Shown piece by piece: positions 1-64,000 of a DNA stretch of 64,000 nt (the first letter of the stretch is position 1; each line of letters begins with the position of its first letter). Below the pieces are notes generated by a model. It made no database searches and had not been told where the DNA came from. It worked only from the letters and a program-made list of their open reading frames with translations. The position numbers were made by a program, and so were the translations under genes. The stretch is from Candidatus Marsarchaeota archaeon (GTDB taxonomy: Archaea > Micrarchaeota > Micrarchaeia > Micrarchaeales > Micrarchaeaceae). The stretch covers positions 186,001-250,000 of the forward strand of contig JAMCYM010000003.1 of assembly GCA_023473665.1 (NCBI GenBank). Reading direction: 5' to 3'.

Positions 1-1
1 C

Positions 2-55
2 TCGATGCCGAACACGTTCGCCGACATAGCAGCGGCGTTCGACCAGCAGATGTGA
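2..55 (+). CDS. C-terminal tail of an upstream gene (partial)
   Basis: An open frame enters from the left edge and ends at TGA 53-55, leaving only about 17 visible residues (ending ADIAAAFDQQM). It lies 39 bases before the VirB4-like gene on the same strand and could be the last gene upstream in that operon. Nothing about its function can be read from so little sequence, and chance openness is possible. Confidence 0.35.
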   Translation, partial: SMPNTFADIAAAFDQQM

Positions 56-94
56 CACAATGGACGCAAAGATCGCGAAGGCAGGTGCATCGCC

Positions 95-1609
95 ATGACC
101 CAGCTCAAGTTCCAGCACATAATGAGCAATGAGATAGCGAAGCGCGCGTTCTTCTCGAGGCCGCCTGAGCCCCCGGCCAACATACTTATAAACGAGCCGC
201 TCAAGGCGATATTCATAGGCACCACGAAGATATTCAAGGTGCCGTTCAGCTGGTCGTTCGCCAATCTCACCAACCCGCATATTGCAGTGGTGGGAATAAC
301 CGGCGCAGGCAAGAGCTACTTCGTCAAGACGTTCCTGATACGCGCCAGCTACATATGGGACACCAATGCAGTGATAATAGACTGGGCGTCTGAATACAAG
401 GCGTGGGTGCGCCAGAGCGGGGGCACCGTGATATCGTTAGGCAAGGGCGACTACCTAAACATAATGGACCTGTCAGGCATGAAGCCCATGGACCGCGTCA
501 AGCAGATCATAACATCTTTCGACATACTCACCGACATAGGGGAATACCCAGAGCAGCGCAGGCTGACAGAGGAGGCGCTCGAGCAGGCATATGTCAATGC
601 CGGCTTCATAATATCGGAGAAGCCCCCTCCTGGCAAGGATGCGCCTACTCTTAAGGATGCCATATCGCTGCTTGAGGAGCACCTGCAGGACGGCACATAC
701 GAATATCCGGCCGAGCTGGAGAACGCGATATACAGGTTAAGGCAGTTCGCCCGTGAGGGCGAGGACTACTTCGCAAGGAAGAGCACGCTTGACATGGTGG
801 AGCTGGCTAACTCAGGCCTCGTCGACATAGACCTCTCAAACCTGCCCGACGAGAAGTTCAGGGCGCTCGCGGCGCTGTTCATACTGCAGACGCTCAAGGA
901 GCGCATGCGCGTCGAGGGCTATGCAGAGGGCAAGGGCCTCAAGACGCTCGTGGTGCTAGACGAGGCGTGGAAGGTCGCAAGCGACGAGAAGAGCGATGCA
1001 GTCGCAATAGTGAGGGAGGGGCGCAAGTACCAGTTCGGGCTCATAGTCGCGTCGCAGAACCCAACGGACATAAACGAGGCCATATTCTCGAACGTCGGCA
1101 CCACATTCATACTGCGCATACGGTTCGAGAAGTTCATGAACTACCTGCAGGGGTCGCTGAACTTCTCTGAGTTCATAAAATCAGAGATAAGCAGGTTCGG
1201 CGTCGGCCAGGCCGCAGTCGACATGGCCTTCCAGACGGCATTGCGCTTCCCGGAGATATTCGTGCTCGACAGGATAAAGGGCGAGGAGCCGCTCTACGTC
1301 TACACCGTCGACATGTCGGATGTACTCACCCAGAGCGAGCTTTCCGCTTCGCTCATACAGCGCGACTACCAGTTCGAGGGCGACGAGCTTAAGAACAAGC
1401 TCATAGAGTATAACGTGCCGGGTGATGCGATAACGTCTATATTCGGCGTGATGGATTCGCAGGCCAGGTCGATAAAGATGCTGGACTTCGTGCGTCAGCT
1501 TAAGAGCGGCGGCGTGCAAACAAACGACATCGTCGCCTTCCTCAAGAGCCTGAGCATAGAGGACATGCTCATAACCCGCATAATATCCGCGGCAGAGGGC
1601 GGTGCGTGA
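95..1609 (+). CDS. VirB4/HerA-like P-loop ATPase (DUF87-type)
   Basis: This 504-residue protein has a Walker A motif (GITGAGKS, residues 67-74), a Walker B strand ending in LVVLDEAW near residue 288, and a sensor-like VASQNPTD near 318. The combination is typical of the VirB4/TraC and HerA branch of hexameric pumping ATPases, which drive protein or DNA transport at a membrane. No membrane segment is visible, so it is probably cytoplasmic or peripheral. The start ATG overlaps the stop of a 12-codon micro-frame (ATGA). The next gene begins one base after its stop, implying a shared transcript with several small and membrane proteins. The family is clear; the substrate is unknown. A role in a secretion, conjugation-like or pilus-like apparatus is inference. 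Confidence 0.8.
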   Translation: MTQLKFQHIMSNEIAKRAFFSRPPEPPANILINEPLKAIFIGTTKIFKVPFSWSFANLTNPHIAVVGITGAGKSYFVKTFLIRASYIWDTNAVIIDWASEYKAWVRQSGGTVISLGKGDYLNIMDLSGMKPMDRVKQIITSFDILTDIGEYPEQRRLTEEALEQAYVNAGFIISEKPPPGKDAPTLKDAISLLEEHLQDGTYEYPAELENAIYRLRQFAREGEDYFARKSTLDMVELANSGLVDIDLSNLPDEKFRALAALFILQTLKERMRVEGYAEGKGLKTLVVLDEAWKVASDEKSDAVAIVREGRKYQFGLIVASQNPTDINEAIFSNVGTTFILRIRFEKFMNYLQGSLNFSEFIKSEISRFGVGQAAVDMAFQTALRFPEIFVLDRIKGEEPLYVYTVDMSDVLTQSELSASLIQRDYQFEGDELKNKLIEYNVPGDAITSIFGVMDSQARSIKMLDFVRQLKSGGVQTNDIVAFLKSLSIEDMLITRIISAAEGGA

Positions 1610-1610
1610 A

Positions 1611-1919
1611 ATGGCAGCAAAGGACACATTCTCGATAAGCAGGCTGGAGCTGAGGCGCGTGCTCACCGCCTACAAGGTGAGCGAGAGTGCCATACAGAAG
1701 CTCTTCGCCGACATGGAGAAGGCGCACAGGCACATAAACGTCGTGGCATTCGCCGCGATGCTCGAGAAGGCAGGCATAAACAGGGTTGACATGGCCAACA
1801 TATTCAGGCGCATAGGCATGGACGACATCATGATAAGCGACGCGATGAACATGGCCGACGAGCAGAAGGTATTGGCAGAATCGGGCCGCATATACGAGGC
1901 AACGATAGACTTTGGTTGA
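1611..1919 (+). CDS. Small hypothetical helical protein
   Basis: About 102 residues, rich in predicted alpha helix and charged residues, without cysteines, signal peptide or membrane segment. ATG 1611 follows the stop of the ATPase gene after one base; an in-frame GTG at 1602 would give three extra residues and overlap that stop. I do not recognise the family. Placement directly behind the VirB4-like ATPase suggests an accessory factor of the same system. Confidence 0.6.
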   Translation: MAAKDTFSISRLELRRVLTAYKVSESAIQKLFADMEKAHRHINVVAFAAMLEKAGINRVDMANIFRRIGMDDIMISDAMNMADEQKVLAESGRIYEATIDFG

Positions 1920-1923
1920 TTGC

Positions 1924-2304
1924 ATGGCTAAAAACGCAAGGAACGCCCCGAGCGAGCCGCGGTGCATAATATGCGGCGAGGCTGTGGACGGCCTGGAGGT
2001 GCAGGAGGACTATGTCATACAGGCGATACGCTGGTTCAAGCGCAACGTCACCAGGAACGCAAAGAACTACAGGCTGGTTGTGTGCAAGAATTGCTATGTG
2101 AAGTACAAGAAATCGCGCGATTCCTATACTAGGAAGCAGATCGCATATGTGGTAGTTGGCGTGCTGTTCGCAGGCCTGCTGATAGCGGTAGGCCGCACTG
2201 CAGTAGCGGTGCTTGCCGGCGTAGCAATAATAGCCCTCATGTACCTGCTGTCGCTGCTGAGCTACATGCCTGCGGTGGTGCGCAAGCCCGAGCAGCAAGC
2301 CTAA
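1924..2304 (+). CDS. Zinc-ribbon membrane protein, unknown function
   Basis: A 126-residue protein. A CIICG pair near residue 15 and a CKNC pair near 57 form a likely four-cysteine zinc ribbon. Two adjacent hydrophobic helices follow at about residues 72-110, and the tail is short and basic. The topology suggests a cytoplasmic zinc ribbon held at the membrane by a helical hairpin. ATG 1924 is chosen over TTG 1912, which would overlap the preceding stop. It is the third gene of the VirB4-like operon and a plausible membrane anchor for the ATPase complex; that link rests on position only. Confidence 0.65.
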   Translation: MAKNARNAPSEPRCIICGEAVDGLEVQEDYVIQAIRWFKRNVTRNAKNYRLVVCKNCYVKYKKSRDSYTRKQIAYVVVGVLFAGLLIAVGRTAVAVLAGVAIIALMYLLSLLSYMPAVVRKPEQQA

Positions 2305-2373
2305 CTTTACGGAGCGCCAGCTGAAACACGCAAAGGCTAAAAAGATAAGCGGAGATGGATACCTGTTGATAGG

Positions 2374-3102
2374 ATGGCCGACGGAACTGGCATAGTAGAG
2401 CCCAAGATAGCCGAGATCGCCATCGGCGGCGCGCTGCTCGGCACGTTCTCCGCCATCTCGTCCCGGCTCGCCGCGCTCCAGATGTTCTCGATAGAGGAAA
2501 GCCCCGACCAGCTCGTGCTGCTATCGGTAGAGAGCAGGGACATACAGAAGAGGCCGTACCTGTTCTTCATAATAACGCTGCTTCCCAAGCAGATGAAGGT
2601 CCAGTACTCGATAGCCCTCGACTCGAGCGAGAAAATGCGCAGGCTGTCAGTGGTCAAGAATCTGCTCAGCGTGCTGTCGCTCATAACCGACTTATACACG
2701 GTCGATGCATCAGATCTGTACCAGTATGCAGATTCCGCAATAGACGACGTGCTGACGTCGCTCTCACAGAGCTACAGCTCATTGTTCAACAGCTACGACT
2801 CGCTGTTCAACGAGTACAGGGAGCTAAAGCGCCTCAACCTGGAGCTTGCAGCTGCGAACAAGAGCCTCACCGTGCAGGCCTCGCAGCTGAGCGAGGAGAA
2901 CAAGGACCTCTCGGCAAGGCTCGCGACGCTCGAGACCTATTCGGACGAATCGCTGATGGTCATGATCGAGGACTGGATAGAGTCGCACAGCGACACCATT
3001 GACATAATGGAGTTTTCCAAGACCTACAGGCTCACGGCCCCGAGGGTCGAGCAGATGCTCAACAAGATGGTGTCAATGGGTTACATAGAGCTCAAGGGGT
3101 AA
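2374..3102 (+). CDS. Coiled-coil protein with C-terminal winged-helix-like region
   Basis: A 242-residue protein with three parts. Residues 1-110 look like an alpha/beta domain of roadblock/longin character (my impression). Residues 115-190 form a heptad-rich coiled coil. The last 50 residues resemble a winged helix (FSKTYRLTAPRVEQMLNKMV then MGYIELKG). No membrane segment is present. It lies between the zinc-ribbon membrane protein and a 47-codon gene on the same strand. I cannot name a family. Assembly via the coiled coil and regulation or docking via the C-terminal domain are inferences. Confidence 0.6.
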   Translation: MADGTGIVEPKIAEIAIGGALLGTFSAISSRLAALQMFSIEESPDQLVLLSVESRDIQKRPYLFFIITLLPKQMKVQYSIALDSSEKMRRLSVVKNLLSVLSLITDLYTVDASDLYQYADSAIDDVLTSLSQSYSSLFNSYDSLFNEYRELKRLNLELAAANKSLTVQASQLSEENKDLSARLATLETYSDESLMVMIEDWIESHSDTIDIMEFSKTYRLTAPRVEQMLNKMVSMGYIELKG

Positions 3103-3104
3103 GC

Positions 3105-3248
3105 ATGAAATACAACGCGAGGGTGAGCAAGCGCCTGAAGTACGTGCGCGTCTACGCCATAACCAAGCGGCTCGGGAACAAGACAAACCCTCTCGCCGGC
3201 CTGTTCATCAAGATATTCAACCGGGGCAATGGGGAGGGCAGTCCATAA
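3105..3248 (+). CDS. 47-residue basic small protein
   Basis: An ATG two bases after the preceding stop opens a 47-codon frame ending in TAA. The product is strongly basic, beginning MKYNARVSKRLKYVRVYAIT and containing a short hydrophobic patch (LAGLFIKIF). Tight spacing to the preceding gene and to the membrane-protein gene 30 bases downstream supports translation. Function unknown; it could be a nucleic-acid-binding or membrane-surface peptide. Confidence 0.45.
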   Translation: MKYNARVSKRLKYVRVYAITKRLGNKTNPLAGLFIKIFNRGNGEGSP

Positions 3249-3278
3249 GCCCTGATGCGGTGCTTTCGCGTGCCTAAC

Positions 3279-5624
3279 ATGAAGCGTCTACTGATTGTCA
3301 TAGCGATATTCGCAGCTGTGCTGCTGGGGTCGATGATATACATAGGCCTGCTTCTGCACAGCTACGCCATAGCGGCGCCCAAGCCAAAACCTGTCGTAGC
3401 CCCGGCCACGCTTCTCAGCGCCGCACTTGCCGGCCAGAACCTTCTCGTCTACGACCTCAATGCCACCGATGTGCCATATGCCATTTTCTCGTATTCGTCT
3501 GCCAATTCGACAAGCATAACCGTCAATGCCTCATTGCTCAAATCCAGGCCTCCGCAGAACGTATACCTGCTTAATCCGTATCCGGAATGCACTGGCTGCA
3601 ATGGGGCAAGCCAGGTTTACCAATATCTTGCGCAGGACATGGTAAGCTATGGGGTCATAGGCGCACCAGCAGACCTGCAGAACGTTACCCCAGCAGGCCT
3701 GCAGTCCATGCCTGGCGACTCGATGCTGATAATGCTGAACGGGCTCATGCCGCAGTACATGTTCCAGCCAGTAAGCGGAACAAACGCTACGCTATTGCAG
3801 TACCTTCTTAACAGGGGCGACAGCATAATATACGTCGGCCAAAGTTTCTCAAACATGCTGCTGTCGGATGGCGTCATCGTGCCGAATCCATCCATGCCGA
3901 CATACCTGATGACGCAGACCGTAGCAGGCTCGCCCGCTGGCGGATTCTATTTCACAAATTCGACGTTCATTTTTGTCGGGGGCTTGACGTACGGACCCAT
4001 AACATACAAGAACATAGCCAACGGCACAATAGTAGCGTTCTCAAACACGCTTTCAGGCTGGCCAGGCGCATCTTATGCTGCTGCTGACATAGCACATGCG
4101 GCGTCGCTGATGTTCTGGCTGCCCGCTTATGCGAGCGGCGCGTCTACGGTAGCGCTAAACAGATATACTGACACAAACGGCGAAATAGGCGTGCTGCTAA
4201 GCTCTCCCCCGCTCCCGTATTCGGCCTCGCTCCAGGCCGAGCTCTCGAGCGGGTTCCTGCGCGCCGTGGTCTACAATTCAGCCAACTACAGCATTTCGCC
4301 GAACAACAGGTACATCACGCTTACAGCGCCGCCATCCTATTCCAGCCACGGCTTCATCTCGATGCCCGGCATCTTGCTGCCCGGCAAGACCGCACAGCTT
4401 ACTATGTCTGTCTTCACGGGCTCGGGCGTGCCTGTGAGCATACAGCCCCACATCAGCATCTATACGATAAACATGATATACGTGACATCGCTGCCGCTCC
4501 AGCCGCTGAGCGCCTCTGGCAACTTCACGTTCCTTACATCGCTCCTCTTTCCTGTGCCTCCGGGCTCTTACATAGCCGAGCTGCAGGGCTTCTCTGGCAA
4601 TCTGTATGCCAGCGCGCTGTTCAACGTCTCCCCAATAGCAATAGCGCTCAAGAGCGCCAACTACACATCAAACAGGTACTTGTTCGCGCTGAGTTCAGAC
4701 GGCCAGCCGCTTTCCGGCATAGGCTATTCTATAAGCCTGGACAATCTCTACAGGGCCAACGGCACGATTAGCAACGGTACCATAGCTTACTCCCTCCCAA
4801 GCGGCTCTCCTGAGCTCTACGGCACCCTTACGTTCAACATAAGCATGCTGTCCAGCTCGTTCGTCTACAAAGCCAGCCACCCGCCGACCACGATAACGGT
4901 AAACAGGCAGTACATAATACTGGCCATAGTGCTTGTGATAGTGGTTGCGCTGGTAACGCTTGTGCGCGCCCCCAACAGGGACGATTTCTACATAGACGTA
5001 CCCCATCTGCCCAAGCGCGACGTCGTCAAGGTAAAGCTCCCCTACCGGGACGTGATATCTGTATTCGACAAGCTCAACATGTACTACCACTGGCGCTACA
5101 TGCCCCTCTCCAAAGCGGAGATCCGCGCAGGCATAGCTACAAACATACGCAGCAACGGCATGCCTGTCAACCTGACGTACAACAACCTCAGCTCGATACT
5201 CGACCAGTTGGTGGTGCACGGCGACCTCATCGTGGCCGACGACCTCTATGCGCCAAAGGCATGGATCGAGCAGAGCGGCCATGACCTGGAATACCTTGTG
5301 ACGTTCAAGAAGCTCAGGATGTACATGGTCACGCACGCCTATGTGTTCACCGACCTCAACATGAGCCCGGTCGCAGATATGGTGGTCGCGCTGCACGGCG
5401 AGCGCACATACCTGATGATATATTCGCAGACAAGCAAGTTCAAGAAGGTGCCCGTCTACAAAGGCATGAAGACCTACCTGGTCTTCATGAACGCCGACAG
5501 GCTGGACGAGTTCAAAAGCATGCTGTACCGCACGCCCTCTGCTGCAAACGAGGAGCTCAAGATGTACATAGCGTCGGGCCGCATAGCGCTGGTTAACGCA
5601 GAGAGCATGGACGGCTTCGGATGA
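3279..5624 (+). CDS. Large membrane protein with extracellular and cytoplasmic domains
   Basis: About 781 residues. An N-terminal hydrophobic segment (LLIVIAIFAAVLLGSMIYI) acts as signal anchor. It is followed by roughly 500 residues rich in Ser, Thr, Asn and Tyr with many N-x-S/T sequons, typical of an archaeal surface domain. A second membrane segment (YIILAIVLVIVVALVTLV, about 546-564) leads to a cytoplasmic domain of about 215 residues with winged-helix-like character. ATG 3279 is preferred over GTG-like or ATG starts upstream because it places the anchor at the N terminus. It closes the VirB4-like operon and converges with top6B. It could be the membrane partner or receptor of that system; family unrecognised. 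Confidence 0.7.
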   Translation: MKRLLIVIAIFAAVLLGSMIYIGLLLHSYAIAAPKPKPVVAPATLLSAALAGQNLLVYDLNATDVPYAIFSYSSANSTSITVNASLLKSRPPQNVYLLNPYPECTGCNGASQVYQYLAQDMVSYGVIGAPADLQNVTPAGLQSMPGDSMLIMLNGLMPQYMFQPVSGTNATLLQYLLNRGDSIIYVGQSFSNMLLSDGVIVPNPSMPTYLMTQTVAGSPAGGFYFTNSTFIFVGGLTYGPITYKNIANGTIVAFSNTLSGWPGASYAAADIAHAASLMFWLPAYASGASTVALNRYTDTNGEIGVLLSSPPLPYSASLQAELSSGFLRAVVYNSANYSISPNNRYITLTAPPSYSSHGFISMPGILLPGKTAQLTMSVFTGSGVPVSIQPHISIYTINMIYVTSLPLQPLSASGNFTFLTSLLFPVPPGSYIAELQGFSGNLYASALFNVSPIAIALKSANYTSNRYLFALSSDGQPLSGIGYSISLDNLYRANGTISNGTIAYSLPSGSPELYGTLTFNISMLSSSFVYKASHPPTTITVNRQYIILAIVLVIVVALVTLVRAPNRDDFYIDVPHLPKRDVVKVKLPYRDVISVFDKLNMYYHWRYMPLSKAEIRAGIATNIRSNGMPVNLTYNNLSSILDQLVVHGDLIVADDLYAPKAWIEQSGHDLEYLVTFKKLRMYMVTHAYVFTDLNMSPVADMVVALHGERTYLMIYSQTSKFKKVPVYKGMKTYLVFMNADRLDEFKSMLYRTPSAANEELKMYIASGRIALVNAESMDGFG

Positions 5625-5628
5625 CTAA

Positions 5629-7251
5629 TTAGCTGTTTTCCGAATCGTTGCCGGCTTCTGCGCTTGCGTCATCTCCGGCCTTTTCCCCATCCTCATGGCC
5701 TTCGGCTGCCCTAGGATAATGCTTTGAGATCAGGCTCTCAAGCCTTTTCTCGACCGTGCTCTCTTCTGCGCCAGTCAGCGCGCTCACGTCCCTGGCCAGC
5801 TGCTTCGCGTACCTCTCTACTGTCTTGTACTTGCTCGTCTCGATGCCCAGCTGCTGCTTGCCCCTTACGTAGCGCTGCACGCCCCTTGCAGCTTCCATGA
5901 GCGCCAGCTTTATCTCGTCTATTATCTCGTCTTCCTGGGCTATGGCCTCCTTGCCGACGCCTGAATACGGTATGTACACTGAAGAAACGTTCACGAACAC
6001 GCTCACAGGCTGCGACTCCATATCTATGCCGTAGCGCTTCCACTGCATGCTCTTCGCTGCCACGGTTATCGCACAGCTCCCGCTGTCGAACAGCAGCGGC
6101 ACCCTGTTGGCGAACCTCAATATGTTGCCCTCATAGAGGTCTTCTTCTATCTTCTTGCCGGCCGCGCCTCCGTATGCTATCGCTGCCTCTACAACGAACG
6201 GTATGCCGCCGTAGAAGAGCACCGGCCTGCGCTCCACTACGTGCATGAAGTCAGGGTTGAGTATGTTTTTCAGCGCCAGCTTTATGTGCTCCTCGCCTAT
6301 CGCGCTTATCACGCTCGCATCAGGAGCCATCCACTTGAGCTTCTTGATGGCGTCAATGAGCCGCTCTGCGTCGTCCCACGAAAGGCTGCCTGGCTCCTTG
6401 TCGAGCATGCCGCCGACAGTGCCCCTCAGCTCGTCCACCTTGCCCTGCGACACCCTCGCGAAGTTCTCGATAAGGAACGACGACACCTTCCTGCTGTCGC
6501 TCTTGTGCGCGAACTCCAGCAGGTCGTTGACGTTCAGGCCGAGCGGATGCGGCTTCGTCGGCTTGGGCCGCGCCGGCATGGCATCTACGGCACGCACGAA
6601 CCTGTATTCCTTGCCTTCTGGGTCAGTGAAAAGCACCTGCACGTGCGGGTTGGCGAGCGCCGTTCGCCTTATGTACTCGTAGACACCATGGTCGCTGTTC
6701 TCGTATTTCACCTCCGCGAATTCCGCCTCGACAGTGAGCCCGTTCGTGCTCCTGTCGGCGCCGTTGAGGTCGGCCACGACAGGCTTGTTGCGAAGCGTGT
6801 CTATCGACACGTTGCACGAGTAGCTGTCACCGTCAGCTGTTTTCGACTCCACACGGACAGGCTTGCCTGTGGTAACCTGCGAGAACAGGGTGCAGCCCGA
6901 TGCGCCTATGCCCTGCTGGCCGCGCTGCTGTATGTACCTGTGGAACTTGGTGCCTGCAAGTATCGTGGCGAGGGCTTTGCCCACGAACTTCTTTGGTATG
7001 CCCGGGCCGTTGTCGCTCACTGTTACCCTGTACTTGTTTTCGCCGGTCTGGGCAAGCCTTACAGAGATGTCAGGCAGTATGCCCGCTTCTTCGCATGCGT
7101 CGATAGAGTTGGTGATGTACTCGTGCACCACTGTTACTAGCGACCTTACCATGCCCGCATAGCCGAGCATCTGCTTGTTCTTCTTGAAGAACTCTGCTAT
7201 CGAGTGCTCCTTGAACTCCTTGAATATGTCGTTGGCCTTCCTTTCTTCCAT
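5629..7251 (-). CDS. top6B: DNA topoisomerase VI subunit B
   Basis: The ATPase subunit of type IIB topoisomerase, which relaxes and decatenates DNA together with the cleaving A subunit. GHKL motifs are clear: the N box (HEYITNSIDACEEAGI), DNGPGIP, and the glycine-rich lid QQRGQQGIGASG. The transducer region follows, and a charged, low-complexity tail of about 30 residues ends the protein. Length (about 540) matches archaeal Top6B. ATG 7251 lies 2 bases after the KH gene's stop; a GTG at 7257 overlapping that stop is an alternative. The usual neighbour top6A is absent from this window. Confidence 0.93.
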   Translation of the reverse strand: MEERKANDIFKEFKEHSIAEFFKKNKQMLGYAGMVRSLVTVVHEYITNSIDACEEAGILPDISVRLAQTGENKYRVTVSDNGPGIPKKFVGKALATILAGTKFHRYIQQRGQQGIGASGCTLFSQVTTGKPVRVESKTADGDSYSCNVSIDTLRNKPVVADLNGADRSTNGLTVEAEFAEVKYENSDHGVYEYIRRTALANPHVQVLFTDPEGKEYRFVRAVDAMPARPKPTKPHPLGLNVNDLLEFAHKSDSRKVSSFLIENFARVSQGKVDELRGTVGGMLDKEPGSLSWDDAERLIDAIKKLKWMAPDASVISAIGEEHIKLALKNILNPDFMHVVERRPVLFYGGIPFVVEAAIAYGGAAGKKIEEDLYEGNILRFANRVPLLFDSGSCAITVAAKSMQWKRYGIDMESQPVSVFVNVSSVYIPYSGVGKEAIAQEDEIIDEIKLALMEAARGVQRYVRGKQQLGIETSKYKTVERYAKQLARDVSALTGAEESTVEKRLESLISKHYPRAAEGHEDGEKAGDDASAEAGNDSENS

Positions 7252-7253
7252 GC

Positions 7254-7766
7254 TCACACCATCTCCGCCAGGCGCTTGTTCTTCCTGTGCGCGGCCTCCA
7301 TCCTGGCATAAGCAAGCCTGTGGGAGCCGCCCTCTATAAGCGTGCGCGCCGCTGTTTCTGCTTCGTCTATCTCGTTGGCCTTGCCTATGAAGCTTATGGT
7401 GTCGCCGTACACGCTGATGTGCGCGCCGCTCACGCGCTCTATGTAGCTTTTGGCCCTGCCGTTGGCCCCTATGAGCCTAGCCCTTATGTCCCCGACGCGG
7501 TTCTTGCCGACAGAGCCGAAGTCTATGGACGAGAAGTACACCTCGTCTCCGACGAGCCTCTCAGCCATCTCGATGCTGAAGCCCCTTCCAAACGCGTACA
7601 CTACGCTCCTAGCCACGTATTCCCCGTAGGCTTCCCCCGCAAGCTCGATGGCCATGCCTGCCTTTACCTTTATTTCGCAGCCGCACAGCCTTTCCAGTCT
7701 CTTTATTGCGCCGCCCTTCCTGGCCAGCAGCCTGGCCCTCTCACTAGGTATATAGACTTCCTGCAT
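7254..7766 (-). CDS. KH-domain RNA-binding protein (archaeal Pno1/Dim2-like)
   Basis: A 170-residue protein with two KH-like domains. The first contains GGAIKRLERLCGCEIKV; the second contains the GXXG-type loop IGANGRAKSYIE followed by ISVYGDTISFIG. This matches archaeal homologues of Dim2/Pno1, which act in 16S rRNA 3'-end maturation in the small ribosomal subunit. In many archaea this gene sits directly upstream of top6B, as it does here, with stop and start nearly overlapping. A possible TATA element (reverse of ataaatat near 7835) lies upstream. Confidence 0.85.
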   Translation of the reverse strand: MQEVYIPSERARLLARKGGAIKRLERLCGCEIKVKAGMAIELAGEAYGEYVARSVVYAFGRGFSIEMAERLVGDEVYFSSIDFGSVGKNRVGDIRARLIGANGRAKSYIERVSGAHISVYGDTISFIGKANEIDEAETAARTLIEGGSHRLAYARMEAAHRKNKRLAEMV

Positions 7767-7927
7767 GGAGCTACCCGAAAACGCAGCAAAATCGTTCGCC
7801 CTTCATCATTGTTCCCTCAAACTATAAATATCTATTAGGACGCAAAACGATGCGTAACTAACAGATTCTACCGACTGAAAAGCATCATGCAATTTGTGAA
7901 ACGGTGTAAAGTTCTGTTCGGCTAGCC

Positions 7928-7935
7928 TTTAAAAA
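7928..7935 (+). promoter_or_regulatory. TATA box for the Tes-like gene
   Basis: TTTAAAAA at this position fits the archaeal TATA consensus and predicts initiation near 7960, giving a leader of about 25 bases before ATG 7986. The 220-base gap around it separates divergent genes and holds no other frame that I can support. Confidence 0.5.
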
Positions 7936-7985
7936 CCTTCCAATTAAGAAAGTAGACAGGTTCAAGAGAAATTCGGTGCAAAATC

Positions 7986-9833
7986 ATGACTGATATAGGA
8001 GATAAAGCAGGCGCATTGGCCGCCAAGGCTGGCGCCATGGAGCTTCAGATTACGGAGAGCATAGGCGCAAGTGCGCAGCATGACGTCTCGCAGCCCTTCA
8101 AGGCAGGCTCTCCTGTTATAGACCCCGTGCTGGCCCCCTACCATCGCACGATGGAAGAAATAGAGCGCATGCCGGTGATAGAGCAGACTAAGACCGTGTG
8201 CCCCGAGTGCAAGCTCATAGTCGACGGCACCATATATCGCGACGGGGACAACGTGATGATAAGGAAGCACTGCCCAGAGCACGGCTGGACCGTGGAGAAG
8301 TACTGGGAAGACTACGACATGTACATGAAGATGCGCAGGTACAACTACTTCGGCCGCGGTTTCGACAATCCAAATTATATAACTGACACTAAGGGCGCCA
8401 ACTGCCCGTTCGACTGCGGCATGTGCGAGAGGCACAAGTCCCACACAGGCCTTGCCAACATAGTGGTAACAAACAGGTGCCACCTCTCGTGCTGGTACTG
8501 CTTCTTCTACGCCAAGGAGGGCGAGGCGATATACGAGCCCAGCCTGGCCGAGATAGACAAGATACTGAAGAACCTGAGGAGCCAGAAGCCCATACCAGCC
8601 AACGCACTGCAGATAACAGGCGGAGAGCCCACGATGCACCCCCACATAGTAGAGGTGGTGGAGCTCGCAAAGAAGGCAGGCTTCGACCAGATACAGCTCA
8701 ACACCACAGGCATAAACCTCGGCCTCAACCCAGACCTCGCTGTGAAGCTCAGGTATGCAGGCGTAAGCACGCTGTACATGAGCTTCGACGGCGTGAGCAA
8801 GCGCGCAAACCCGAAGAACCACTGGGAGACGCCGCTGGCACTCGACGCGGCCAGGAAGGCCGGCATAGGTGTGGTGCTCGTGCCTACAGTCATACGCACG
8901 GTCAACGAGCACGAGCTCGGGGCCATAATAAACTTCGCGCTGAACAACTCCGACATAATAAGGGCGGTGAACTTCCAGCCCGTTTCGCTTGTGGGGCGCA
9001 TGCCGTCCAGGCTCAGGGAGAAACAGCGCATAACAATACCGGGCGCGATAAAGCTAATAGACGAGCAGACGAACGGCGCGATAAGGAAGGAGGACTGGTT
9101 CTCCGTGCCATACATAGGCGGCATAACGAAGTTCATCGAGGCGCTGACCGGCGAGTACAAGTACGACATGTCGATACACTTCGCGTGCGGCGCAGGCACC
9201 TACCTGTTCCTGGACAGCGACAACAAGATCATACCGATAACAAGGTTCGTCGATGCCGCAGGCCTTGTAGAGCACCTGCAGCGCGCAATAGACTCGATGA
9301 ACGGCAAGAACAAATTCGAACGCAGGCTCATAGCGATAAACGCGCTGCTCGGGTTCCGCAAGTTCATAGACAAGAAGAACCAGCCAAAGTCCGTCAACTT
9401 CATGAAGCTGCTTACCAGCGTACTCTGGAAGCATGACTTCGCCAGCATGGGCAAGTTCCAGATGAAGTCCATATTCCTGGGCATGATGCACTTCCAGGAC
9501 GAGTACACGTACGACATACACCGCGTCGAGAAGTGCGACATCCACTACGCGATGCCCGATGGCGAGGTGCTGCCGTTCTGCACGTTCAACGTCTTCCCGG
9601 AAGTGTACAGGGACAAAATACAGAGGCAGTACAGCATACCCGCCAAGGAGTGGCAGCAGACGCACCAAGACTGGAACTACTCGAAGGACAAGTACGTTAG
9701 AAACATAAAGGAGCTGGAGGCGAGCGAGCCATACCGCAGGACGTACGGCGCGATGAGGGACTATTTCGCGATGCCCGTCAACGGGGGCAAGGCGGTGGCC
9801 AGCTTCGCGAACGAGACGTTCAAGAACCAGTGA
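7986..9833 (+). CDS. tes: Radical SAM protein, tetraether lipid synthase (Tes/MJ0619) family
   Basis: A 615-residue radical SAM enzyme. An N-terminal CPEC...HCPEHG set suggests a rubredoxin-like iron site. Next come NCPFDCGMCERHKSHT and the radical SAM motif C-x3-C-x2-C in NRCHLSCWYC (near residues 165-175). Later cysteines (FACGAGTYLF near 405; VEKCD and LPFCTFNVFP near 520-540) could bind further clusters. This arrangement is the hallmark of the MJ0619 family, whose characterised member joins two archaeol chains to make the C40 tetraether (GDGT) membrane core. The substrate here is inferred from the family. The next gene begins 5 bases after the stop and is probably co-transcribed. Confidence 0.75.
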   Translation: MTDIGDKAGALAAKAGAMELQITESIGASAQHDVSQPFKAGSPVIDPVLAPYHRTMEEIERMPVIEQTKTVCPECKLIVDGTIYRDGDNVMIRKHCPEHGWTVEKYWEDYDMYMKMRRYNYFGRGFDNPNYITDTKGANCPFDCGMCERHKSHTGLANIVVTNRCHLSCWYCFFYAKEGEAIYEPSLAEIDKILKNLRSQKPIPANALQITGGEPTMHPHIVEVVELAKKAGFDQIQLNTTGINLGLNPDLAVKLRYAGVSTLYMSFDGVSKRANPKNHWETPLALDAARKAGIGVVLVPTVIRTVNEHELGAIINFALNNSDIIRAVNFQPVSLVGRMPSRLREKQRITIPGAIKLIDEQTNGAIRKEDWFSVPYIGGITKFIEALTGEYKYDMSIHFACGAGTYLFLDSDNKIIPITRFVDAAGLVEHLQRAIDSMNGKNKFERRLIAINALLGFRKFIDKKNQPKSVNFMKLLTSVLWKHDFASMGKFQMKSIFLGMMHFQDEYTYDIHRVEKCDIHYAMPDGEVLPFCTFNVFPEVYRDKIQRQYSIPAKEWQQTHQDWNYSKDKYVRNIKELEASEPYRRTYGAMRDYFAMPVNGGKAVASFANETFKNQ

Positions 9834-9838
9834 TTTGA

Positions 9839-10516
9839 ATGGACAGGACCGACAAGCAGCCGCAGATGAGCGAGTACCAGAAGGACCTTTTGGACACTGC
9901 ATCCCTAGACACTGCAAGCATCGAGAACCAGTACATAGAGGAGCACGGCAACAAGTTCCGCGTGCCGTACAGGATAGTGCGCCAGGCCGTTTTCTCGAAG
10001 GTCAAGCAGGCAGAGCTCATCGACCTGGAGCATGCGGCGCGCCTGCAGTACAGGCTCATGCTCAACGACGCCATACTCAAGGCAAGGGTGCACTATGCGA
10101 GAGGCACGATAACCGTTATCTACAACCCGCAAAGTGCGCAAAATCTCCGCGAGAAGATAGGTCTTGAGGGGCTTGTGGCGCTCCTGGCGGGAGAGGGAGT
10201 CCACGTCGACGCCGCAAACACTGTTGATTCTGAGTACGACTACTACAAGAACTTCTATTCCTATGCATTCAATCCTCCTGCAGTGCGCGAGCACCCTCCA
10301 TACGGCTATACTATTGAAGAGTGGCGCAAGATGAAGCCTGACTGGGAGAGGAAGACGGCCAAGGGCAATAAGTCAAAGCAGGACAAGTTCACCGAGTTTC
10401 AGGAGAAGTACATTGCGCAGCATCCAGAGCTGGCGAAGGAGCTCGGCGCGCAGATTGCAGTGCAGCAGGGCGCCAAGAAATCTATCCTAAGGAGGATTTT
10501 CAGCCAGAAGGCCTGA
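9839..10516 (+). CDS. Unknown protein paired with the Tes-like enzyme
   Basis: A 225-residue soluble protein starting 5 bases after the radical SAM gene. Residues about 45-125 may adopt a ferredoxin-like fold: the run ILKARVHYARGTITVIYNP followed by a helix and GEGVHVD recalls heavy-metal-associated domains, but without their CxxC pair. The C-terminal half is charged and helical and ends in a basic stretch. I do not recognise a named family. Coupling to the lipid enzyme suggests an accessory or partner; this rests on position alone. Confidence 0.6.
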   Translation: MDRTDKQPQMSEYQKDLLDTASLDTASIENQYIEEHGNKFRVPYRIVRQAVFSKVKQAELIDLEHAARLQYRLMLNDAILKARVHYARGTITVIYNPQSAQNLREKIGLEGLVALLAGEGVHVDAANTVDSEYDYYKNFYSYAFNPPAVREHPPYGYTIEEWRKMKPDWERKTAKGNKSKQDKFTEFQEKYIAQHPELAKELGAQIAVQQGAKKSILRRIFSQKA

Positions 10517-10531
10517 CTAAGCCGTGCCTAT

Positions 10532-12133
10532 CTACAGGCTAAGCACTAATTCTCCAGCCACTACAGGTTCCTCTATCCCAAAGCCCTCCAGCACCTCAGG
10601 GCTTATCTCACCGAACGTACCGAATCTGAATGATGCGCACCTGCCGTCGACGAATGCGCCGTCCTTGTGCGCCGCGTAACTGCTTTTCATGCCGAGATGC
10701 CTTGCAATCGCATCGACAACGCTCTTCGCCTCTGCAAAGTTGGCCTTTGAGTGCTCGCTGACAAATGCCACGTGCGTCTCCTCTACAGGCTTACCTCCTT
10801 CGAGCCTGAACACCTTGCCTATCTCGAAAAGCCTCTGCGGCATCCTTTCGTGCGAAGAATTACCGAGATTCTGCAGCAGCTCCGGCAGCACCTGCTGCCT
10901 CAGCATCGTTATCATTTCGGTCTTCGATTTGGCAACGGTTATCGTGCCAGCGCCGCGCTTCCTGCGCATCATGTCGAACTGCAGCTTCTCGTTCGACAAG
11001 TAATAGTTCATCGCTTCTGAGAATCCAAGGCCCACCATAAGCATCGCGATGCCGTTATCGCGCACGTTCGTGGCGCTCTCCTTGCCTATGGAATGCCCCC
11101 TGACCGGGATCGGCTTTATCGCGGAGTAGCCATAAGCTACCGCGAGGTCCTCTATGACGTCCTGGTCGTTGAACACGTCGGTGCGGTACGGCGCGACGTC
11201 GACCGTTATAGTACCGCCGACAGCCCTTGCGATGTAGCCTTCCCGCGCAGCGAGCCTTGCAAGACTCTTTGCCGTGGAGCGCACGCCTATCGTCTCTTCG
11301 AAATTCGTTAGCTCTACCCTAATGCGCCTGGATTTCAGTGAGGGCGTGATCTCTTTCCTGTCGGGATACGCTATGATGGCAGGGAACACATCGGCGCCCA
11401 TGTCTATGAACATGCATGCCGTCATGCGCGCAGCGCCCTCGACCGCATCTTTGTCGGTGCCGGTCACGTCTATCAGCATGTCCCGCGTGCGCGCAGTGGT
11501 CTTGGTGGCTTCTGAGTTTATTATTGGTATAAGCGAGAGCACCTTCTCCGAATCCCTCAGGAACGGGTAGTTCGCGCTTCCACTTATCGTGTAGCCGTAC
11601 TCCTCCCCCTTTGCATGCCCCTTCAGTATCTCCTCGAAGCTCATCGGCCTGCTGCCGTGCAAAGGCACAAAGCGCTCGTTGCGCGCTGCATCGTAAGTCA
11701 ATGCGCCGTTCACCGAACTCAAATCATGCATGCCCATCGCGAGCTTCTTGCGCTTCCTGCCGTAGTTGTCGCTCAGCTTCTCCATGAAGTCTATAACGTA
11801 CCTGAGCGCGTTCCCGCCCAGGTCTATGTTCCTGACGACAAACGCTGCTATAAAGGGCCTGACCTTCATCACTGCCGGCGTGACCTTTATGCTGATTGCG
11901 GGCTTCCCCGCGACTGCATAGGCCTTCGGCCTTGCCTTGCCCGTATGCAGGCTCAGCGCCCTCACGAGGCCCGCGAACGATAGCATGTCTGGCCTGTTCG
12001 GCGTTATCGCGACGGTCACGCTGCCGTTCTTCCGCTCCTCGACATCCATGCCTATGCCGTTGACAAGCTTGTCAAACTCCTGCTCCTTGAAGGCTTTCCC
12101 TATGTCTCTCGAATCGAATGTTATATTAGGCAT
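10532..12133 (-). CDS. pheT: Phenylalanyl-tRNA synthetase beta subunit
   Basis: A 533-residue protein of the shorter archaeal/eukaryotic beta type, which lacks the bacterial tRNA-binding and anticodon-binding extensions. It begins with the B1-like region (MPNITFDSRDIGKAF), contains the B3/B4 editing region, the B5 region (FEETIGVRSTAKSLARLA) and a C-terminal class II-like core. It forms the alpha2-beta2 enzyme with PheS. Its ATG shares one base with the pheS stop (TGATG), so translation is probably coupled. Confidence 0.93.
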   Translation of the reverse strand: MPNITFDSRDIGKAFKEQEFDKLVNGIGMDVEERKNGSVTVAITPNRPDMLSFAGLVRALSLHTGKARPKAYAVAGKPAISIKVTPAVMKVRPFIAAFVVRNIDLGGNALRYVIDFMEKLSDNYGRKRKKLAMGMHDLSSVNGALTYDAARNERFVPLHGSRPMSFEEILKGHAKGEEYGYTISGSANYPFLRDSEKVLSLIPIINSEATKTTARTRDMLIDVTGTDKDAVEGAARMTACMFIDMGADVFPAIIAYPDRKEITPSLKSRRIRVELTNFEETIGVRSTAKSLARLAAREGYIARAVGGTITVDVAPYRTDVFNDQDVIEDLAVAYGYSAIKPIPVRGHSIGKESATNVRDNGIAMLMVGLGFSEAMNYYLSNEKLQFDMMRRKRGAGTITVAKSKTEMITMLRQQVLPELLQNLGNSSHERMPQRLFEIGKVFRLEGGKPVEETHVAFVSEHSKANFAEAKSVVDAIARHLGMKSSYAAHKDGAFVDGRCASFRFGTFGEISPEVLEGFGIEEPVVAGELVLSL

Positions 12134-13605
12134 CAGCGCACACCCAGTTCCTTCCTAGTCCTGAGCCAGTCAACGTCATTGCTGTACAGCTCGGTAAGCG
12201 AACCTATCTTCAGCTCGTTGAACATTAGCCTGTCGAGCCCCGGCCCCCACGCCAGCACAGTGTTCTTGTTGCCCAGCGCATCGGTTATCTCCTTGCGTAT
12301 CACGCCGGCTCCGCACAATTCTATCCAGTCTCCGTGCTCCTCGTTGTAGTACGTGACTTCCATGCCAGGCTCGACGAATGGGAAATATGAAGGCTTGATC
12401 CTGACATCGAGCCCAAGCTGCGCATAGAACTCCTTCAGCGTGTGTATTAGGTTCGCCAGGCTGAGCCTCTTGCCTATTATTATGCCGTCGCTGTGATGGA
12501 GCTCCGCAAGGTGCTTGTAGTCTATGCTCTCGTTCCTGAACACCCTGCCTATCGAGACGAGCTTCAGCGGATCGTCGCCATCGTATTTCGCGTACTTGTA
12601 TATGTGCCTGGCGGACACGCTCGTAGCATGGGTCCTGAGCACCGCCTGCCTCGCTATTGTGTCTTCCCATACGCCTTTCCAGCCCTTCTCATGCATGGCC
12701 TTGACCCTGGCCATGAGCTCCGCATCCCCAATGTCAATCACCTTCGGGTTCGACAGGTAGAACGTATCCTGCATTTCCCGTGTTGGATGGTCCTGCGGCG
12801 AGAACAACGCATCGAAGTTCCAGAACGACGACTCTATTATTGGCCCATCGACCTCGGTGAAGCCCATGTCGAGCCATATCCTGCGCACCTTGTCGAGGAA
12901 CTCGTGCATCGGGTGAAGCCTCGCCGGGTAGAGCGTATCCGAGGGCGCATTCACGTCGTAGCTCTTGAAGGCCTTGCCCTTCCAGCCCTTGGAAAGCAGC
13001 AGCTCCTTCGTAAGCTGGCCGAGCTCGCCGCCTGCCATTGCAGATTCAGGTCTTTTCAGCGACGCCTCGCCAGCAGGCGTTATGCTTATGCCTGCAACTA
13101 TCCCGCTTTCGCTTACCGTAATAAGCTTCCTCTTGGCAAGCAGGTCGAACGCATCGCGCCTCTCCTTCGCAAGCCTGTCCTGCTCGCCCTCCGTAGCATC
13201 ATTGAGCCTCGCAAGCAGCTCCCTGAGCCCGTACGGCCTGCCTATAGCTCCCTTGCCTGCCCGTGTGAGCTCCACAGCACCGTTGGCTGTCCTTGCCCAT
13301 CCATTCTTGACTGCCCATCCAAGCGCTATGCTGTCGTGTATCTCACTGGCTTTTTTCGGCCCGCTGAGCAGAGCACGGCAGAGCGCCTCCTCTGGGAACT
13401 GGCTCACGTATCTTTGGGCTTCCTCAGTAAGCTTCGCCGTCACGATGCGCCTGCGCTCAACATTTACAAGGCCCTCGTGCTCGAGCCTGTCAAGTGCCCT
13501 CTGCGCATCGGCCTTCTGCAGCTTCATGGCCTGTTCGAGCTCGTCGAGCGGCGCGCCGCTATGCGCGGCTATATACTTGAGCATCGTTATGTCGCGTCCC
13601 TCCAC
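12133..13605 (-). CDS. pheS: Phenylalanyl-tRNA synthetase alpha subunit
   Basis: The catalytic subunit charging tRNA-Phe (490 residues). N-terminal winged-helix repeats, about residues 1-180, bind tRNA. The class II core follows with HPMHEFLDKVRRIWLDMGF, a motif 2 arginine region (GRVFRNESID), the aromatic-rich YFPFVEPGMEV and motif 3 (WGPGLDRLMF). The listed start is a GTG; an in-frame ATG at 13584 (MLKYIAAHSG) has a GGAGGG upstream and may be the true start. It overlaps pheT by one base, forming a pheST operon. Confidence 0.93.
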   Translation of the reverse strand: MEGRDITMLKYIAAHSGAPLDELEQAMKLQKADAQRALDRLEHEGLVNVERRRIVTAKLTEEAQRYVSQFPEEALCRALLSGPKKASEIHDSIALGWAVKNGWARTANGAVELTRAGKGAIGRPYGLRELLARLNDATEGEQDRLAKERRDAFDLLAKRKLITVSESGIVAGISITPAGEASLKRPESAMAGGELGQLTKELLLSKGWKGKAFKSYDVNAPSDTLYPARLHPMHEFLDKVRRIWLDMGFTEVDGPIIESSFWNFDALFSPQDHPTREMQDTFYLSNPKVIDIGDAELMARVKAMHEKGWKGVWEDTIARQAVLRTHATSVSARHIYKYAKYDGDDPLKLVSIGRVFRNESIDYKHLAELHHSDGIIIGKRLSLANLIHTLKEFYAQLGLDVRIKPSYFPFVEPGMEVTYYNEEHGDWIELCGAGVIRKEITDALGNKNTVLAWGPGLDRLMFNELKIGSLTELYSNDVDWLRTRKELGVR

Positions 13606-13614
13606 TCCGATCGC

Positions 13615-14388
13615 CTACTTCGATGATGCCCTGAAATAAGTGTAGACAATTATACCGATCACTATGAGTGCTATCAGCACGTAAGCGAAGATGCCGAATT
13701 CCCTGTATACCGCGCCGAAGAACTGCGCCACCTCGCTGCTCAGGCTCTGGTGTATCACGAACACCAGGGTAAACTTCGAGAGGGGCTCCCCATCGAACCA
13801 TAACAACTGCGTGGTGTTTGTATAGCCATTGGTTATCGCGCTGGCTGGCGCATCAGGGATCGGGTAAACATTCTCTATCGTCGCGCCGCTCGGCAGCACA
13901 ATCTCAAGCGTCGTGTTCTGCGGCAGGAAATCACCGCTGGCTCCGTGCTCGAAATTGAAATCAGCGGGATTGAACGTGTAGACGTACGTTCTCGGCGCCG
14001 TCTGGTTGATGTAAGTGACGTTGTTAACATAATACGTCATGACGAGATAAGCGATGCCTCCGTTGCTGTTGTGTATGAGCGGCCCTGGCAGGAACTTGAA
14101 GCTGTACAAGCTAGTGCCTGGGTTGATTATGTGCTGCACCAGCGTTGACCCTATGAGCTGCTGCCAGCTGCTGAGCGTAAGGTTCAGCGCCAGCCTGTCG
14201 GTCTCATACTGGCTGACCGAGGTGTTGCCTGTGATCTTTACGGTAAGCACTTCAGTCACCTGCGCACTGGAATTCGTATTGAGCGTAACGGTGGTGTTCA
14301 GGTACGTGACAGTATAGGAGGCGAAGCTGCTGGCCGGCACAATGGCAATGAGCAGGGCAGCCAACAGCAACAGAGCGCGCGGAACCAT
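13615..14388 (-). CDS. Secreted, membrane-anchored protein of unknown function
   Basis: About 257 residues: a signal peptide (ALLLLAALLIAIVPASSFA), a beta-rich external domain with numerous N-x-S/T sequons, and a C-terminal membrane anchor (FGIFAYVLIALIVIGIIVYTYF, cut here as a hydrophobic stretch) with a short basic tail. ATG 14388 is preferred to TTG 14412: a GGTGGTG lies just upstream and a TATA-like TTATTATTA sits about 40 bases upstream. It precedes pheS by only 10-30 bases and may share its transcript. Likely a cell-surface protein; no family recognised. Confidence 0.65.
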   Translation of the reverse strand: MVPRALLLLAALLIAIVPASSFASYTVTYLNTTVTLNTNSSAQVTEVLTVKITGNTSVSQYETDRLALNLTLSSWQQLIGSTLVQHIINPGTSLYSFKFLPGPLIHNSNGGIAYLVMTYYVNNVTYINQTAPRTYVYTFNPADFNFEHGASGDFLPQNTTLEIVLPSGATIENVYPIPDAPASAITNGYTNTTQLLWFDGEPLSKFTLVFVIHQSLSSEVAQFFGAVYREFGIFAYVLIALIVIGIIVYTYFRASSK

Positions 14389-14552
14389 ATTCTGCACCAC
14401 CTTAGTTTCCAAGACTACTAATAATAAGCTTTTGTGTGCGCCTGAAGTCAGGTTCCGACGTCATGTAAAGGAAGCCAATGCAAAGGTTTTTAATACAGCA
14501 TTTTCATAATAACAATAAATACGGAGTAAGGCGGGAATCGCTAATCCTACGT

Positions 14553-14840
14553 ATGAGTACAGATCAGATGAGTGACGAGAATTTCGAAGGAGAAGGAAGA
14601 GAGGAAGGAATGGAGCGCGGAAGGCGTGGCATGTCAATAAAGCCATCGTACTTCCTGCAGAAGCCTGTGAAGGTAGGCGACGAGGTAGACGTTACCATCG
14701 AAGCTACGGCGTCGAAGGGCGACGGCATAGCCAAGGTGAACGGCTTCGTGGTCTTCGTGAAGGGCGCAAAGGAAGGGGACAAGCTGAAGGTGCGCATAAC
14801 CGACGTCAAGGCCAGGTTCGCAGTAGGCGAGCCGATATAA
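14553..14840 (+). CDS. TRAM-domain RNA-binding protein
   Basis: A 95-residue protein with a short acidic N-terminal region and a complete TRAM domain (VGDEVDVTIEATASKGDGIA through GFVVFVKGAKEGD to VRITDVKARFAVG). TRAM is a small OB-like beta barrel that binds RNA. Stand-alone archaeal TRAM proteins have been reported to act as RNA chaperones, resembling cold-shock proteins. ATG 14553 is chosen because the domain length then fits. A TATA-like TTTTTAATAC near 14485 gives a leader of roughly 40 bases. Confidence 0.85.
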   Translation: MSTDQMSDENFEGEGREEGMERGRRGMSIKPSYFLQKPVKVGDEVDVTIEATASKGDGIAKVNGFVVFVKGAKEGDKLKVRITDVKARFAVGEPI

Positions 14841-14870
14841 GCGCATAGGCTTAGCCAGGCCGGCTGTTAC

Positions 14871-14898
14871 GTAAGCGTTTTTATTTCTGTGCGCTTAC
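14871..14898. promoter_or_regulatory. Inverted repeat spanning a T-rich box upstream of valS
   Basis: GTAAGCG (14871-14877) and CGCTTAC (14892-14898) form a perfect 7-base inverted repeat around TTTTTATTTCTGTG. The T-rich core could be the valS TATA box, making this a candidate operator. It could equally be a hairpin at the 3' end of the TRAM gene transcript. It lies 70-97 bases before the valS start. Confidence 0.4.
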
Positions 14899-14967
14899 AT
14901 CATATTCGATACCTAGTGGGAACAATGCAAGGTTGCTGATCTTTAGTTAGGAGAGGATGTCACGCTG

Positions 14968-17397
14968 ATGTACGACCCAAGCGCGGAATACAAGTGGAAC
15001 GATTACTGGCATGAGCGCATGCTGTTCCGCTTCGATTCTAAAGGCGAGGAAAGGCCTCTATTCGTGATTGATACGCCGCCTCCGTTCCCCACCGGCGAGC
15101 TGCACATGGGCCAGGCCTATTGGGTCATATACATAGACTCGATAGCGCGCTACAAGCGCATGAAGGGCTTCAACGTTCTCTATCCCCTTGGCTGGGACAC
15201 GCAGGGCTATCCGATAGAGATGGCAGTTGAGAAGCAGTACGGGAAGGGCCTAGGGCGCGAGGATTTTTACAAGCGGTGCGTCGAGGTTGCAAACGCGAAC
15301 ATGGCGAAGATGAGAGCGCAGATGCTGCTTTTCGGCGCCTCTTTCGACGAAAGCCACGAATACGTGACGATGTCAGAGGATTACAGGCGCAAGGTGCAGC
15401 TCTCGATCATAGAGATGTACAACAAGGGCATGGTCTACAGGGCCGAGCATGCTGTTGAATGGTGCCCCTACTGCGGCGCATCGATATCAAGGGAGGAGGC
15501 CGAAGACAGGGAAGAAAGCACCACCCTCAATTACGTGGCCTTCAGGCTCAAGGATACCGGCAACGAGTTCGTCATAGCGACTACGCGCCCCGAGCTCATG
15601 CATGCGTGCGTCGCCATAGCAGTAAACCCGAATGACGAGCGCTATGCGCAGCTCATCGGCAAGTTCGTCGAAGTGCCAATCTTCGACAAGAGCGTGAAGA
15701 TAATAGCCGACGAATCGGTGGAGAGCGACTTCGGCACTGGCGCCGAGATGGTCTGCACGTTCGGCGACAAGCAGGACATAGCGCTCTACTACAAGCACAA
15801 TCTCAAGCTCGTCGACTCGCTCACCAAGGACGGGAGGCTGAAGAATGCCGGCAAGTACGATGGCCTGAGCATAGACGAGGCGAAGGCGGCCATAACCGCG
15901 CGCCTGTCTGAGATGGGCCTCATAAAGAAGCAGGAGCGGATGAAGCACACCGTGAAGGTGCACGACAAGTGCGGGCACAAGGCCGAGTTCATATCCGCCA
16001 TGCAGTGGTTCATAAAGATAAAGGAGCATGCGGAGCGCATAAAGGAGCAAGCGCGCCAGATGAACTGGGTGCCTGAATCTGCGGTGCAGCGCCTCTACGA
16101 TTGGAGCAACTTCATAGAGTGGGACTGGAACGTCTCGCGCAACAGGATATTCGGCACCCCGATACCATTCTGGATTTGCAGCGACTGCGGCCACATAATA
16201 GCGCCTGACAAAGCAAGCCTGCCGGTCAACCCGGCGCTCGAGAAGGCCCCGGCCAAGGCATGCCCCAAGTGCGGCTCAAGCAAGCTGGTCGGCGAGACCG
16301 ACACGCTCGACTGCTGGGTCGATTCGTCCATAACTCCAATGGTTATAGCGGGCTGGCCTGACGACATGAAGCTGTTCTCGCGCGCATACCCGGCCTCGCT
16401 GCGCATACAGGGCAGCGACATAATACGCACGTGGGCGTTCTACACCACATTCAGGACCTGGGCGCTCACCGCCAACAAGCCGTTCGAGAGCATAATAGCG
16501 CACGGGATGATACTCGGCCCAGACGGCCGCGAGATGCACAAGAGCTGGGGCAACGGCGTATCGCCAGACGAGCTCGTGAAGAAGTATTCGATAGACTCGG
16601 TCAGGCTCTGGGCTGCGATAAGCGGCAGCGCTGGCAAGGACAAGCCGTTCTCAGTTGAAGACATCGAGCATGCGAAGGCCTTCATAGTGAAGCTCTACAA
16701 TTCTGCACTTTTCGTCAAGGGCGCGTTTGCTGATACAAAGCTACCGCATGAGGAGCCGCACAAGCATTTCAATGTCTTCGACCTGTGGATACTCAACAGG
16801 CTCAACCAGGCAGTGAAAGAAGCAGACTCTGCATATGAGAGATATGACCTCTATGGCGCTGTGAGCGCGCTTACCAACTTCTACTGGCACGAGTTCTGCG
16901 ACTATTACATAGAGAACGTGAAGCACAGGATATACGCCACGGCAAAGGCGGAGAGCAGGCAGGCCGCGCTGTTCACCCTCATGCACGTCCTGAACGAATC
17001 GCTCAGGGCTCTCGCGCCCGTAATACCGCATGTCGCAGAAGAGGTCAACTCGCTCTTCAGCGGCGAAAGCATATTCATATCAATGTTCCCGGCGCATACG
17101 GAAAGAAAGGAGAATGCAGATTACGTAATCAATGGCCTCGTGTTCAAGAGCGCCGTAGTAGACGTTGATTACGAGAATGCGGGCGCAATGCTGAATAACG
17201 TCATAAGCGACGTCAGGAAGGCGAAGGCAAGCCACAAGCTCGCCCTCAACAAACCGATAACGCTAATAAATATAAATGTTCCTGACGCATACTATAATAC
17301 GGTCCTCGCAGCCAGGGAAGAATTGCGTGAAATATGCAAGGCGGGCGAGGTAAAGGTTGAGAGAGGCAAGGAGTATTCTGTGTTTGTGCAGATATAG
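14968..17397 (+). CDS. valS: Valyl-tRNA synthetase
   Basis: A class I synthetase of 809 residues charging tRNA-Val. The HIGH-type signature is HMGQ near residue 47, after DTPPPFPTGEL. The editing domain has TTRPELMHACVAIAVNPNDE and FGTGAEMVCTFGDK, as in archaeal ValS. A zinc-ribbon-like insert lies near 405-440 (ICSDCG, ACPKCG). The KMSKS-type signature is HKSWGN near 523. HMGQ and HKSWGN both depart from textbook forms but remain in place. The protein is somewhat shorter than typical archaeal ValS. It begins after a 127-base gap containing an inverted repeat. Confidence 0.92.
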   Translation: MYDPSAEYKWNDYWHERMLFRFDSKGEERPLFVIDTPPPFPTGELHMGQAYWVIYIDSIARYKRMKGFNVLYPLGWDTQGYPIEMAVEKQYGKGLGREDFYKRCVEVANANMAKMRAQMLLFGASFDESHEYVTMSEDYRRKVQLSIIEMYNKGMVYRAEHAVEWCPYCGASISREEAEDREESTTLNYVAFRLKDTGNEFVIATTRPELMHACVAIAVNPNDERYAQLIGKFVEVPIFDKSVKIIADESVESDFGTGAEMVCTFGDKQDIALYYKHNLKLVDSLTKDGRLKNAGKYDGLSIDEAKAAITARLSEMGLIKKQERMKHTVKVHDKCGHKAEFISAMQWFIKIKEHAERIKEQARQMNWVPESAVQRLYDWSNFIEWDWNVSRNRIFGTPIPFWICSDCGHIIAPDKASLPVNPALEKAPAKACPKCGSSKLVGETDTLDCWVDSSITPMVIAGWPDDMKLFSRAYPASLRIQGSDIIRTWAFYTTFRTWALTANKPFESIIAHGMILGPDGREMHKSWGNGVSPDELVKKYSIDSVRLWAAISGSAGKDKPFSVEDIEHAKAFIVKLYNSALFVKGAFADTKLPHEEPHKHFNVFDLWILNRLNQAVKEADSAYERYDLYGAVSALTNFYWHEFCDYYIENVKHRIYATAKAESRQAALFTLMHVLNESLRALAPVIPHVAEEVNSLFSGESIFISMFPAHTERKENADYVINGLVFKSAVVDVDYENAGAMLNNVISDVRKAKASHKLALNKPITLININVPDAYYNTVLAAREELREICKAGEVKVERGKEYSVFVQI

Positions 17398-17443
17398 CGC
17401 GACATGCGCCTTTTCGCCTCCTAATGGCTAGGAAGATGTTCGA

Positions 17444-17914
17444 ATGGCAAAAATGCATACCAAGAGCAAAGGCAAGTCGAAGTCCAGGAAGCCCATAGTC
17501 GAGAAGGGAGTGATACCAGAGGGCTTCCCGCTCACGAAGGAGCAGGTTGAGAAGCTCATAGCCGACTATTCGAAGCAGGGGATTAAGCCAGCAATGATAG
17601 GCGAGCTGCTCAAGAAGGAGCACGGCGTCCTCAATGTAGAGCAGATCACAGGCAAGCGCCTCATGCAGGTGCTGAAGGAGCACAAGCTTGCGGGCGACAT
17701 ACCCCCAGACATGATGGACCTCATGGCCAAGGCCGTAAACCTGCGCCACCATCTCGGCAGGAACAAGAAGGATATGAGCAACTCGCTCAGGCTCAAGCGC
17801 ATAGAGTCGAAGATATGGCGCCTTACGCGATATTACATTCAGTCAGGGGCGCTGCCCGGCACGTGGCGTTACGATCCGCAGCAGGCCGAGCTTCTGATAA
17901 AGGGAAGGGCGTGA
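17444..17914 (+). CDS. rps15: 30S ribosomal protein uS15
   Basis: A 156-residue small-subunit protein of archaeal/eukaryotic type. An extended basic N terminus and the region GFPLTKEQVEKLIADYSKQG precede the conserved core (NLRHHLGRNKKDMSN, LRLKRIESKIWRLTRYY). It binds 16S rRNA at the central domain. It is followed after 4 bases by the eS1 gene, a ribosomal-protein pair probably co-transcribed with valS upstream. Confidence 0.95.
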   Translation: MAKMHTKSKGKSKSRKPIVEKGVIPEGFPLTKEQVEKLIADYSKQGIKPAMIGELLKKEHGVLNVEQITGKRLMQVLKEHKLAGDIPPDMMDLMAKAVNLRHHLGRNKKDMSNSLRLKRIESKIWRLTRYYIQSGALPGTWRYDPQQAELLIKGRA

Positions 17915-17918
17915 TTGA

Positions 17919-18500
17919 TTGGCTGTACAAAAGGCTGACAAGTGGAAGCTGAAGAGATGGTTCACTGTGTATGCGCCAAAGCTCTTCAACGAGGCGCAGG
18001 TATGCGAGATGCCCGCCAACGAGGACAGCACAGTAATAGGCAGGAACGTGCGCGTCGGCCTGAATACGCTCACAAAGAATCCAGCGCACGCCTACACTAA
18101 CGTCACGCTCAGGGTCACAGGCGTTAACGGCGAGGCGGCGCAGACGCAGCTCGTCATGATAGAGCAGCTCCACAGCTACATACGCTCACTCGTGAGGCGC
18201 TACAGGAGCATAGCGTCATCGGTCAGCAACGTCACAACGAAGGACAACATCGGCATGGTGGCGAAGATGCTGGTTGTGACGCAAGGGCGCGTGGCCCACA
18301 CGAAGGTAAAGGGCATAAGGGAAGAAACCGGCAGGTTCGTAACCGACTATTTCTCTTCCAACGACGCAGATTCTGTCGTCAACTCCATCATAGAGGGCAA
18401 GCTGCAGGGAGAGCTCGCCGCGAAGCTGCGCCACATAGCCCCGATAAACAAGGTCGAGGTCAGGAAGCTCGAGATAGGGCAGGCGCAAGGCAAGAAGTAA
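17919..18500 (+). CDS. rps3ae: 30S ribosomal protein eS1 (S3Ae)
   Basis: A 193-residue archaeal/eukaryotic small-subunit protein. Characteristic blocks are KWKLKRWFTVYAPKLFNE near the N terminus, RVTGVNGEAAQTQLVMI, and IREETGRFVTDYF. It begins with TTG 17919, four bases after the uS15 stop, with the signal GTGATTGA overlapping the previous stop. The C terminus is basic (QAQGKK). Length is near the usual archaeal size. Confidence 0.93.
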   Translation: MAVQKADKWKLKRWFTVYAPKLFNEAQVCEMPANEDSTVIGRNVRVGLNTLTKNPAHAYTNVTLRVTGVNGEAAQTQLVMIEQLHSYIRSLVRRYRSIASSVSNVTTKDNIGMVAKMLVVTQGRVAHTKVKGIREETGRFVTDYFSSNDADSVVNSIIEGKLQGELAAKLRHIAPINKVEVRKLEIGQAQGKK

Positions 18501-18510
18501 GGCGCCGTTC

Positions 18511-18843
18511 CTAGCTCGCCCCTACAAGCAGCACGCCGAACGTTATTATCAGCACGCCAACCCACCTAAGAATGGGTATGTTCTCGCGCAGCACAAAAAA
18601 TGCGAGCAGAACGGTGAATATGTAGCTCAGGCCGCCGATGCCGTACGTCCAGCTCAGGTGCGCCCTGCTCAGCACGTAGAAATACGCCACAGTCGACGCC
18701 ACATAAGACAGGAACCCTATGACGAAGATTGCGGGCGCGAACGGCGCGAGCGAGGCCTTGAAGAAGAGCTGGCCCACAGCGGCCAGGCCCGTGGATAGCA
18801 GCAGCATGAGTATGTTCCTTGCCTTCCCGCTAACTGCCGGCAT
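18511..18843 (-). CDS. Small multidrug-resistance-like (EamA/SMR) membrane protein
   Basis: About 110 residues forming four hydrophobic helices in the pattern of SMR/half-EamA transporters (ILMLLLSTGLAAVGQLFFK, then FVIGFLSYVASTVAYFYVL, YGIGGLSYIFTVLLAFFVL and WVGVLIITFGVLLVG). ATG 18843 is preceded by GAGGTG at suitable spacing; an in-frame TTG at 18870 would overlap the upstream gene. It lies 10 bases after a second, similar gene, so the two may form a heterodimeric exporter. Substrate unknown. Confidence 0.7.
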   Translation of the reverse strand: MPAVSGKARNILMLLLSTGLAAVGQLFFKASLAPFAPAIFVIGFLSYVASTVAYFYVLSRAHLSWTYGIGGLSYIFTVLLAFFVLRENIPILRWVGVLIITFGVLLVGAS

Positions 18844-18853
18844 TCCAAACACC

Positions 18854-19234
18854 TCATATTGTAAGCGCAATGACGACTATGCCCACGAAAATCACGCCAA
18901 TGCCTGCAAGTCTCGTCTTCGACAAGCGCTCCTTCAGCATCGCATTCGAGAGCAGGGCTATGAAGATGAACGTGCTGGCGAAGAGCGGGTATACGACAGA
19001 CAGCGGCGCATGGTCGAGCGCGAAAAGGTATATCACAAGGCTCAGTATGTAGCCCGCGAGCCCTGCGAGTATCTTCTTGTTCGTGAGCATTAGGCGCACT
19101 ACGCCAAGTACGCTGTAGCCCTTGCTGCCCATGTTCCTCTTGAACAGGATCTGCGAGAATGACGCTATGAGCGCAGCAACAAGTGTTATAAATATGACCA
19201 AATATATGCTAATCAATCGATCACGGTAAGCCAA
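18854..19234 (-). CDS. Second SMR/EamA-like membrane protein of a pair
   Basis: Up to 126 residues with four membrane helices and the conserved LKERLSKTRLAGIGVIFVGI end typical of EamA/SMR proteins. It pairs with the following gene. The start is unclear: TTG 19234 would abut the divergent gene at 19235, and other in-frame TTG codons occur at 19216 and just beyond. A TATA-like TTATAAATAT (about 19185) serving the plus-strand gene lies inside this N-terminal coding region. Paired SMR proteins typically function as antiparallel heterodimers. Confidence 0.68.
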   Translation of the reverse strand: MAYRDRLISIYLVIFITLVAALIASFSQILFKRNMGSKGYSVLGVVRLMLTNKKILAGLAGYILSLVIYLFALDHAPLSVVYPLFASTFIFIALLSNAMLKERLSKTRLAGIGVIFVGIVVIALTI

Positions 19235-19477
19235 ATGGCCAGATTCACGGGCATAGCCCTATCGCTTGCGACGATAGCGCTGGTTATAATTGCTATAGCG
19301 GTATTTATAGCCTTTGGCGGCACGCTGCTTTTCTATGCGCTTGTCATCGCGGCCATAGTAATAGGCATGCTTAACACGTGGTTCATATCGAGGGAGCAAT
19401 CCCAGCCAAGACCCGCGCCTGTGCAGGCGACCGCCGCCAGGTCGGCTGGCGCCCGGCAGAGAAAGCGCAAAAGGTAA
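19235..19477 (+). CDS. Small two-helix membrane protein
   Basis: 80 residues: two hydrophobic helices (about 6-28 and 29-50) followed by a tail rich in Ala, Pro, Gln and Arg ending RQRKRKR, which should face the cytoplasm. A TATA box about 45 bases upstream supports expression. It lies 42 bases before topA and may share its transcript. No family recognised. Confidence 0.5.
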   Translation: MARFTGIALSLATIALVIIAIAVFIAFGGTLLFYALVIAAIVIGMLNTWFISREQSQPRPAPVQATAARSAGARQRKRKR

Positions 19478-19519
19478 CGGGCGTACTGCAAGCGCATCGC
19501 GCCTCTCGCAGATGATCGT

Positions 19520-21685
19520 ATGGGCACGCTCATAATAGCCGAGAAACCAAGCGTCGCGCTCAGGATAGCCATAGCGCTAGGCAACGGCGCGCAGCGCAGG
19601 ATACAGAAGGGCCGCGTCGGTTATTTCGAGATCGACGGCAAGGAGCGCACGTACGTGGCAGCGGCCGTAGGCCATCTGTTCACCGTAAGGCAGAAGGGCA
19701 CGGGGCACGGCTACCCGATAATGGACGTGGAGTGGGCGCCCTCATACCTTGTCAGCAAGAGCTCTTACTTCACCAAGGAATACCTTGACACCCTTAAGGA
19801 GGTCGCAAAGGAATGCAGCGCGTTCGTCAACGCCTGCGACTACGACACCGAGGGCACGGTCATAGGCACCAACATAATAAAGGAGCTGAGCGCGCTTCCC
19901 ACAGACAGATTGGCAGGCGTGGCGAAGCGCATGAAGTTCTCCACCACCACGACTCGCGACCTGCTGGCCGCGTACAGCGAGCTTTCGCCGCTCGACATGG
20001 ACAACTTCTATGCAGGCGAGGCGCGCCACATACTCGACTGGATATGGGGGATAAACCTGAGCAGGGCGCTCACATCTGCGCTGAGCGGTTCTGTGCACAT
20101 GCCGCTTAGCATCGGGCGCGTGCAGGGCCCGTCGCTGGCACTGCTGGCGAAGCGCGAGCTCGAGATTGCGGCATTTGTGCCGAAGCCGTTCTGGAAAGTA
20201 ATAGCTGCTGTGAACGGCGTAGATTTCACGGACACGAAGGGCGAGATGTTCGACAAGAGCGTTGCCGAGAAGGCCTACGAGGCAGCGAATGCGCACAAGG
20301 ACAGCGGCATGGTTATGTCGGTGGAGGAGCACGAGGACTACAGGCGCGCCTTCCCTCCGTTCGACCTTACCTCGCTTCAGATAGAGGCCAGCAGGTCGCT
20401 GCACCTCGACCCTTCAGTCACGCTGTCGCTGGCCCAGTCGCTGTACGAACGCTCGTACATCTCATATCCGAGGACGTCCTCGCAGAAGCTCCCAGGCTCG
20501 CTCGGCCTGCCGCGCATCCTGGAAGACCTGTCGAAGAACCCTACGTATTCCGAGCTGGCTTCCAGGCTCGTCAGTGCGAAGCGCTTCAGGCCGGTCGAAG
20601 GGGCGAAGGTCGACGAGGCGCATCCGGCCATATTCCCCACGGGAGTTGTACCGAAGGCGCTCTCCGCCCAGGAGGCTAAGCTCTATGACTTGATTGTAAG
20701 GCGCTTCATGGCGTGCTTCGCGGAAGAGGCCCTGATAGCGACATCAAAGGTCGCAATAGATTTCGGCGTGGAAACGTTCAGCGCGTCAGGCGCCAGGATA
20801 AAGAAGAAGGGCTGGATGGAGTACTATACGTTCGCAAGGGTGAACGAGAAGGAGCTGCCCGCGTTCGTGCCAAATTCTGTCGTGCATGCGAGCAGCATGG
20901 AGCAGCGCCAGCTCGAGACGCAGCCGCCGAGGCGCTACTCGAAGGCGAGCATAATATCCGAGCTCGAGAAGCACGGCCTTGGCACTAAGGCGACGCGCGC
21001 AGGCATAGTCGACACGCTGTTCAGGCGCAACTACGTGGAAGGCTCGCAGATAAAGGTGACAGAGTTCGGGATGACGGTCTACAATGCGCTCGAGAAGAAC
21101 TGCGAGATGATAGTCAGGGAAGAGACCACGCGCAGGCTCGAGGACGACATGGAGTCGATAGCGCAGGGGAAGAAAAGCGAGGGCGAGGTCATAGAGGAAG
21201 GCAAGGCGATGCTCCTCGAGGCCATAAAGACCTTCGACACTAACAAGGCGCAGATAGCCGAGGCGATGAAGACGAGCCTGATGAGCGCGAGCGTCATTGG
21301 CAAATGCCCGAAATGCGGCGGCGACCTGGTGATAAGGCGCTCCAAGATAGGCAAGCAGTTCGTGTCGTGCTCCAACTATCCGAAGTGCACCGTATCGTAC
21401 CCGCTTCCGCAGAACGCCAAGATAGTGCCCACGGGCGAGGTGTGCCCGCACTGCCACACGCCGATAGTGAAGGTGATAAGGCGCGGCCGGCCGCCGTTCG
21501 AAATCGATCTCGATCCTACATGCGTCTCGAAGAAGGAGTTCATGGCGAAGCTTGCGGAGAAGAAGGCCCAGGCAGCTGCAAAGAAAGACGAGACCTCTCC
21601 GCCAAGGAAAAAGCGCAAACCAGCTGCAAAGAAGGCTGCCCGGCCCGCCAAGAAACCTGCCAAAGGCGTTGCAGCTGCTGCCTGA
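19520..21685 (+). CDS. topA: DNA topoisomerase I (type IA)
   Basis: A 721-residue topoisomerase that nicks and passes a single strand to relax negative supercoils. It has the TOPRIM start LIIAEKPSVA, the acidic NACDYDTEG (near 106-114), and the catalytic tyrosine at about 316 within SYPRTSSQKLP. Two C-terminal zinc ribbons follow (CPKCGGDLV...CSNYPKC; CPHCHTPIV...C). A Lys/Ala/Pro-rich tail of about 45 residues ends the protein, a likely DNA-binding addition of low complexity. No reverse-gyrase helicase domain is present, which argues against hyperthermophily for this enzyme. Confidence 0.94.
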   Translation: MGTLIIAEKPSVALRIAIALGNGAQRRIQKGRVGYFEIDGKERTYVAAAVGHLFTVRQKGTGHGYPIMDVEWAPSYLVSKSSYFTKEYLDTLKEVAKECSAFVNACDYDTEGTVIGTNIIKELSALPTDRLAGVAKRMKFSTTTTRDLLAAYSELSPLDMDNFYAGEARHILDWIWGINLSRALTSALSGSVHMPLSIGRVQGPSLALLAKRELEIAAFVPKPFWKVIAAVNGVDFTDTKGEMFDKSVAEKAYEAANAHKDSGMVMSVEEHEDYRRAFPPFDLTSLQIEASRSLHLDPSVTLSLAQSLYERSYISYPRTSSQKLPGSLGLPRILEDLSKNPTYSELASRLVSAKRFRPVEGAKVDEAHPAIFPTGVVPKALSAQEAKLYDLIVRRFMACFAEEALIATSKVAIDFGVETFSASGARIKKKGWMEYYTFARVNEKELPAFVPNSVVHASSMEQRQLETQPPRRYSKASIISELEKHGLGTKATRAGIVDTLFRRNYVEGSQIKVTEFGMTVYNALEKNCEMIVREETTRRLEDDMESIAQGKKSEGEVIEEGKAMLLEAIKTFDTNKAQIAEAMKTSLMSASVIGKCPKCGGDLVIRRSKIGKQFVSCSNYPKCTVSYPLPQNAKIVPTGEVCPHCHTPIVKVIRRGRPPFEIDLDPTCVSKKEFMAKLAEKKAQAAAKKDETSPPRKKRKPAAKKAARPAKKPAKGVAAAA

Positions 21686-21694
21686 TACTGCAGC

Positions 21695-22324
21695 TCACCT
21701 GTCCAGGTATTTCCCAAGCTTCTTCTCTACGTCGTCCCAGTTGACTATGTTCCACCAGTTGCCCACGTAATCCGCCCGCTTGTTCTTGTACTGCAGGTAA
21801 TATGCGTGCTCGAACTCGTCCATGATGAGCAGCACGGGCATCTCTGCAAGATGGTTCATGAAATGGTTCTCTATGGTCATTATCTGCAGGTTGCCGTTCT
21901 CACCGTCGTAGTTCATCACCGCCCATCCGCTCCCCGGATTCGAGTTTGCTGCTTCCGTGAAGAGCTTCTTGAACTTATCGAATGAGCCGTACTGCCTGTT
22001 TATCATGTCCGCTATCTTCCCTCCAGGAGCGCCTCCTCCCTTGCCGCTCGGCGCCATGTTGCCCCAGTAAAGGGTGTGCAGCTTGTTGCCGCTGATGTTG
22101 AACGTCAGGTTCCTAAGAACTCCGTGCAGGTCGTAGCTTGTCACGTCGCCCTTGACTATGCCGTTGAGCCTGTCTATGAGTGCGTTCGAGGTATTGACGT
22201 AGCCCTTGTGGTGGCCATTGTAGTGCACGTCCACTATGTCCTTGCTTATGTAGGGCTCCAGCCCGTCGACCTTGTACGGCAGGGGTTGCAGCTCGTATTT
22301 CTTCAATCCGGTTATATCATCCAT
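21695..22324 (-). CDS. sod: Superoxide dismutase (Fe/Mn family)
   Basis: About 209 residues converting superoxide to oxygen and hydrogen peroxide. Metal-ligand regions are visible: [12 protein letters not shown] (first histidine), LHTLYWGNM, and the C-terminal [20 protein letters not shown] with Asp and His ligands. ATG 22324 ([12 protein letters not shown]) matches the family start; the open frame runs 32 codons further upstream, but that part is not SOD-like. A TATA-like TAATTAAAAAG lies about 25-35 bases upstream, so the message may be nearly leaderless. It implies exposure to oxygen. Confidence 0.93.
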
Positions 22325-22398
22325 GCGATCACACGGGTAATTGGGCGTTTTCTTTTTAATTATTCGGCCTGTAAACTTGGAAGCCCGGTATAATACTG

Positions 22399-22407
22399 CA
22401 TAAATAA
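22399..22407 (+). promoter_or_regulatory. TATA box for the TrmI-like gene
   Basis: CATAAATAA centred 32 bases before ATG 22435 predicts initiation within a few bases of the start codon, so the transcript is probably leaderless. Confidence 0.45.
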
Positions 22408-22434
22408 CTTGTCTCGTCATTGTAGAACGATTCT

Positions 22435-22995
22435 ATGCTAGTACCGCCCAGCTACAGGCACCTGAAAAGGGGCCCGCAAGTCGTGCTCCCGAAGGACATC
22501 GGGCTCATAATCGCATATGCCGGAATAGGCAAGAACAGCGTATGCGTCGATGCCGGCACGGGCAGCGGCTGGCTCGCTGTCTCGCTGGCGAGGGTATGCA
22601 GGCGCGTTGTCAGCTATGACGTGCGCGACGACTTTCTGAAGATAGCTGGTAAAAACAGGGAACTGGAAGGCCTTGACAATCTAGAACTCGTCAACCGCGA
22701 CGCCACCAAAGGCATAAGCGAAAGGGACGTAGACCTGATAACGCTCGACATGGCGGATTCGTACAAGGTGCTGAGGCACGCCTACAAGGCGCTCAAGGTC
22801 GATGGCTTCGTGGTCGGATACCTGCCCCACATGGAGCAGGTGAAGAAGTTCGTAAGCACGCTTGAAAAGCAGAAGTTCAGGAACATATTCACAATAGAGG
22901 CCATAGTGCGCGACATGCTTGTCAGGGAGGAAGGCATGCGCCCATCAACGAAGGGCGTATGGCACACCGCCTATCTGACGTTCGCCCAGAAGTGA
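22435..22995 (+). CDS. trmI: tRNA (adenine-N1)-methyltransferase TrmI-like, short form
   Basis: A 186-residue SAM methyltransferase. The SAM-binding loop is VDAGTGSGWLAVSLA, followed by SYDVRDDF and NRDATKG; the C-terminal RPSTKGVWHTAYLTFA is characteristic of TrmI, which makes m1A57/58 in the tRNA T-loop. Typical archaeal TrmI is about 250 residues with a small N-terminal domain. That domain is missing here, and an in-frame TAG lies four codons upstream, so it has not been mis-started. Substrate binding may therefore depend on the tetramer core alone. Confidence 0.82.
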   Translation: MLVPPSYRHLKRGPQVVLPKDIGLIIAYAGIGKNSVCVDAGTGSGWLAVSLARVCRRVVSYDVRDDFLKIAGKNRELEGLDNLELVNRDATKGISERDVDLITLDMADSYKVLRHAYKALKVDGFVVGYLPHMEQVKKFVSTLEKQKFRNIFTIEAIVRDMLVREEGMRPSTKGVWHTAYLTFAQK

Positions 22996-23110
22996 GCTGC
23001 CGCTCACGCGCAAAACAATGAGGCGTATGTTTCCATACGCCCCGGGTGGATGAGAATAGGGTTGTTGCAGAATTAGCGCAATCCCTGCATAGCAGGCAGC
23101 TAGAATTAGC
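22992..23110. ncRNA. Candidate structured RNA or complex 3' region in a convergent gap
   Basis: The gap between convergent genes carries four potential hairpins: GTGAGC/GCTCAC (22992-23007), a perfect 8-pair stem GGCGTATG/CATACGCC with a 4-base loop (23022-23041), an imperfect stem AGGGTTG...CAATCCCT with loop AGAATTA (about 23057-23086), and CCTGC/GCAGG (23084-23096). AGAATTAGC is repeated at 23069 and 23102. A TATA-like box (TTTTTATACC on the minus strand, about 23115-23126) could drive a minus-strand RNA. It may instead be terminator structure for both flanking genes. Confidence 0.3.
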
Positions 23111-23158
23111 ATAGAAGGGTATAAAAAGCTTACTCTTTTTGGCCCAAATTTCCGGAAT

Positions 23159-23506
23159 TCACTTAGCTACGGGCAATTGCCTAGGCTTCGAGGAGCGCGC
23201 ATAGCGCTTTATCAGGTCGACAGCCTGGCTTATCGCGCGTTTCACATCTGCAGTAGTTCGCGCCCCGGTGCATATGATCTTGCCGTTCTTGAAGAGCAAT
23301 AGCGCGCTCTTCGGCTCGTGCACCTTGAATATCGCGCCGGGGAACTGCTCCGGCTCGTAGTCGACGTCATACGAGAGCTTCGCCAGGCCGTAAAGGTCAA
23401 GCTCCGTGTTCAGGTCGGCGCTTGCCACTATGTTCTCGACCCTGTAAGTGGGTTTTAGCACCACATGCGCGCGATTCACGTGCGCTATACTAGCTGCCCT
23501 CGCCAT
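23159..23506 (-). CDS. Single-repeat TATA-binding-protein-like factor
   Basis: A 115-residue protein containing one TBP repeat (YRVENIVASADLNTELDL, then YEPEQFPGAIFKV, PKSALLLFKNGKIICTGA). Canonical archaeal TBP has two such repeats in about 180 residues forming a saddle on the TATA box. Only one repeat is encoded here, with no second one in the 77 bases upstream or in the gap downstream, and the frame is intact. A homodimer would be needed to rebuild the saddle. It may be the cell's TBP or a paralogue; the basic N and C termini are additions. Confidence 0.8.
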   Translation of the reverse strand: MARAASIAHVNRAHVVLKPTYRVENIVASADLNTELDLYGLAKLSYDVDYEPEQFPGAIFKVHEPKSALLLFKNGKIICTGARTTADVKRAISQAVDLIKRYARSSKPRQLPVAK

Positions 23507-23599
23507 TTCAGCACCATGCCCCTTTCGTCAAAAAGATATTCGTCAAGAAGGCATAAATAGGTTGTGCATCAAATTACGATGCTAGTTTGGTGAGTCGCG

Positions 23600-23884
23600 A
23601 TGACAAAGAGATCCGCAGGCCTCTTCTCGGGCCGCACAAGGCACCTGGCAAGGCACCACATGCCCTCGAAACAGGGCGTGCGCAACGTCATAAAGGACTT
23701 CAACGTGGGCGACAGCGTTGCGATAGTGCCAAAGGGCAACTTCCGCGACATACCGCACCCGCGCTACAGGGGCAAAGTGGGCAGGGTAGTAGAGAAGCGC
23801 GGCGCCGCTTATGTGGTAGAGCTCAACGTCATGAATGCGAAGCGCCAGCTTGTGGTCGCGGCAGCGCATCTCGAGAAGGCGTGA
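23600..23884 (+). CDS. rpl21e: 50S ribosomal protein eL21
   Basis: A 94-residue archaeal/eukaryotic large-subunit protein. The family blocks KRSAGLFSGRTRHLARHH and YRGKVGRVVEKRGAAYVVEL are present, and length is standard. GGTGA lies before ATG 23600, and a TATA-like GCATAAATAGG lies near 23553. In many archaea eL21, Rpo4, DUF655 and KsgA are neighbours; here eL21 converges on the DUF655-rpo4 pair. Confidence 0.95.
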   Translation: MTKRSAGLFSGRTRHLARHHMPSKQGVRNVIKDFNVGDSVAIVPKGNFRDIPHPRYRGKVGRVVEKRGAAYVVELNVMNAKRQLVVAAAHLEKA

Positions 23885-23887
23885 GCC

Positions 23888-24454
23888 CTATCTGGCCCTT
23901 CTTACATAGGGCTTTGTGAACATGTAAAACCGTTCGCTGCCCATAAGCTCCATTATTATCCTCTCAGCTATGAGCTTTGCCGGATCCTGCAGCAGCGAAA
24001 CCCTGGCCGTTATGTCCGCGAAGTTCTCGAACTTCCTCTCCTCCCTTGCCTTGAGTATCGCCTGGAGGTGCTTCTTCCCTATGCCGGGCAGCAATTCCAG
24101 CGAGTGCTCCCTTATGTTAAGCGGCCCGGCGTTGTTGAACACGTCGACGAACCTCTTCTCGTTCGCCTTGATTATCTGCAGCACTATCCTATCGATGTCG
24201 CCCTTAGCCGTCTGGGTCAGCTCGTCGTAGCTTATCCTGTACTTTATGATCTCTATCTTGTTGCGCTCGTCCCTGCCTATGTAGACTCGCTCACCTATGC
24301 TCATTTGCGTCCCGGCCTTGGGCGTGGCCTCAAGCAACGTGAACCACTCCTCGCCGATCAGCTGCGCTACCGGCTCGGAGCGCATCGAGAAGGACTTGCC
24401 GCTCGCAAGAAAGTCAAGCACAACCGCATACTCCTCTCGTCTCTCGCCCTCCAT
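23888..24454 (-). CDS. DUF655 protein with helix-hairpin-helix region
   Basis: A 188-residue archaeal conserved protein. The N-terminal part (EEYAVVLDFLASG) resembles an OB-like beta region. A helix-hairpin-helix segment (HSLELLPGIGKKHLQAILKA) suggests nucleic-acid binding. Family members are usually next to rpoF and ksgA, as here next to rpo4, so a role in RNA or ribosome metabolism is plausible but unproven. ATG 24454 is chosen over GTG 24463. It converges with eL21 with a 3-base gap. Confidence 0.85.
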   Translation of the reverse strand: MEGERREEYAVVLDFLASGKSFSMRSEPVAQLIGEEWFTLLEATPKAGTQMSIGERVYIGRDERNKIEIIKYRISYDELTQTAKGDIDRIVLQIIKANEKRFVDVFNNAGPLNIREHSLELLPGIGKKHLQAILKAREERKFENFADITARVSLLQDPAKLIAERIIMELMGSERFYMFTKPYVRRAR

Positions 24455-24485
24455 CCCAAACACCCTACAGAATGCATCAGAACAC

Positions 24486-24821
24486 TTAAGCCTTCTCGTT
24501 TATTATACCAAGCAATTTCTTAAGGTCCTCGTCGCTCGGCATGTTCTTTTCCTTGGTCAGCGTCTGCTTGAGCAGCAGCAGGCTCTTCGGCCATACGCTG
24601 AGCACGTTATCAAGCGATGCGTCGCTCACCAGGCCCGTAGCCTTTATCGCCGCCTTAACTTTTTCGTACTGTTTCTTCGGCACCTTGAACTTCTCGGAGT
24701 GCTCGTAGGCTATCTGCTGCTCGTACGTCATCGGCTTGGCGCTCTTCTTGCGCTCCTTGAGGATTTCGTACACCTCATCTATCGACACAGTACCCTTTTC
24801 CTCAACGCTTTTGCCTATCAC
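24486..24821 (-). CDS. rpo4: DNA-directed RNA polymerase subunit Rpo4 (RpoF)
   Basis: About 111 residues of the Rpb4/RpoF stalk subunit, which pairs with Rpo7 on RNA polymerase and contacts nascent RNA and initiation factors. The start IGKSVEEKGTVSIDEVYEIL and the block MTYEQQIAYEHSEKFK match the family. GTG 24821 follows GGGGGGTG and gives the usual N terminus (MIGKS); GTG 24827 is an alternative. It is followed after about 30 bases by the DUF655 gene. Confidence 0.88.
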   Translation of the reverse strand: MIGKSVEEKGTVSIDEVYEILKERKKSAKPMTYEQQIAYEHSEKFKVPKKQYEKVKAAIKATGLVSDASLDNVLSVWPKSLLLLKQTLTKEKNMPSDEDLKKLLGIINEKA

Positions 24822-24925
24822 TTGCACCCCCCTTCAACTTTATTAATCTATACCTTTCAATATAAACTTGGACCTTCAGGCTCATATGCGTAAAATACAT
24901 CTATAAAGCTTTTGTGGGTATTGCG

Positions 24926-25852
24926 ATGGATGCGAAAGCAGCGTTTGAAAAGATACTTGCCGAAGTAAAGAAGCGCATAGCAGGCAACGATGAGATAATA
25001 CGGCTCATGTTCATTGCAATGGTCGCCAACGGCCACGTGCTCCTGGAAGGCGTTCCAGGCGTGGCAAAGACCACGATGGCCAAGACGCTGGCAGAGACCG
25101 TGCAGGCAACGTTCGGGCGCATACAGGGCACCCCAGACCTCGAGTTCAAGGACATAGTGGGCTATTCCTATTTCGACGAAACGACAAAGACCGTCCAGCT
25201 CAAGAAGGGCCCCATATTCTCCAACATCCTGCTGATAGACGAGCTCAACAGGGCCCCACCGAAGACGACCACAGCGCTGCTTGAGGCACTGGAGGAGCAC
25301 CAGGTCACGATTGCAGACTCTACGCTCCAGCTGGCCAGGCCGTTCATAGCAATGGCCACGCAGAACCCGCTCAACATAGAGGGCACCACCCAGCTGCCGA
25401 AAGTGCTCGCCGACAGGTTCCTTATGCGCATAGCCGTGGATTACGCCACGATTGAGGCGGAGCAGGAGATGCTGCACCTGAAGGAGAGCGAGGCAGACAC
25501 GCCCGTCGAACGCGTCATTTCGACAAATGATGTCTTGGAGCTGCAGAAGCAGGCCAAGGCGGTGAAGGTCCCCGATTCAGTAATCGATTACATAACGACC
25601 GTTGTAAATGCGACGAGGAAGGACATCCACGTAGTAATGGGCGCCAGTCCCAGGGCCGAGATAAGCTTCATGATGTGCGCCAAGGCGAAGGCCCTCATCG
25701 AGGGCAGGGCCGAGGTGAATGCCGACGACATAAAGTATCTCTCCAGGCCGGTGCTCAGCCACAGGATAGTCGTGCGCTCCACAGGCGGCGTCGGCGTTAA
25801 CGGCATCATAGACGGCATAGTGGCTACGCTCCAGGCGTCGGGCCGGGCATAG
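24926..25852 (+). CDS. MoxR-family AAA ATPase
   Basis: A 308-residue AAA+ ATPase. Walker A is GVPGVAKTT (about 41-49), Walker B ILLIDELNRAPPK (near 96-108), sensor MATQNPLNIEGTTQLP, and the lid domain follows. MoxR proteins act as chaperones or metal-insertion and activation factors, usually together with von Willebrand A-domain partners; none is adjacent here. The next gene on the strand encodes a pilin-like protein. ATG 24926 is preferred to GTG 24914. The promoter region is shared with divergent rpo4. Confidence 0.88.
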   Translation: MDAKAAFEKILAEVKKRIAGNDEIIRLMFIAMVANGHVLLEGVPGVAKTTMAKTLAETVQATFGRIQGTPDLEFKDIVGYSYFDETTKTVQLKKGPIFSNILLIDELNRAPPKTTTALLEALEEHQVTIADSTLQLARPFIAMATQNPLNIEGTTQLPKVLADRFLMRIAVDYATIEAEQEMLHLKESEADTPVERVISTNDVLELQKQAKAVKVPDSVIDYITTVVNATRKDIHVVMGASPRAEISFMMCAKAKALIEGRAEVNADDIKYLSRPVLSHRIVVRSTGGVGVNGIIDGIVATLQASGRA

Positions 25853-25876
25853 CAAGCGCGTATAGAGGATGACGAT

Positions 25877-26365
25877 ATGGCGAAAGCGCAAAGCGCAATG
25901 GAATACCTTATGACCTACGGCTGGGCCATACTGATAGTGTCGACAGCGATCGCCGCGCTCTATGCGCTCGGCCTGTTCAGCCCCTCTACATTTACGCACA
26001 CGACGTGCGTCTTTCCGGCAGGGTTCTACTGCCTGAACAGCCAGATGGATACCGCAGGCAACCTCACGATAAACATAGAGCAGGATACGTCAGCGCCGAT
26101 AAACATAACCGCGATAGGCTGCGGCTCGTCCGACAGCATAGGTCACATGATAAGCTTTGCATCCAACCAGATAGTGCTGCAGATAGGCTCTAACGTATCC
26201 ATAAGCGGCAACACCACCGAATCCCTGAAGTGCTGGAGCAACAGCACCGTTTTCACTAGCAGCATAGGCTCGCTGTTCAACGGCTATGTGATACTCAACT
26301 ATACCGATACGCAGACCGGCTTCCCGCACACCGTTTCTGCACTGCTTTCGCAGAAGGTCACGTGA
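25877..26365 (+). CDS. Pilin-like protein with class III signal peptide
   Basis: A 162-residue protein beginning MAKAQSAMEYLMTYGW followed by a hydrophobic helix: the archaeal class III (type IV pilin-like) signal in which the peptidase cleaves before QSAME. The mature helix would pack in a filament or anchor the protein. The outer domain has four cysteines and many N-x-S/T sequons. It lies 24 bases after the MoxR gene. It may be a pilus subunit or a surface protein using the same pathway; no assembly ATPase is next to it. Confidence 0.78.
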   Translation: MAKAQSAMEYLMTYGWAILIVSTAIAALYALGLFSPSTFTHTTCVFPAGFYCLNSQMDTAGNLTINIEQDTSAPINITAIGCGSSDSIGHMISFASNQIVLQIGSNVSISGNTTESLKCWSNSTVFTSSIGSLFNGYVILNYTDTQTGFPHTVSALLSQKVT

Positions 26366-26390
26366 CTGCTTCTCTGACTTTGGTTATACG

Positions 26391-28328
26391 TCAGGATTCC
26401 TCCGCCCTCAGTTCGAAGCTGCTGAGCGTTCGCCTGCGCCTGCTTGCGAAGGGCCTGAACTCCCTGCCGTTGCCCGTGAAGAACTTCGAGAAGAATTCCA
26501 CGTAGATGAGCCTTGCGCCTTGTATGCCGGGCTCGAACAGCGCTATGACTATGTTGAAGAGCTGCCCTACCACCAGTATGAGCGTGCCAACGAGGCCCAG
26601 CCATATGGAGTGGTACCAGCCGCGCATGAACACATAGTCTATGACCTGCGCAAGTATGACCGATGCGAGCAGTATGCCCACAAGCCTGGTGTATGAGAGT
26701 ATGTGGCTTATCAGCGACGGCAACTCCATCAGCGCCTGGAAGCCCTCGCCATAGAGCACAGTTACTACGCCGCCCGTCAGCAGGAAGTACGATAGCAGAG
26801 CGAACGGATTGCCAAGGCCGAGCGGCTGCTTGTGCAGCACAGCAAGGCCTATTATGATTATGCCCCAAGCCGCAGCCAGCCAACCTAGTTTGGCCAGCGC
26901 GTGCCTGCGCTCGCCGTCAAAGAGCCTGTTGAGGAAGCCGAGCATGAACCCTAAGGACACCATGAAGACGCCTATCCAGCCTGATATGACGAGCAGCGTC
27001 GACAGGTGCACCTCAACGTTGAACGGCGTCGCGTATGGCAGCTGGAAGCCGAAGTACTCGTTGAACAGCACGCCGAGCACTATCGCTATGAGCGCTCCTG
27101 GTATTATAGAGCGCGCTATGACGTTCAGCCCGTTGTTGCTCACTATCGTATGCACGAAGTTCGCGAGCGCCCTAGGTATTCTGCTCTTCTTCGGGGGGTG
27201 CGCTATCCTGTGTATGAGCCAGATGGAGCCCAGCAGCATGACTATGCCGTAGCCGACATCACCTATCATGAAGCCGAAGAATATCGGGAATACGAGCGCG
27301 AACATCAGCGTCGGGTCGAACTCGTCGCTCCTGGGCAATGAATAGAACCTTATGAAGAACTCGAAGAGCTTCGCGCTGGCAGGGTTCTCGAGCTTTGTGG
27401 GCGGCAGCACATCGGTCTTGACGCTGTCTATGACGTAAGAATTGTTTGTGGCCCTCTTGAGCTCGGCCCTGAGCAGGTCGAGCCTGTTGCCCGGCGCCCA
27501 GCCGTCGATTGCCACGACGGACTTGCCCACGCCCAGCCTCGTCGTTATCTCCTGCTTCTCTACCTCTATGTCGAGCTGCTCCCTTATCGCGCTTACTATT
27601 GGGTAGTACTCGTTCGATATGTGCCTAAGCTCGTCCTCGAGGGCGCGCGTCCTGCGCCTTGTCTCGCCTATCTCGGAGTTGAGCCGCACAAGCTCATCGC
27701 GCGCCGTCCCTGAAAGCTTCGGCACGGCCTCAACGTAAAGCTTCAGCCCCTCTGTCACCGAGCCGAAGGCGCCCTCGTCGGCCTTGTCTATCGAGACAAG
27801 CGTGGAGCGCCTGCCCCTGACTATGACCGCGCCGCCCAGTTTCTTTTCTGCCGCAGCATTGAACTCCTTAATCCCCGGGCCGCTCACGACGAACGATATG
27901 ACTCCCGAAACGCTCAGGATCCCTACGTCGCTCCTGAATTGCTCCGGAAGGTTATTCAGCACCGCCACGCTCTCTTCCAGCTCGCTCCGCCTCGCAGCCA
28001 GTTCGTCGAGCTCCTTCCTTATGTCAGCGACCCTGCCGTCTATGAATATCGAATCCGCCTTGCCCGTGAGCTCGTCTATGCTCGCAAACGCGTATCTCTT
28101 GCCCGAATCGCTCGGATAGAGCAGGCTCTCAAGGCCCCTGAACCTCTGCGCATAGTCGCCAAGCTTCGCGTAGGCCGTGCTTTCGCCATGGCCCATCAGC
28201 GCCGACACGTTCTCGGGCACGTACTCTATCTGCATCACGCCCATGTCGTGCAGTGCTGTAAGCACCTTTGCAGAGTACTCCTTGGAGAAGACTATCCTGA
28301 GCCTCTGCATCTTTGCTGGCTTGAGCAT
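26391..28328 (-). CDS. atpI: A-type ATP synthase subunit I (a subunit)
   Basis: A 645-residue subunit. The N-terminal soluble half has coiled-coil segments and forms part of the peripheral stalk. The C-terminal half has about seven membrane helices, beginning near FALVFPIFFGFMIGDVGYGI, and forms the ion half-channels against the c-ring. Family blocks GYGEGFQALMELP-like (LYGEGFQALMELPSLISHIL) and SYTRLVGILLASV hold the essential arginine. It starts directly after the atpH stop and is the last gene of the ATP synthase cluster, an unusual position since it commonly lies near the 5' end. Confidence 0.92.
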   Translation of the reverse strand: MLKPAKMQRLRIVFSKEYSAKVLTALHDMGVMQIEYVPENVSALMGHGESTAYAKLGDYAQRFRGLESLLYPSDSGKRYAFASIDELTGKADSIFIDGRVADIRKELDELAARRSELEESVAVLNNLPEQFRSDVGILSVSGVISFVVSGPGIKEFNAAAEKKLGGAVIVRGRRSTLVSIDKADEGAFGSVTEGLKLYVEAVPKLSGTARDELVRLNSEIGETRRRTRALEDELRHISNEYYPIVSAIREQLDIEVEKQEITTRLGVGKSVVAIDGWAPGNRLDLLRAELKRATNNSYVIDSVKTDVLPPTKLENPASAKLFEFFIRFYSLPRSDEFDPTLMFALVFPIFFGFMIGDVGYGIVMLLGSIWLIHRIAHPPKKSRIPRALANFVHTIVSNNGLNVIARSIIPGALIAIVLGVLFNEYFGFQLPYATPFNVEVHLSTLLVISGWIGVFMVSLGFMLGFLNRLFDGERRHALAKLGWLAAAWGIIIIGLAVLHKQPLGLGNPFALLSYFLLTGGVVTVLYGEGFQALMELPSLISHILSYTRLVGILLASVILAQVIDYVFMRGWYHSIWLGLVGTLILVVGQLFNIVIALFEPGIQGARLIYVEFFSKFFTGNGREFRPFASRRRRTLSSFELRAEES

Positions 28329-28646
28329 TCATACACCGAATTCCTTTCCCACTACATTTGCGAACAGTTCAATCGCATCGCTCTCGCTTACGTCAGTCAG
28401 CTTGCCCGTTTTATCCTTCCACTCCTCCATGGTCTTGGCCGCGTTCTTTGCAGCAGAGTCGCCCGTTGCCTTCATCGACGCGCTGTATTCCTCCTTGGTC
28501 TTGGCCTCAGCGTTCTTCAGGCTTTCATCCGCGCGGCGCTTCGCCTTGTCTATGAGTGCGCCCGCATCATTCTTCGCCTTGTCGAGCTCCTCCTGCGCCT
28601 CCGCTTCCCTCTTCTTGATCCTTTCAAGCGTCTCTATGTCGCTCAT
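28329..28646 (-). CDS. atpH: A-type ATP synthase subunit H (peripheral stalk)
   Basis: A 105-residue, highly charged Ala/Lys/Glu-rich coiled-coil protein (KKREAEAQEELDKAKNDAGA) matching AhaH/subunit G, which pairs with subunit E as a peripheral stalk of the rotary enzyme. It ends one base before atpI and begins 8 bases after a 58-codon gene. In many archaea this gene leads the operon; here it is near the end. Confidence 0.8.
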   Translation of the reverse strand: MSDIETLERIKKREAEAQEELDKAKNDAGALIDKAKRRADESLKNAEAKTKEEYSASMKATGDSAAKNAAKTMEEWKDKTGKLTDVSESDAIELFANVVGKEFGV

Positions 28647-28654
28647 CGCATCAT

Positions 28655-28831
28655 CTACTTTATAAAAACCATCACCGCAAACGCCATCAGCGCCATCGAT
28701 GCGGCTATGTTGAACGCAAGCACCGCAAGCCTGATTCTCGCGAACCTTGCGGTCGCATAGTTAGCGCGCAGCGGCCTGCCCGGCCGCATGTGCATGTACT
28801 TCCTCCTTATGTAGTCGTTTGCGCTATCCAC
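28655..28831 (-). CDS. 58-residue single-helix membrane protein in the ATP synthase cluster
   Basis: GTG 28831 overlaps the stop of atpD and opens a 58-codon frame. The first 30 residues are basic ([20 protein letters not shown]) and the rest is one hydrophobic helix ending VMVFIK. A later in-frame ATG (28795) follows GGAGGA and could also start it. It sits exactly between atpD and atpH with no spare sequence. Some methanogen clusters have a small gene (ahaG) after atpD; homology cannot be judged by eye. Possibly an assembly factor or small rotor/stalk subunit. Confidence 0.6.
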   Translation of the reverse strand: MDSANDYIRRKYMHMRPGRPLRANYATARFARIRLAVLAFNIAASMALMAFAVMVFIK

Positions 28832-29459
28832 TTATCTTACCCTTTATGAATTTTATCGATACGAGCTGGTCGCGCTCCATATCATCGAGCCTGCCCTTTA
28901 TGTACGTCGCCTTGCTCCTCATGTTTGGTATCGCGAAATTCTCTATGGCGTTTGCGCGCCTGTTTATCTTCTCTATCTCGTATAGCAGGAGCCTGAGCGA
29001 GTTCTCCTTCTCTGCAATCTCTATCAGCATGTTGAAGAGCCTCGAGTAGCTGCGCTTCGCGTCCTCTACGGCAGTAGGCACCGATATGAGCTCGTACGCC
29101 TCGGACAGCGATGCAGACCTCGACACTCCCACATTTGGTATGCGCACGCCCATAACGTTCCTCGCCTCTATGCCTGCGCTGATCCTGCTCTGCTCCATGG
29201 CTATGCGGTCCAGCGTTATGCGGCCCGCGTGCAGCTCCGCCAGCTGCGCGCTCTCCATTGCGGCCTGCACGGTCTTGCGCATGCTGCCCCTCATGAGCCG
29301 TATCTGCCTAGCCAGCTCGAAGAACGCGAGCACAAGGCTCGAGCGCTTCATCTTAAGCAGGTCGAGGCCCTTCCTTGCGACGGCTATCTTTGCGCGCGTG
29401 CGTATGAGCTCTATCCTTGTCGTCTTGACGTTACTTTGAGGCACTCTCCCACTTCCCAT
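28824..29459 (-). CDS. atpD: A-type ATP synthase subunit D (central stalk)
   Basis: A 211-residue coiled-coil subunit forming the rotor shaft that turns inside the A3B3 head. Typical blocks are [20 protein letters not shown] near the N terminus and [20 protein letters not shown] near the C terminus. ATG 29459 overlaps the atpB end by 29 bases; GTG 29444 ([14 protein letters not shown]) is an alternative with a closer ribosome-binding match. Confidence 0.9.
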
Positions 29460-30195
29460 ACTTGCTTATGTGCTCGTCTTTCAGGCGCTTCATCTCCCTC
29501 ACATCGAGGTCCTTGAACAGGTCCCATCCGATGGACAGTGTCTTCTCTATCTCCCTGTCCTCGAAATAGCCTTGGTTCACGAAGCCATCCTCGAACTTGT
29601 CTGCGAATGCAAGGAACCGCTTGTCGTTCGCGCTCAACGCTTCTTCGCCCACTATCTCCGTGAGGTTCCTGAGCTCCTTGCCTCTGGCATACGCGGCATA
29701 GAGCTGGTCTGCCACGCCGCGGTGATCCTCTCGCGTCCTGCCCTTGCCTATACCCTGGTTCATGAGCCTAGACAGCGAGAGCAGCACGTCAACATTCGGA
29801 TACACTCCCTTCCTGTAGAGGTCCCTGCTAAGCACTATCTGGCCCTCCGTGATGTAGCCTGTAAGGTCTGGTATCGGATGCGTTATGTCGTCGCCAGGCA
29901 TCGTGAGTATGGGCAGCTGCGTTATCGAGCCCTTCCTGCCGTGTATCTTGCCGGCACGCTCGTATATCGTGGCAAGGTCGGTGTACATGTAGCCCGGATA
30001 GCCCCGCCTGCCAGGCACCTCGTTCCTGGCTGCGCTGATTTCGTGCAATGATTCGCAGTAGTTCGTCATGTCAGTAAGTATTACGAGCACGTGCATGTTC
30101 TGGCTGTAGGCCAGGTACTCTGCTGCAGTGAGCGCCAGCCTCGGCAGTATTATCCTCTCCATCGACGGTTCCGATGCCAGGTTCAGGAACATCAC
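29431..30195 (-). CDS. atpB: A-type ATP synthase subunit B, C-terminal fragment
   Basis: 254 residues beginning at an internal methionine ([18 protein letters not shown]) and covering the nucleotide-binding-core remainder and C-terminal helical domain of the non-catalytic B subunit. It is cut from its N-terminal part by the 602-base direct duplication at 29661-30864. It contains the [20 protein letters not shown]-like region, a degenerate B-type catalytic site. Alone it could not form a working B subunit; see the companion fragment and the finding on the duplication. Confidence 0.85.
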
Positions 30196-30864
30196 AGACT
30201 TGTCGAGGGCGCCGGTCTCCTCGAACTCCTTCTTGAAGAAATTTGCCTCTTCGCTGTTGATGTGAGGTTCCTGAGCTCCTTGCCTCTGGCATACGCGGCA
30301 TAGAGCTGGTCTGCCACGCCGCGGTGATCCTCTCGCGTCCTGCCCTTGCCTATACCCTGGTTCATGAGCCTAGACAGCGAGAGCAGCACGTCAACATTCG
30401 GATACACTCCCTTCCTGTAGAGGTCCCTGCTAAGCACTATCTGGCCCTCCGTGATGTAGCCTGTAAGGTCTGGTATCGGATGCGTTATGTCGTCGCCAGG
30501 CATCGTGAGTATGGGCAGCTGCGTTATCGAGCCCTTCCTGCCGTGTATCTTGCCGGCACGCTCGTATATCGTGGCAAGGTCGGTGTACATGTAGCCCGGA
30601 TAGCCCCGCCTGCCAGGCACCTCGTTCCTGGCTGCGCTGATTTCGTGCAATGATTCGCAGTAGTTCGTCATGTCAGTAAGTATTACGAGCACGTGCATGT
30701 TCTGGCTGTAGGCCAGGTACTCTGCTGCAGTGAGCGCCAGCCTCGGCAGTATTATCCTCTCCATCGACGGTTCCGATGCCAGGTTCAGGAACATCACAGA
30801 CTTGTCGAGGGCGCCGGTCTCCTCGAACTCCTTCTTGAAGAAATTTGCCTCTTCGCTGTTGATG
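29661..30864. repeat. Tandem direct duplication of 602 bases inside atpB
   Basis: Bases 29661-30262 and 30263-30864 are identical as far as I can compare line by line. Because 602 is not a multiple of three, the second copy throws atpB out of frame. The breakpoint has only about one base of shared sequence (GATG before TGAGG versus CCG before TGAGG). Removing one copy restores a single frame of 462 residues, the standard AtpB length. Confidence 0.92.
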
Positions 30865-31421
30865 CCTATGCCTCCAAATACCACGCCGAAGCCCTCCGAA
30901 TCGTTGAGCAGCTTGGCCTGCCTTGCTATCTGCGCCGCGAGCCTGTTGTGCGGCAGGCCCGATGCCGAGAATATGGGCAGCTTCTGGCCCCTGACAAGGG
31001 TATTCATGCCGTCTATGGCAGATATGCCTGTCTGTATGAACTCCGACGGCTCTTCCCTGGCATAGGGGTTTATAGCCGAGCCCGTTATGTCGAGCGACTC
31101 GTTGCTGTATATCTGCGGGCCGCCGTCCCTCGGCTTTCCCATTCCGTCGAATATCCTGCCCAGCATGTCCGTGCTCACGTTGAGCCGCGCAGTCGTGCCA
31201 AGGAACTTCACGCGCGTCTGCTGCGTGTTCATGCCGCTAGTTTCTCCGAACGACTGCACTATGGCAAGGCCGTTGCGCGTGTCGAGCACCTGGCCCGTAA
31301 CCGTGCGGCCGTCAGCCAGCTGCACCTCGGCGAGCTCGCTGTATGCCGCATCCTTCACTCCCTCAACGAACAGCAGCACATTCGTTATCTGGTTTACGGT
31401 CTTGTAGTAAACGTCGCTCAT
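30192..31421 (-). CDS. atpB: A-type ATP synthase subunit B, N-terminal fragment with frameshifted tail
   Basis: The first 386 or so residues are normal AtpB: the beta-barrel start ([20 protein letters not shown]), [15 protein letters not shown], and [20 protein letters not shown] in the position of the P-loop, which is degenerate in B subunits. At the duplication junction (30263) the frame shifts and the last 20-odd residues (after [10 protein letters not shown]) are not AtpB. AtpB alternates with catalytic AtpA in the head. The gene follows atpA after 8 bases. Confidence 0.87.
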
Positions 31422-31429
31422 TGGATCAC

Positions 31430-33184
31430 CTATTGCATCGTCTCCGGCTTCATCTCCTTCACCTTGGCTATGTCTTTCCTTACGTCATCGTAGTAGGCCT
31501 TCACCGCCTCTTCCTTCACGAACTTCATCTTGGCTATCTTCTGCTTCACCTGCAGCCCGGCCAGCTGCTCTGTGGTTACGCCCCTCTTCACCGCGGCAGC
31601 TCCCTCTTCGCCTAGCTCCATTATGGCCTTCAGCATGAGGTGCTGCTTCTGCATGGACGTGTAGGTATCGACTTCGTCGAACGCGCTCTGCTGCAGGTAG
31701 TCCTCCTTTATGCTCTTGGCAGTATCGAGCGTCAGCTTGTCGATCTCAGGGAGGGCGTCGTAGCCCACGAGCTGCACTATCTCGTTTATCTCTGCGTCCC
31801 TCTGCAGGGTTCGCATCGCGCCCTGGTAGAGCTCGTGCCAGTCGCTGCCTACGTTATCGGCATACCATTTCGCAAGGTCGTCCGTGTAAAGCGAATAGCT
31901 GTTCAGCCAGTTTATCGACGGGAAGTGCCTGCTGTTCGCGAGCGCCGCATCTAGCGCCCAGAAGACGCGCGTGACTCTCAGCGTACTCTGCGAAACAGGT
32001 TCAGAAGTATCGCCTCCAGGAGGCGACACGGCTCCTATGGCGGTTATAGAGCCTGTGCTGCCGTTAAGCGTATGGACCTTGCCTGCGCGCTCATAGAACT
32101 CAGCGACCTTCCTGCCCAGATATGCAGGATAGCCCTCTTCGCCGGGCATCTCCTCAAGCCTTCCCGATATCTCCCTGAGCGCCTCCGCCCAGCGCGACGT
32201 GCTGTCTGCCATGAGCGCAACGCTGTAGCCCATGTCGCGGTAGTATTCTGCAATCGTTATCCCAGTGTAGATGCTTGCCTCGCGCGCTGCAACTGGCATG
32301 TTGGACGTGTTCGCAATCAAAACTGTCCTGTCCATGAGCGGCCTTCCGGTCTTCGGGTCCTTAAGCTCTGGGAACGTCGACAAAACCTCAGTCATCTCGT
32401 TCCCGCGTTCGCCGCAGCCAACGTAAACTATCACGTCGGCATCCGACCACTTCGCAAGCTGGTGCTGAATGACAGTCTTCCCGGATCCGAACGGTCCTGG
32501 AACCGCAGAGGTGCCGCCTTTTGCCACAGGGAAGAACGTATCGATTACGCGTTGGCCTGTAATGAGCGGTGCATCGAGCAGCAGTTTCTCCACGACTGGC
32601 CTTGGCGTGCGCACCGGCCATGCCTGCGCAAGCCGTATTTTTGCGGTGCCGCTGGAAGCCTTGACCTCAGCTATCGCGTCCCTGACTGTGAAAGCGCCAT
32701 CTTCGAGCCCCGATATCTTTCCTGCTACTCCTGGCGGTACTAGCACCTTGTGCTTTATCAGGCTCGTCTCTTCCACCTCGCCTATTATGTCCCCGCCCTT
32801 TACTTCGGCGCCGTTCTTTACTGTCGGCTTGAAGCTCCATTTCTTCTTGGTATCGAGCGGGTCTGCCGTTACTCCCCTCGCTATGAAGTCGCCTGCCATA
32901 GCCTTTATCTTGTCCAGCGGACGCTGTATGCCGTCGTATATGGAGCCCATGAGCCCCGGGCCGAGCTCCACGGAGAGCTGCGCTCCGGTGTTCACCACCT
33001 TCTCTCCTGGCCGCAGGCCGCTCGTGTCCTCATAAACCTGGACTATGGCCCTTCCGCCCTCGAGCTTTATTATCTCGCCCACTAGCGCGGCGTCTCCCAC
33101 TCCAACAACGTCATACATCTTCGGATTGTCGAGGCCGTCCACTGACACCACAGGCCCCGATATCCTGTATATTGTACCGGTCAT
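31430..33184 (-). CDS. atpA: A-type ATP synthase subunit A (catalytic)
   Basis: The 584-residue catalytic subunit of the A3B3 head. It shows the N-terminal beta barrel, the bulge/non-homologous region, and the P-loop GPFGSGKT near residue 230. [15 protein letters not shown] follows with its catalytic Glu, then [20 protein letters not shown]. Length matches the family. No intein is present, although atpA is a common intein site. Its stop is 8 bases before atpB and its ATG abuts the atpF stop. Confidence 0.96.
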
Positions 33185-33508
33185 CTATTTCACGCTCTTT
33201 ATGTCAACTCCAAGCACCCTCTTCGCAAGGGCCTCAACCGATTCTTCTTCCTCCCCTGCTGTCGGTGCCGGAACAAATACCACAAGTGGCTTGAGCGCGG
33301 TCTCCGCCGCGCGCAGCATGGCGCTTCCCATCTTGCGCCTCACGCTGTCAGACACTATCACAAGCCCGTAATCCTTGCCTCCCATTATCTCGCCGAGCTT
33401 CTTAACTGCTTCTTCTCCAGAGCTTATGAAGACGTCGCTCACGCCAACCAGCTCGAATCCGAGCGCGATTTCGCGCTCCCCGACGACCGCGATCCTGTCG
33501 AATTGCAT
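33185..33508 (-). CDS. atpF: A-type ATP synthase subunit F
   Basis: A 107-residue Rossmann-like subunit of the central stalk. The start (FDRIAVVGEREIALGFELVG) and GLVIVSDSVRRKM match the family, and an acidic linker (AGEEEESVE) precedes the C-terminal helix. It lies between atpC and atpA with a 15-base gap upstream and none downstream, as in the common archaeal order C-F-A-B-D. Confidence 0.9.
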   Translation of the reverse strand: MQFDRIAVVGEREIALGFELVGVSDVFISSGEEAVKKLGEIMGGKDYGLVIVSDSVRRKMGSAMLRAAETALKPLVVFVPAPTAGEEEESVEALAKRVLGVDIKSVK

Positions 33509-33523
33509 AATCCCACTAATATC

Positions 33524-34606
33524 TCACTGGAGGTGCTTGAGCACCTTCAGGTTCTCTATGCGCTCTTTGCTAACTCCGTAATATCTGTTGGTCCACGCGA
33601 GCCTGAGCTCGTCGCGCTCTATCTCTGCCCTTATTATGTACGCCATTATGTATGCGAGCGATATCGCAGATTCGTCGAACAGCTTCAGGTATTTCCTGAG
33701 CATTGCGCTCCTGAGCGCGGCCTCGAAGTACGTCAGGTAAGGGTCCCTCTTGTAGACCTCGAACGCCTCGTCTACCTTGAATGGCATGTCGTTGCGCAGG
33801 TCGTCGATCTTCTTCGAGGCCATCTCTATGAGCTTTGAGTCTGTCATGTTGCCTCCCTTCACCAGGTAAGAGCCCACGTCCTTGTATCCGACCTCAATCG
33901 CCTTGAGCACGCTCATGACGTTCTTGACGTCTATCTGCTCCTTTACGTACTCGAACAAAAGCCCCTCGTTGCCCGTGTAGAAGCGGAGCGCGGCCTTAAG
34001 CCTCTCGTAGTACGCCAGGTCGAGCGCCACAACCATCTCCGATATGTCGCCAGTCTTCAGCGTCTGGTCGAGGAACTTGAGCAGTATTGTGCCGTAGCCG
34101 TGCCTGGCCAGCGCATCGACGACGCCCTCTATGTCCTTCTGGGCTATTATCGCTTTGTATTCCTCCATGCTTATAGGGCCGCTTATCACGCCCACAGGCA
34201 CGTTCCTGTGGACCATTAGGAACATCTCCGTGCTCTCAACGCTGTAGTTGAGCTTCTTAGACGAGAGTATGAGCTTTATGTTCTCAACGTCGTACCTGCT
34301 CGTATACGCCACAACGAAGTCGCGCGCCAACGGCGGCAACGCTATATAGGCATTCCTCACTGTGTTCATGGCATGCGAATTTAGCACGACCTCCACCAGG
34401 TCGGCGCCCTTGTAAAGCCCTGAGAACGCGTCTATCTCCTTCCTGTAGGTTGTGCCGCTCAACGCCTTCAGGAACTCGTCAGGCTCCTTCTGCTCCAGCT
34501 GCTCTATGAAGTCGCCTGTCAAGAAGCTTGTCATTAGCACCCTGAGCTGGCCGTATTTGCCAGTATAAGTCGAGTCCACGAACTCACTTCTTGCCTCTTT
34601 TGGCAC
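33524..34606 (-). CDS. atpC: A-type ATP synthase subunit C (rotor adaptor)
   Basis: A 360-residue all-helical, funnel-shaped subunit (V-ATPase d homologue) linking the central stalk to the c-ring. Characteristic stretches are TGKYGQLRVLMTSFLTGDF near the start, YDVENIKLILSSK, and the C-terminal EIERDELRLAWTNRYYGVSK. The listed GTG overlaps atpE by 23 bases; GTG 34579 (MDSTYTGKYG) would follow that stop closely and is equally possible. Confidence 0.9.
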   Translation of the reverse strand: MPKEARSEFVDSTYTGKYGQLRVLMTSFLTGDFIEQLEQKEPDEFLKALSGTTYRKEIDAFSGLYKGADLVEVVLNSHAMNTVRNAYIALPPLARDFVVAYTSRYDVENIKLILSSKKLNYSVESTEMFLMVHRNVPVGVISGPISMEEYKAIIAQKDIEGVVDALARHGYGTILLKFLDQTLKTGDISEMVVALDLAYYERLKAALRFYTGNEGLLFEYVKEQIDVKNVMSVLKAIEVGYKDVGSYLVKGGNMTDSKLIEMASKKIDDLRNDMPFKVDEAFEVYKRDPYLTYFEAALRSAMLRKYLKLFDESAISLAYIMAYIIRAEIERDELRLAWTNRYYGVSKERIENLKVLKHLQ

Positions 34607-35174
34607 CGCCCTTTATCAGCTTCACGAGCTCCAGCGCCACCTTGCCGTGCAGCCCCTGGAGTATTGCCTCGAGCGTGTAGTCGACTTCGCGCTTGCCGTC
34701 AATGGAAGAGCCCTTGAGGCCGCCTGCGAACCTGTCCTTGGCCTTGGCGACCTTGAAGCCCTTCCCGTCCTGCTTGATGAGCTGCATGTCGCCCTCCTGC
34801 ACGTACAGCGTGCAGCCTTCGCCCAGCTCCCCGGCGGCCTTCTGCGCGAGTGCTGCAAGCAGTTTCCTGTATGCTGGGCTCTTCGCATACTTCTGGAGAT
34901 TGCCGCGTATTGAGTCGATGGCCTTGCTCACTCTCTTGTTCACCTCGGCGCTGTATTCCATCTTCGCCGCTATGCTGGCTTTTGACAGCTCCCTTGTGGC
35001 CAATTGCTTCGCATCGCTTTCGGCCTTTGCGGAATATTCCTGCATTATGCTCTGCGCCTTGGCCTCGGCTTCGGCACGTATGCTATCAGCTTCGCCCTTG
35101 GCTTCGTCCGTTATGCGCTTGACGCTCTCCTTGGTAGTCCTGTTTATGTTCTCCAGGATGTCTTCGAGTCCCAT
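34584..35174 (-). CDS. atpE: A-type ATP synthase subunit E (peripheral stalk)
   Basis: About 196 residues: a long N-terminal Ala/Glu/Lys coiled coil (TTKESVKRITDEAKGEADSI) that pairs with subunit H, then a globular C-terminal domain that caps the head, ending GGAKRGKK. ATG 35174 (MGLEDILENI) fits family starts; GTG 35183 is an alternative. It follows the c-subunit gene after about 20 bases. Confidence 0.88.
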   Translation of the reverse strand: MGLEDILENINRTTKESVKRITDEAKGEADSIRAEAEAKAQSIMQEYSAKAESDAKQLATRELSKASIAAKMEYSAEVNKRVSKAIDSIRGNLQKYAKSPAYRKLLAALAQKAAGELGEGCTLYVQEGDMQLIKQDGKGFKVAKAKDRFAGGLKGSSIDGKREVDYTLEAILQGLHGKVALELVKLIKGGAKRGKK

Positions 35175-35192
35175 CTTAAGCACTTGGACGGT

Positions 35193-35414
35193 TCAAAGTA
35201 TCTGCAGGAGCAATATCAGGCCGAGCACGAAGCCGATTATCCAAAGGGTTTCGGGTATAACGAAGAAGAACAGCACCTGGCCGAACTTCTCAGGCCTCTC
35301 CGCTATTATTCCCATGCCTGCTGCGCCTATTCCCTGCTGCGCCATTCCAGTGCCTATTAGTCCTCCAGCTATCGCGATTGCAGCCGCGATTGCAAATTCC
35401 GGATCTGCTGCCAT
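35193..35414 (-). CDS. atpK: A-type ATP synthase subunit K (c-ring proteolipid)
   Basis: A 73-residue hairpin of two membrane helices. The first is rich in Ala/Gly (AIAAAIAIAGGLIGTGMAQQ); the polar loop is AERPEKF; the second holds the ion-binding glutamate in VIPETLWIIGFVLGLILLL. One hairpin with one carboxylate fits a standard c subunit. ATG 35414 follows GGTGA and is preferred to TTG 35441. As the first gene of the ATP synthase transcript, it has its promoter in the 159-base gap shared with divergent rtcB. Confidence 0.92.
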   Translation of the reverse strand: MAADPEFAIAAAIAIAGGLIGTGMAQQGIGAAGMGIIAERPEKFGQVLFFFVIPETLWIIGFVLGLILLLQIL

Positions 35415-35491
35415 AAGTTCACCGATTAAACGTAAATCCAAACGAAGGCACGACTCGCTTTGAAAGATTCTTCGGATTATTTTGTAACCAA

Positions 35492-35502
35492 ATATTTATA
35501 TA
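35492..35502 (+). promoter_or_regulatory. TATA box upstream of rtcB
   Basis: ATATTTATATA fits the archaeal consensus closely. It would start an rtcB message with a leader of about 45 bases. Its near-palindromic AT composition could also serve the divergent ATP synthase transcript. Confidence 0.45.
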
Positions 35503-35573
35503 GGCTCAGCAGTCTAAAGGTATGGTTAAGCCGGCGCTTTTTCGTCATACTTTTACTCCAACGCGATGGTCAG

Positions 35574-37019
35574 ATGGGATTCGAACTCAAAAAGGTAAGC
35601 GACTTCGTTCATGAGATAGCGATAGACCCATCGCGCAACATGAAAGTGCCTGTGCGCATCTATGCCAACGAGAACATAATAAATTCTATCGGCAAGGACA
35701 GGACGCTCATGCAGGCGGTCAACGCAGCATCGCTTCCCGGGATCGTAAGCTCTATGCTTGTAATGCCGGATGGCCACGAAGGATATTCTTTTCCGATAGG
35801 TGGTGTTGCAGCATTCGATGCTCAAAATGGCATAATATCGCCTGGGGCTATTGGTTTCGACATCAATTGCGGTGTCAGACTGATAAAGACAGACCTGAAG
35901 GAGAGCGACGTGCGCCCAAGGCTCCCGCAGCTCATGGACAGGCTGTTCGCAAACGTGCCAAGCGGCGTAGGCAGCAAGATAAGCCTGGGCTTCACGAGGG
36001 GCGACCTTGAGAAGGTAGCAATAGAAGGCGTGCCCTACATAATCTCGAAGGGCTTCGGCTTCAGCGACGACGTCGACCGCACCGAGGAGAACGGCTCTAT
36101 GAAGGGCGCAGATCCGGACAAGGTGAGCGACCTGGCCAAGAAGCGCGGCGTCTCGCAGCTCGGCACTCTTGGCGCGGGCAACCATTTCCTAGAAGTGCAG
36201 AAGGTGGAGCACGTGCTTGACGAAAACATCGCCAAGGCGTTCGCCCTGGAAAAGGATCAAATAGTGATAATGCTCCATAGCGGCTCACGCGGCTACGGCC
36301 ACCAGGTATGCAGCGACTACCTGCGCACATTCGAGGAATACAGGGCAAAGGAGCACATAGCCCTGCCTGACCCTGAGCTGCTCTACGCATACACGGGCTC
36401 GAAGGAAGCCGACAACTACCTTGCCGCTATGCGCTCTGCAGTGAACTTCGCGTTCGTAAACAGGCAGATCATGACGCACCTGGTAAGGAAGAGCTTCACC
36501 GAGGTGTTTGGAAAGAGCGCAGACGCGCTCGGCATGGAGCTCGTATATGATGTTGCGCACAACATCGCAAAGCTGGAGGAGCACGTCGTTGACGGGAAGC
36601 GCATGAAGCTGTATGTGCACAGGAAGGGCGCCACCAGGGCATTCGGCCCTGGCAACGAGGCCGTGCCGAAGATATACCGCGCAGTCGGCCAGCCTGTTAT
36701 AATACCGGGCAGCATGGGCACTGCGAGCTATGTGCTGGCCGGCAGGCAGGAAGCAATGGAGGAGAGCTTCGGCTCATCGTGCCACGGCTCTGGAAGACTC
36801 ATGTCAAGGCACCAGGCGATACGCGACATACCTGCATCTAAGACTATGAGCGACCTGCAGAGCAAGCACGTCGAGTTCAGGGTCAGGAGCAGGAAGCTCA
36901 TCAGCGAGGAAGCTGCATGGGCCTACAAGAACGTTGATGACGTTGTGGCTAGCGTAGCTGGCGCCAAGATATCAAACATAGTTGCCAGGCTCGTGCCGCT
37001 CGGCGTCGCGAAGGGCTAG
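35574..37019 (+). CDS. rtcB: RNA-splicing ligase RtcB
   Basis: A 481-residue tRNA-splicing ligase that joins 2',3'-cyclic phosphate and 5'-OH ends using GTP and Mn2+, needed for intron-containing tRNAs and RNA repair. Metal-binding motifs include MPDGHEGYSFPIGG, GFDINCGVRL and GTLGAGNHFLEVQ. The guanylylation histidine lies in SCHGSGRLMSR near the C terminus. ATG 35574 (MGFELKKVSDF) matches family starts; the frame is open 38 codons further upstream without similarity. No intein is seen. Confidence 0.94.
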   Translation: MGFELKKVSDFVHEIAIDPSRNMKVPVRIYANENIINSIGKDRTLMQAVNAASLPGIVSSMLVMPDGHEGYSFPIGGVAAFDAQNGIISPGAIGFDINCGVRLIKTDLKESDVRPRLPQLMDRLFANVPSGVGSKISLGFTRGDLEKVAIEGVPYIISKGFGFSDDVDRTEENGSMKGADPDKVSDLAKKRGVSQLGTLGAGNHFLEVQKVEHVLDENIAKAFALEKDQIVIMLHSGSRGYGHQVCSDYLRTFEEYRAKEHIALPDPELLYAYTGSKEADNYLAAMRSAVNFAFVNRQIMTHLVRKSFTEVFGKSADALGMELVYDVAHNIAKLEEHVVDGKRMKLYVHRKGATRAFGPGNEAVPKIYRAVGQPVIIPGSMGTASYVLAGRQEAMEESFGSSCHGSGRLMSRHQAIRDIPASKTMSDLQSKHVEFRVRSRKLISEEAAWAYKNVDDVVASVAGAKISNIVARLVPLGVAKG

Positions 37020-37021
37020 GT

Positions 37022-37633
37022 TTACCTTACCAGCCTGAAGCCTATGTCCTCGCCCAGCTTCTGATTGAAGCCTAAGTCTATGTTCATCATGCCGAGTGCC
37101 TCAAGGTACCTTGCATTCCTGAGCTTGCCGGCATCTACCACATCGAAGCCTATGCTCTCCCCAAGCTCCTTGACGCGAGCCTTTGCTTCTTTGCTGTCGC
37201 CCGCCATGAAGAGCGTCAGCTTCTCACCCTTCAGAGCGCCGACCCTCATGTGCTTCGCGAATATGGTGTTGAAGGCCTTCACTACGTTTGCATCGGGCAC
37301 AAGCTTCGCGAGCTCCTCCGCGCCGGAGGTGCTGAATCCGAATGCCCACTCCATGTTCTTGGTATAGACGTTGCTGACATCTATGACGGTCTTGCCAGAG
37401 AATGCGTCGGCGCCAATGCCATTTACGGTATCGGAAAGCGCAGAATAGGGTATTGCCATTACGACTATGTCTGCGCTCTTCGCGGCCTCTGCCTGATCGA
37501 CGACCTTCGCGCCGCTCGGAACATTAGCGGAACGCGGGTTCCTGGAGCCGTAGATGACCTCATGCTTCTTCTCGAGAAGCGCAGTGCCGATGCTTGTCCC
37601 AACGTGCCCGGTGCCTATTATAGCGATCCTCAT
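37022..37633 (-). CDS. F420-dependent NADP oxidoreductase-like protein
   Basis: About 203 residues with an N-terminal NADP-binding Rossmann motif (IAIIGTGHVGTSIGTALL) and GSRNPRS, the pattern of the NADPH:F420 oxidoreductase/YADK (NpdG-like) family, which swaps hydride between NADP and F420 or acts on other substrates. No F420 biosynthesis gene is in this window, so the true cofactor partner is open. ATG 37633 has GGGGG six bases upstream; ATG 37639 is also possible. It converges with rtcB (2-base gap) and is the last GC-rich gene before the first AT-rich block. Confidence 0.8.
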   Translation of the reverse strand: MRIAIIGTGHVGTSIGTALLEKKHEVIYGSRNPRSANVPSGAKVVDQAEAAKSADIVVMAIPYSALSDTVNGIGADAFSGKTVIDVSNVYTKNMEWAFGFSTSGAEELAKLVPDANVVKAFNTIFAKHMRVGALKGEKLTLFMAGDSKEAKARVKELGESIGFDVVDAGKLRNARYLEALGMMNIDLGFNQKLGEDIGFRLVR

Positions 37634-37882
37634 TTTCATCCCCCAATGTTATCGCATTAAAAGTATTAAAGCATGTCGGTGCTGGTTTGTACCAAATTCC
37701 AGAATAAGCTATTGTTTCCACATATGAACGGAAAGGATCGTAGTACACATAGGAACATATAAAAGAAGGAAAGAAGATTAAGGTTTATAGGAAGGTTATG
37801 AGTAAAATAGGTGAGTAGAACCAAAATTTTAAATTCACATTTTTTTGGTAATCTTTTTATTATTTCTTTTTCAAGTATAATT

Positions 37883-38197
37883 ATGAAGAGATCAACTAAA
37901 TTAGCTGCCGTAAGCATTATTTTCTTTATATTGGGAGCTTTGTTTGTTTTCACTGACACTCTTTTAGGACTAATTTTCCTAGTCTTATTCTTGGTATTTA
38001 TTATAGCAGCATCAATAGCAACTGTCCATGAACGCGGTGGTTTTAGAGCATGGCGGAGTAGACGTATAGAAGACCAAAGACAATACGATGCAAATAAAAG
38101 AGAACATAGAGAATTTGAGAAAATGAGCGAAATGAAGGGATATTACGAGGAGAAGGGTAAGATTAAAGCACAAAGAGAAAATAAACGATGGCCGTAG
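37883..38197 (+). CDS. Small membrane protein with charged tail (island 1)
   Basis: A 104-residue protein. Two hydrophobic helices (about 5-50) are followed by a strongly charged helical tail (RSRRIEDQRQYDANKREHRE). ATG 37883 lies about 30 bases after TCTTTTTATTA, fitting a leaderless start; the frame is open upstream without support. It is AT-rich in codon choice, unlike the flanking chromosome. Function unknown. Confidence 0.5.
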   Translation: MKRSTKLAAVSIIFFILGALFVFTDTLLGLIFLVLFLVFIIAASIATVHERGGFRAWRSRRIEDQRQYDANKREHREFEKMSEMKGYYEEKGKIKAQRENKRWP

Positions 38198-38336
38198 TTT
38201 CGTAGATTAATTGAAGCGAACATTAATAGCTTATTTTTCTTCTTGCAAAGTGACTAACTGATTATATGAATATAGCTACGCTATCTATAAAACGTAAATA
38301 TTGTGCTGACGAAACACATAAAAGAAGGTAAAGATT

Positions 38337-38346
38337 AAATTATATA
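38337..38346 (+). promoter_or_regulatory. TATA box for the island Nudix gene
   Basis: AAATTATATA centred 27 bases before ATG 38369 predicts a leaderless message and supports that start codon over ATG 38381. Confidence 0.45.
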
Positions 38347-38368
38347 GAGAGATTGCTAAAAAAGTCGA

Positions 38369-39247
38369 ATGGTTCAGTGTATGGTAAAATCAAAATTAGG
38401 AGATACATCATCATTCTCCACTAAAATTAAAAATTTCTTTCTATTGTGGAGGCGAGGTTTTCGCCCACGAATAGGTGTATTGTACCATCCAAAAACAATA
38501 AGAATAAATAAAAATTACACAAAGATTATTTTACCATCGCCTCAACCAGGTATAAGGGAAGAATGGACAAAACGAATAAGAACAAACATAAGTGTTAAAG
38601 CAAGATATAAAGATAGGAGCTTACCCTGTAACTTCAAGGTTGAAAATGAGGATACATGCAGCGTATACCTTAGAAAACCTCACAGCAAACAAGTGCTGCT
38701 TACACTTAAAATTCCGAATTCTGATCTAATTTTTGATAAAAAAGTGTATAAAGAAAAAGGGTGGCTTCATGTAGATTATGTTGTTGAAATAAAGAAACTA
38801 TCTGAATCTAATACTGCAGATATGAGTAAGTACTTATCTTTGCTAAACGAATATCATAGCATTAATCAAATAATTAGACGAAGAGGTACAGCAATAGTTG
38901 ACACACCAAACGGTATATTAGTGGCTTCTCATCACAAAACATGGTTGTTGCCAGGTGGTGGTGCTAATAAAGGAGAGAGCAGAGAAAAAGCGGCAATAAG
39001 GGAGCTTAGAGAAGAAACTGGACTAAAGGCAACCAAAGTAACATTTTTGTTTGAATATAATGAACCTGATGACGGAAGAAAAATACGTAATTTACACAAG
39101 GTCTTTCTAATTGAAGCTAAAGGAACACCAAAACCAAATCATCATGATGTACATCATCTAGCTTATTGGATGCCAGATTCAGGAATACAGTTAAGCAGAA
39201 CTACCAAAACAATTGTTGATAAGTATATTAATGAAGTCAAAAAGTAA
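38369..39247 (+). CDS. Nudix hydrolase-domain protein with unknown N-terminal domain
   Basis: A 292-residue protein. The C-terminal third carries a full Nudix box (GGANKGESREKAAIRELREE followed by TG, about residues 198-220) with all catalytic glutamates, after LLPGG; Nudix enzymes cleave nucleoside diphosphates linked to another group. The first 160 residues are basic, contain no recognisable domain, and may bind nucleic acid or a membrane. Codon use is AT-rich like its neighbours. A TATA box 27 bases upstream supports the start. The substrate cannot be predicted. Confidence 0.78.
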   Translation: MVQCMVKSKLGDTSSFSTKIKNFFLLWRRGFRPRIGVLYHPKTIRINKNYTKIILPSPQPGIREEWTKRIRTNISVKARYKDRSLPCNFKVENEDTCSVYLRKPHSKQVLLTLKIPNSDLIFDKKVYKEKGWLHVDYVVEIKKLSESNTADMSKYLSLLNEYHSINQIIRRRGTAIVDTPNGILVASHHKTWLLPGGGANKGESREKAAIRELREETGLKATKVTFLFEYNEPDDGRKIRNLHKVFLIEAKGTPKPNHHDVHHLAYWMPDSGIQLSRTTKTIVDKYINEVKK

Positions 39248-39268
39248 AAAGTATAAAATAGAAAATTA

Positions 39269-39874
39269 CTACTTGCTTAAGATTTTTCTATTTAATAAAC
39301 CTTTAAAGTAAGAAACATTTAACAAACCAATAATAAATGTAATAATACTAAATAGTAAAAGGGTGAATATTATAGTTAAGAGAGCTAATTGTAATAATTT
39401 GTCTAATGCAGTGATTAATAATAGCACCTCTGAAAATAGGGATAATATAGAGAATATGGATGTCAACATAAACAATATCGCAGTACTTTTAAAATTACTT
39501 CCTTCTTTCAGAATTTCTAATCCTATTAGTGGGGAGATTGTAGCTAATATTCCTGTAGCAGCAATTAAAGAAGGAGACAAAGCGGAAATATTAAGCAGTC
39601 CTAGTATGGCTGATATATAAACTAGTGTAAAACTTGAACTGAATAAATAAATAAGCAAATTAGCTGTAATTATTCTTTGTTTTTTAGAAAAATAATTGTA
39701 TATGATGATTAACATTGTAATTATAGTAATTGCAAAAGGTATGTCTTCCCATAACGATTTTGAAGCAAGAGCGGAAAACTCCATTCCAACAATCACAAAG
39801 ACAATTAGGAGTAGAAGTATGACTATGCAAAATATTAGCTTATAATAGTTTTTTAATATTTTATTTGATCTCAT
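39269..39874 (-). CDS. Polytopic membrane protein (island 1)
   Basis: A 201-residue protein, almost wholly hydrophobic, with about six helices. A motif near residue 115-133 (ATISPLIGLEILKEGSNF) recurs in similar form in the membrane protein at 41950-42591 in the second AT-rich block. A TATA-like TTTATAATAAAAA lies 20-30 bases upstream of ATG 39874. It is the last gene of a three-gene minus-strand set. Function unknown. Confidence 0.55.
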   Translation of the reverse strand: MRSNKILKNYYKLIFCIVILLLLIVFVIVGMEFSALASKSLWEDIPFAITIITMLIIIYNYFSKKQRIITANLLIYLFSSSFTLVYISAILGLLNISALSPSLIAATGILATISPLIGLEILKEGSNFKSTAILFMLTSIFSILSLFSEVLLLITALDKLLQLALLTIIFTLLLFSIITFIIGLLNVSYFKGLLNRKILSK

Positions 39875-39918
39875 ATGTAGTCCCTTTTTATTATAAACTA
39901 ATTTTTAATGTTTTAAAA

Positions 39919-40497
39919 CTAGTTTAGAAAATATAAATCACCATTAATTAAAAACAAAGATGATTGGGGCATTAATTGTACTTTGGTATTACTTACTCCA
40001 CACAGAACAGGTATCAAAAACGTTACAGGATGTCCTCCATAATTCTGAACTGCGGCCTTAACAGATACGGCGATACCCAGAGACATAGAGCTATTTTGTT
40101 CCAAATTTTGTAAGTCATTGCAAAAGTAAATGTCTGTTCCTTGCTCGCAAGTAAAAGATTCAGGATAGCCACTGTTCATTGGTAAGCCAACATAAGACCA
40201 TGTTGCTAACCAATTATTAATATTTGCTCCTTTTTTAAATACACTTACATTTACAATGTTTATTGAGGTAGAAGAAGGTATTTTGTTTTCTAAAATACCG
40301 AGGTTTTGATTAACATTGTTTTCGCATGCTTGTATAATACTTTGATTATAAGATACCTGAGAGTTCACGATATTTGAGTTTGTGTTTGTTGAAATAACTG
40401 AATTTATATTTGTAATAATAGAATAGTGTAGTAACAAATATACTAAAATTCCTCCTATAATAAGACCAAATATAAAGACTAGTAAACTTTTTGCCAT
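39919..40497 (-). CDS. Signal-anchored extracellular protein (island 1)
   Basis: About 192 residues: an N-terminal helix (SLLVFIFGLIIGGILVYLLL) then an external domain rich in Asn and Ser with N-x-S/T sites and four cysteines. ATG 40497 lies 28 bases after TTTATAAG, consistent with a leaderless start, and is preferred over ATG 40518, which nearly touches that box. No family recognised. Confidence 0.55.
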   Translation of the reverse strand: MAKSLLVFIFGLIIGGILVYLLLHYSIITNINSVISTNTNSNIVNSQVSYNQSIIQACENNVNQNLGILENKIPSSTSINIVNVSVFKKGANINNWLATWSYVGLPMNSGYPESFTCEQGTDIYFCNDLQNLEQNSSMSLGIAVSVKAAVQNYGGHPVTFLIPVLCGVSNTKVQLMPQSSLFLINGDLYFLN

Positions 40498-40555
40498 ACT
40501 ATTACTTTGCATACACATCTTATAAATTTTTTGTTTATTACAATTTTAAATGGTT

Positions 40556-40924
40556 TTAAATTTTAATGGAGCTATATTTTAAATGGTGTTTTCTTAGCAC
40601 TGTTAAGATGACAAAAACAACAGCCCCGAATCCACCAATCCATCCGAACAAATCAATTTTTATAGAACTTATTAGCAGCAAGTATGTTATAAGTGTTATA
40701 CCACCAACATATAATAAGCCACTCCAAGCGGATTTAGAAGCATACACAACCCCGATTGCAATTTCAAATAGCATCATAAGAAATGAAATTTCAAAACTAG
40801 ATGTCTTCAGAAACGAAAAGTTAAAGCCTTGTATATTGCTTAATGCTGAAAAAATTATAGAAAATGTTACTGCAAACAAAGGGTGAGCAAATCCCTCTTT
40901 GAAAGAATCTTTGTTACCATCCAT
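40556..40924 (-). CDS. Four-helix membrane protein (island 1)
   Basis: A 122-residue protein with four predicted helices and short loops, ending with a basic tail (LRKHHLKYSSIKI). AATAAATATTTATT lies about 20-35 bases before ATG 40924. It stands about 100 bases from tRNA-Arg(CCG). Function unknown; holin-like or small transporter roles would be speculation. Confidence 0.52.
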   Translation of the reverse strand: MDGNKDSFKEGFAHPLFAVTFSIIFSALSNIQGFNFSFLKTSSFEISFLMMLFEIAIGVVYASKSAWSGLLYVGGITLITYLLLISSIKIDLFGWIGGFGAVVFVILTVLRKHHLKYSSIKI

Positions 40925-41022
40925 GTATTAACTTCTTTCCGAATAAATATTTATTCATTTCCATTTTTCTGAAATTTTGATGTCCAAAATCTTTGAGTTA
41001 TATATAACCCCCACTATTAATT

Positions 41023-41095
41023 GCTCCCATCGGGATTTGAACCCGAGTCTCAGGCTCCGGAAGCCCACATTCTGTCCAAGCTATACTATGGGAGC
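41023..41095 (-). tRNA. tRNA-Arg (anticodon CCG)
   Basis: A 73-base gene on the minus strand. The acceptor GCTCCCA pairs with TGGGAGC; the anticodon stem TGGGC/GCCTG encloses TTCCGGA, giving CCG. The T-arm TCGGG/CCCGA encloses TTCAAAT. The D-stem (GTAT/GAAT) contains an A.A mismatch, also present in the other tRNA-Arg here. No intron and no encoded CCA. The adjacent base 41022 gives an A discriminator. Reads CGG codons. Confidence 0.9.
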
Positions 41096-41117
41096 TTGAC
41101 AGCAATCATACCACGGC

Positions 41118-41127
41118 AATAATTAAA
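41118..41127 (-). promoter_or_regulatory. TATA box for tRNA-Arg(CCG)
   Basis: TTTAATTATT on the minus strand is centred about 27 bases before the tRNA 5' end, the expected archaeal spacing. Confidence 0.4.
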
Positions 41128-41174
41128 GTCCTTCATGTGCAAAGAGTGCGTGCACATAGTGCATAGGCAATCCA

Positions 41175-41840
41175 ATGCTGAAACTTATCGGAGAGACGCC
41201 GCTGCCCACAGACCTGGGCGGCTGGACATACATGGTGTTCCGCGACAGCGCCGATGGCAGGCAGCACACCATGATGGTATACAGGAAACCGAGCGACATA
41301 AAGGCGCATCCCAATGGCGTGCTAGTCAGAGTGCATTCCTCGTGCGCGACCAGCGAGCTCTTCCATGCGAACAACTGCGAATGCAGGGAGGAGCTCGACG
41401 AGGCCATGCGCAGGATAAGGAGGGAAGGCAGGGGCGTGCTCGTGTATCTCGACCAGGAAGGCGCCGGAAACGGCATAGAGGCCAAGATCAAGGCCTACGC
41501 CAAGGCGTTTAGGTGGGATGGCGGCAATGTCGTGCCTGCCAAGGACCAGAAGACCGGCGCAGACCTGAGCATCTATTCGGCTTACGAGAAGCTCGGCTAC
41601 AAGAAGGAGCAGAGGTCCTACGCTGCCCCTGCTGCTATGCTGAAATACATAGGCGTGAAATCTGTAAGGCTGCTCACCAACAATCCAAGCAAGATCGAAG
41701 GGCTGGAAAAGGCAGGCATACCTACAAAGGCGGTCAACATACACATATCGCCAAAGAACAAGATCGTTGCCGAACACCTTGCCGCCAAGGCCCAGCAGCT
41801 CGGGCACAACATAAACGGCAGGCATCTGAAGGTGAAGTGA
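41175..41840 (+). CDS. GTP cyclohydrolase II-like protein (RibA family)
   Basis: A 221-residue protein of the GTP cyclohydrolase II fold, which opens GTP in bacterial riboflavin synthesis. Zinc cysteines are present in VHSSCATSELFHANNCEC. Aligned by eye to E. coli RibA, Tyr105 (IKAY) and the nucleophilic Arg128 (KKEQRSY) remain, LLTNNPSK is conserved, and Asp126 is Glu. The usual RQEGRxxGL is changed to DQEGAGNGI, removing two arginines, and a loop of about 20 residues is inserted before LSIYSAYEKLGY. Archaea mostly use an unrelated enzyme for this step, so substrate or chemistry may differ. It is GC-rich and sits between two AT-rich blocks. Confidence 0.8.
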   Translation: MLKLIGETPLPTDLGGWTYMVFRDSADGRQHTMMVYRKPSDIKAHPNGVLVRVHSSCATSELFHANNCECREELDEAMRRIRREGRGVLVYLDQEGAGNGIEAKIKAYAKAFRWDGGNVVPAKDQKTGADLSIYSAYEKLGYKKEQRSYAAPAAMLKYIGVKSVRLLTNNPSKIEGLEKAGIPTKAVNIHISPKNKIVAEHLAAKAQQLGHNINGRHLKVK

Positions 41841-41851
41841 CGCCCCCTCCG
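41841..41851. repeat. Putative attL (copy of tRNA-Arg 3' end)
   Basis: CGCCCCCTCCG immediately follows the ribA-like stop codon and duplicates the last ten bases plus discriminator of tRNA-Arg(GCG) at 43282-43292. The pre-integration order would be the ribA-like gene directly facing the tRNA 3' end. Confidence 0.55.
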
Positions 41852-41949
41852 TCTCCCCTCGTAAATTAAGGAACCCGCCTTCGATAAAGTTATATTTTAG
41901 CGAGAATAAAACATTTAGATTTATCTAATATAATAGATATTTGAGGCTT

Positions 41950-42591
41950 ATGGTAGAAAGAGCTAAAAAGAAAGTAGATAGTTACACTAAAAATTCCCAA
42001 ATTCTCACAATATTTTTTATTTTAGCCATAATCTCGATTTCTTTAAGAATATACTCATATTCTGTATATGTTTTACAAATTATTTTCTCTTTAATATTTT
42101 TAGTGATTGCAATATGCCTATTCTACAAATTTTTAAAAGGGATTACCACTGAAAAGCTCAAATTTAGATTCAAAGTTATTTTACTAGTGTTATTATCCTC
42201 TTTTATTATAGCCGCTTCTTCAATCGGTATAAACTCATCTCAACAAGTTATAGATATTTGTGGAGATTTAGTTATTGCTAGCACCATAAGCATACTGATA
42301 GGACTAGAATTTTACAAAGACTCTAAAAACTACATTCTAAATATTAAAACAAAAGACAAAGAAAAACTCAAAGAAGAAATAGATATGGCATTTTTCCCTA
42401 TTGTATATACTGTTATTGCTTTGTTTTTCATAGTTAGTGCTTTAATGTATTCAGCTTATCCAGGAGACATAATGTTAATGGATTTATCAATTATGCTTAT
42501 GCTACTAGGTATATCTGCGCCAATAGAGCTACTTTATGAACGCCTACTAGTAAAAATGACTTATTTCAAAAAGATTAAAGCAAAGGTGTAA
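41950..42591 (+). CDS. Polytopic membrane protein (island 2)
   Basis: A 213-residue protein with about six hydrophobic helices and a charged central loop (KTKDKEKLKEEIDMAFF). Residues around 110-127 (STISILIGLEFYKDSKNY) resemble a segment of the 201-residue protein in island 1, suggesting common descent. ATG 41950 is preferred to TTG 41941; TCTAATATAATAG lies 20-30 bases upstream. It heads a three-gene plus-strand set with gaps of 14 and 16 bases. Function unknown. Confidence 0.55.
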   Translation: MVERAKKKVDSYTKNSQILTIFFILAIISISLRIYSYSVYVLQIIFSLIFLVIAICLFYKFLKGITTEKLKFRFKVILLVLLSSFIIAASSIGINSSQQVIDICGDLVIASTISILIGLEFYKDSKNYILNIKTKDKEKLKEEIDMAFFPIVYTVIALFFIVSALMYSAYPGDIMLMDLSIMLMLLGISAPIELLYERLLVKMTYFKKIKAKV

Positions 42592-42605
42592 AAATAGTAA
42601 CTAAA

Positions 42606-42845
42606 ATGAAACAGTATTTAGGCTCAATCTTCGTAGCTATAGCGATTATATTATTCGTTGCATCTGACATAGTTTATACTAACTATTACCATAAAGCAGT
42701 ATCAAGCGTTTCTAACTTTGGCTCATTGTTCACCGGCATATTTTGGTTCTTTATCGGTATAATAGCAGGAGCTATATTCTTTGCGATAGGGTTAATATGG
42801 GTTTATCCCAAAGGAGCTAAATGGTTAGCAGAAAGAGGTAAATGA
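42606..42845 (+). CDS. Two-helix small membrane protein (island 2)
   Basis: A 79-residue protein with helices at about 6-24 and 38-62 and a short basic C terminus (KGAKWLAERGK). It lies 14 bases after the preceding gene and 16 before the next, implying one transcript. No family recognised. Confidence 0.5.
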   Translation: MKQYLGSIFVAIAIILFVASDIVYTNYYHKAVSSVSNFGSLFTGIFWFFIGIIAGAIFFAIGLIWVYPKGAKWLAERGK

Positions 42846-42861
42846 ACGTATAAGTGATTAT

Positions 42862-43170
42862 ATGGAAAAGGAAGACAAGGAACTATTAGAAAAAATAGAT
42901 AAAATCGGAAATATTTTAATCGAAAATCAAAAGATTTCAATAAAAAATATCGGGGTCAACACATTTCTACTTACTACTGCTATACTTTTATCTGTTAGTT
43001 CTATTTCCATATCTATAATAAAAGGAATAACGATGTTTTATATTTATGTTTTAGTTATTATTTCCATAGCTGCTAGTGGTATAATAAGTTATTTACATTT
43101 AATCCTGCTGAATAAAAACCTAAAACAAAAAAAGAAAAATGCTAATCTTCCTCCATCAAACCCTGTATAA
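42862..43170 (+). CDS. Small membrane protein with acidic N terminus (island 2)
   Basis: A 102-residue protein: a charged helical N terminus (MEKEDKELLEKIDKIGNILI), two hydrophobic helices (about 33-80) and a lysine-rich tail (NKNLKQKKKN). The layout recalls small toxin or signalling membrane proteins, but no specific family is evident. It is the last gene before the inverted repeat and tRNA-Arg(GCG). Confidence 0.5.
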   Translation: MEKEDKELLEKIDKIGNILIENQKISIKNIGVNTFLLTTAILLSVSSISISIIKGITMFYIYVLVIISIAASGIISYLHLILLNKNLKQKKKNANLPPSNPV

Positions 43171-43282
43171 AATTGTAAAGAAGAGATAATTTTCTTTCAA
43201 GCATTCATCGTCTTTATATCACGCAGGAAAACCAAATAAGTGTTCAAACCTTTTTATAAGGGTTCCTTACTTGAAGTTAAAC

Positions 43283-43355
43283 GCCCCCTCCGGGATTTGG
43301 ACCCGGGTTTCAAGCTCCGCAAGCTCGCGTTCTGTCCAAGCTATACTAAGGGGGC
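43283..43355 (-). tRNA. tRNA-Arg (anticodon GCG)
   Basis: A 73-base gene. Acceptor GCCCCCT pairs with AGGGGGC; anticodon stem CGAGC/GCTTG encloses TTGCGGA, giving GCG; T-arm CCGGG/CCCGG encloses TCCAAAT. The T-loop has C where T55 (pseudouridine 55) is almost universal. The D-stem shares the A.A mismatch with tRNA-Arg(CCG). No intron or encoded CCA; base 43282 gives a G discriminator. Reads CGC and CGU. Its 3' end is the apparent integration site of island 2. Confidence 0.88.
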
Positions 43356-43380
43356 ACAGTAAAGCAATATCTGATAACTA

Positions 43381-43390
43381 TTTATATATC
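43381..43390 (-). promoter_or_regulatory. TATA box for tRNA-Arg(GCG)
   Basis: GATATATAAA on the minus strand begins about 26 bases before the tRNA 5' end, close to ideal archaeal spacing. Confidence 0.5.
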
Positions 43391-43430
43391 AGTGTCGTTT
43401 GCTTATTAAAACCGCGCACTTATCATCGGT

Positions 43431-44495
43431 TTGAGCGATGTTAGCGTGTTCCACACCTATTTAACAATCTTGATACCTGCCATTGTCGCGTTTGTGATAA
43501 CGCTGATCGCGACAAAGTTTATCATCGGCTACATGCGCGAGGCAGGAATAACGATAACCGACCACAACAAGGCCGACAAAAGGAAGCTGCCCAGCGGTGG
43601 CGGCATAGCAGTCGCGTTCGGCTTCACCATAGGCCTGCTTGCATATATATTCGGTAGCAGCTTCAATCTCTATTCGCCAGTGGTGCATCTGTACGAGCTG
43701 TTCGCTGTTCTTACTGCAGTGCTGCTGATAACTGTAAGCGGGTTCCTTGACGAGCTGGTGTTCAGGGGCGATGTGCAGAAGCTCACTGTCACAAAGGACA
43801 GGAAGGACACGAAGAGGGGCCTGAGGCAGTGGCAGAGGCCATTGCTCACGCTGGTAGGGGCGCTTCCATTCATGGCGATCAATGCAGGCGTGTCTACGAT
43901 AGAGCTGCCGTTCATAGGCCAGGTGTCGTTCGGGCTCTTCTATCCGTTGCTGATAATACCGCTTGCCGTCATATTCGTATCAAACTCATTCAACCTGCTC
44001 GGCGGCTTCGACGGAATAGCGAGCGGCAGCGCGCTGGTCCTCAGCGGGGCCATGCTGCTCTACGGCATACTGTTCAGCAGCTACATAGGCGCGCTTCTGT
44101 CAGGCGTGCTCTTCGCCACAGTGCTCGCGTTTTTCCTCTTCAACGTCTATCCTGCGAAGATCATACCTGGCGACAGCTTTACTTTTGGCGTGGGCGCAGC
44201 CCTCCTTGGCATAATGGTGCTGGGCAACATGGAGGCTTTCGGAGTGATAATATTCCTGCCTTTCTTCGTGGAGTTCTTCCTGCATTTGCGCAAGAAGTTC
44301 AAGGTCACAGACCTGGGCAAGCTGCAGCCTGACGGCACGTTGGCGTCACAGTACGGAAAGAAGGTCTACAGCTGGACGCACCTTATCATGAACATGAAGC
44401 GCTGCAAGGAATGGGAAGTGTCGCTCTACATGTGGTTGATAGAAATAGGGTTCGTGGCACTGGCCTTCGGGCTAAAGTTCCTTAATCTCTTATAA
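43431..44495 (+). CDS. GlcNAc-1-phosphate:polyprenyl-phosphate transferase (GPT/AglH-like)
   Basis: A 354-residue polytopic enzyme of the PNPT family, which moves a sugar-1-phosphate from a UDP-sugar to dolichyl phosphate to start N-glycan assembly. About ten membrane helices are visible. Family signatures: TDHNKADKRKLPSGGGIAVA near the N terminus, SGFLDELV, NSFNLLGGFDGIASGS and PAKIIPGDSFTFGVGA. The sugar is inferred. TTG 43431 is the only suitable start upstream of the first helix. Dolichol kinase-like and cis-prenyltransferase genes lie within 6 kb. Confidence 0.87.
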   Translation: MSDVSVFHTYLTILIPAIVAFVITLIATKFIIGYMREAGITITDHNKADKRKLPSGGGIAVAFGFTIGLLAYIFGSSFNLYSPVVHLYELFAVLTAVLLITVSGFLDELVFRGDVQKLTVTKDRKDTKRGLRQWQRPLLTLVGALPFMAINAGVSTIELPFIGQVSFGLFYPLLIIPLAVIFVSNSFNLLGGFDGIASGSALVLSGAMLLYGILFSSYIGALLSGVLFATVLAFFLFNVYPAKIIPGDSFTFGVGAALLGIMVLGNMEAFGVIIFLPFFVEFFLHLRKKFKVTDLGKLQPDGTLASQYGKKVYSWTHLIMNMKRCKEWEVSLYMWLIEIGFVALAFGLKFLNLL

Positions 44496-44518
44496 GCCCG
44501 GCTTTTGATTGTGCTTGG

Positions 44519-44878
44519 TCATGGCTGAACTTTGGCCCTGATCACGTCGACTGTAGGTCGCCTGAACGGCCTGGCTTTGCGCCTTACCGCTGCGCGTTTT
44601 TTGGTCGGGTTTCCGTAAACCAGCACGCGCCCGCCATTTGTGCCTATAAGCTCTAAATCCGAGTGCCTGATGAGCGCCTTCCTGCCAGCATAATTGGCAT
44701 AGAGCCTCGCCTCTCCTACCATGTCCTTGACGGTCTCCTCGATCTCCCTCTCAAGGCACGCGACCGCATTCTCGTTTATGCGCTCTGCACCTGCCTTCTT
44801 GAGGAATTCCTCGACGTCGTAGAGACTAAATCCTCTCTGTTTCAAATTACCTGCCCCCCAAAATGTGAAGATTAGCAC
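44519..44878 (-). CDS. Archaeal histone-fold protein with basic C-terminal tail
   Basis: Up to 119 residues. FLKKAGAERINENAV followed by a long helix and YANYAGRKALIRHSDLEL matches the archaeal histone pattern (AGAERVS...HAGRKT...DIEL). Unlike the usual 66-70-residue histones it continues for about 37 residues with a very basic tail (NPTKKRAAVRRKARPFRRP). Archaeal histones wrap DNA as dimers or longer polymers; a tail of this kind could alter packing. ATG 44878 or TTG 44845 (LKQRGFSLYD) may be the start. The divergent promoter region contains CTTTTAAATT near 44912. Confidence 0.8.
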   Translation of the reverse strand: MLIFTFWGAGNLKQRGFSLYDVEEFLKKAGAERINENAVACLEREIEETVKDMVGEARLYANYAGRKALIRHSDLELIGTNGGRVLVYGNPTKKRAAVRRKARPFRRPTVDVIRAKVQP

Positions 44879-44910
44879 CCAAGAGTGCAGAGTAGTTATT
44901 AAAGGTAAGG

Positions 44911-44921
44911 CTTTTAAATTA
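44911..44921. promoter_or_regulatory. TATA element in the histone/endonuclease IV divergent gap
   Basis: CTTTTAAATTA reads as a TATA box in both directions: toward the histone gene (start 44878, about 30 bases away) and toward nfo (start 44978, leader of about 30 bases). A second box, TTATTAAAGG, lies nearby at about 44898. Confidence 0.4.
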
Positions 44922-44977
44922 AGCTACGTGCCGCGGAGTAGCGGCATTCATGCAAATGCAAATCTGTCGTCGATATA

Positions 44978-45853
44978 ATGATAAGGTTTGGGTTCCATCT
45001 TTCCATAGCTGGCGGCGTGTCCAACTCCGCGATGGAGGCATGCTCAAAGCATTACGGTGCCTTCCAGCTCTTCACCGCCAGCTCCAGGTCGTGGGAGCAG
45101 AAGCCAATAGGCAAGGGCGATGCCGAGACCTTCAGGGACTACGTCGCAGAATGCGGCACCGAGCCCTATGCGCATATACCCTACCTGTGCAATCCGGCCT
45201 CGTCCAACCTGCCTGTGCTCAGGAAAAGCAGGTCCATGCTCGTAAAGAACTTGGAGAACTGCGCCATGCTCGTAGTGAAGAGCCTGGTAATACACCTCGG
45301 CTCGCACCTCGGGAAAGGCACAGATTACGGCATAGCCATGGCTGTTGAATCCATAGGCAGCGCTCTCGACTCGGTGGGCGGCGTCGGCATACTGCTGGAG
45401 AACACGTCTGGCTACACCAACAGCATTGGCTCGAAGTTCGGCGAGATCGCCGAAATAATAGACGGCGTGGGCTCGCGGCGCCTAGGCCTCTGCCTGGATA
45501 CGTGCCATGCATTCGCAGCCGGCTACGAGCTGCGCACGCCTGAAGGCATAAGCTCAATGGTAAAAGAGATTGAAAGCGGGATAGGCCTCGACAGGCTGGG
45601 CCTTGTGCACCTGAACGACGCTAAGTTCGAGAAGGGCAGCAGGCTAGACAGGCACTGGCACATAGGCAAGGGATTCATAGGAGAGAAGGGCTTCGAGGCG
45701 CTTTTCTCCAATGAAGCATTCAGGCACGGGAGCTTCGTGATGGAAACACCTATAAACGCGCAAGGCGGCGAGGCAAGCAATACAAAGGCGCTTCTCAAGA
45801 TCCTTGCCAAGGTGCATCTGACTGCTAATCAGATGGCAGCAAAGATCGCGTAG
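44978..45853 (+). CDS. nfo: Endonuclease IV (AP endonuclease)
   Basis: A 291-residue zinc-dependent base-excision-repair nuclease that cuts 5' to abasic sites. It starts IRFGFHLSIAGGVSNS and carries the zinc-ligand regions VIHLGSH, LLENTSG, LCLDTCHAFAAGY, LVHLNDAK, DRHWHIGKG and METP, a complete set. Length matches the family. It overlaps the convergent kinase-like gene by 25 bases at its 3' end. Confidence 0.94.
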   Translation: MIRFGFHLSIAGGVSNSAMEACSKHYGAFQLFTASSRSWEQKPIGKGDAETFRDYVAECGTEPYAHIPYLCNPASSNLPVLRKSRSMLVKNLENCAMLVVKSLVIHLGSHLGKGTDYGIAMAVESIGSALDSVGGVGILLENTSGYTNSIGSKFGEIAEIIDGVGSRRLGLCLDTCHAFAAGYELRTPEGISSMVKEIESGIGLDRLGLVHLNDAKFEKGSRLDRHWHIGKGFIGEKGFEALFSNEAFRHGSFVMETPINAQGGEASNTKALLKILAKVHLTANQMAAKIA

Positions 45854-46644
45854 AGCGCCACGGCCCCTATTGCGACAAGCGCATTGTCGTCAACGCGCGT
45901 TTCGATGCTTTCCAAGAATGCAAGCGCGAGCGCGGCCGGCAGTGCATACCACCCTATCAGCGGCACGCCAAGTGCTCCAACCACTGCGAAGAATGCGAGA
46001 GAGCCCGCAAGGCTCTTGTTCTTCGAATATGGTAGCTTTATCCTGCCGAAAAATGTGCCAGTGAGCGTAGCTGCAGCGTCGCCTAAAAACAGCGCCACGA
46101 ATGCGAACTCCAAATAGCTGTTCTGGTATATGAAAGATGCGACAAGAAGCGCCCCGAACGCCAGCAGCGCTGCGCCCTTCCCATATATTACATCGGGTTT
46201 CTCCAGCCTTCCAAGCAACTTAGCCACTGGGCCGCCTTTGTAATGATTCAGGGCGGCATTCAGCATATAGAGTACCAACATGCCGGCCAGGAGCACATAC
46301 CGTGCGGTCGTCTGCCCAGTAAAATAGAACAGCGCTATCACGACTACGCCGATGACTGCATGGACTATGTCCCTCCTGCGCTCAACGCGATGATCGGCCT
46401 TGCGCTTTTGCCTTTTCTCATATGCCGACGCCACAATCCATCCGGCCAGGCCGCCTATCGCAACAGCTCCGATGAAAATGTCGAAAAACCCGGCATATGT
46501 GAAGAACACGAACGCTATTACAAGTGCCGTCATGCCGAGCGTGAACTTGAAGAGGCTGCTCCTGTAGTAGCATGCGAGCAGGGCCGAGAGCGCTGCCACT
46601 GATACTCCAAGCGCATACATCGGAAGCTGCACGCCATACCCCAT
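45829..46644 (-). CDS. CTP-dependent polyprenol (dolichol) kinase-like membrane protein
   Basis: A 271-residue polytopic protein. The C-terminal half contains FLGDAAATLTGTFFGR and SKNKSLAGSLAFF, matching the signature of the dolichol kinase/phytol kinase/CDP-DAG-like family, which phosphorylates polyprenols with CTP. It would regenerate or make dolichyl phosphate for the GPT-like enzyme nearby, using product of the cis-prenyltransferase three genes upstream. Substrate assignment is by family and context. Confidence 0.75.
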   Translation of the reverse strand: MGYGVQLPMYALGVSVAALSALLACYYRSSLFKFTLGMTALVIAFVFFTYAGFFDIFIGAVAIGGLAGWIVASAYEKRQKRKADHRVERRRDIVHAVIGVVVIALFYFTGQTTARYVLLAGMLVLYMLNAALNHYKGGPVAKLLGRLEKPDVIYGKGAALLAFGALLVASFIYQNSYLEFAFVALFLGDAAATLTGTFFGRIKLPYSKNKSLAGSLAFFAVVGALGVPLIGWYALPAALALAFLESIETRVDDNALVAIGAVALYAIFAAI

Positions 46645-46660
46645 CTAATCCCATGTCGTA

Positions 46661-48505
46661 TCATATGAAATATATGATCCAGGCGGCTGCGAAGAAGCCT
46701 GCCGCTATTATCAGCGGCACAAGCATCTTCATCGATGCCACCATCGAATCCAGCGCTGTGACAACCTTTTCGCGCTGGTTCGAGCCCCATACGCTGAACC
46801 TCTCCATCACGCCGTGCATGTAGAAAGGCCTTGCAGGCTCCATGCCCGCTAGCGCCTTCTCTATCGCTGCGTCTACGAACGGAGCCAGCTTCTTGAAGCT
46901 GGTAGTCCTCCCAAGCACGTTGCTGGCCACGCTGCCAAGCGAGTTCACGTAATGCGTGTCTGTAGTCAGCACCTCCGCCTCAAGCCCGTGCCTCTTGCGC
47001 ACGTGCTTTATGATCTCGTCCCTGAGCTGCGGCAGCATGTTGTTGGCGTTGAACTGCAGTATGGCGTACTTGCATCTCCCTATCGAGAAAATGGCGGCAT
47101 TCAGCGCTCCTGGAGCTATGTCGGTAGAGCCAGCAAGCGAGTGCATCTCCACGGCAGCTGCGCCGAACGAGAGCCCTGCCGACCTGTGCTCCACCACGAG
47201 CGACCTTGCGGCGCTGACATACTCGTCAAGCCTGCGCGACGGGAACCTTATGGTGGCAAGCTCATCCTTTGATGCAGATTCGTACCTGGAATTGTGCATG
47301 TCTATCAGCACCGGGTTCTCGAAGTGCTTCTCGAGCGTCTTCCTTATTACAGCAGCAGCCTCGGGCGTTATGTCTTCGGTTATCTTCGGCGCCCTTGTGA
47401 GCAGGGTAAGCCCTACGTTCCCGAATGCGATGGCCGTTATGTTCGAATCGCCGTACCTGCTGCGCAGCAGGACCGCGCCCTTTCCTGTCGGAGACGCGCC
47501 ATTCAGGCCCTCCTCAAACGAGCGCCTCACTACTGCGTATTGGTCGTTCGATATGGCGTTGTAGTCATCGTTTACCGCTGTGTGCATCACGAAGGTCGGA
47601 GCCTTTGTAAGTGCGTTGCCGCGCCTTTCCAGCATGTACGGGAAGTTGCTGCTGCCCAGCGTGCCGACAGGGCCGTAATGTATGTCAGGCACAAAGAACG
47701 TGCCCAGGATCTTGCCAGCCCTGCTCTTCATCACTATAGTGTGCGTGTCGATCGGTATGCGCATGCCGACCTGGGCTCCACCGCTCCTGGCCGGAGTGGT
47801 GACGTTTATGTTGAAGAGCCAGTTCTGCAGCATCTGCGTGAATGCGTCTATGCCGCTGTAGCCAAGGCTCTTGCGCAGCGGCGAGTCTACCAGGTAGAGC
47901 ACCAGGTATGTCATGATAAGGAAAACAAAGACGCCAGCATAAAGCTTGATGAGCAGTGGCCCCAGCGGGCTCAGCGTCACGAACGTGAACCTGCTTGATG
48001 GTATGAAGAACAGGACATTAAGCGTGGGCTGCGCAACCGACAATAGCGCCGCTGCCTTGCCCCTGTGGAGCAGCATCTTGTTGACGAAGATCCACCAGCT
48101 GAACAGGCTTGCATCGCCGAGCAGTATTATTATCACGCTTATGTAGTAAAGGTGCGTCAGGGCATACACGGTGCCGCTGAGCACCAGGAACACGGAGTAC
48201 GAGACCGTGGCTACAAGCGTGGCAAAAAGGATGTATTTCAGCCCTACGTACCGGCGCGCAGACTTTGCTATCAGCACGGTGAGGATCGCTGGCAGCACTA
48301 TGGCAAGAAGGCCGGTCAGCACCCCGCCTATCAGGATGTGCGGGAAGTGCGTGGCTGCCATGCTGTAATTCGAGAGCAGAACGTCGAACGTGCCTGCCAC
48401 CAGGCCTACTGCTACAAGCAGCGCGAGGAGCCAGGCGCTGTTCGGCAAATGCCTGGAGAACAGGCCTACGTGCCTCAGCGAACCGCTGTAGCTCTTGTAA
48501 GCCAT
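46661..48505 (-). CDS. DUF2070 archaeal membrane protein
   Basis: A 614-residue protein with about seven N-terminal membrane helices (to about residue 220), a long soluble domain (DIHYGPVGTLGSSNFPYM; TAVNDDYNAISNDQYAVV) and a final C-terminal helix pair ending at the membrane. This is the archaeal DUF2070 layout. Function is unknown. It lies between the polyprenol kinase-like gene and uppS on the same strand, with gaps of 16 and 11 bases, which hints at a role in lipid-carrier or envelope biology. Confidence 0.8.
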   Translation of the reverse strand: MAYKSYSGSLRHVGLFSRHLPNSAWLLALLVAVGLVAGTFDVLLSNYSMAATHFPHILIGGVLTGLLAIVLPAILTVLIAKSARRYVGLKYILFATLVATVSYSVFLVLSGTVYALTHLYYISVIIILLGDASLFSWWIFVNKMLLHRGKAAALLSVAQPTLNVLFFIPSSRFTFVTLSPLGPLLIKLYAGVFVFLIMTYLVLYLVDSPLRKSLGYSGIDAFTQMLQNWLFNINVTTPARSGGAQVGMRIPIDTHTIVMKSRAGKILGTFFVPDIHYGPVGTLGSSNFPYMLERRGNALTKAPTFVMHTAVNDDYNAISNDQYAVVRRSFEEGLNGASPTGKGAVLLRSRYGDSNITAIAFGNVGLTLLTRAPKITEDITPEAAAVIRKTLEKHFENPVLIDMHNSRYESASKDELATIRFPSRRLDEYVSAARSLVVEHRSAGLSFGAAAVEMHSLAGSTDIAPGALNAAIFSIGRCKYAILQFNANNMLPQLRDEIIKHVRKRHGLEAEVLTTDTHYVNSLGSVASNVLGRTTSFKKLAPFVDAAIEKALAGMEPARPFYMHGVMERFSVWGSNQREKVVTALDSMVASMKMLVPLIIAAGFFAAAWIIYFI

Positions 48506-48516
48506 GAGAACACTGC

Positions 48517-49230
48517 CTACCTGCCGTACCTCCTCTTCCTTCTTGAGAACTCGGAGATCGCCCTGCCGAGGTCCCTCTCGGAGAAGTCGGGCCAGTACTT
48601 CTTCGTGAAGTATAGCTCTGAATAGGACGACTGCCAGGGCATGAAGCCGGACAGCCTGAGCTCGCCGGACGTCCTTATTATCAGGTCGGGCTCTGGAACT
48701 GCGGCAGTGCGCAGCTGGCTGCGCAGCAGCGCCTCGGTTATGCGCCTCTGCTTTTCGCGCAGCGCATTATAGACGAGGATCTTGGCCGCATGCAGTATGT
48801 CTTCCCTGCCTCCGTACGCTATGAGCAGGTTTATCGTGAAGTCCTTGTACCTCTTCGTCTTCGATTCAAGCGACCTTAGGGCCCTGCTGACGTTCTGTGG
48901 CAGAAGCTCCATGTTTCCGAAGATCTTGACGCGCGCGCCGTTCTTGGCGAGAAGGCCGAGCACATTCCTGTCGTGCGCCGTCTTTATGTAGAGCCTGTAC
49001 AGCACGCTGAGCTCCGCCCTGTTCCTGCCATTCAGGTTTTCAGTAGATAGCGCCCACACCGTGAACGTCTTCACGCCGAGCTTCTTCAGCCATATGCCGA
49101 AGTCTATGGCCTTCTTGATGCCGAGGCCGTACCCGCTTAGCAGCGTCATCCTATGGTTTCTGGCCCAGCGCCTGTTGCCATCAGGTATGAGCGCGACGTT
49201 CTCCGGTATGTTCTCAATTTCCCTACGCAT
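48517..49230 (-). CDS. uppS: cis-Prenyltransferase (undecaprenyl/polyprenyl diphosphate synthase)
   Basis: A 237-residue enzyme that elongates prenyl diphosphates with cis double bonds to make the glycan lipid carrier. Family motifs: ALIPDGNRRWARNH with the catalytic Asp, FTVWALSTENLNGR, LLIAYGGREDI, LIIRTSGELRLSGFMPWQ and YSELYFTKKYWPDF. ATG 49230 gives the family start; the frame is open 10 codons further. First of a run of three genes (uppS, DUF2070, kinase-like). Confidence 0.93.
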   Translation of the reverse strand: MRREIENIPENVALIPDGNRRWARNHRMTLLSGYGLGIKKAIDFGIWLKKLGVKTFTVWALSTENLNGRNRAELSVLYRLYIKTAHDRNVLGLLAKNGARVKIFGNMELLPQNVSRALRSLESKTKRYKDFTINLLIAYGGREDILHAAKILVYNALREKQRRITEALLRSQLRTAAVPEPDLIIRTSGELRLSGFMPWQSSYSELYFTKKYWPDFSERDLGRAISEFSRRKRRYGR

Positions 49231-49395
49231 GTTACCGCATCGAATGCACTGAACGTGCAAAACAGCGTCTAACTACGCCGTGTACCTCTGGTTACCCTGT
49301 CATCAATCAGCATTAAATATCTGCATTTGTTATTACTTATATTAATGGGAATTATTAAATATTGCTAACCCTAGCCAAGCCCGTCCGGTGCCAGA

Positions 49396-50622
49396 ATGGA
49401 CCTTTTCGACCTCTACAAAATAAGCGACATCTCCGAGATAAAGGGGAACGACGAGGCCGTGAGGCAGCTGTCCGATTTTGCCATAGAGGTACAGGCAAAA
49501 CGCGCCCAGATGCCCCCTCTCGTTTATGGGCCGCCGGGCACAGGCAAGACTGCAGCTGTCCATGCGCTTGCGGCCCGCCACAACTGGAACCTGATAGAGC
49601 TCAACGCCAGCGACTACCGGGACAGCGCCACGGTGAAGCGCATACTGATATCTTCTGCGACCTCGTCGTCGCTGTTCGGCACGAGGAACGTCATACTTCT
49701 GGATGAGATAGACGAGCTCAGCGCAAGGTTTGACAGCGGTGCGCAGGCTGCAGTATCATCGTTGATCGAACAGTCGCGCAACCCCATAATATTCATAGCC
49801 AACGACAGGTGGAGCAGGTCGATCTCGTTCCTCAGGTCGCGCACCATGCCTGTCGCATTCAAGAAGGTTTCCGTGCAGTCGATCGTAGGTGTGCTGGAAA
49901 GGCTCTCAGACGCGCACGGCATGGGCGTGCAGCGCGACGTCCTATACGAAATAGCTGCCCGGACCGACGGCGACGTCAGGAGCGCCATAAACGACATGTA
50001 CGCAGTGGCGAGCGCGCAGCAGAAAACGATAGAGGTCATAGGCATGCGCGACAAGAAGCACGATGCCTTCGCGACGCTTGACCATATTTTCATGGCCAAC
50101 ACGCTTGCGGCTTCTCTGCGCGCCGCATCATCGGTCGGCCTGGAGCCCGAGATGCTCGTTAACTATCTGGAGGAGAACGTGCCGCGTCGTTATGCAAACA
50201 GCGCCGACCTGTCAAGGGCGATGTCCAGCATAGCCGACGCGTCGAAGTACCTTAACCGCGCCAACCGCTCCCACTACTACACGTACTGGCGGTATGCGAA
50301 CGTGCTCATGTCGGGCGGCGTCTCGCTGGCAAAGGACAACTATCCCAGCACGTCCGAGCGCTATGCATTTCCCAGAGTGATCAAGTCGCTTAGCGCATCG
50401 AAGGAGGAGCGCAGCACGGGCGTCGCCATAGCGGGCAAGCTGCAGCGCGTCATAAACTCCAACATAAGGGAGATACGCAGGACCGACATGGCGCTGCTGG
50501 CGCACATGGCGCGCCTCTCGCAGCAGTCAGGCATGGACATAGAGGCTGTGCACGACTTCTTCATGCAGAAATACGGCCTTACGCCCAAGGAAATCTCGTG
50601 GATGGAAGCTAACTACGCGTGA
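49396..50622 (+). CDS. rfcL: Replication factor C large subunit
   Basis: A 408-residue clamp-loader subunit that opens and places PCNA on primed DNA. AAA+ motifs: Walker A YGPPGTGKT near 43-51, the archaeal RFC box IELNASDYRDS, Walker B NVILLDEIDEL and the sensor FIANDRWSRSISFLRSR. The C-terminal collar domain is present. The usual lysine-rich tail with a PCNA-binding motif is absent: it ends QKYGLTPKEISWMEANYA. The small subunit gene is not in this window. It overlaps the convergent DHH gene by 14 bases. Confidence 0.9.
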   Translation: MDLFDLYKISDISEIKGNDEAVRQLSDFAIEVQAKRAQMPPLVYGPPGTGKTAAVHALAARHNWNLIELNASDYRDSATVKRILISSATSSSLFGTRNVILLDEIDELSARFDSGAQAAVSSLIEQSRNPIIFIANDRWSRSISFLRSRTMPVAFKKVSVQSIVGVLERLSDAHGMGVQRDVLYEIAARTDGDVRSAINDMYAVASAQQKTIEVIGMRDKKHDAFATLDHIFMANTLAASLRAASSVGLEPEMLVNYLEENVPRRYANSADLSRAMSSIADASKYLNRANRSHYYTYWRYANVLMSGGVSLAKDNYPSTSERYAFPRVIKSLSASKEERSTGVAIAGKLQRVINSNIREIRRTDMALLAHMARLSQQSGMDIEAVHDFFMQKYGLTPKEISWMEANYA

Positions 50623-52009
50623 CTCCGAGCTTGCTGAGTAGAAGTCCGACAAGCTCCCTGTCATGCTCCTTGCTCGTCCTTATGCTTGCGGCCTCGTTGT
50701 GGCCTCCGCCGCTGTCTATGTAGCTGGCTTCTGTTTTCATCTCCTCTATGATCTTCCCTATGCCTATCGCGGGCGCCATGGCCTTGCTGATCCTTATCGA
50801 GGCTGAGCCGTTGCTGTGCACGATCGTTATCGTTTTGTCGCCGCTTCTCTTCTCGAATTCGTCCTGCAGGCCAGAGCAGTACTTGCCCTTGGTGACATGC
50901 TGCATGCCCAGGTCGAATATGGGCTTGTAGTCGACGACGTACACGCTCATGCCCAACATGCCGACGTAATGCTTGGCCGAGTTCACGCCGATGTCCATCG
51001 CTTTCGCATACTGCCCCTTCACATCGCGCAGCATGTCGTCGAATTTCTCCTTGCTCTCTAGTATGCCGTCGATGTATTTCGGCGTGATTCTTTGACCTGA
51101 CGGCGCCTCTGGCCGCACAGTCAGCGCGTCGACTACAACTGCGATGTCGCATGCCTTCGTGTCGCCCTTATCGGCATAGCTGCTGTGGTCGCTTACCAGC
51201 GATGCCATCTTAAACACGGCGAAGCTCAGGCCGCTTATCATCTCCGCGAAGCAGGCCGCCACGAAACCTGCCGTTATGTTTGAATCGCCCCCGGCAAGCC
51301 ACGGGCTGATGTAGTGCCTTGCGCCCTGCGTGTCGAAACCGTTTATCGGATGGTGGTCGATCCACAGGAAATCGTACTTGCCTTTCGCCTCGCCCATGCT
51401 CGCCTCGCTCTCCTTGGCGGTGCCGAAGTCTATGATGGTTATGAGCGGGCGCAATGCGCTGGCATACCTGTTCAACAGCAACGTGTCTGAATAAAATGAA
51501 TCAAGCCCGTATGCCACTCCCGGGTTGATTATCCATATGACGTTATCCAGCGAATAGTGCGTACGTTCCTTCAGGCTCTCCACCGCTTTGTAGAGCGCAA
51601 GCGCCCCGTTCCCACCGTCACCATCATTGTGGAACCTTACCAGGACCGGCGCGCCGCTTATCAGCGCCTCAAGGAGCGTCTTGGCTGCATCTTTCAACGC
51701 CGGCGCCATCTTCGCCATAACGCCTGCTGCGCCGTTGCTCAGGTACTCTGTGCTCGGCTCGCCTATGGCTATCTTGCTGGCAAGCCGCCGCACCTTATCG
51801 CTCCATTCGTTCTTTCCGTTTCCTGTGACGCGCACGTTGAAACTGCCGTCGCCCTGCTCGGCGACTGCAACCTTGTCATACAGCTCGAGCCTCATGTCGC
51901 TCCTCAGCTGCATCACGGAGTCAGATACTACAGTATATACGTTGTCGCCGTCACGGCCTCCTAGCTTTATCGCGGTTACTATGCCTTCCATGTCTGCCAT
52001 GAATATCAT
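50609..52009 (-). CDS. RecJ-like DHH-family phosphoesterase
   Basis: A 466-residue protein. An N-terminal region of about 90 residues resembles an OB fold. The DHH domain has RFHNDGDGGNGALAL and LWIDHHPING; the DHHA1 part has GGGHNEAASIR. Archaeal RecJ-like proteins of this class (COG1107-like) degrade single-stranded DNA or RNA and some join the replicative helicase complex. The DnaJ-type zinc finger of longer relatives is not seen. ATG 52009 sits 20 bases after the upstream gene. The neighbour rfcL fits a replication or repair setting. Confidence 0.82.
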   Translation of the reverse strand: MIFMADMEGIVTAIKLGGRDGDNVYTVVSDSVMQLRSDMRLELYDKVAVAEQGDGSFNVRVTGNGKNEWSDKVRRLASKIAIGEPSTEYLSNGAAGVMAKMAPALKDAAKTLLEALISGAPVLVRFHNDGDGGNGALALYKAVESLKERTHYSLDNVIWIINPGVAYGLDSFYSDTLLLNRYASALRPLITIIDFGTAKESEASMGEAKGKYDFLWIDHHPINGFDTQGARHYISPWLAGGDSNITAGFVAACFAEMISGLSFAVFKMASLVSDHSSYADKGDTKACDIAVVVDALTVRPEAPSGQRITPKYIDGILESKEKFDDMLRDVKGQYAKAMDIGVNSAKHYVGMLGMSVYVVDYKPIFDLGMQHVTKGKYCSGLQDEFEKRSGDKTITIVHSNGSASIRISKAMAPAIGIGKIIEEMKTEASYIDSGGGHNEAASIRTSKEHDRELVGLLLSKLGVTRS

Positions 52010-52029
52010 ATCCTCGAACGTTGCTGCGC

Positions 52030-53082
52030 CTAGGTGCTGCTGTTCGTCGCATAGGAGATGCAGGTAGTCTTTATGGAGGCGTTTGTTATATAGCTGCAGT
52101 AGGTCTCGTTGTGGTGCGAGGCTGCTGCGCTGAGGAACAGGTAGTTCTCGCACGCGTTGAGCAGCGTGCCGCTAAGCCCGGCAGATCCGCACGATTCCGC
52201 GACGCTCGCAGGCGTGATTGTGGTGTTCGTGTAGTTCGTGCTTTTCTGCGCCCCGCTTTCCGAGAGGCAAAGGTCGTTGAGCGTGCCGCTTGTATGCGCG
52301 CAAAGCTGCTGGTTGCCTGTCCTCGCCGCGATCTGGTAGTAGCACATCGCGAGGTCGGTGGAGTTGAGCGTAGCAAGAGGGTTGGCCTCAAGGTAACTCA
52401 GCGAGTCCACGCTGCTTGAGTTGGCCGCCTGTACCTGCATGAGCACATACAATGGGGTGCCATTCGAAGAATCAGGGAGCATGCTGCAGTATGTGGCGTT
52501 GAGCGTGTCGAGCGCCCTGTTGTAGTAGTATGTGTCCTGGCAGTATGCGATTTCCGTCGAATTCGGTATGTCGCTGCAATACGATACGTTGTCAAAACCG
52601 TGCTCCTGCTCTAGGTCGTATATGCAAGTGGACTTGTACGTGGAATTGCCCAATGCCAGGCATTCGCTGAAGCTGCCGGAGTACTGTGCGGCATCGGTCG
52701 CGCATAAGGCTGCATCGGCCTGCGTCATGCCTGCGGCATAGCATGCGCTTGCATTGCCTTCCCGCTCGGCAAGGCCGAGCGCGCACGTGCTTCTCTGCTG
52801 CTCAATGCCTACTAAGCCGCATATCGTGGCGTTCTCCGTGGAGTTGGCCAGCTGCGCATAGCATGCGTTCCTTTGCGCCGGCAGGAGTATGCGCCCGCAT
52901 CCCTGCAGCGGGGTCACGGCCAGTGCGTCAAGCACGGACAGCACCAGCGCCGCGACCAGCAGCACGCCTATGCCTATTAATGTTATGAGCACGCGGTCCC
53001 TGTGCGACAGCACCATGCGCTCCCTCCGTACCGCATTGCCTTGAGCTTCCTTTTCCTCGGCCTTTCGCCTAAACCACGCCAT
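52030..53082 (-). CDS. Surface protein with paired-cysteine repeats
   Basis: A 350-residue protein: a basic cytoplasmic N terminus, one membrane anchor (VLITLIGIGVLLVAALVLSVL, about 32-52) and an external domain with 18 cysteines. Their spacing alternates: C-x11-C, x13, C-x11-C, x13, C-x12-C, x13, C-x11-C, x15, C-x11-C, then looser copies. The even number suggests tandem disulfide-linked helical hairpins. Sequons N-x-S/T are frequent (NAT, NAS, NST, NVS), fitting the N-glycosylation genes nearby. Family not recognised; a surface adhesin or receptor is a guess. Confidence 0.7.
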   Translation of the reverse strand: MAWFRRKAEEKEAQGNAVRRERMVLSHRDRVLITLIGIGVLLVAALVLSVLDALAVTPLQGCGRILLPAQRNACYAQLANSTENATICGLVGIEQQRSTCALGLAEREGNASACYAAGMTQADAALCATDAAQYSGSFSECLALGNSTYKSTCIYDLEQEHGFDNVSYCSDIPNSTEIAYCQDTYYYNRALDTLNATYCSMLPDSSNGTPLYVLMQVQAANSSSVDSLSYLEANPLATLNSTDLAMCYYQIAARTGNQQLCAHTSGTLNDLCLSESGAQKSTNYTNTTITPASVAESCGSAGLSGTLLNACENYLFLSAAASHHNETYCSYITNASIKTTCISYATNSST

Positions 53083-53241
53083 AGATGTCAGCTCTGCCTA
53101 ATGACGAACGCTCTGGAACAGATTGTCGCCGATTCGGGCCTTCAATCCCTTCCATCCTACTGCCTAACCTATCTTCGCATTCAATTTATTAATCGTTCTG
53201 GTAATACTTTAATACCTGCATGAGAAAAGGGTAGCGATAGC

Positions 53242-54015
53242 ATGCGCAAGAAAATAGTGTACATAGGACTGCTGCTCATGGCACTATCTGTTGCGCTCTT
53301 TGTTTCAGTATCATCATCGTCGTTGAACGTGCCGCACGGCCAGCAGCTTGTCGAGAACATGACAATACCCGTGCTAGGTTACAAGGCAATGCCGATAACG
53401 GCCAACGGTACATCCGCAATCGAGTTCTATACGGCATCGAGCAGCGCATCAAACGTGTTCCTGTTCAACCAGAGCGCTTTCACTGCATGGAACAGCAGCA
53501 TGCCAAGCCAGCCGTACAACGGCCTGAAGCTTGCCGAGTCGCTGGAAGGCATGGGCGCTATGGTCATATACGGCGGGACGCCTGCCGCGCTCGTGCCCCC
53601 GACGCTATCGTATCCCCCGGCATATATCAGCAACGCGCTTAACGAGAGCACCGGCGTGGTGCCTGCAGGGGCGTATTATGCGGTCATAGAGAATATGAAC
53701 GGCACGCTCGTGAATGCAAACCCGATAAACGCGACGTTCGTGTACCTTCCGGCCGTCACTTCCAAGCTGGCCAGCCAGTCTTTTATCAGGTTCAGTGCAG
53801 AGGGCATAGCCGCAATACTGCTGTTCGTGGCAGGCATAGTGCTTGCTGTGTACGGCGCCATGCGGCCCAGCCCTGCCCAGGCCGCGAAGGGAGTGCCCAC
53901 ACAGGCAGAAGTAGACGCGCTCTATCATGGCATAAGAAGCGATAGGTATAAGAAGACTGGAGCCCCCAAAACAGGTAAGGATGGGGCGAAGCGGCCAAGG
54001 CACGCAAGCCAATGA
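53242..54015 (+). CDS. Membrane protein with extracellular domain
   Basis: A 257-residue protein with an N-terminal signal anchor (IGLLLMALSVALFVSVSSSS), an external domain with several N-x-S/T sequons, a second helix (GIAAILLFVAGIVLAVYGA, about 190-208) and a basic cytoplasmic tail (KKTGAPKTGKDGAKRPRHAS). It lies 9 bases before the XRE-regulator gene and may be co-transcribed. GGGTAGCGATAG precedes the start. No family recognised. Confidence 0.65.
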   Translation: MRKKIVYIGLLLMALSVALFVSVSSSSLNVPHGQQLVENMTIPVLGYKAMPITANGTSAIEFYTASSSASNVFLFNQSAFTAWNSSMPSQPYNGLKLAESLEGMGAMVIYGGTPAALVPPTLSYPPAYISNALNESTGVVPAGAYYAVIENMNGTLVNANPINATFVYLPAVTSKLASQSFIRFSAEGIAAILLFVAGIVLAVYGAMRPSPAQAAKGVPTQAEVDALYHGIRSDRYKKTGAPKTGKDGAKRPRHASQ

Positions 54016-54024
54016 TGATAAACC

Positions 54025-54717
54025 ATGGACGAGCTTGAAGAGCGCATTGCGGGCGAGATCGCACTTTCGGACAGCCCGGGCGGCGTCATGAAGAAGTGGC
54101 GCGAGCTGTTCGGGATAACGCAGGCCGACCTTGCCAAGGTGATAAAGATCTCGGCCTCTACGATAAGCGACTACGAGAGCAACCGCAGGCTCAGCCCCGG
54201 CGTCGGCGTCATAAAGCGCTTCGTGACGGCGCTCTTCAGCATAGACGACAGCAGGGGCAGCGCGGTGAGGCAGAGCCTCGAGAAGTTCTCAGGAGGGAAC
54301 AAGGATGCCGAGCCGCCATACAAGATCCACGATTTCACAACGCCTATAAGCGCCATGGACTTCACGCGCATAATAGAGGGCAAGGTAGTGGCGAATCCCT
54401 CAACAATGGACTCCATAAAGCTTTTCGGCTACACCGAGCTCGACAGCATACGCGTCATACTGGAGATGCAACTGTCAGAGTATCCCAAGCTTTTCGGCTC
54501 GACGACCGAGCGCGTGTTCATATTCGAGCACGTGTCGACTGGAAGGTCGCCTATGGTGGTGATACGCGTCGCGCCGATAAAGCCCAAGGTCGTGCTCATA
54601 CACAATCTGACCAACGTGGACAAGCTTGCGGTGAAGATCGCGCAGATAGAAAACATCCCATTGCTCACCACGAAGCTCCCTCTAGAAGAGATGGTGAACA
54701 GGCTTAGCAAGATATGA
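54025..54717 (+). CDS. XRE-type helix-turn-helix transcription regulator
   Basis: A 230-residue protein. Residues about 22-70 form an XRE/Cro helix-turn-helix (RELFGITQADLAKVIKISAS, then ISDYESNRR). The C-terminal 150 residues are an alpha/beta domain with VVIRVAPIKPKVVLIHNL and a final NIPLLTTKLPLEEMV, as in a conserved archaeal regulator family of unknown target. It may bind a ligand or control the preceding membrane-protein gene, 9 bases upstream. Confidence 0.82.
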   Translation: MDELEERIAGEIALSDSPGGVMKKWRELFGITQADLAKVIKISASTISDYESNRRLSPGVGVIKRFVTALFSIDDSRGSAVRQSLEKFSGGNKDAEPPYKIHDFTTPISAMDFTRIIEGKVVANPSTMDSIKLFGYTELDSIRVILEMQLSEYPKLFGSTTERVFIFEHVSTGRSPMVVIRVAPIKPKVVLIHNLTNVDKLAVKIAQIENIPLLTTKLPLEEMVNRLSKI

Positions 54718-54759
54718 TCGAATGGCCGTATTGCTCTTGGGCTTATTACGACTGTGTAA

Positions 54760-55491
54760 TCAGCCCCAGACATCGGCTTTTATCTCCGCCTTAGGCACGT
54801 TCAGCTGCACGAGCGCGTCCTTCAGCGCATTGACGAAAGGCAGCGGCCCGCATATGTAACTCACGCGTTCCAGCACATCCGGGGCATGCTTCTTTATCAT
54901 GTCGGCTCCTATGTGGCCGGTCTCGCCCTGCCAACCGTCTCCCGGTTGCGGCCTCGTGACAGTGACTGCGAGCTTTATGTTAAGGTCTTTCGCTAGCTGG
55001 AAGAGCTCCTCCTTGAGGAGTATCTCTGTTGGGAACTTCACGCTGTAGAGCAGCACCGCGTCTGCCGTGGTGCCCAGGCGCTTAAGGTGGCGTATCATTG
55101 ACATGAACGGCGCAAGGCCGGTGCCGCCTGCAATAAAGAGGACTTTCTTGTCAACTCCCGGAACGAACTTGAACTGTCCGTGCGGGCCCACAACGTTGTA
55201 CCTGTCTCCCGGCTTGGTCTCCATGAAGTGCGAAACGTGCCCGCCGTGCTCCTTTACCACGAAGAACTCGAGCTCGGGCGCGTTAGGCTCAGACGCTATG
55301 GAAAAGGCCCTGCCTACGCACTCCTTTCCGCTAGCATCTATGCCATATATCATGGCGAACATGCCGGCATCGAAGTTCAATGCGCTGCCGTCAACCGCCT
55401 TCATCCGCACAAGCTGGACCTCCGGCGTCGCGCTCTCTGAAAGCGTTATTTCATATAGCTTCTTTGTTACCGGATACGCAACATCTGGCAT
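54760..55491 (-). CDS. Flavin-dependent ferredoxin/NAD(P) reductase-like protein
   Basis: A 243-residue protein of the ferredoxin-NADP reductase superfamily. The FAD-binding barrel has RAFSIAS (RxYS type), and the NAD(P)-binding domain has FIAGGTGLAPFMSMIRHL and SYICGPLPFVNAL. It ends in VPKAEIKADVWG. No iron-sulfur cysteine cluster (CxxC... as in dihydroorotate dehydrogenase subunits) is present at the C terminus. It would pass electrons between NAD(P)H and an unidentified carrier. It stands alone between other units. Confidence 0.83.
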   Translation of the reverse strand: MPDVAYPVTKKLYEITLSESATPEVQLVRMKAVDGSALNFDAGMFAMIYGIDASGKECVGRAFSIASEPNAPELEFFVVKEHGGHVSHFMETKPGDRYNVVGPHGQFKFVPGVDKKVLFIAGGTGLAPFMSMIRHLKRLGTTADAVLLYSVKFPTEILLKEELFQLAKDLNIKLAVTVTRPQPGDGWQGETGHIGADMIKKHAPDVLERVSYICGPLPFVNALKDALVQLNVPKAEIKADVWG

Positions 55492-55526
55492 ATAATCACG
55501 GGTTATTTGAATGCACTCGAATTAAT

Positions 55527-56282
55527 TTAAAGCTTGGTGCGTGCTTGAATCTCTCCAATGAAGGCGACCACGGCATTTGCGGTCTCCTCAGCGCCTAAGA
55601 AATGCGGCGTGTGGCCGCCGCCATCTATTATTTTGATGCGGCTGTTGCCTATGCCTTTGGCGAAGACGTCCGCGAAACGCCTGTCTATCGTTTTGTCGTC
55701 AGCACCCCATATGATGAGCGTGGGGGCGTTTATCCTTGATAATATGTTGCTCGTGAGCTGGTCCGTCGTTGCGTTTTCCCCTGCTATGCTCCTCATCACA
55801 TACTCCCTGTTGTCGTTCGTCATGATGAGCTTTTTGATCATATCATCGCGCCGTGCCTCGATGTCGCCATTGCTCAGCAGCTCGTCGAACTGCTCCTCCA
55901 GCCCAGCCGCATCCTCAAGTATGAGCGCCTTTATCTCGTAAAGCGAGGCATAGTAAGCGGCTACCCAGCCGCCATAAGAATTGCCCATTATGCACGCATC
56001 GCCGTAATGCGTGGCCTCAAGGAATCCCCTAAGCGCATCAACCTGCACCTTTACCGTGTACTCTATCCTTGGGGCATCTGATTCCCCATGGCCGAGAAGG
56101 TCGAGAAGCGTCACGTCGTAATCTTCTGGCATGAACCCCACAAACCTCTCCCATGCCCTTGTCGTGCCTCCCAGCCCGTGAATCAGCAACAGCTTAGGGC
56201 CGTTGCCTGCGTGGCGGAGCGAATGCAGCATACCTATGCTGGTATTGACGTCCTGCCTGGTAAAATCCTTTGAATAGTCCAT
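55527..56282 (-). CDS. Alpha/beta hydrolase in the 2-oxoacid dehydrogenase operon
   Basis: A 251-residue alpha/beta hydrolase with oxyanion region LLIHGLGGTTRAW (about 32-44), nucleophile elbow GNSYGGW (Ser near 101), Asp in IWGADDKTIDRR and His in GGGHTPHFLGAE. All three catalytic residues are present. It begins 4 bases after the E3 gene, so it is the fifth gene of the complex operon. Bacterial acetoin dehydrogenase E2 carries a related hydrolase fold, which raises the possibility of an acyl-related or thioesterase-like task here; that is speculation. Confidence 0.8.
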   Translation of the reverse strand: MDYSKDFTRQDVNTSIGMLHSLRHAGNGPKLLLIHGLGGTTRAWERFVGFMPEDYDVTLLDLLGHGESDAPRIEYTVKVQVDALRGFLEATHYGDACIMGNSYGGWVAAYYASLYEIKALILEDAAGLEEQFDELLSNGDIEARRDDMIKKLIMTNDNREYVMRSIAGENATTDQLTSNILSRINAPTLIIWGADDKTIDRRFADVFAKGIGNSRIKIIDGGGHTPHFLGAEETANAVVAFIGEIQARTKL

Positions 56283-56286
56283 CGCA

Positions 56287-57654
56287 TCACTTGCCGTAGA
56301 AGAAGTGAACGGGTCTGCCTGCCGCAGCCTCCGCCGCCTCCTGGACAGACTCGCTGAACGTCGGGTGCGGGTGTATTGTTGAGGCTATGTCTTCCACGGT
56401 GGCTCCCATCTCTATGGCCAGCGACGCCTCTGCAATCATGGCGTTGGCATCAGGCGAGACTATCTCAACTCCTTTCACGATCCCGTCCCCATCGTATGCG
56501 ATTTTCACGAACCCTGCAGTTTCGTCGAACGCTATCGCCCTGCCGAGGGCAGTGAGCGGGAACTTCTTGACCGTTATGCCATTGCCTTCCTCGATGCTGC
56601 CTGCTATTGCGATTTCAGGATCGGAGAATATGACTGCAGGTACGACTCTGTTGTCGTACGAGACCTGCATTCCTGCCGCGGCCTCCGCCGCAACTACACC
56701 CTGCCTCATCGCCTTGTGGGCCAGCATCGGTTCGCCGATGACGTCTCCTATGGCAAAAATATTGCCTTCTGCGGTCCTTAGGTGCGCATCCACCCCGACG
56801 AAGCCCTTCTGGTCGCGCTCCACCTTGGTGTTGTCAAGGCCTAGGCCGTCAGTATAGGGAACGAGCCCAACTGCCACTACAACAATATCGGAGTTCAGCA
56901 TTGTACCGTCGCTGAGCTTCACTGCCGCCCCATCGCGGGAGACTGGTGTCACGGCAGTGCGGACATCTATCCCAAGGCTCGCCATCTTCTTCTTTACTAC
57001 TGCGACCGCCTCCTTGTCGAACCTCGACAGTACATCAGACCTGGCTACTATCGATACCTTGGTGCCAAGTTTCGCATAAAGCATGCCTATCTCGACAGAT
57101 ACGTATCCTGCGCCGATTATCGTCATGCTCTTCGGAACGTAGTCGAGCATAAGCGCCTGCTTGTAATCCAGAACGGTTTTGCCGTCGAACTCGAAGCCCT
57201 TCATAGGTGCGGGCACCGAGCCCGTCGCTATTATCGCGCTCTTGAAGTCCAGCTCTATGCCGGTGCTCAGCTGCAGCTTGCTGTTCGACAGGAATGTTGC
57301 GGTGCCCTTGAACACGTCTATCTGGTTCATCTTGCACAGGTACGCTACGCCATCCTCGAGCTTCTTTGACACCGCCATGCGCCACTCGTACATCTTCTTC
57401 GCGTCGAGCGTCACATTATCAGCATGGATGCCGAACTTCTCAGAGTTCTTGGCCTCGTAGAATATGTCTGATATGTGTATCAGTGTCTTCGAGGGTATGC
57501 AGGCATAGTTCAGGCAATGCCCTCCCAGCTTCTCCTTCTCCACCAATGCCACGCTTTTTCCAAGCTCTGCAGCGCGGATTGCTGCGACATAGCCACCCAC
57601 GCCTCCACCTATTATGGCAATGTCGACGTTCTCCGGGAGTTCACCCATTACCAT
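56287..57654 (-). CDS. lpdA: Dihydrolipoyl dehydrogenase (E3)
   Basis: A 455-residue flavoenzyme that reoxidises the lipoyl group of E2 with NAD. The FAD motif is IAIIGGGVGGYVAAIRAAE; the redox cysteines are C47 and C52 in GGHCLNYACIPSK; the NAD motif is MTIIGAGYVSVEIGMLYA; the catalytic His-Glu pair is in HPHPTFSESVQEA. All key residues are present. ATG 57654 or 57648 may start it. It follows E2 after 13 bases. Confidence 0.94.
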   Translation of the reverse strand: MVMGELPENVDIAIIGGGVGGYVAAIRAAELGKSVALVEKEKLGGHCLNYACIPSKTLIHISDIFYEAKNSEKFGIHADNVTLDAKKMYEWRMAVSKKLEDGVAYLCKMNQIDVFKGTATFLSNSKLQLSTGIELDFKSAIIATGSVPAPMKGFEFDGKTVLDYKQALMLDYVPKSMTIIGAGYVSVEIGMLYAKLGTKVSIVARSDVLSRFDKEAVAVVKKKMASLGIDVRTAVTPVSRDGAAVKLSDGTMLNSDIVVVAVGLVPYTDGLGLDNTKVERDQKGFVGVDAHLRTAEGNIFAIGDVIGEPMLAHKAMRQGVVAAEAAAGMQVSYDNRVVPAVIFSDPEIAIAGSIEEGNGITVKKFPLTALGRAIAFDETAGFVKIAYDGDGIVKGVEIVSPDANAMIAEASLAIEMGATVEDIASTIHPHPTFSESVQEAAEAAAGRPVHFFYGK

Positions 57655-57667
57655 GCGAGCACCACAA

Positions 57668-58897
57668 TCAAAGCATCTCCAGGAAGTCTGGATCCTCTAT
57701 GTACTTCTTGAAGGCGTTGCCCATCCTGACGGCCTCCGCTCCGTCAACAACCCTGTGGTCGAACGTCAGCGTGAAAGGCAGTATCCTTCCGGCCTTCACT
57801 ATGCCATTTTCCACAACGGGCCAATCGCGCACAACGGTCACGCCCAGTATAGCCACGTCAGGGTAGTTTATCATGGGCACTGCAAGGAATCCGCCGCCCA
57901 GGCTGCCAACATTCGTTATGGTGAAGCTGCTGTCGCGCATCTCGTCCAGCGTTATGCTCTGGTCGGTGACCTTCCTGTGCAGCTCTGCTATCTCGTTGGC
58001 GAGCTCAAGTATGCTCTTCTTGTCCGCGTCCTTCACCACCACGACCTTCAGCCCGTCAGGTCCCTCAGCTGCGAGGCCTATGTTGTAATACTTCTTCACT
58101 ATTATCTCCAGCTTGTCGCGGTCGTAGCTCGCATTGAAATGAGGATTCTCCTTGAGCGCCTCGACTGTCGCCTTGATTATGAACGGCAGGTAGGAGAGCT
58201 TGACGCCGAACTGCTCCAGCATCTTGCCCTTTTCTTTCTGCATCACGTCAAAGAGGGCATTAGCGTCTGCGATGTCCATATGCGATGCTCTTGGTATGGT
58301 CCATGACGCCTCCATGTTCTTCGCAATCGCCTTGCGCGTCTGGGTCAGCGGCACGCGCTCCACAGTCTCGCCGTGCTGCTCCTCCAGCACTTCGGAGAAC
58401 TTGGGCGTAGCGGCTGCCTGCTGCGGTGCGGCGCTAGACTTGGAAGCGAACGCCCTTACATCGTTCTCGAGTATGCGCCCGTGTGGGCCTGTGCCAGGCA
58501 CCACATTTATGTCTATTCCGAGCTGCTCCGCCAGCCTGCGCACGGACGGCGCGGCTTCTGCCTCCTTTGCTGCCGGTTTGGCTTGCGTTGCTGTTGTTGC
58601 TGCCTGCGGTTTCTGCGACTGCTGCTGGGCCTGGCCAGGCTTAGCAGCCACGCCTTTGAGTTCCTCAGCTGTGCCTATAATAGCTATGGTGTCGCCGACA
58701 TTCACGTCAGTGCCCTCCTTCGCCACCACCTTTACCATGCCGCTGCCAGGCGCCGGGACGTCGACTACTGCCTTGTCGGTCTCCACCTTGACTATTGGCT
58801 GGTCTTCTTTCACCATTTCGCCGTCCTTGACGAGCCACTTCTGTATATGACCCTCTGTTATTCCTTCTCCAACATCAACGAATTTCAGCTCCTTCAT
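57668..58897 (-). CDS. pdhC: 2-oxoacid dehydrogenase E2 (dihydrolipoamide acyltransferase)
   Basis: A 409-residue core protein of the complex. The lipoyl domain (1-80) has its lipoylated lysine K42 in ETDKAVVD. An Ala/Gln/Lys-rich linker follows, then the peripheral-subunit-binding domain (APSVRRLAEQLGIDIN, about 118-150), a second linker and the catalytic domain ending with TFDHRVVDGAEAVRMG. It passes acyl groups from E1 to CoA. One lipoyl domain only. No lipoate ligase or synthase gene is in this window. Confidence 0.94.
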   Translation of the reverse strand: MKELKFVDVGEGITEGHIQKWLVKDGEMVKEDQPIVKVETDKAVVDVPAPGSGMVKVVAKEGTDVNVGDTIAIIGTAEELKGVAAKPGQAQQQSQKPQAATTATQAKPAAKEAEAAPSVRRLAEQLGIDINVVPGTGPHGRILENDVRAFASKSSAAPQQAAATPKFSEVLEEQHGETVERVPLTQTRKAIAKNMEASWTIPRASHMDIADANALFDVMQKEKGKMLEQFGVKLSYLPFIIKATVEALKENPHFNASYDRDKLEIIVKKYYNIGLAAEGPDGLKVVVVKDADKKSILELANEIAELHRKVTDQSITLDEMRDSSFTITNVGSLGGGFLAVPMINYPDVAILGVTVVRDWPVVENGIVKAGRILPFTLTFDHRVVDGAEAVRMGNAFKKYIEDPDFLEML

Positions 58898-58905
58898 TGG
58901 AACAC

Positions 58906-59871
58906 CTACATCGACAGCAGCTTGTCTATTGCATTGCCTATCCTGGTCTCGTTCGGCAGGTAATATTGTTCATAGCCGGGGAATGGATAAGGGAAGCTTG
59001 GGGCCGCGACCCTCATTATCGGTGCATCCAGATCGTACATGGCCTTCTCGGCTATCCTTGCCGATACCTCTGCGCCCACCCCGAAGCTCGTCGGCGCCTC
59101 GTGCACGATGAGCACCCTTCCAGTCTTCTTAGCGCCTTCGAGAACCGTCTTCTCGTCGAGCGGGTTTATCGTCCTAAGGTCTATGACCTGCGCCGACACC
59201 TTCTTCTTCTCCACCACATCGTTTACCAGGCTAGCCATCGTGCCATAAGTTATTATCGTCACGTCATCGCCCTCTTTGAGAATGCTTGCTTTTCCTATCG
59301 GCACCTCGTACATCGCATCGGGCACCTCCTGCTTGAAGAGCCTGTATAGCTTCGTCGGCTCCAGGAACAGCACCGGATCGTTGAGATGCGCGGCAGCTAT
59401 GAAAAGCCCCTTGGCGTCGTAAGGCGTGGATGGCTCGACGACTATTATGCCTCCCGGATGCGCGAAGAATGCCTCGGGACTCTCAGAATGGTGCTCCAGC
59501 GTGCGCACCCCTCCGCTTACCGGGGTCCTTATGATCATAGGCAGGCTCATCGCAGAGCGCGTCCTGCTCCTGTACCTTGCGGCATGGTTGACCAGCTGGC
59601 TGAATGACAGGTACATGAAGCCCGCGAACTGCAGCTCCGGCACCGGGTGCATGCCTGCCAGCGCCATCCCTATGGCAGTTCCGACTATGCCCGATTCTGC
59701 TAGAGGCGTGTCTATGACCCTGTCTGCGCCGTACTTGTCGAAGAGTCCATCGGTGACCCTGAACACCCCACCGTCCTTGCCTATGTCCTCACCGAGAAGC
59801 ACCATGTCCTGATTTTCCTGCATGCAGAGGTCCATTGCGCTGTTAAGCGCGCCTATCATATTAGTGTTCAT
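58906..59871 (-). CDS. pdhB: 2-oxoacid dehydrogenase E1 beta subunit
   Basis: A 321-residue transketolase-like subunit with ALNSAMDLCMQENQDMVLLG near the start, GEDIGKDGGVFRVTDGL, DTPLAESGIVGTAIGMAL (containing the thiamine-diphosphate-activating Glu) and the C-terminal half beginning near VIDLRTINPLDEKTV. With E1 alpha it decarboxylates a 2-oxoacid. It lies between the alpha gene (9-base gap) and E2 (8-base gap). Confidence 0.94.
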   Translation of the reverse strand: MNTNMIGALNSAMDLCMQENQDMVLLGEDIGKDGGVFRVTDGLFDKYGADRVIDTPLAESGIVGTAIGMALAGMHPVPELQFAGFMYLSFSQLVNHAARYRSRTRSAMSLPMIIRTPVSGGVRTLEHHSESPEAFFAHPGGIIVVEPSTPYDAKGLFIAAAHLNDPVLFLEPTKLYRLFKQEVPDAMYEVPIGKASILKEGDDVTIITYGTMASLVNDVVEKKKVSAQVIDLRTINPLDEKTVLEGAKKTGRVLIVHEAPTSFGVGAEVSARIAEKAMYDLDAPIMRVAAPSFPYPFPGYEQYYLPNETRIGNAIDKLLSM

Positions 59872-59880
59872 GCGATCGCT

Positions 59881-60951
59881 TCAACCCTGCCAGAAGCCTG
59901 CGCTTATGGCCTCGTCCTCCTCGCCCTTGAGCACATCAGGCATGAAGCTGTAAACGTTCTCGAACATGCTCCTGGGGTCGGGCTTGAACTGCTCTGCCTT
60001 CTCCACTGCCTCGTCTATGAGCTTCAGCTGCTCGTCCTGCATCTTGCCTTCCATGCTGTCGTTCCAGAGCCTCTTGCCCTCTAGATATTTCCTGACGCGC
60101 GCGATCGGATCCTTCGCCTTCCATGCTTCGACATCAGCGTCAGGCCTGTACTTCGTCGGGTCGTCGGCCGTCGTGTGCATGCTCATCCTGTACGTCACAG
60201 CCTCTATGAGCGTCGGCCCTGTCGCGGTGTCGCTTATCGCGTCGCTCGTGGCCTTGTACATGGCAATTACGTCATTGCCATCCACTTGCATGCATTTTAT
60301 GCCTGCGGCGATGCCCTTCTGCGCGAGCGTCTGTGCCGCCGACTGCTTCGACCTGGGCACCGATATGGCCCACTGGTTGTTCTCTATGATAATGACAAGC
60401 GGCAGCTTGAAGACGCCAGCGAAGTTTATGCTCTCGTAGAAGTCGCCCTCTGACGTGCCGCCGTCGCCGACGTACGCTATCGTAGCAGATCCGGTCTTCC
60501 TGTACTTCTGCGCGTACGCCATCCCAACGCTGTGCGGCAGCTGCGTGCTCACAGGCACCGCCACCGGCAGGCCGTTCACGCTCTTCGGCACCGCATTCCC
60601 CTCCTCGAAGCCTCGCCAGTAAACGAAGAAATCCTCGAGCGGCAGCCCTCTCACAAGATAAACTGCATGCTGCCTGAAGTTCGGCACAAAGATGTCGTTC
60701 TGGCGCATAGCCGATGCGCTGCCCACCTGGACGGCCTCCTCGCCTATCAGCGGTGCATACGTTACAGCCCTCCCCTGCCTCTGCAAGCTGAGCGTCTTCG
60801 CGTCAAGGGCCCTTGCGAAGCTCATCTTCCTGTACATGTCCAGTATCTTGTCGTCAGTGAGTTCCTTGGGCATCAGGCTGGCGTCTATAGCGCCGCTCTC
60901 ATCCATTACCTGCATGTAACTTATAGAACCGTTGTAGACCTCCTTCAGCAT
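59881..60951 (-). CDS. pdhA: 2-oxoacid dehydrogenase E1 alpha subunit
   Basis: A 356-residue thiamine-diphosphate subunit. The cofactor motif runs from GDGGTSEGDFYESINFAG to the IENNQWAIS asparagines (near 168-197). The phosphorylation-loop-like YRMSMHTTADDPTKYRP is present near 250. Substrate (pyruvate or branched-chain oxoacid) cannot be settled by eye; branched-chain-type E1 is common in related archaea. First gene of the five-gene operon. ATG 60951 is preferred to GTG 60954. Confidence 0.93.
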   Translation of the reverse strand: MLKEVYNGSISYMQVMDESGAIDASLMPKELTDDKILDMYRKMSFARALDAKTLSLQRQGRAVTYAPLIGEEAVQVGSASAMRQNDIFVPNFRQHAVYLVRGLPLEDFFVYWRGFEEGNAVPKSVNGLPVAVPVSTQLPHSVGMAYAQKYRKTGSATIAYVGDGGTSEGDFYESINFAGVFKLPLVIIIENNQWAISVPRSKQSAAQTLAQKGIAAGIKCMQVDGNDVIAMYKATSDAISDTATGPTLIEAVTYRMSMHTTADDPTKYRPDADVEAWKAKDPIARVRKYLEGKRLWNDSMEGKMQDEQLKLIDEAVEKAEQFKPDPRSMFENVYSFMPDVLKGEEDEAISAGFWQG

Positions 60952-61117
60952 CACATCGCCAGATTTCCGTATATCTCTGCAATCTTATTTTAATGTTTCC
61001 GCAACGCGAAGGAATATATGGTGCTACCTTTTGTTAAGTACCATTTGGCATGCCCGCTAAGTTTCCTGGCCGATGCACAAAAGAATTATAAATGGAGTTG
61101 CAGCCAATTAGAGGTGT

Positions 61118-61411
61118 ATGGTCGATTTTCAGAAGGTTGATGCCACGCTGCTCGAGCGCATCTGCTCAGACGCAAAGCTCACTCTGGACGACTCAGAAAA
61201 GGAGAGGTTCGTCACCGAGATGTCGGAGATACTCGCGGCATTCAGGTCGATAGGCGAAGCCGAAACGGAGGGCGTGCGGCCGGCCTATCACCCCACTGCG
61301 GTAGAGAATGTCTGGCGTGACGATGCCCCGGCAAGGAAAAGAAAGATTGACATAAAGAAAAACACAGATGCGCTGGAAGGCGGCTATATAGTGGGTCCAA
61401 AACTAGTATGA
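61118..61411 (+). CDS. gatC: Asp/Glu-tRNA amidotransferase subunit C
   Basis: A 97-residue clamp subunit wrapping GatA and GatB. Family features are DATLLERICSDAKLTLDDSE and EMSEILAAFRSIGEAETEGV, then the downstream WRDDAPARK. GatCAB converts misacylated Asp-tRNA-Asn (and in bacteria Glu-tRNA-Gln) to the amide form; archaea use GatDE for the latter, so Asn is the likely role. TATAAATGG near 61089 may be its TATA box. Its stop overlaps an ATG (ATGA) that would be the expected gatA start. Confidence 0.9.
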   Translation: MVDFQKVDATLLERICSDAKLTLDDSEKERFVTEMSEILAAFRSIGEAETEGVRPAYHPTAVENVWRDDAPARKRKIDIKKNTDALEGGYIVGPKLV

Positions 61412-61565
61412 CAAGGCGGTTCTATTAATAGACGTAAAGACATTTCTGGAGGACGTCAGGGCGGGTCGTGTCGACCTTGAGGACTTTGCGGCAAAAGTCA
61501 AGGAAAGCGCCAAATCTATACAGGAAATATATTCTCCTTTCATAACGATAAATCCCTCATTTGGC

Positions 61566-62816
61566 ATGCAGCGTAAAAGCGGCGGCGCTTTATCCTATCT
61601 CCCTGTCTCTGTGAAGGACTGCATATGCACAGAGGGGCTCAGGACCACTGCAGGCTCGAGGATTCTCGACAGTTACGTGCCTACCTATGATGCGACTGCG
61701 GTATCAAAGGCCAAGGCCGCCGGCGGATTGATACTTGGGAAGACGGCACAGGATGAATTCGGGTTTGGTACGTTCTCAGACACATGCGCGTATTCAGTGC
61801 CAAAGAACCCTCTAGATCCCGAAAGGACCTGCGGGGGCAGCAGCGGTGGTGCAGGATGCCTGACCGCAGCGGCAGACTTCCCGCACATAGCGATAGCAGA
61901 ATCTACAGGCGGCAGCATAACTGCACCGGCAGCGTTCACCGGCACAGTCGGGCTGACCCCTACCTACGGGCGCGTATCCAGGTATGGCCTTATAGACTAT
62001 TCCAACAGCATGGACAAGATCGGAGTGATAGCAAGGGAGGTGTACGACTCTGCGCTGATGCTCTCCGTGCTATCAGGCCATGATCCTCTAGACTCGACGA
62101 GTCACAAGGCCGGACCTGAGGACTTTACACGGCACGTAGGCAAGAGCATAAAGGGGATCAAGATAGGAATCCCAAAGGAATACTTTGAAGGCGTGGACGG
62201 AAAGATCTCAAAGCCTGTGTACGACGCGATACATAAGCTCGAAGCAATTGGCGCCGAGCTGGTCGACGTAAGCCTTCCGTACACGAGGTACGCGATTTCC
62301 GCATATTACATAATAGCGATGGGCGAAGCCTCGACAAACCTGGCAAGGTACTGCGGGATGCGATATGGAGCCCATGACGAAATAGCTGGCGAGTTCTCTG
62401 AATATTTCTCGAAAATACGTTCGAAGGGCTTCGGCGAAGAAGCCAAGCGCAGGATAATACTCGGAACGTACGTGCGCGCGGCCGGTTTCAGGGATGCATA
62501 TTACACCAAGGCGCTGAAGGTCCGCGCCCTACTTATACGGGAATTCAAGGAGGCATTCTCAAAAATCGACACGCTTGCAACGCCCTCAATGCCTATATTG
62601 CCGCCGAGGTTCGACGAGATAAGCGCTATGTCGCCCCTCGAGAAGTACAACATGGACAAGATGACGACCGCGCCTAACCTGTGCGGCTTCCCGACGATAT
62701 CTGTGCCCGCCGGCAAGGTCGACGGGCTTCCTGTCGGCATGCAGCTGATTGCCGATCATTTCCAGGAGGGCAGGCTTATAAGCGCCGCCTCGGCGCTGGA
62801 AGGTGGTTATGATTAG
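61566..62816 (+). CDS. gatA: Asp/Glu-tRNA amidotransferase subunit A (5' end disrupted)
   Basis: The amidase subunit that frees ammonia from glutamine. The Ser-cisSer-Lys triad is present: Lys in PVSVKDCI, the glycine/serine loop TCGGSSGGAG and ESTGGSITAPAAFTG; GLTPTYGRVSRYGLIDYSNS matches archaeal GatA. The first in-frame ATG is 61566, but coding clearly extends upstream to about 61413 (TFLEDVRAGRVDLEDFAAKV resembles a normal GatA N terminus) with no ATG, GTG or TTG. The expected ATGA start at 61408 is in another frame. A one-base loss or an unusual start codon is implied. Confidence 0.88.
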   Translation: MQRKSGGALSYLPVSVKDCICTEGLRTTAGSRILDSYVPTYDATAVSKAKAAGGLILGKTAQDEFGFGTFSDTCAYSVPKNPLDPERTCGGSSGGAGCLTAAADFPHIAIAESTGGSITAPAAFTGTVGLTPTYGRVSRYGLIDYSNSMDKIGVIAREVYDSALMLSVLSGHDPLDSTSHKAGPEDFTRHVGKSIKGIKIGIPKEYFEGVDGKISKPVYDAIHKLEAIGAELVDVSLPYTRYAISAYYIIAMGEASTNLARYCGMRYGAHDEIAGEFSEYFSKIRSKGFGEEAKRRIILGTYVRAAGFRDAYYTKALKVRALLIREFKEAFSKIDTLATPSMPILPPRFDEISAMSPLEKYNMDKMTTAPNLCGFPTISVPAGKVDGLPVGMQLIADHFQEGRLISAASALEGGYD

Positions 62817-64000
62817 GGTAATGATAGGGCTGGAGGTGCACTGCCAGCTCAATACCGAGAGCAAGCTCTTCTGCCAGTGCGAGGCATACCTCAGCGATGC
62901 AAAGCCCAACGAATCGACATGCGAGGTCTGCCTTGGCTATCCAGGGGCCAAGCCGGTGCTGAACAAGAGGGCCGTGGACCACGTGATAAGCATTGGCCTC
63001 GCCCTTGGCTGTGCGATAAACAGCGAGACATACTTCTCAAGGAAGACATACTTCTACCCTGACATGCCGAAGAACTTCCAGATAACGCAGTACGAGGTTC
63101 CTATAGCTATGGGCGGCAAGATTGACGTGAACGGCTCGGCAATAAGGATACGCCGCGTGCACCTCGAGGAGGATCCGGCAAGGATAATATACGCGAACGG
63201 TAACCTCGAGACCACGAGCTACGTCTTGGTGGACTACAACAGGGCAGGCGTTCCATTGGCCGAGATAGTGACAGAGCCCGACATCAAGAGCCCGAGAGAG
63301 GCGCGCGCTTTCCTAGACAAGCTGTCTACGATTCTGGACTACCTGAAGGTCTACGACCAGGCGAGGGGCGCATCAATAAGAGTGGACGCCAACATATCGA
63401 TAGAAGGGGGCGAACGCGCTGAGATAAAGAATATTACTGGCTTCGAGAGCGTCGAGAAGGCACTGAACTACGAGATAGTCAGGCAGCAGAACCTGCTCAG
63501 GTTGGGCAGGAAGATAGAACGCGAGACCAGGCACTTCGACGAGATAGCTAAGACAACAAGCCCCCTAAGGAAGAAGGAGTTCGAAGAGGATTACGGCTAC
63601 ATATTCGATCCGGACCTGCCGGTCCTTGGCCTGTCAGAGGAGTGGATTGCAGGCATAAGGGGCAGCATGCCCGAGCTGCCTGACAGCATGGTGGAAAGGC
63701 TGGCAAGGGATTACAGCATAAGCAGGTACGATGCGAAGGTGATAGTCTACACCGGCAGCGACTTCGCAGCATTCTTTGAGGAAACGTGCAGGTTGCACGG
63801 CAAGCCACTCGCCGTATCAAGGTGGATGACGAACTACCTGCTCAAGAGCCTGAACTGGAGATCCGAGCGCATATCGCAATCTAAGGTGAGGCCGGACACG
63901 TTTGCCGAGCTCCTCGGCCTGATGGACAGGGGCAGCATAGGCGAGAGATACGCTAAGGAGCTGATAAAGGAATACGTCGATACAGGTGCAAGCCCCTCAG
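62809..64000 (+). CDS. gatB: Asp/Glu-tRNA amidotransferase subunit B (partial)
   Basis: At least 397 residues, running off the right edge without a stop. It begins MIRVMIGLEVHCQLNTESKL with the zinc cysteines in FCQC and CEVCLG, then FYPDMPKNFQITQYEVPIA, RRVHLEEDPARIIY and VDYNRAGVPLAEIV, all typical of GatB, the subunit that binds and activates the mischarged tRNA. ATG 62809 overlaps the gatA stop by 8 bases; ATG 62821 is possible. The helical YqeY-like tail lies mostly beyond the window. Confidence 0.93.
   Translation, partial: MIRVMIGLEVHCQLNTESKLFCQCEAYLSDAKPNESTCEVCLGYPGAKPVLNKRAVDHVISIGLALGCAINSETYFSRKTYFYPDMPKNFQITQYEVPIAMGGKIDVNGSAIRIRRVHLEEDPARIIYANGNLETTSYVLVDYNRAGVPLAEIVTEPDIKSPREARAFLDKLSTILDYLKVYDQARGASIRVDANISIEGGERAEIKNITGFESVEKALNYEIVRQQNLLRLGRKIERETRHFDEIAKTTSPLRKKEFEEDYGYIFDPDLPVLGLSEEWIAGIRGSMPELPDSMVERLARDYSISRYDAKVIVYTGSDFAAFFEETCRLHGKPLAVSRWMTNYLLKSLNWRSERISQSKVRPDTFAELLGLMDRGSIGERYAKELIKEYVDTGASPS

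Follow-up and report, generated by a model that had tools for sequence, protein, structure and literature searches.

Single-repeat TATA-binding proteins in Micrarchaeota and related archaea: a likely dimeric half-TBP and its apparent re-fusions

The 64,000-nucleotide stretch of DNA analysed here (the window) contains a gene that raises the question of how a TATA-binding protein (TBP) of half the usual size could serve its organism, and how such a protein came about. The first-pass annotation had described one TBP repeat in 115 residues, in a clean frame and with no second repeat adjoining, and both parts of this description are borne out. The gene, here called TBP-A (Table 1), has 115 codons, an ATG start and a clean frame and stop. 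The Pfam profile PF00352 matches its product once only, at residues 21-102 (model positions 2-85 of 85), with E=8.6e-26 and a score of 90.1 bits, above the curated cut-off of 22.9, and the full-length TBP models of NCBIfam give half-length matches only, with scores below cut-off; neither set of profile searches detects a second tandem repeat in the 115-aa chain. The parts of one repeat can be followed along it: the ENIVAS strand, the YEPEQFPG stirrup, the LLLFKNGK strand, CTGAR and the C-terminal helix. No second repeat adjoins the gene, since the genes on its two sides (L21e and a GCD14-like methyltransferase) are unrelated. The neighbours are mostly standard informational genes; for the product of the probable Rpo4/RpoF gene, a Pfam search at E 0.001 gave no match. 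TBP-A and the divergent L21e gene have in common a 93-bp intergenic region in which the candidate element GGCATAAATAGG is found, and the class of this motif, BRE+TATA, is supported statistically upstream of genes of the source genome (G000). Elsewhere in the window, G+C drops from about 0.55 to 0.31-0.41 at positions 38001-44000 and is uniform over the rest, which marks a probable foreign island.

Table 1. Coordinates of the two TBP genes and their surroundings; positions are those of the window unless a locus (L001) or a contig of the source genome (C3) is named
Feature	Position	Strand	Basis
TBP-A, single-repeat TATA-binding protein, TBP fold at about residues 21-106	23159..23506	-	ORF, PF00352, NCBIfam, AF2/Foldseek
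TBP repeat of TBP-A (PF00352 positions 2-85)	23201..23446	-	profile match, alignment, AF2
GGTG, Shine-Dalgarno-like, ending 5 nt before the TBP-A ATG (23504-23506)	23512..23515	-	inspection only
Candidate TATA element GGCATAAATAGG	23550..23561	.	inspection only
Ribosomal protein L21e, divergent upstream neighbour of TBP-A	23600..23884	+	PF01157
DUF655 protein, neighbour of TBP-A	23888..24463	-	PF04919
Probable RNA polymerase subunit Rpo4/RpoF, neighbour of TBP-A	24486..24827	-	sequence appearance and L21e-RpoF-DUF655 gene order
GCD14-type tRNA methyltransferase, neighbour on the other side of TBP-A	22435..22995	+	PF08704
TBP-A repeat, genome coordinates	C3:209201-209446	-	PF00352
TBP-B repeat, single-repeat paralogue on the same contig, 152 kb from TBP-A	C3:57174-57422	+	PF00352
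Apparent ACG start of TBP-B	L001:1447, G000:C3 ~57120	+ (gene)	sequence reading

The residues of TBP-A align to repeat 1 and equally to repeat 2 of the Pyrococcus woesei TBP, with 66-68 bits each. For 30 relatives AlphaFold2 predicts one TBP fold, most of whose core has pLDDT block means of about 90-95, and the best 44 Foldseek matches are all TBPs or TBP complexes, mostly with an rmsd of 1.0-1.4 Å over about 78 residues. The DNA-contact positions, which we take from established TBP structures to be Asn, Val and two Phe, are conserved at 94-100% in every group of one-repeat TBPs (half-TBPs), A and B included, with Thr as the relaxed position. A loss of these residues, named earlier as an observation that would speak against promoter binding, is therefore not what the residue conservation reveals. 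Two stirrup glutamates of TBP are known to bind Arg/Thr of TFB (PMC7221094). This acidic pair, E-P-E, is kept in 92-100% of the half-TBP repeats in every group. A TFB with two cyclin repeats was found in 26 of 28 genomes tested, and the source genome has one ordinary gene of this kind (G000:C2:169238-169762).

The source genome, that of a Micrarchaeote, comprises 779 kb and is 96% complete; the closest matches that carry a name come from Candidatus Micrarchaeota MAGs, and Ca. Micrarchaeum sp. A_DKE matches at 75% identity. A two-repeat TBP elsewhere in it, which the first-pass annotation had proposed to look for, was not found by a whole-genome search with PF00352: there are exactly two loci, both single-repeat, and the other TBP gene is the paralogue TBP-B. 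The earlier suggestion of a regulator working beside a normal TBP finds no support, as searches of the source genome and its close relatives turned up no two-repeat TBP apart from one probable contaminant (G012:C43, below). We consider it very unlikely that the protein is such a single-repeat regulator or a DNA-binding protein other than a TBP. Extra TBP paralogues do occur in some archaea, and a TBP-type domain is known from the literature in RNase HIII; however, the only other TBP of the source genome is a second half, some genomes of the sister family have one half-TBP as the only TBP found, the DNA and TFB contacts are fully conserved, and Pfam finds neither a fused catalytic domain nor any other domain in the 115-aa chain.

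The phylum-wide survey covered 295 genomes. Exactly two half-TBP genes (A and B) are present in 28 of the 32 genomes of the source genome's family (f1) that are at least 90% complete, while the sister family (f2) has exactly one in 11 of 19 genomes and two in the other 8. Relatives thus share the one-repeat form, a point that the first-pass annotation had proposed to test. Among the f2 genomes with one gene are G039, which is a single contig, and G037, which has three contigs and is 97% complete. Where two copies were sequenced in f2 they sort by sequence as orthologues of A and B, the lone copy is A, and often this one half-TBP is the only TBP found. The other micrarchaeal families examined have one repeat (f8-f11, f13-f15, f17, f19, f22, f24, f25, and f21 together with a divergent second copy) or two (f3-f5, f7, f12, f16, f18, f20, f23, f26 and mostly f6). 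In the domain-wide control of 392 relatives, a full-length canonical TBP is present in most archaea of other phyla, and one-repeat TBPs also occur in f35, f53, f70, f73 and f88. The 39 Asgard genomes searched have mostly two-repeat TBPs, and the canonical form is also found in other small-genome families (f32, f44, f51, f68, f80). That half-TBPs are an artefact of assembly or gene calling, each being half of a broken gene, would fit the fact that most of the genomes are MAGs, but we give this practically no weight: frame and stop are clean, the length is conserved, and the single-repeat form is kept in the complete chromosome NZ_CP060530 (Ca. Micrarchaeum sp. A_DKE) as well as in dozens of independent MAGs.

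Several individual genomes deserve mention. The two-repeat TBP on contig G012:C43 was considered as the one exception among the close relatives and rejected; it is probably contamination, because it has canonical sequence features (FSSGK, a 6-aa linker) and adjoins a transposase-like ORF on an 8-kb contig. One genus of f11 has two or three half-TBP genes (L140 in G087:C62; L085, L141 and L142 in G082), and in G087 two of them share a strand and are separated by about 1 kb. Extra TBP-like proteins of very divergent sequence are encoded at L143 (G151:C12) and L281 (G490:C1); these extras comprise a one-repeat protein on a very long branch and a two-repeat protein with 22-24% lobe identity.

The upstream regions of genes of G000 (96 regions) and G039 (68 regions) yield AAAcnTATATAt, in which a TATA box follows a BRE. 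This 12-mer motif was obtained by EM and judged against mono- and dinucleotide shuffles, with a log-likelihood of 87 vs. 48-61 for the dinucleotide shuffles in G000 and 65 vs. 41-52 in G039; the 49 upstream regions of G010 gave no TATA-like motif. Palindromy of the TATA box, considered as a sign of a symmetric dimer, does not tell the two forms apart, because the TTTAAA core of the canonical control is also palindromic. Since a full-length TATA box goes together with a half-length protein, and relatives carry two fused half-repeats, a dimer is the simplest reading, and half-TBPs most likely dimerise on the TATA box. The natural proteins with two half-repeats hint that the repeats work in pairs. 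TBP-A would accordingly be a half-sized general TATA-binding protein, two copies of which would join via the inter-repeat surface that links the lobes of a normal TBP. In the saddle so formed, the phenylalanines would intercalate into a TATA box of the ordinary 8 bp, and a stirrup would be presented to an ordinary TFB. With a single half-TBP gene the pair would be A:A, and with both genes, as in f1, it would be A:B and/or A:A. From the gene content we infer an A:A dimer, probably, where A stands alone and, probably, an A:B dimer in the source genome, whose two different half-TBPs make a heterodimer no less likely than a homodimer.

TBP-A and TBP-B differ at fixed positions (LLLF/IILF, NIVAS/NIVVS), and they also seem to differ in their start codons. 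In the TBP-B frame of the source genome, and of others, no ATG, GTG or TTG precedes the domain. The f1 copies of TBP-B have an ACG, behind a Shine-Dalgarno sequence of the GGTG type, at the place where the f2 copies have ATG-Ala. Apparently, TBP-B starts with ACG in 21 of the 28 f1 genomes whose B copies were examined, other start codons also being near in some; of the remaining copies, five have ATG and two are unclear. ACG is not enriched after Shine-Dalgarno-like sites as a general start codon in the genomes examined. Weak initiation at TBP-B might serve to fix the proportion of A to B. In the source genome, a PHP-domain-like ORF (TRVIADLHTHSRF..., reverse strand of L331 at offset 17835, G000:C3:100000-119999) also seems to start with ACG, which immediately follows a stop codon and is preceded by GGTGG.

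The repeat trees, which rest on 85 columns and limited taxa, place all one-repeat proteins except a single, very divergent extra copy in one clade (99; 100/99), and this clade also takes in both repeats of the two-repeat proteins of Micrarchaeota, f67 and f121. They bear on the idea that a canonical TBP was split into its N and C halves, which would now be A and B and work as an obligate heterodimer. The presence of two half-TBPs in nearly all f1 genomes and their fixed differences would agree with such a split, which is nevertheless extremely unlikely: A and B both fall within the half-TBP clade and are not divided between canonical N and C, genomes such as G039 and G037 have A without B, and B is common to f1 and f2. 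From the occurrence of B in both families, the A/B pair seems to go back to the later duplication of a half-TBP.

In the RpoB tree, which is based on one gene and likewise on limited taxa, the genomes of the half-TBP type form one clade (100/99 in one tree, 97 in another) opposite all canonical genomes, so that the half-TBP state most likely arose once and was then inherited. It would be ancestral within one small-genome archaeal clade, made up of Micrarchaeota and related phyla, and would most likely stem from the loss of one repeat of a canonical TBP. Such a loss is favoured because canonical TBPs occur in other small-genome archaeal families, and the half form is more likely a secondary reduction in this one clade. 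On the question of which repeat was kept the sequence is silent, since the profile log-odds of half-TBPs (medians mostly near 0-10) fall between those of the canonical N repeat (median -27) and C repeat (median +34); in AU tests the half-TBP clade may stand beside N, beside C or in between (p ~0.5 for the placements tried). The first-pass annotation had also remarked that a half-TBP would resemble the ancestor of TBP. For the architecture, one repeat per chain, this holds; on descent from that ancestor the AU tests favour neither answer.

The half-TBP lineage might instead have split off before the internal duplication, the primitive form being kept in Micrarchaeota and related phyla. Several features would suit this view: half-TBP repeats are neither N-like nor C-like by the log-odds, all half-TBP genomes stand in the one RpoB clade opposite the canonical ones, a tree constrained to keep the canonical N repeats on one side of a branch has a slightly better fit than the unconstrained one, and the canonical C repeats are set apart by a branch at 97/90, the last two allowing half-TBPs to sit between N and C. 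We regard it as unlikely all the same. A homodimer acting in both roles would drift to an intermediate sequence unaided, and grouping half-TBPs with the canonical N or C repeats of f32, f44, f51, f68 and f80 is likewise not rejected (p 0.50 and 0.48). Moreover, the archaeal root would have to lie between the half-TBP clade and all other archaea, these five families included, and to our knowledge published rootings do not favour that position. It is distinctly improbable, too, that half-TBPs descend directly from a pre-duplication TBP, with the canonical form arising after the clade had split off and the same fusion being repeated inside it.

Under the preferred reading of a secondary loss, the one-repeat state would later have been reversed by tandem fusion of half-TBPs. 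The lobes of canonical TBPs are about 27-56% identical (22-24% in one divergent f35 paralogue), and those of the two-repeat proteins in the half-TBP clade reach 81% in f61, 79% in f67, up to 79% in f6 and 76% in f23, with 36-58% in f12; the linkers are 7-13 aa long, mostly 8 or 9, in the latter proteins vs. 5-8, almost always 6, in canonical ones. A tree in which the N repeats of the clade's two-repeat proteins are made to join the canonical ones is 90 log units worse and is rejected (AU p=0.0014). The view that micrarchaeal two-repeat TBPs simply continue the canonical form was discarded on this test, with which linker length and N/C identity agree. The N repeats of all these proteins forced together cost 71 and are also rejected (p=0.006), which points to more than one fusion; a grouping of the f46-type and micrarchaeal N repeats alone is not rejected (p=0.15), which calls for some caution. 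In the RpoB tree two-repeat proteins are nested among one-repeat ones in three subclades, with a minimum of three changes, and the repeat tree puts the N repeats of the f46 group, of f92 and of f61 in each case nearest to the C repeats of the same group. To judge by these comparisons, the two-repeat TBP has re-evolved at least three times in the clade by half-TBP fusion. Gene conversion could raise N/C identity and so mimic a recent fusion; the length of the linkers and the species tree speak against it as the whole account.

Two further arrangements were seen. At L020, in the last 150 bases of contig G059:C39, the final part of the repeat of an f2 single-repeat ORF occurs a second time, unchanged and in frame, ahead of that ORF; this extra copy, cut off by the contig edge, is either a nascent tandem fusion or an assembly artefact. 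In f61, a 726-aa open frame at G383:C8:9538-10695 has four TBP-type repeat matches.

For the reading as a whole, a general half-TBP that forms a dimeric saddle on the TATA box and goes back to one reduction followed by at least three re-fusions, we estimate a probability of roughly 0.77. Within the clade there are living organisms in which a one-repeat TBP is the only TBP found, a stage with two different halves and several independent re-fusions. The proposed path, in which a homodimer gives way to a heterodimer and this to a fused pseudo-dimer, is open to study in extant proteins; some half-TBP organisms (Ca. Micrarchaeum) are in co-culture. The re-gluing of halves replays the supposed origin of the universal promoter-binding protein, and a symmetric TBP dimer raises the question of how promoter polarity is set.

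The Micrarchaeota genome papers searched do not mention TBP, surveys of DPANN archaea list it as present without comment on its structure, and terms such as half TBP or one-repeat TBP are absent from the literature searched. Ravarani et al. 2020 state in their methods that single-lobe TBPs were found in archaea, which they call consistent with Brindefalk et al. 2013 (PMC7221094). These are the same kind of object as the half-TBP; the available portions of that paper name no taxa and describe neither the absence of a normal TBP nor a pair of paralogues nor a re-fusion. The micrarchaeal cases may already be described in Brindefalk et al. 2013. That work aside, the existence of the object is known, and its distribution, its status as sole TBP, the paired paralogues and the re-fusions appear to be unreported in the literature searched.

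Among known systems, RNase HIII resembles TBP-A in having a single TBP-type domain per chain. In RNase HIII, however, this domain binds the substrate and is joined to the catalytic domain of the enzyme, whereas TBP-A stands alone and has TATA- and TFB-contact residues. The closer counterpart is the canonical archaeal two-repeat TBP (PF00352; Pyrococcus woesei 1PCZ/1AIS, S. acidocaldarius 1MP9, M. jannaschii 2Z8U), with which the half-TBP has in common the fold, the DNA- and TFB-contact residues, the TFB partner and BRE+TATA promoters. The canonical protein has two repeats per chain and the half-TBP one, with about 41-44% identity to an archaeal lobe, and the half-TBP signature F-K-N-G-K stands where canonical TBPs have F-(S/G)-S-G-K. 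The source genome has two unlinked half-TBP genes in place of the canonical two-repeat form, and the two-repeat relatives of the half-TBP differ from canonical TBP in their longer linker and their often very similar lobes.
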